In this document: positions 1 to 9,611 of the stretch, in pieces | Position numbering within the stretch: position 1 is the stretch's first letter | Layout of the letters: every line of letters begins with the position of its first letter | DNA from: Sphaerochaeta sp. | GTDB lineage: Bacteria > Spirochaetota > Spirochaetia > Sphaerochaetales > Sphaerochaetaceae | Reading direction: 5' to 3' | Assembly: GCA_003446545.1 (NCBI GenBank) | Contig: DMAO01000160.1 | Location: 1 to 9,611, forward strand | Length of the DNA: 9,611 nucleotides | The notes under the pieces: generated by a model | Told to the model about the DNA's origin: nothing | Seen by the model: the letters and a program-made list of their open reading frames with translations, nothing else | The model's database searches: none | Translations under genes and position numbers: made by a program

Positions 1-60
1 GCTGAACAGGTGAGGCTGTTGGCAACGCTAAAAACCTGGAGGAGAGATATCTTTCTCTGA
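1..60 (+). CDS. Possible C-terminal tail of an upstream gene (partial)
   Basis: Of the three forward frames, only frame 1 is open across the window edge. It gives 19 codons ending in WRRDIFL and a TGA at 58-60. A strong intrinsic terminator begins four bases later, which is where the end of a gene would be expected. The fragment is too short to assign to a family. The upstream gene might instead end in another frame before base 12, because frames 2 and 3 both hit stops within the first dozen bases. The product is unknown and confidence is low. Confidence 0.3.
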   Translation, partial: AEQVRLLATLKTWRRDIFL

Positions 61-63
61 AGA

Positions 64-111
64 AGCCCATCCTTAGTAGAAGGTATATCTACAAAGGACG
101 GGCTATCTTTT
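64..111 (+). terminator. Strong two-tier intrinsic terminator upstream of arcA
   Basis: The arm AGCCCATCCTT (64-74) pairs with AAGGACGGGCT (94-104) with one A/C mismatch. Inside it a second stem, GTAGA (76-80) with TCTAC (88-92), continues the helix after an A/A mismatch and closes a 7-base loop. The sequence ATCTTTT follows. The structure ends the transcript entering from the left, so arcA must have its own promoter between about 112 and 200. Confidence 0.8.
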
Positions 112-138
112 ATCGCTTAACACTATGGTACATATCTG

Positions 139-156
139 CCTGAAAGTGTATTCAAG
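139..156 (+). promoter_or_regulatory. Candidate ArgR-type operator (ARG box) before arcA
   Basis: The sequence TGAAAGTGTATTCA (141-154) has TGAA and TTCA half sites separated by six bases, the spacing of the ArgR/AhrC box (TGAAT, four weak bases, ATTCA). A further TATTCAA half site lies at 162-168. Arginine-dependent control of arcA is common through ArgR family proteins. The possible -10 element TATACT (182-187) lies just downstream, but I find no convincing -35 partner. The match is imperfect (A for T at one core position, GTGT in the spacer) and no repressor gene is present in the window. Confidence 0.35.
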
Positions 157-224
157 CCTATTATTCAAAGCGAAGCAATACTATACTGTCAGAGTTTAAT
201 CACCAGAAGGAAAAGGTCATTGCC

Positions 225-1454
225 ATGAGTTCACCCATTAGCGTTACCTCAGAGGTCGGAAACCTCAGGTCCGTGTTGTTGCATCGCCCTGGAAGAGAGC
301 TGGAGTCTCTGACCCCGCAGTATCTTGATTCAATGTTGTTTGAAGACATTCCCTTTCTTGCACAGATGCAGAGTGAGCATGATATGTTTGCATCCGTTCT
401 GAGAGAACAGGGTTGTACAGTCTTCTATATTGAATCTCTGCTGGAAGAGGTATTCCAAGATGAAGGGCAACAAAAGCTTGCTGTTGAATATCTTGTCAAC
501 ACTTCTCAGATCTTCTCCCCTTCTCTCAAGCAGATCATTGAGGAACACCTGCAGGCTTCCGATGCCAGACAGCTAGTGTCCTTCTGTATTGGAGGACTGC
601 TCAAGACTGAAGTCGATGACAAGGTAAGGCACAAGACCCTTTCCTACTATATTCGTGATACGTTCCCCTACTATATCCCTCCCCTTCCCAACCTTTACTT
701 TACCCGCGACCCTGCTACTGTTGTAGGGGGTGGGGTATCCATCAATGTGATGAAGACCGAATCAAGAAGGAGGGAGAACTGGCTGCTTTCTCTGATCGCA
801 AGGCATAATCCCCTGTTCGCTTCTGCCCGTATCCATCAGGACTACACGGCAAAGAGCAGTATCGAAGGTGGCGACATCCTGATGCTCAGCGACAAGTGTG
901 TCATCTGCGGAAGCAGTGCCAGGACCGATGTCTGGGCAATAGAGGGCTTTGCAAGAAGGATGCTCTCCCCTATTGAAGCAGGCGGTGAGGGTCTTGAGAC
1001 TGTGATTGTCATCCAGATTCCCTATACAAGGGCATACATGCATCTTGATACCGTATTTACCATGGTTGACCGTGATGCCTTTTGCATGTTCCCAGGCATT
1101 GGATCTGCTGTGAAGGTATTCAGCATGAAACAGGGCAAGAACGATAACCTTGATATCCATGCTGAACCTTCCCTCAAGCAGGCTCTGAAAAAGGCTTTGG
1201 GCGTCCCTGCGGTGAATATAATCAAGAGCGGTGGCAGTGATGCCATCGCCTCTGCTAGGGAGCAATGGAACGACAGCACCAATACCTTGGCTATTGCACC
1301 GGGGAAAGTAATCACCTACTGCAGGAATGTGGTATCGAATGAAGTATTGCAAAACAATGGCATAGAGGTAATCCCTATCCGAGGATCAGAGTTGGTACGG
1401 GGAAGAGGTGGCCCGAGGTGCATGAGTATGCCTCTGTGTAGGGAGAGGCTGTAA
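225..1454 (+). CDS. arcA: Arginine deiminase
   Basis: This cytosolic enzyme hydrolyses L-arginine to L-citrulline and ammonia, the first step of the ADI pathway that yields ATP through carbamoyl phosphate. The 409-residue length is typical. All catalytic residues of the guanidino-modifying fold are visible: D162 in FTRDP, E214 in IEGGD, H273 and D275 in HLDT, and the nucleophile C399 in GGPRCMSMPL. The N-terminal EVGNLRSVLLHRPG and the late REQWNDSTNTLAIAPG segment are also family hallmarks. The ATG at 225 is supported by a purine-rich AGAAGGAAAAGG at 205-216. The gene stands alone: neither an ornithine carbamoyltransferase, a carbamate kinase nor an antiporter is in the window, and a terminator isolates it from the left. 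No strong terminator follows directly; the next good forward one is at 2199-2232. The gene appears intact and the call is very secure. Confidence 0.97.
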   Translation: MSSPISVTSEVGNLRSVLLHRPGRELESLTPQYLDSMLFEDIPFLAQMQSEHDMFASVLREQGCTVFYIESLLEEVFQDEGQQKLAVEYLVNTSQIFSPSLKQIIEEHLQASDARQLVSFCIGGLLKTEVDDKVRHKTLSYYIRDTFPYYIPPLPNLYFTRDPATVVGGGVSINVMKTESRRRENWLLSLIARHNPLFASARIHQDYTAKSSIEGGDILMLSDKCVICGSSARTDVWAIEGFARRMLSPIEAGGEGLETVIVIQIPYTRAYMHLDTVFTMVDRDAFCMFPGIGSAVKVFSMKQGKNDNLDIHAEPSLKQALKKALGVPAVNIIKSGGSDAIASAREQWNDSTNTLAIAPGKVITYCRNVVSNEVLQNNGIEVIPIRGSELVRGRGGPRCMSMPLCRERL

Positions 1455-1461
1455 CAGATAC

Positions 1462-2208
1462 TCATGTGAACAACGTATCTTCAACAGTACTAGCAGAAGT
1501 CCCATAGGCCTGCAGCTGCTCTTCAATGCGTTTCAGGTACCCCTGCATCTTGCACTTCCTTTCCAAGCCCTTGTCATTCATATACCTGACATTGCCGAAG
1601 ATCGCTCGTTCAGTCCAAGGTCGGTAAAGCACCAGGCAACGCCTGCAAAGCCATTGGGATCGCTGCCATCCATCTGGTACTTGTTTTTGAGATAGAGCTC
1701 TGTAGTGAAAGCCTCTTGGGGAGTCTTGCCCCATTCCAGGATTTCCTTTCCCCGGTACATGCGCTTGTAGATGTGGATGGTACCAAGTTCGACAAGCCCC
1801 TTCTGGGCGGTATTCCAGTATTTGTCATGGGCCTGGGCACTCTCAAGCTGTTCCCTAGAGTAGAGGTAGGCTCGTTCATCACCCTGATGTTTGGCTAAGG
1901 TCATACGATCCCACTGTAGTAACCCTTCGTACGAATCGTACAGGGCATTATAATAGACAAAGTTCATTGCCAGTTCCCGACGGACTATCAGTTCCTCAAG
2001 AAAGGGGGCAACATCAGATAGACCTGTCTTCATCACCTCGTGATAGATGGCCACCGGTCTTATCATGCCATAGGCGGACAAGCAATGGTATCCCCATTGC
2101 TTTCAAGGCCCTTTCCCGTCCTTCCATCCCTTCCAACATGAAGCGGTAATGCCGTCTGCTGGCTTTTGGGAATGCACCGGTTATGCCAAAGTTTTCAGGT
2201 AGGGGCAA
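1462..2208 (-). pseudogene. Decayed class II CPD photolyase (deoxyribodipyrimidine photo-lyase)
   Basis: Three reading-frame pieces together resemble a class II DNA photolyase, the FAD enzyme that splits UV-induced cyclobutane dimers. Piece one (about 2190-2085) carries RRHYRFMLEGM, from the N-terminal domain. Piece two (about 2081-1630) begins LSAYGMIRPV, like the family's LSPYLHFG segment. It continues through [28 protein letters not shown] and [12 protein letters not shown] of the FAD-binding domain. Piece three (about 1630-1462) has [16 protein letters not shown] and the C-terminus. Class II enzymes are about 450 residues. Here the first part of the gene and the stretch between GIP and LSAYG, well over 100 residues, are missing. 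The frame changes near 2080-2088 and again near 1621-1632. Conserved positions are also altered, for example MYR where MYW is usual. It cannot encode a working photolyase. Neighbours are arcA (convergent) and usp (upstream, same strand). Confidence 0.85.
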
Positions 2209-2232
2209 CGAATCATTGCCCCTACGTTTTTT
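2199..2232 (+). terminator. Perfect 10-bp hairpin plus T6 (intrinsic terminator, possibly a repeat element)
   Basis: GTAGGGGCAA (2199-2208) and TTGCCCCTAC (2216-2225) pair perfectly around a 7-base loop, and after one G come six T (2227-2232). On the plus strand this is a textbook terminator and the first good one after arcA, 745 bp earlier. On the minus strand the hairpin lies 14 bases after the usp stop codon but lacks a T tail (CTGAAAAC), so it may only protect or weakly end that transcript. Palindromes of the GTAGGGGC...GCCCCTAC kind occur as dispersed repeats in various bacteria. There is no second copy in this window. Confidence 0.75.
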
Positions 2233-2239
2233 CCGTATC

Positions 2240-2649
2240 CTACTTCTTCTCTTTTTCTGGGACGATGATCACAATGCATTTTGCATATTTAACGATGTGC
2301 ACTGCCACTGACCCTACAAACATAGACCAACCTGAATGAGTCGCTCGGGAGATGATGATGGTATCCATACCATTTGACTCTGCATATTCGAGTATGGTCT
2401 CTCCTGCCTGGCCAAAGCCTACATGTTCCTTCACACTATACCCTACAAGTCGCTTTGCAGCCGATTCCAGCATTGGCAGGGTTTCCTTCACCACCTTCTC
2501 CGTCTCATAGAGGGCTTCAGGAGACTTGTAATCTTCACGAACAGTCAGAAGCGTTATATTCACCTCCTTTGGACAAAAAGTTCCTTGACGAGCTGTACTG
2601 ATTGGAGACTTCTCTCCGTTCCATCAAGCGGTACTAGGATGTTCTTCAT
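2240..2649 (-). pseudogene. Universal stress protein (UspA family) with a one-base frameshift
   Basis: Translation from the ATG at 2649 begins MKNILVPLDGTERSLQSVQL, the usual UspA opening (beta strand 1 and the DG turn). It is preceded by GGGGGAG at 2653-2659. After KELF the frame runs into a stop (VQRR*) at once. If one base is added to the T5 run (forward A5, 2575-2579), it continues CPKEVNITLLTVRE and runs to KEKK at 2240. The repaired protein would be 136 residues, a normal UspA length. Usp proteins bind ATP or act in stress survival. Here the ATP loop region reads ISRATHSGWSMFVGSV, so the first glycine of the G-2X-G-9X-G(S/T) motif is missing and ATP binding is doubtful even if repaired. 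The break could be a real mutation, a homopolymer sequencing error, or (less likely) a -1 slip on CTTTTTG. The internal GTG at 2563 has no well-placed ribosome site. Confidence 0.8.
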
Positions 2650-2671
2650 AGGCTCCCCCTTTCTGAATCAT

Positions 2672-2726
2672 CTTCCTAACGAACAGCGTATCAAATAGAC
2701 ATCCCATTCAGATACACGTTAGGAAG
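2672..2726 (-). promoter_or_regulatory. Long inverted repeat in the usp leader
   Basis: CTTCCTAACG (2672-2681) and CGTTAGGAAG (2717-2726) are perfect 10-base inverted arms. Nested inside, GTATC (2688-2692) can pair with GATAC (2711-2715). The whole lies between the predicted usp start of transcription (about 2746) and its ribosome site (2653-2659), so it would fold as a stem in the 5' untranslated RNA. It could be an RNA control element, a processing site or a protein-binding site. It matches no riboswitch class I can name and has no T tail, so it is not an intrinsic terminator. Confidence 0.5.
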
Positions 2727-2752
2727 CACAATTGCAAAAGAACTACAGCTAT

Positions 2753-2780
2753 AGTATACCATGATATTTTCACAACTCAA
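2753..2780 (-). promoter_or_regulatory. Predicted sigma-70 promoter for usp
   Basis: On the minus strand TTGAGT (2775-2780) and TATACT (2753-2758) are 16 bases apart. The -10 is preceded by TGG, an extended -10 element. Transcription would start near 2746, giving a leader of about 97 bases before the usp ATG at 2649. The site lies in the gap after the ArsA-type gene, which indicates that usp is transcribed on its own as well as by any read-through. Confidence 0.55.
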
Positions 2781-2808
2781 GAAGGGCCCAGATACAACCA
2801 CCCGGAAA

Positions 2809-3708
2809 TCATCTTTGCCTATACATGGTGATTCTTTCCGAAAAGCTATCGAGATTTTCCAATCCCTGTATTGGGTTATCCCCTAAGGGGATCAGCTCTA
2901 GGGAAGACTCCGGGAACGAGTTGGCGATTCTTTCCATTTGCTGTGATTGCTCAGAACCCTTGTTTACTAGTATCTTGCTGATGCTTATGGAAAGTGATTT
3001 CAGCTGTTCTTTGATCATGAGGCTTTCGGAAAAGCTCAGATCATCTTCGTTGAGCACCAGACATATTTCGGTAATCTCTGTATCCATCAGTTGTTCCTTG
3101 AGCTTAGCATAACGTTTTTGCATACGGATTAACCTGCCAAAGATAGGATCTTCACTCAGAGTGTTGAGATTCTCTTTTCTGATATTGGCGATACAATTCT
3201 TTTTCTGAACGATTTCCTCCCTCATCCCTATCAGATGATCGACCCAATGGAGGTTTACGGATGGCAACGCCAGAGTTTTCAGGGTGAGAGCGGTGGGAGG
3301 CGTATCGATAAGCACTTCATCGTAGCGGTTCTCTGAAAAACATTGTTCCAGAACCAACAATGAGGCGTATTCTTCCATACCAGGTGCAAATTTCAGAATG
3401 TTGAAGTATTTGTCGATATTAAGGGCTTGCTGGTAGTGGTACAGACCTTTCAGTTCCTTCCTAATGGAAGCCATATACTCTCGACTTCTCTTGTCTAGGT
3501 CGAATTCGCTGAGAGAGAGATTTGATGTTACCTTTGTCTGTTTCTCCCCCAGCCTAGTCTCGAAGAGGTCATGCAGGTTATGGGCCGGGTCCATTGAAAC
3601 CAATAAGACTTTCTTTGCTTTGTCTTTTGCAAAGCGGATAGCCTCCATTGAAGAACTGGTCGACTTCCCGACTCCGCCTTTCCCAATATACATATGTAGC
3701 TGTGCCAT
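2809..3708 (-). CDS. ArsA/Get3-family P-loop ATPase (single domain)
   Basis: This 299-residue cytosolic ATPase belongs to the deviant-Walker-A (SIMIBI) class. GKGGVGKST is at residues 9-17, the switch I motif DPAHNLHDLF at 40-49, and the switch II-like DTPPTALTL at 135-143, matching the DTAPTGHTL of ArsA and Get3. It has one ATPase domain and would act as a dimer, unlike the two-domain ArsA of arsenite pumps. No CxxC zinc motif of Get3 is present and its few cysteines are scattered, so a role in arsenite export is not supported; no arsB, arsR or arsC is nearby. Its ATG shares a base with the stop of the 95-residue gene (TAATG), and GGGAG precedes it, so the two are translationally coupled. 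In this cluster it probably serves assembly, membrane targeting or gating of the CstA transporter or its small partners. That role is inference; the ATPase call itself is firm. Confidence 0.88.
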   Translation of the reverse strand: MAQLHMYIGKGGVGKSTSSSMEAIRFAKDKAKKVLLVSMDPAHNLHDLFETRLGEKQTKVTSNLSLSEFDLDKRSREYMASIRKELKGLYHYQQALNIDKYFNILKFAPGMEEYASLLVLEQCFSENRYDEVLIDTPPTALTLKTLALPSVNLHWVDHLIGMREEIVQKKNCIANIRKENLNTLSEDPIFGRLIRMQKRYAKLKEQLMDTEITEICLVLNEDDLSFSESLMIKEQLKSLSISISKILVNKGSEQSQQMERIANSFPESSLELIPLGDNPIQGLENLDSFSERITMYRQR

Positions 3709-3995
3709 TAGGGTTCTCCCATGATGCTTGCAAGTTCACTGAGCCCATTTCCTGTCTGTGAGGAGCGAAGCAGCATCCGATCCAAATCATCCGCCATGAC
3801 TGGCAAGAGGTCCAGTGCCAAAGGCATCGGAGGTGAGGGTAACCCCACAAAATTCCCAAACAACATAAGGGTAAAGGAGTTTTCCATCTCCTTGATTTCA
3901 TATTCTATCTGAGCCGTAGCCTTGTACATCGAAGCGGTGTGAATGCCTCCCAGAAATTCGCCTACGACATTGGCAAGGTGTCTAATCATTTTCAT
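3708..3995 (-). CDS. Small protein of unknown function between membrane protein and ArsA-type ATPase
   Basis: The product is 95 residues from the ATG at 3995, chosen because TGGAGT (4001-4006) precedes it at good spacing and because an earlier start at 4064 would lie deep inside the upstream gene. The start overlaps the upstream stop by 14 bases and the stop overlaps the next start by one base. The protein has no clear membrane helix. An amphipathic N-terminal half (residues 1-40) leads into a hydrophobic stretch, LMLFGNFVGLPSPPMPLALDLLP (43-65), with a GLPSPP turn, and then a polar tail. It vaguely resembles the short proteins, some ending in Cys-Cys, that I recall beside ArsA-type ATPases, but it ends in MGEP and has no cysteine. 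I do not recognise it with confidence. The tight coupling suggests it works with the ATPase, perhaps as its substrate or adaptor. Confidence 0.75.
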   Translation of the reverse strand: MKMIRHLANVVGEFLGGIHTASMYKATAQIEYEIKEMENSFTLMLFGNFVGLPSPPMPLALDLLPVMADDLDRMLLRSSQTGNGLSELASIMGEP

Positions 3996-4437
3996 CAAGC
4001 ACTCCAAAGCTTTGCAGTTCTTTCTGATAGGTAGCCCTGGAAGGGAAAATGGAATAGATCCCATAGAGTCCTAGTAGAACCGACAAATACAGATGGTAGG
4101 TATAGATGGGAAGGTAATATGCAAAAAGCATAAAAAACTCACCGATGCCTACAGAAGAAATGACCAATCGCTTCATACGCAGGAAATCAGAGAGGTGCAA
4201 TCCCCCTTCTCTTGATCCTTTCTGGAAATATCCTGTCCTAAGAAGTATGGGAATGCCAATTGCAAAAAGAGTGACACCCAACATGGCCATTACTGAATTG
4301 ATCCTGTCTGCTTCCATTGCGCTTTGCACATTGGGAAAGAACCTGTGTACTAGGGAAACAAGGAGCAATCCGAAAAGAATCAAAGCAATCATGCTGTAGG
4401 ATTGTCTTCGAATTGTGAGAAAATCACGTTTATCCAT
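3982..4437 (-). CDS. Membrane protein of unknown function, four predicted helices
   Basis: The 151-residue product has a basic N-terminus (MDKRDFLTIRRQS), then hydrophobic segments at about 15-34, 48-68, 90-109 and 112-130, and a short acidic C-terminus (LDEND). Four transmembrane helices with both ends in the cytoplasm would fit the positive-inside rule. AGGAAG lies nine bases before the ATG at 4437. I recognise no catalytic motif or family. It begins 85 bp after cstA ends, separated by a hairpin, and overlaps the next gene by 14 bases, so it heads the membrane protein/small protein/ATPase block. It is probably an accessory component of the CstA system, perhaps the membrane partner of the ArsA-type ATPase. 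That role is inferred from gene order alone. Confidence 0.78.
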   Translation of the reverse strand: MDKRDFLTIRRQSYSMIALILFGLLLVSLVHRFFPNVQSAMEADRINSVMAMLGVTLFAIGIPILLRTGYFQKGSREGGLHLSDFLRMKRLVISSVGIGEFFMLFAYYLPIYTYHLYLSVLLGLYGIYSIFPSRATYQKELQSFGVLDEND

Positions 4438-4471
4438 ACTGAGATACTTCCTATGCAGGAAAACTTTTGCA

Positions 4472-4499
4472 ACAGGACAGCCAGAATCGGCTGTCCTGT
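4472..4499 (-). terminator. Perfect 11-bp hairpin between cstA and its downstream genes
   Basis: ACAGGACAGCC (4472-4482) pairs perfectly with GGCTGTCCTGT (4489-4499) around a 6-base loop, 23 bases after the cstA stop. On the minus strand the following bases are TGCAAAAGTTTTCC, so the T tract is weak and delayed. It may be a leaky terminator or a 3' stabilising stem. Either would give more cstA mRNA than mRNA for the three downstream genes. Confidence 0.6.
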
Positions 4500-4522
4500 A
4501 CGGATATTTTGAAAAATGATAC

Positions 4523-6271
4523 CTAAGCCATACTCGGTTCTGGAATCACTTTTCCTACTTTTCTGAACAATGCCTTAAAACTTTCGAAAGCGACAAAGAC
4601 AACAATGAGAATGATGATGAGATTGATGGAACCCAGCAAGACCTGGCCAGTTGCAAAATATGTGATCTCATTGCTGATAAGTGCCCACGTTGTCATGAAC
4701 ATCATGAAGCATGCAGGAATGAAGGTTACGAGATATTTCGTTCCCTTGGATTGTTTGAGATACACCGAGGCGGTAAACAAAGCAAGGGCAGCCAGAGCTT
4801 GGTTGTTTGCCCCGAATAACGGCCAGAGAGCCAAAGCCCCTGTACCCCCTACCCCTGTTGAGAATGCCAAAATGAGTGCAGTGATCAGCGCAAGGATGGT
4901 GGCTCCGTATTTGTTTGTGAAGAAGGTCTTTTTTTCAGAAGCCCCAACACGGTTGGTACCAAGCAATTCTTGGATGACATACCGCTGAAGGCGAGCAGTT
5001 GTATCGAGAGAGGTCCCGGCAAAGGAGGCCACAAAGACACCCATGATAATCAAACCAAAAGATTGGGGAATACCAAGATAACTGATCATATTGGCAGACC
5101 CTTCGACAAATGCACTGACTTTTGCACCAAGCCCTGCAGCGGTACTCCAGGATGCATAGTGTTCCGTCCATTTTGCCATACCTGTAAGGGCTGTGGTGTC
5201 ACCACGGGCAGCAAGTCCGATACCAGCTGTTGTCGCTATGATTACCAGTACGGAAAGGGCCCCTTCCATCAACATGGAACCGTATCCGACAAATTTGGCA
5301 TCCTCTTCCCGTGCAACTTGTTTGGCTGTTGTTCCCGAGGCTACTACGGCGTGGAATCCAGAAATGGCTCCGCAGGCGATGGTGATAAAGAGGAAAGGCC
5401 AAAGGGAGGGTGCTCCCTCAGGCGTTGCCTGTACGGTAGGGGCTACAAAATGCAAGCCACTGAATGATGCGAAAACTATACCAAGTATCAACAGGGCCAT
5501 CGCAACAAACAGTTCCCAAGCGTTGATATAATCCCTAGGTTGCAACAAGGTTGTTACAGGAAGGGTTGAAGCGATAAAGGCGTATATGAACAAGATGATT
5601 GTCCAAGTCCCTGTTGCAGGCATACCTCCAATTGCCGGCATGTCAAGGGGAACCCAATGGCCAAGAACAACAAAAACGTACATTGCCAAAACGGCTATAA
5701 AGGTGACTTTTGTCACATTCGCGTTTCGTTTATAGATTGCACGCCCCAACATGATAGCAATAGGAATCTCCATCCAAACAGGTAATACAGCTTGTGGATA
5801 CATATGGAAAATTACCGCGATGATCATTCCCAGGATAGCGAGGAATAGCCACAGCTCGATGAATACGATGAGGAAGAAGACATACCGAATTCTTTTGCTT
5901 ACGTATTGGGCAGAAATCTCAGAGATTGATTTCCCCTGGTTTCTCAAGGACATGACCAAGGCTGAGAAGTCATGTACGGCCCCCATGACAATTGATCCGA
6001 CAAAGACCCAGATCATAGCTGGAACCCAGCCCCAAATGACTGCGATTGCAGGCCCTACGATAGGGCCTGTACCGGCAATAGAGGTAAAATGGTGGCCAAA
6101 GATGATACCTTTCTTTGTTGGTACATAGTCTATACCATCTTCGAATTCTTCAGCAGGGGTTTTGTTCTTGTCAGAAAGCTGAAAAATCTTTTTCCCGATA
6201 AACTCACCGTATAGTTTGTATGCGATGATATAGCCGACAAAGGCCAATACCATGATCAATACAACGTCCAT
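4523..6271 (-). CDS. cstA: Carbon starvation protein CstA family transporter
   Basis: CstA-family proteins are inner-membrane importers tied to carbon starvation, proposed for peptides and, in the BtsT branch, shown for pyruvate. The 582-residue product is almost wholly hydrophobic with many transmembrane helices. It shows the family signatures FGHHFTSIAGTGPIVGPA (58-75), MGAVHDFSALVMSLRNQGKS (96-115), SGTTAKQ...GYGSMLMEG in the middle and ASFAGTSLDTTARLQRYV towards the C-terminal third. It is shorter than E. coli CstA (about 700 residues), as is common in anaerobes and Gram-positives. AAGGAGG (6277-6283) stands five bases before the ATG and a strong promoter lies just upstream. E. coli cstA and btsT are each followed by a tiny YbdD/YjiX partner; none is seen here. 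Instead an unrelated-looking membrane protein, a small protein and an ArsA-type ATPase follow. The family call is secure, the substrate unknown. Confidence 0.95.
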   Translation of the reverse strand: MDVVLIMVLAFVGYIIAYKLYGEFIGKKIFQLSDKNKTPAEEFEDGIDYVPTKKGIIFGHHFTSIAGTGPIVGPAIAVIWGWVPAMIWVFVGSIVMGAVHDFSALVMSLRNQGKSISEISAQYVSKRIRYVFFLIVFIELWLFLAILGMIIAVIFHMYPQAVLPVWMEIPIAIMLGRAIYKRNANVTKVTFIAVLAMYVFVVLGHWVPLDMPAIGGMPATGTWTIILFIYAFIASTLPVTTLLQPRDYINAWELFVAMALLILGIVFASFSGLHFVAPTVQATPEGAPSLWPFLFITIACGAISGFHAVVASGTTAKQVAREEDAKFVGYGSMLMEGALSVLVIIATTAGIGLAARGDTTALTGMAKWTEHYASWSTAAGLGAKVSAFVEGSANMISYLGIPQSFGLIIMGVFVASFAGTSLDTTARLQRYVIQELLGTNRVGASEKKTFFTNKYGATILALITALILAFSTGVGGTGALALWPLFGANNQALAALALFTASVYLKQSKGTKYLVTFIPACFMMFMTTWALISNEITYFATGQVLLGSINLIIILIVVFVAFESFKALFRKVGKVIPEPSMA

Positions 6272-6306
6272 AGCGTCCTCCTTAGATTTTTTTTGAAACC
6301 ACTTTC

Positions 6307-6335
6307 ATTAAACACCCATTGGTTTTGGATGTCAA
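6307..6335 (-). promoter_or_regulatory. Strong sigma-70 promoter of cstA
   Basis: On the minus strand a perfect -35 TTGACA (6330-6335) and a -10 TTTAAT (6307-6312) are 17 bases apart. AT-rich sequence upstream (about 6336-6370) could act as an UP element. Transcription would begin near 6300 and give a short leader of about 29 bases containing an A8 run and the AAGGAGG ribosome site. I see no CRP-like or other clear operator. Confidence 0.75.
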
Positions 6336-6339
6336 AGTT

Positions 6340-6556
6340 TAATTCAGATATTATGATAGTACAAAAGTAACGGCCGAATGCATGAACACCTGGTAGACGT
6401 CTATTCACCTATCGGGATTATACCAAGACATCGGAAATGATCTGAATGCCAATTCTCACAGGGTACTGTGTATCATAGGGGTGCTTTCCAATACGGCGTA
6501 CATACATCCAGAGGGGGAGTATGCGGTTCCAATCACCACACAGAAACCCTGATCCC
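6340..6556. other. Gap between the cstA promoter and the glcD relic
   Basis: I find no gene in this stretch. It holds AT-rich sequence next to the cstA promoter and a small hairpin, CACAG (6457-6461) with CTGTG (6466-6470), of unknown meaning. Frames on both strands are short and lack ribosome sites. Together with the relic beside it, the stretch looks like decayed sequence. Confidence 0.5.
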
Positions 6557-6680
6557 TTACCAAAGTATCATCGCAGGGTTCAGTGCCTTCTTCGCCGCTT
6601 GACCCGATACCATGCTTGCCACTAGTCTTTCCTTCCAGTTTACCAACTATACAAGCATACAATTCAAAGAGGAGCTTCCC
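6557..6680 (-). pseudogene. Relic of the 3' end of a glcD-like FAD oxidase gene
   Basis: The sequence matches the 3' end of the intact glcD gene at 7454-7640 with many substitutions. Shared blocks include the stop and last codons (ACCAAAGTATC, 6560-6570), a GCCTTCTTC..CCGCTT block (6584-6600), and CAGTTTACCAACTATA.AAGCATACA around 6640. In protein terms it still reads YACIVGKLEGKTSGKHGIG, against YAFIVGKLGGKISGEHGIG in GlcD. About 20 bases near 6570 and about 50 bases near 6600 are deleted relative to the intact gene. The remaining 5' part of the gene is absent. It is non-functional and probably the remnant of a duplicated or paralogous dehydrogenase gene. Confidence 0.8.
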
Positions 6681-6842
6681 TCGCCAAGTATACCTCCATT
6701 CCTACCGAGAACAGACTGGTAGTCTACACCAGGGTGAGTAACCAAAAGATGCTGTTTAACCTTCATGAACTGGTTGCTGAGTTTACGATAAGGGAGTTCC
6801 GAGCCTACAGACAAACATGTAACTAGGTGTTATTGTACGCCT

Positions 6843-7382
6843 ATGAGTACACGTAGTAAGACCCTGCTCGTTACCCCTCTCTTTTGTCTCATGCTACTCT
6901 CCCCTGCTTTTGCAGAGGCTCAGTATCCAAACGCCTTGGGTGTCCAGGTGGGAAGAATTGCAGGCTTTGGTATCAGCTACCAGAGATGGGAAGAAGGCTT
7001 TGGATATCAGCTGGCCACAGGATTGAACTACCACTCTTGGGTGGCAGAAGGTGATGATAGATTTGTCTACAACCTAGGCTTTGAGATACAGCGGCCCTTG
7101 GTGAGCCACGATATTTCCTCCTGGCTCTCGGGAACGCTCTACCTCTTTGCAGGTATCCACCACCGCGGCTATGAAGAGGCACTGGGATCTGAAAGTACTG
7201 GCTACACAGTCGGTCCCTATACTGCTGAGTTTGGAGCAGGGGCCGGAGTAGGCGTGGAAGCAATACTCTTCGACCATTTTGCCTTCGGAACAGAGTTCGT
7301 CATATTTGGTATGTACACCCCAAGAGAGGACAGGTTCGCAGTGAATATGCTACCCCAGCTCAGCCTGAGATATCGGTTCTGA
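6843..7382 (+). CDS. Small secreted protein, probable outer-membrane beta-barrel
   Basis: The 179-residue product starts with a signal peptide: a basic MSTRSK, hydrophobic TLLVTPLFCLMLLS, then AFAEA with likely cleavage after residue 24 or 26. There is no lipobox. The mature part of about 150 residues alternates polar and aromatic or hydrophobic residues (VQVGRIAGFGISYQRW, YQLATGLNYHSW, FVYNLGFEIQR, FGTEFVIFGMYT) and ends in SLRYRF. The final phenylalanine after alternating residues is typical of barrels inserted by BamA. Glycine-rich turns fit a small barrel of about eight strands. No specific family is recognised. The ribosome site is poor: only AGGTG, 13 bases before the ATG at 6843. No later start is better, and the signal peptide supports this one. 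It is convergent with glcD, with 71 bp between them and no clear terminator. Confidence 0.75.
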   Translation: MSTRSKTLLVTPLFCLMLLSPAFAEAQYPNALGVQVGRIAGFGISYQRWEEGFGYQLATGLNYHSWVAEGDDRFVYNLGFEIQRPLVSHDISSWLSGTLYLFAGIHHRGYEEALGSESTGYTVGPYTAEFGAGAGVGVEAILFDHFAFGTEFVIFGMYTPREDRFAVNMLPQLSLRYRF

Positions 7383-7453
7383 ACCATACCATAGGGAGGA
7401 TTTCGCAGTACGGTAAGGCCTTGCAGTTCACTAATCACTAAACAACCAATTGC

Positions 7454-8872
7454 CTACCAAAGTATCTTCCCAGGATTCATGATCGCCGCAGGATCAAGTG
7501 CTTTCTTCACCGCTTCAAAGAGCCTGTACTCAGAGGGAGGGGTCAGGCTCTTCAGGTAAGCCCTTCTCTTCAATCCAATGCCATGCTCCCCGCTAATCTT
7601 TCCTCCCAGTTTACCAACTATAAAGGCATACAGTTCAGTGAGGATCTTCGGCTCAAGATCATGCCATGTCTCCAGACTGCTTTGCGGGTTCTTCACTATC
7701 GTGGCATGGAGATTGCCGTCCCCTGCATGCCCGTAGCAGGGTATGGTGACATCATACTTCTCAGAAAGACGCTTGAGTTCGGGGAGCACACGGGGAATGG
7801 AGCCGATTGGGACAACGACATCCTCCAGGCTTTGGACAGGGCTGTACACCTTGATGGCTTCGGCGATGTTCCTTCTTACCGACCATATCCGTTCCCTGTT
7901 GGAAGCATCCTCGGCGATATACACCTCCATCGCCCCTTGCTGAAGACACAGATCCCCAACTGCTATGAGCTCACGTTCGACCTGATCTTCATCAGAGCCG
8001 TCAATCTCGATGAGCAACATCGCCCCCACACCCTCCAGGGGGAGGCTCTCGTTGAGGTAGGAGCAGGTCATCTCTATTGAACTCCGGTCCATGAATTCAA
8101 TGCTGGTGGGGATTATCCCCCCCTTCATGATCAGGGGGACCACTGAGATTGCATCCTGAGCACTCTTGAAGGGAACCAGAAGGTCAGAAGCAACATTGGG
8201 TATACCCAACAGCCTGATGGTAGCCTTGGTAATGACCCCCAAGGTACCCTCTGATCCAATGTACAGTTGCTTCAGGTCATAGCCACTGACATCCTTGGTG
8301 ACCTTGCCCCCCAGCTCCACTATCTCACCCTGGGGTGTCACCACCTCCAAGCCCAGGACGTACCGACCTGTCACACCATACTTGACCGCTTTTCCCCCAC
8401 CTGCATTTTCTGCTATGTTGCCACCTAGGAAACAGGTCTCAAGGCTCATGGGGTAGCCTGCAAAAAACAACCCCTTTCCTTTCAGCTGCTCATTGAGCTC
8501 ATTGGTCACAATGCCAGCCTCAGATGTGACAGTCAGGTTGGCCTCATCAATCTCCAACACCCTGTTCATCTTCTCAAGAGAGAGTACTATTCCCCCAAAC
8601 AACGGGATGGCTCCTCCGGAGAGCCCCGAGCCGGCCCCGCGTGGGGTTACCGGGATTACGTACTTTGTAGCAAGTCTCATGATAGCAGCTACCTGCCCTA
8701 CATCAAGGGGCGTAAGCACCACCTCCGGCATATGGGCATATTCCTCAACTGAGGTCTCATCATGGCTGTAGTGTTCCATCTTTTCAGTATCGGTGATCAG
8801 ATTCCTGGCACCTACTATCTTCTCTAGCTCTTCGATAATCTCTTTCGTAAGGCGTGTATAGGAAGTGCTCAT
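7454..8872 (-). CDS. glcD: GlcD/LctD-type FAD-dependent 2-hydroxyacid (lactate or glycolate) dehydrogenase
   Basis: This FAD flavoprotein oxidises a 2-hydroxyacid such as D-lactate or glycolate to the 2-oxoacid. The 472-residue length is typical. The FAD-binding_4 domain (about 47-220) has PRGAGSGLSGGA (77-88), GGNIAENAGG (150-159), GVTGRYVLGLEVV (166-178) and IGSEGTLGVIT (205-215). The FAD-oxidase C domain (about 224-470) has the metal/substrate motif GHAGDGNLH (381-389), SGEHGIG (427-433) and the closing DPAAIMNPGKILW. The ATG at 8872 follows AAGGAG at good spacing and overlaps the etfA stop as ATGA, so the two are co-translated. Because its direct neighbour is EtfA rather than GlcE/GlcF, electrons probably pass to an electron-transfer flavoprotein, as in LctBCD-type lactate dehydrogenases. 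Lactate is the likelier substrate, but sequence alone cannot decide this. Confidence 0.92.
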   Translation of the reverse strand: MSTSYTRLTKEIIEELEKIVGARNLITDTEKMEHYSHDETSVEEYAHMPEVVLTPLDVGQVAAIMRLATKYVIPVTPRGAGSGLSGGAIPLFGGIVLSLEKMNRVLEIDEANLTVTSEAGIVTNELNEQLKGKGLFFAGYPMSLETCFLGGNIAENAGGGKAVKYGVTGRYVLGLEVVTPQGEIVELGGKVTKDVSGYDLKQLYIGSEGTLGVITKATIRLLGIPNVASDLLVPFKSAQDAISVVPLIMKGGIIPTSIEFMDRSSIEMTCSYLNESLPLEGVGAMLLIEIDGSDEDQVERELIAVGDLCLQQGAMEVYIAEDASNRERIWSVRRNIAEAIKVYSPVQSLEDVVVPIGSIPRVLPELKRLSEKYDVTIPCYGHAGDGNLHATIVKNPQSSLETWHDLEPKILTELYAFIVGKLGGKISGEHGIGLKRRAYLKSLTPPSEYRLFEAVKKALDPAAIMNPGKILW

Positions 8873-9611
8873 GATTTGCTCCTTTGTTCGAGGCGTCGCA
8901 GTATTTCAGGAACAATTGCAAACAGGTCACCGACTATGGCGAAATCAGCAATGTTGAGCAGGTTTGCACCCTCATCCGAATTGATAGCAACAATACACCC
9001 TGCTGTCTTGATGCCAGCGAGGTGCTGTACAGCACCGGAGATGCCCAACGCCAGATAGAGGCGGGGGGATATTGTCTTGCCAGACAACCCCACCTGGTGG
9101 GGATACCTTGCCCAACCACGGTCAACGGCGTCACGGCTGGCCCCTACCTGGGCACCAAGCTGGTGTGCCAGCTCTTCTACGAGTACAAAGTTATCCCTCT
9201 TTTTCAGGCCCCTGCCTCCCGAGACCACCACGTCGGCCTCTTCGATGGAAGTCTGCTCATCATCAGGTCTTCTGATACCCAGGACCTCAACGCGCCTGTC
9301 ATCCCATGTAGGGTCAAAGGGAACCTGTACAATAGTCCCCTTTCGGCTTTGATCAGGGGGCAGAGGACGCGCTGATCGGGGACGAACGGTAGCCATTTGG
9401 GGACGATGGTCGGGGGTCCTGATCGTCGCCAAGATATTCCCCCCTATGGCAGGACGGGTCTGCAAGAGGTTTCCCGTCCCCTCTTCTATACCCAACTCCG
9501 TACAGTCAGCAGTAAGTCCTGCATGGGTCCTCACAGCGACATACGGCATGAGCGTCCGACCCATGGTCGTAGCCCCTGCTATGACTATCTGAGGGGCATG
9601 GACAGTTATCA
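8869..9611 (-). CDS. etfA: Electron transfer flavoprotein alpha subunit (partial, 5' end outside window)
   Basis: The frame is open to the right edge. It includes QIVIAGATTMGRTLMPYVA (about 9590-9534), the end of EtfA domain I, so the start codon lies outside and the ATG at 9564 is internal. The C-terminal FAD-binding domain is complete: SGGRGLKKRDNF, ELAHQLGAQVGASRDAVDRGW, VGLSGKTISPRLYLALGISG, AVQHLAGIKTA, CIVAINSDEGANLLNIADFAIVGDL. These are the classic EtfA signatures for FAD binding. EtfA forms a heterodimer with EtfB and carries electrons from a dehydrogenase. The stop overlaps the glcD start by four bases. EtfB, expected upstream, cannot be seen. About 247 residues are visible out of a usual 310-400. 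Confidence 0.94.
   Translation of the reverse strand, partial: ITVHAPQIVIAGATTMGRTLMPYVAVRTHAGLTADCTELGIEEGTGNLLQTRPAIGGNILATIRTPDHRPQMATVRPRSARPLPPDQSRKGTIVQVPFDPTWDDRRVEVLGIRRPDDEQTSIEEADVVVSGGRGLKKRDNFVLVEELAHQLGAQVGASRDAVDRGWARYPHQVGLSGKTISPRLYLALGISGAVQHLAGIKTAGCIVAINSDEGANLLNIADFAIVGDLFAIVPEILRRLEQRSKS

What the first reader, a model, noticed from the sequence alone, without database searches (positions are those of the whole stretch)
2809..6335. CstA transporter operon with an ArsA/Get3-type ATPase and two unknown small proteins
In the sequence, a promoter is followed by cstA, a four-helix protein, a 95-residue protein and a deviant-Walker-A ATPase, all on one strand. The last three overlap end to end. 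Known CstA/BtsT carriers work with a tiny YbdD/YjiX partner and no ATPase. Arsenite-pump genes are absent, and the ATPase is single-domain with no CxxC. I infer a CstA-linked module in which the ATPase inserts, activates or energises the transporter through the two small proteins. I vaguely recall small proteins beside ArsA-type ATPases in other genomes, so part of this association may already be catalogued; its mechanism is, to my knowledge, not described.
Basis: partly seen in the sequence, partly recalled or inferred. Interest (0 to 1): 0.72.

Follow-up and report, generated by a model that had tools for sequence, protein, structure and literature searches.

The report
ATPase-linked CstA transporter operon variant
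A spirochaete operon encodes a CstA-type nutrient transporter together with an ArsA/Get3-type ATPase and two small proteins; the ATPase likely acts as an ATP-operated switch for what is probably a pyruvate transporter, and while such transporter-ATPase operons were already reported in 2010, the four-helix protein marks a lineage that carries it where other lineages carry a different small protein.

Summary
In detail: four minus-strand genes, cstA (6271-4523), a four-helix protein (TM4, 4437-3982), a 95-aa protein (3995-3708) and a single-domain ArsA/Get3-type ATPase (3708-2809), the last three overlapping. The core idea is not new: Castillo & Saier 2010 (PMC2963123) described CstA-CstX-ArsA operons, some archaeal ones with CstY, and proposed that ArsA energises CstA through CstX. 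The 95-aa protein is most likely CstX. New here: (1) of 108 CstX loci, all have the ATPase, 49 TM4, 45 CstY, none both; TM4 and CstY loci fall on separate CstA branches, so TM4 is an undescribed alternative to CstY. (2) The ATPases lack the zinc CxxC (3 of 105 have one) and the hydrophobic segment of two Get3 references, so a Get3-like insertase is unlikely. (3) A hairpin follows cstA in 55 of 71 testable loci (controls 7 of 94 and 11 of 102). (4) Five loci carry a BtsS-like kinase/LytTR pair upstream of cstA with most pyruvate-binding residues kept. Best reading: a CstA carrier switched by ATP, probably for pyruvate. Whether ATP gates or drives transport is undecided. New variant of a known kind.

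The parts
6307..6335 (-). promoter-like element TTGACA-N17-TTTAAT before cstA
   Evidence: read; the scan finds promoter-like sites no more often than chance, so not shown
4523..6271 (-). cstA, CstA-family transporter, 582 aa
   Evidence: PF02554 469 bits against a cut-off of 27
4472..4499 (-). 11-bp perfect hairpin with a 6-nt loop in the cstA-TM4 gap, no T-run; likely attenuator or mRNA end
   Evidence: gap MFE -26.8 kcal/mol, z -4.2
3982..4437 (-). TM4, four-helix membrane protein of no named family, 151 aa
3708..3995 (-). CstX-like 95-aa protein, predicted helical hairpin (helices 2-50 and 57-81)
   Evidence: place between cstA and the ATPase
2809..3708 (-). single-domain ArsA/Get3-type ATPase, 299 aa
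   Evidence: TIGR00345 above cut-off; P-loop and switch residues

Best explanation
The four genes encode a CstA-family transporter, likely a pyruvate importer, that is probably switched on by a dedicated ArsA/Get3-type ATPase which is predicted to dock on it through the small helical-hairpin protein CstX. Shown here: CstX and the ATPase are linked in 108 of 108 loci; the ATPase keeps both P-loop lysines and the switch-I Asp but lacks the zinc CxxC and the hydrophobic helix-8 segment of Get3; TM4 and CstY exclude each other; the parts diverge in step; a hairpin follows cstA. Inferred: CstA moves the substrate with ions, as E. coli BtsT does; an ATP-bound ATPase homodimer binds CstX, and CstX, helped by TM4 (or by CstY in the other lineage), passes the closed state on to CstA and opens or activates it; hydrolysis releases it. 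The hairpin would keep CstA in excess over its accessory proteins, which suits a reusable switch better than a fixed energising subunit. TM4 would be the membrane clamp of this lineage.
For: Linkage: ATPase in 108 of 108 CstX loci, same strand; in 15 genomes all 16 ArsA/Get3-type hits of 100 bits or more lie at CstX loci, next best 45 bits, and two Sphaerochaeta genomes with CstA but no CstX reach only 30 bits. None of 20 CstA loci picked for lacking CstX has an ATPase or CstX nearby (one of them, L158, ends 331 nt after cstA). ATPase core intact in 105 of 105, CxxC in 3 of 105, Get3 client segment replaced. TM4 49, CstY 45, both 0 of 108 (43 TM4 loci have 700 nt or more after the ATPase, 44 CstY loci show the TM4 site). 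Distances of the parts correlate, r 0.67-0.93. Hairpin after cstA in 55 of 71 against 7 of 94 and 11 of 102. Kinase/LytTR pair with R72, R99, C110 of BtsS in 5 of 5 linked kinases.
Against: No binding, ATP hydrolysis or transport was measured. Get3 comparison rests on two reference sequences. Correlated distances also follow from shared descent. The window's hairpin has no T-run, 35 of 71 have one, and it could only stabilise cstA mRNA or end a cstA transcript. The kinase pair is at 5 of 107 loci, not at the window; one of the five (L070) has Ala at the S113 position, a change that impaired BtsS, and kinases elsewhere carry the same residues. TM4 and CstY are both missing in some complete-looking loci, so neither is essential. 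Locus L092 has TM4-CstX-ATPase without cstA.
Confidence: 0.4

Rival explanations
1. The ATPase drives CstA: ATP hydrolysis powers uptake, with CstX as the coupling subunit, as Castillo & Saier proposed and as ArsA does for ArsB.
For: Published proposal; intact ATPase core; strict linkage; ArsA-ArsB precedent.
Against: E. coli BtsT is a pyruvate/H+ symporter (PMC7730263, passages), so the carrier family needs no ATP; the hairpin after cstA suggests fewer ATPases than carriers (inferred).
Confidence: 0.3
2. The ATPase is a Get3-like targeting or assembly factor that brings CstX, TM4 or CstA into the membrane.
For: Same ATPase family as Get3; small membrane proteins encoded beside it; a hairpin protein could serve as its receptor (inferred).
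Against: CxxC in 3 of 105, and the client-helix segment less hydrophobic and more charged than in 3zq6 in 105 of 105; CstA occurs without it at 20 of 20 picked loci.
Confidence: 0.18
3. The neighbourhood is chance, or the ATPase is an arsenite pump part that drifted next to cstA.
For: Only the family name ArsA. Acr3-type pumps exist elsewhere in three of six genomes and an ArsB in one of six.
Against: 108 of 108 linkage over bacteria and archaea; no ars gene in the window; no ArsB, and no Acr3 over cut-off, in the window's genome (82.8% complete).
Confidence: 0.02

Closest known systems
CstA-CstX-(CstY)-ArsA operons of Castillo & Saier 2010 (PMC2963123)
   Same: CstA, a ~90-aa CstX, a single-domain ~300-aa ArsA homologue, no ars genes in the operon
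   Different: TM4 stands between cstA and cstX and CstY is absent; the paper reports CstY only in archaea, and its main text has no mention of hairpin, terminator or pyruvate
E. coli CstA-YbdD and BtsT pyruvate importers (PMC5847655, PMC7730263; passages)
   Same: CstA family with a small partner gene beside it
   Different: No ATPase; YbdD family in 0 of 392 Spirochaetota genomes; CstX and YbdD not similar
Get3/TRC40
   Same: ATPase family, P-loop with signature lysine
   Different: No CxxC, client-helix segment not hydrophobic, switch II reads DTPPT or similar instead of DTAPTGHT
ArsA of arsenite pumps
   Same: ATPase family paired with a membrane carrier
   Different: Single domain, no ars genes beside it, carrier of another family

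Membership tests
CstA-CstX-ArsA module (Castillo & Saier 2010) | cstA in the operon | tested here: met
   PF02554 E 2.8e-140
CstA-CstX-ArsA module (Castillo & Saier 2010) | single-domain ArsA homologue of about 300-330 aa | tested here: met
   299 aa, one P-loop, TIGR00345 above cut-off
CstA-CstX-ArsA module (Castillo & Saier 2010) | CstX of about 90 aa between or beside them | tested here: met
   95 aa, and homologues in the same place in Thermococcus and Staphylothermus loci L117, L126, L137; the paper's own CstX sequences were not compared
CstA-CstX-ArsA module (Castillo & Saier 2010) | CstX has a single transmembrane segment | tested here: inconclusive
   hydropathy peak 1.22 in the window, under the threshold of 1.4 used; one segment in 67 of 108
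CstA-CstX-ArsA module (Castillo & Saier 2010) | no ars genes in the operon | tested here: met
   window genes
CstA-CstX-ArsA module (Castillo & Saier 2010) | CstY (optional) | tested here: not met
   no CstY in the window; TM4 instead
Get3/TRC40 | GKGGVGK P-loop and switch-I Asp | tested here: met
   105 of 105 P-loop; Asp in 99%
Get3/TRC40 | zinc CxxC (role recalled) | tested here: not met
   absent in the window; 3 of 105 have a CxxC. One of the two Get3 references, 3ug6, also shows none in the segment used
Get3/TRC40 | hydrophobic client-binding helix 8 (role recalled) | tested here: not met
   0 of 105 as hydrophobic as 3zq6
Get3/TRC40 | Get1/Get2-like receptors and tail-anchored clients | not tested
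   -
ArsA arsenite pump | arsB or acr3 in the operon, two ATPase domains | tested here: not met
   genome-wide
CstA/BtsT with a YbdD/YjiX partner | PF04328 gene | tested here: not met
   0 of 392 Spirochaetota genomes, the window's included
CstA/BtsT with a YbdD/YjiX partner | pyruvate transport | not testable with these tools
   indirect only: BtsS-like kinases at 5 loci

The most novel reading that the evidence does not exclude
A new way to couple ATP to nutrient uptake: an ArsA/Get3-fold dimer that has lost client binding works, through a helical-hairpin adaptor (CstX) and one of two interchangeable partners (TM4 or CstY), as an ATP-operated gate or motor on a CstA pyruvate carrier, and a hairpin after cstA keeps it scarcer than the carrier, in bacteria and archaea alike.
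Probability: 0.35. Interest if true: 0.8.

Novelty: new variant of a known kind. Interest (0 to 1): 0.5.

Why it matters
CstA carriers are widespread and linked to pyruvate, and their ArsA-type partners have stood without a tested function since 2010 as far as my searches show. An ATPase of the Get3 fold that gates or drives a carrier without a client groove would be a new use of the fold and a new coupling of ATP to uptake. The TM4/CstY split gives two natural versions of one machine, and genomes G401 and G407 hold both, so the question can be tested directly.

Tried and rejected
Tried without result: Foldseek of the CstX and TM4 models against the PDB gave no match at E <= 0.001. CstX profile against YbdD: no similarity. 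No solved structure resembling E. coli CstA or YbdD by sequence. Rfam on the window: none. Paper searches for cory-CC-star, YjiX with BtsT, CstA with Get3, Get3 with ArsA and carbon starvation, CstA with anion-transporting ATPase: none held. CstA with ArsA, and CstX with CstA, gave only PMC2963123; 'carbon starvation protein' with ArsA gave that and one more paper seen as a listing only. A first helix-8 test by regular expression kept 27 of 105 family sequences and did not separate them from the two Get3 references; I replaced it by an alignment-column test on all 105. That TM4 is undescribed rests on Pfam and NCBIfam and these searches; it has no name to search for, and supplements were not read.

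Rejected: arsenite pump, chance neighbour; Get3 insertase as the leading reading. Promoter and terminator counts of the window equal chance and are not used. No structure of the ATPase was predicted; the two jobs went to CstX and TM4.

Rows dropped: 6 copies (L109, L111, L118, L128, L133, L134) before all counts from then on; CstA pieces under 400 aa (96 of 102 used); ATPases of 250 aa or less (105 of 109 used); L066 in the CstX conservation count; L065, L066, L079, L085, L096 in the distance correlations; gaps under 35 nt (71 of 102 tested; some short gaps are start-codon mis-calls, e.g. L067, whose gap does hold the hairpin); gaps cut at 300 nt in three loci. Only 80 of 151 loci were kept by the tool.
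Full report
What is there. On the minus strand lie cstA (6271-4523), a 151-aa membrane protein that I call TM4 (4437-3982), a 95-aa protein (3995-3708) and a 299-aa ATPase (3708-2809). CstA matches PF02554 (E 2.8e-140) and the ATPase TIGR00345 above its cut-off. The 95-aa protein matches NCBIfam 'cory-CC-star' weakly (E 8.7e-6, under the cut-off), and 42 of 42 aligned relatives match that model at E <= 0.01. TM4 has no family.

Already published. Castillo & Saier 2010 (PMC2963123; abstract, passages, sections 3.2 and 3.12 seen) found 26 CstA-ArsA associations, 24 with a ~90-aa CstX, five archaea with a ~210-aa CstY, no arsenic-resistance genes in these operons, and proposed that a single-domain ArsA energises CstA with CstX as linker. 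The 95-aa protein fits CstX by length, place, and homologues in Thermococcus and Staphylothermus loci; the paper's own sequences were not compared.

Survey. CstX occurs in 27 of 392 Spirochaetota genomes, CstA in 225 of 392, YbdD/YjiX (PF04328) in 0 of 392. A scan of species genomes gave 151 CstX loci, of which the tool kept 80. With 33 loci cut from whole genomes and the window, less 6 copies, 108 loci remain. ATPase: 108 of 108, same strand. CstA: 102; five of the six misses lie within 420 nt of a contig end, one (L092) is real within its locus. TM4 49, CstY 45, both 0, neither 14. Contig ends limit this: 43 of 49 TM4 loci have 700 nt or more after the ATPase, 44 of 45 CstY loci show the site where TM4 would stand, and among the 14 'neither' loci L075 and L091 are cut before cstX and L078, L088, L120 and L135 soon after the ATPase. 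Among named loci TM4 occurs in Bacteroidota, Thermodesulfobacteriota, Spirochaetota, Myxococcota, Acidobacteriota, Calditrichota, Ignavibacteriota and Chlorobiota, CstY in Thermoproteota, Methanobacteriota (Thermococcus), Spirochaetota, Thermodesulfobacteriota and Bacillota. The loci were found through CstX, so CstX-less systems are not seen. Of 20 CstA loci picked because no CstX was found there, none has an ATPase or CstX nearby; two have a divergent CstY-like gene; one (L158) ends 331 nt after cstA.

Two lineages. In a quick CstA tree of 117 rows, 43 CstY rows plus one 'neither' form one branch with support 100, and 41 TM4 rows with ten 'neither' and four solo rows another, also 100. Genomes G401 and G407 each carry one system of each kind, and their CstAs sort by system, not by genome. 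Pairwise distances of the parts correlate at r 0.67-0.93, with 0 of 300 permutations as high; shared descent contributes. TM4 is thus an alternative to CstY, lost or unrecognised in some Bacteroidota, Calditrichota and Thermodesulfobacteriota. A profile finds 127 TM4 relatives at E <= 0.001 among the 7996 candidates scored. The model has four long helices and a short fifth (pLDDT 88); five positions are invariant in 36 members. CstX is predicted as a helical hairpin round a conserved GLPSPP turn (pLDDT 79, pTM 0.55).

The ATPase is dedicated. In 15 genomes, 16 TIGR00345 hits of 100 bits or more all lie at CstX loci; the next best has 45 bits; two Sphaerochaeta genomes with CstA but no CstX reach 30 bits. 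Among 105 ATPases GKGGxGK[ST] is in 105, DPAHN in 101, CxxC in 3, DTAPTGHT in 0. The segment aligned to helix 8 of two archaeal Get3 proteins is on average 39% charged against 12% (3zq6) and 18% (3ug6), and none of the 105 is as hydrophobic as 3zq6. That helix 8 binds clients and that CxxC binds zinc in Get3 is recalled; one of the two references shows no CxxC in the segment used. This argues against a tail-anchor-type insertase. No ArsB match, and no Acr3 match over the cut-off, exists in the window's genome; among five further genomes three have an Acr3 over the cut-off and one an ArsB, away from the module.

Hairpin. The genes after cstA are packed (median gaps -4 nt TM4-CstX, 2 nt CstX-ATPase, -4 nt ATPase-CstY), but cstA is set apart (median 82 nt to TM4; starts are mechanical). 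The gap after cstA folds below z -2 in 55 of 71 testable loci (TM4 32 of 37, CstY 22 of 32, neither 1 of 2) against 7 of 94 regions just upstream of cstA and 11 of 102 inside cstA; a T-run follows a stem in 35 of 71. The window's hairpin (4499-4472) has no T-run. I infer a partial terminator or mRNA end that makes CstA more abundant than its accessories; an internal promoter for the later genes is not excluded. The E. coli cstA-ybdD gap gave z -1.7 by simple shuffling.

Substrate. In 5 of 107 neighbourhoods (74 with at least 2.6 kb upstream of cstA) a 5TM-LYT histidine kinase and a LytTR regulator stand upstream of cstA on the same strand: in four the regulator ends 88-111 nt before cstA, in L087 about 1.4 kb before. 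Of the BtsS residues that bind pyruvate (PMC10653868, passages), R72, R99 and C110 are kept in 5 of 5 and S113 in 4 of 5; L070 has Ala there, a change that impaired BtsS. In G291 and G027 the linked kinase is the only PF07694 match. Two kinases elsewhere in G382 and G026 keep the same residues and one in G382 does not, so the residues mark BtsS-like sensors in general; five of the ten loci of that check gave no usable match. The window has no such pair; upstream of its cstA lie an FAD-linked oxidase gene and an ETF alpha gene, which resemble lactate dehydrogenase-ETF pairs (recalled). E. coli CstA needs YbdD for pyruvate uptake (PMC5847655, passages).

Mechanism. Shown: linkage, conserved ATPase core, missing Get3 features, TM4/CstY exclusion, hairpin. 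Inferred: ATPase dimer, docking on CstX, action on CstA, pyruvate, excess of CstA. I put gating at 0.4 and energisation at 0.3, because of the implied excess of CstA and because E. coli BtsT is a pyruvate/H+ symporter (PMC7730263, passages); no test here separates them.

Noticed in passing
window 6603-6719: A decayed copy of the end of the FAD-linked oxidase gene (7454-8872) lies upstream of cstA: 56% identity over 39 columns with a stop inside.
   Followed up: partly
window 2240-2660: The universal stress protein gene is split: the ORF matches only positions 33-141 of PF00582, and its beginning reads in another frame; pseudogene or assembly error.
   Followed up: no
window 1578-2081: Photolyase fragment: the ORF covers positions 273-426 of 453 of TIGR00591; no intact gene in the window.
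   Followed up: no
L066, 3026-5137: Two ATPase genes in tandem (325 and 327 aa) at a divergent CstX-CstA locus, as the 2010 paper reports for two organisms.
   Followed up: no
L092, 2500-6156: TM4-CstX-ATPase without cstA within the locus.
   Followed up: partly
L073, 6297-7772: A gap of 1474 nt between cstX and the ATPase gene; its content was not looked at.
   Followed up: no
L156 and L157, upstream of cstA: A CstY-like gene stands divergently beside a cstA that has no CstX or ATPase nearby.
   Followed up: no
E. coli L172:3683-3880 and NCBIfam NF041419: YbdD ends in Cys-Cys, and the name 'cory-CC-star' suggests a Cys-Cys-stop end (my reading of the name), although CstX and YbdD show no similarity.
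   Followed up: partly
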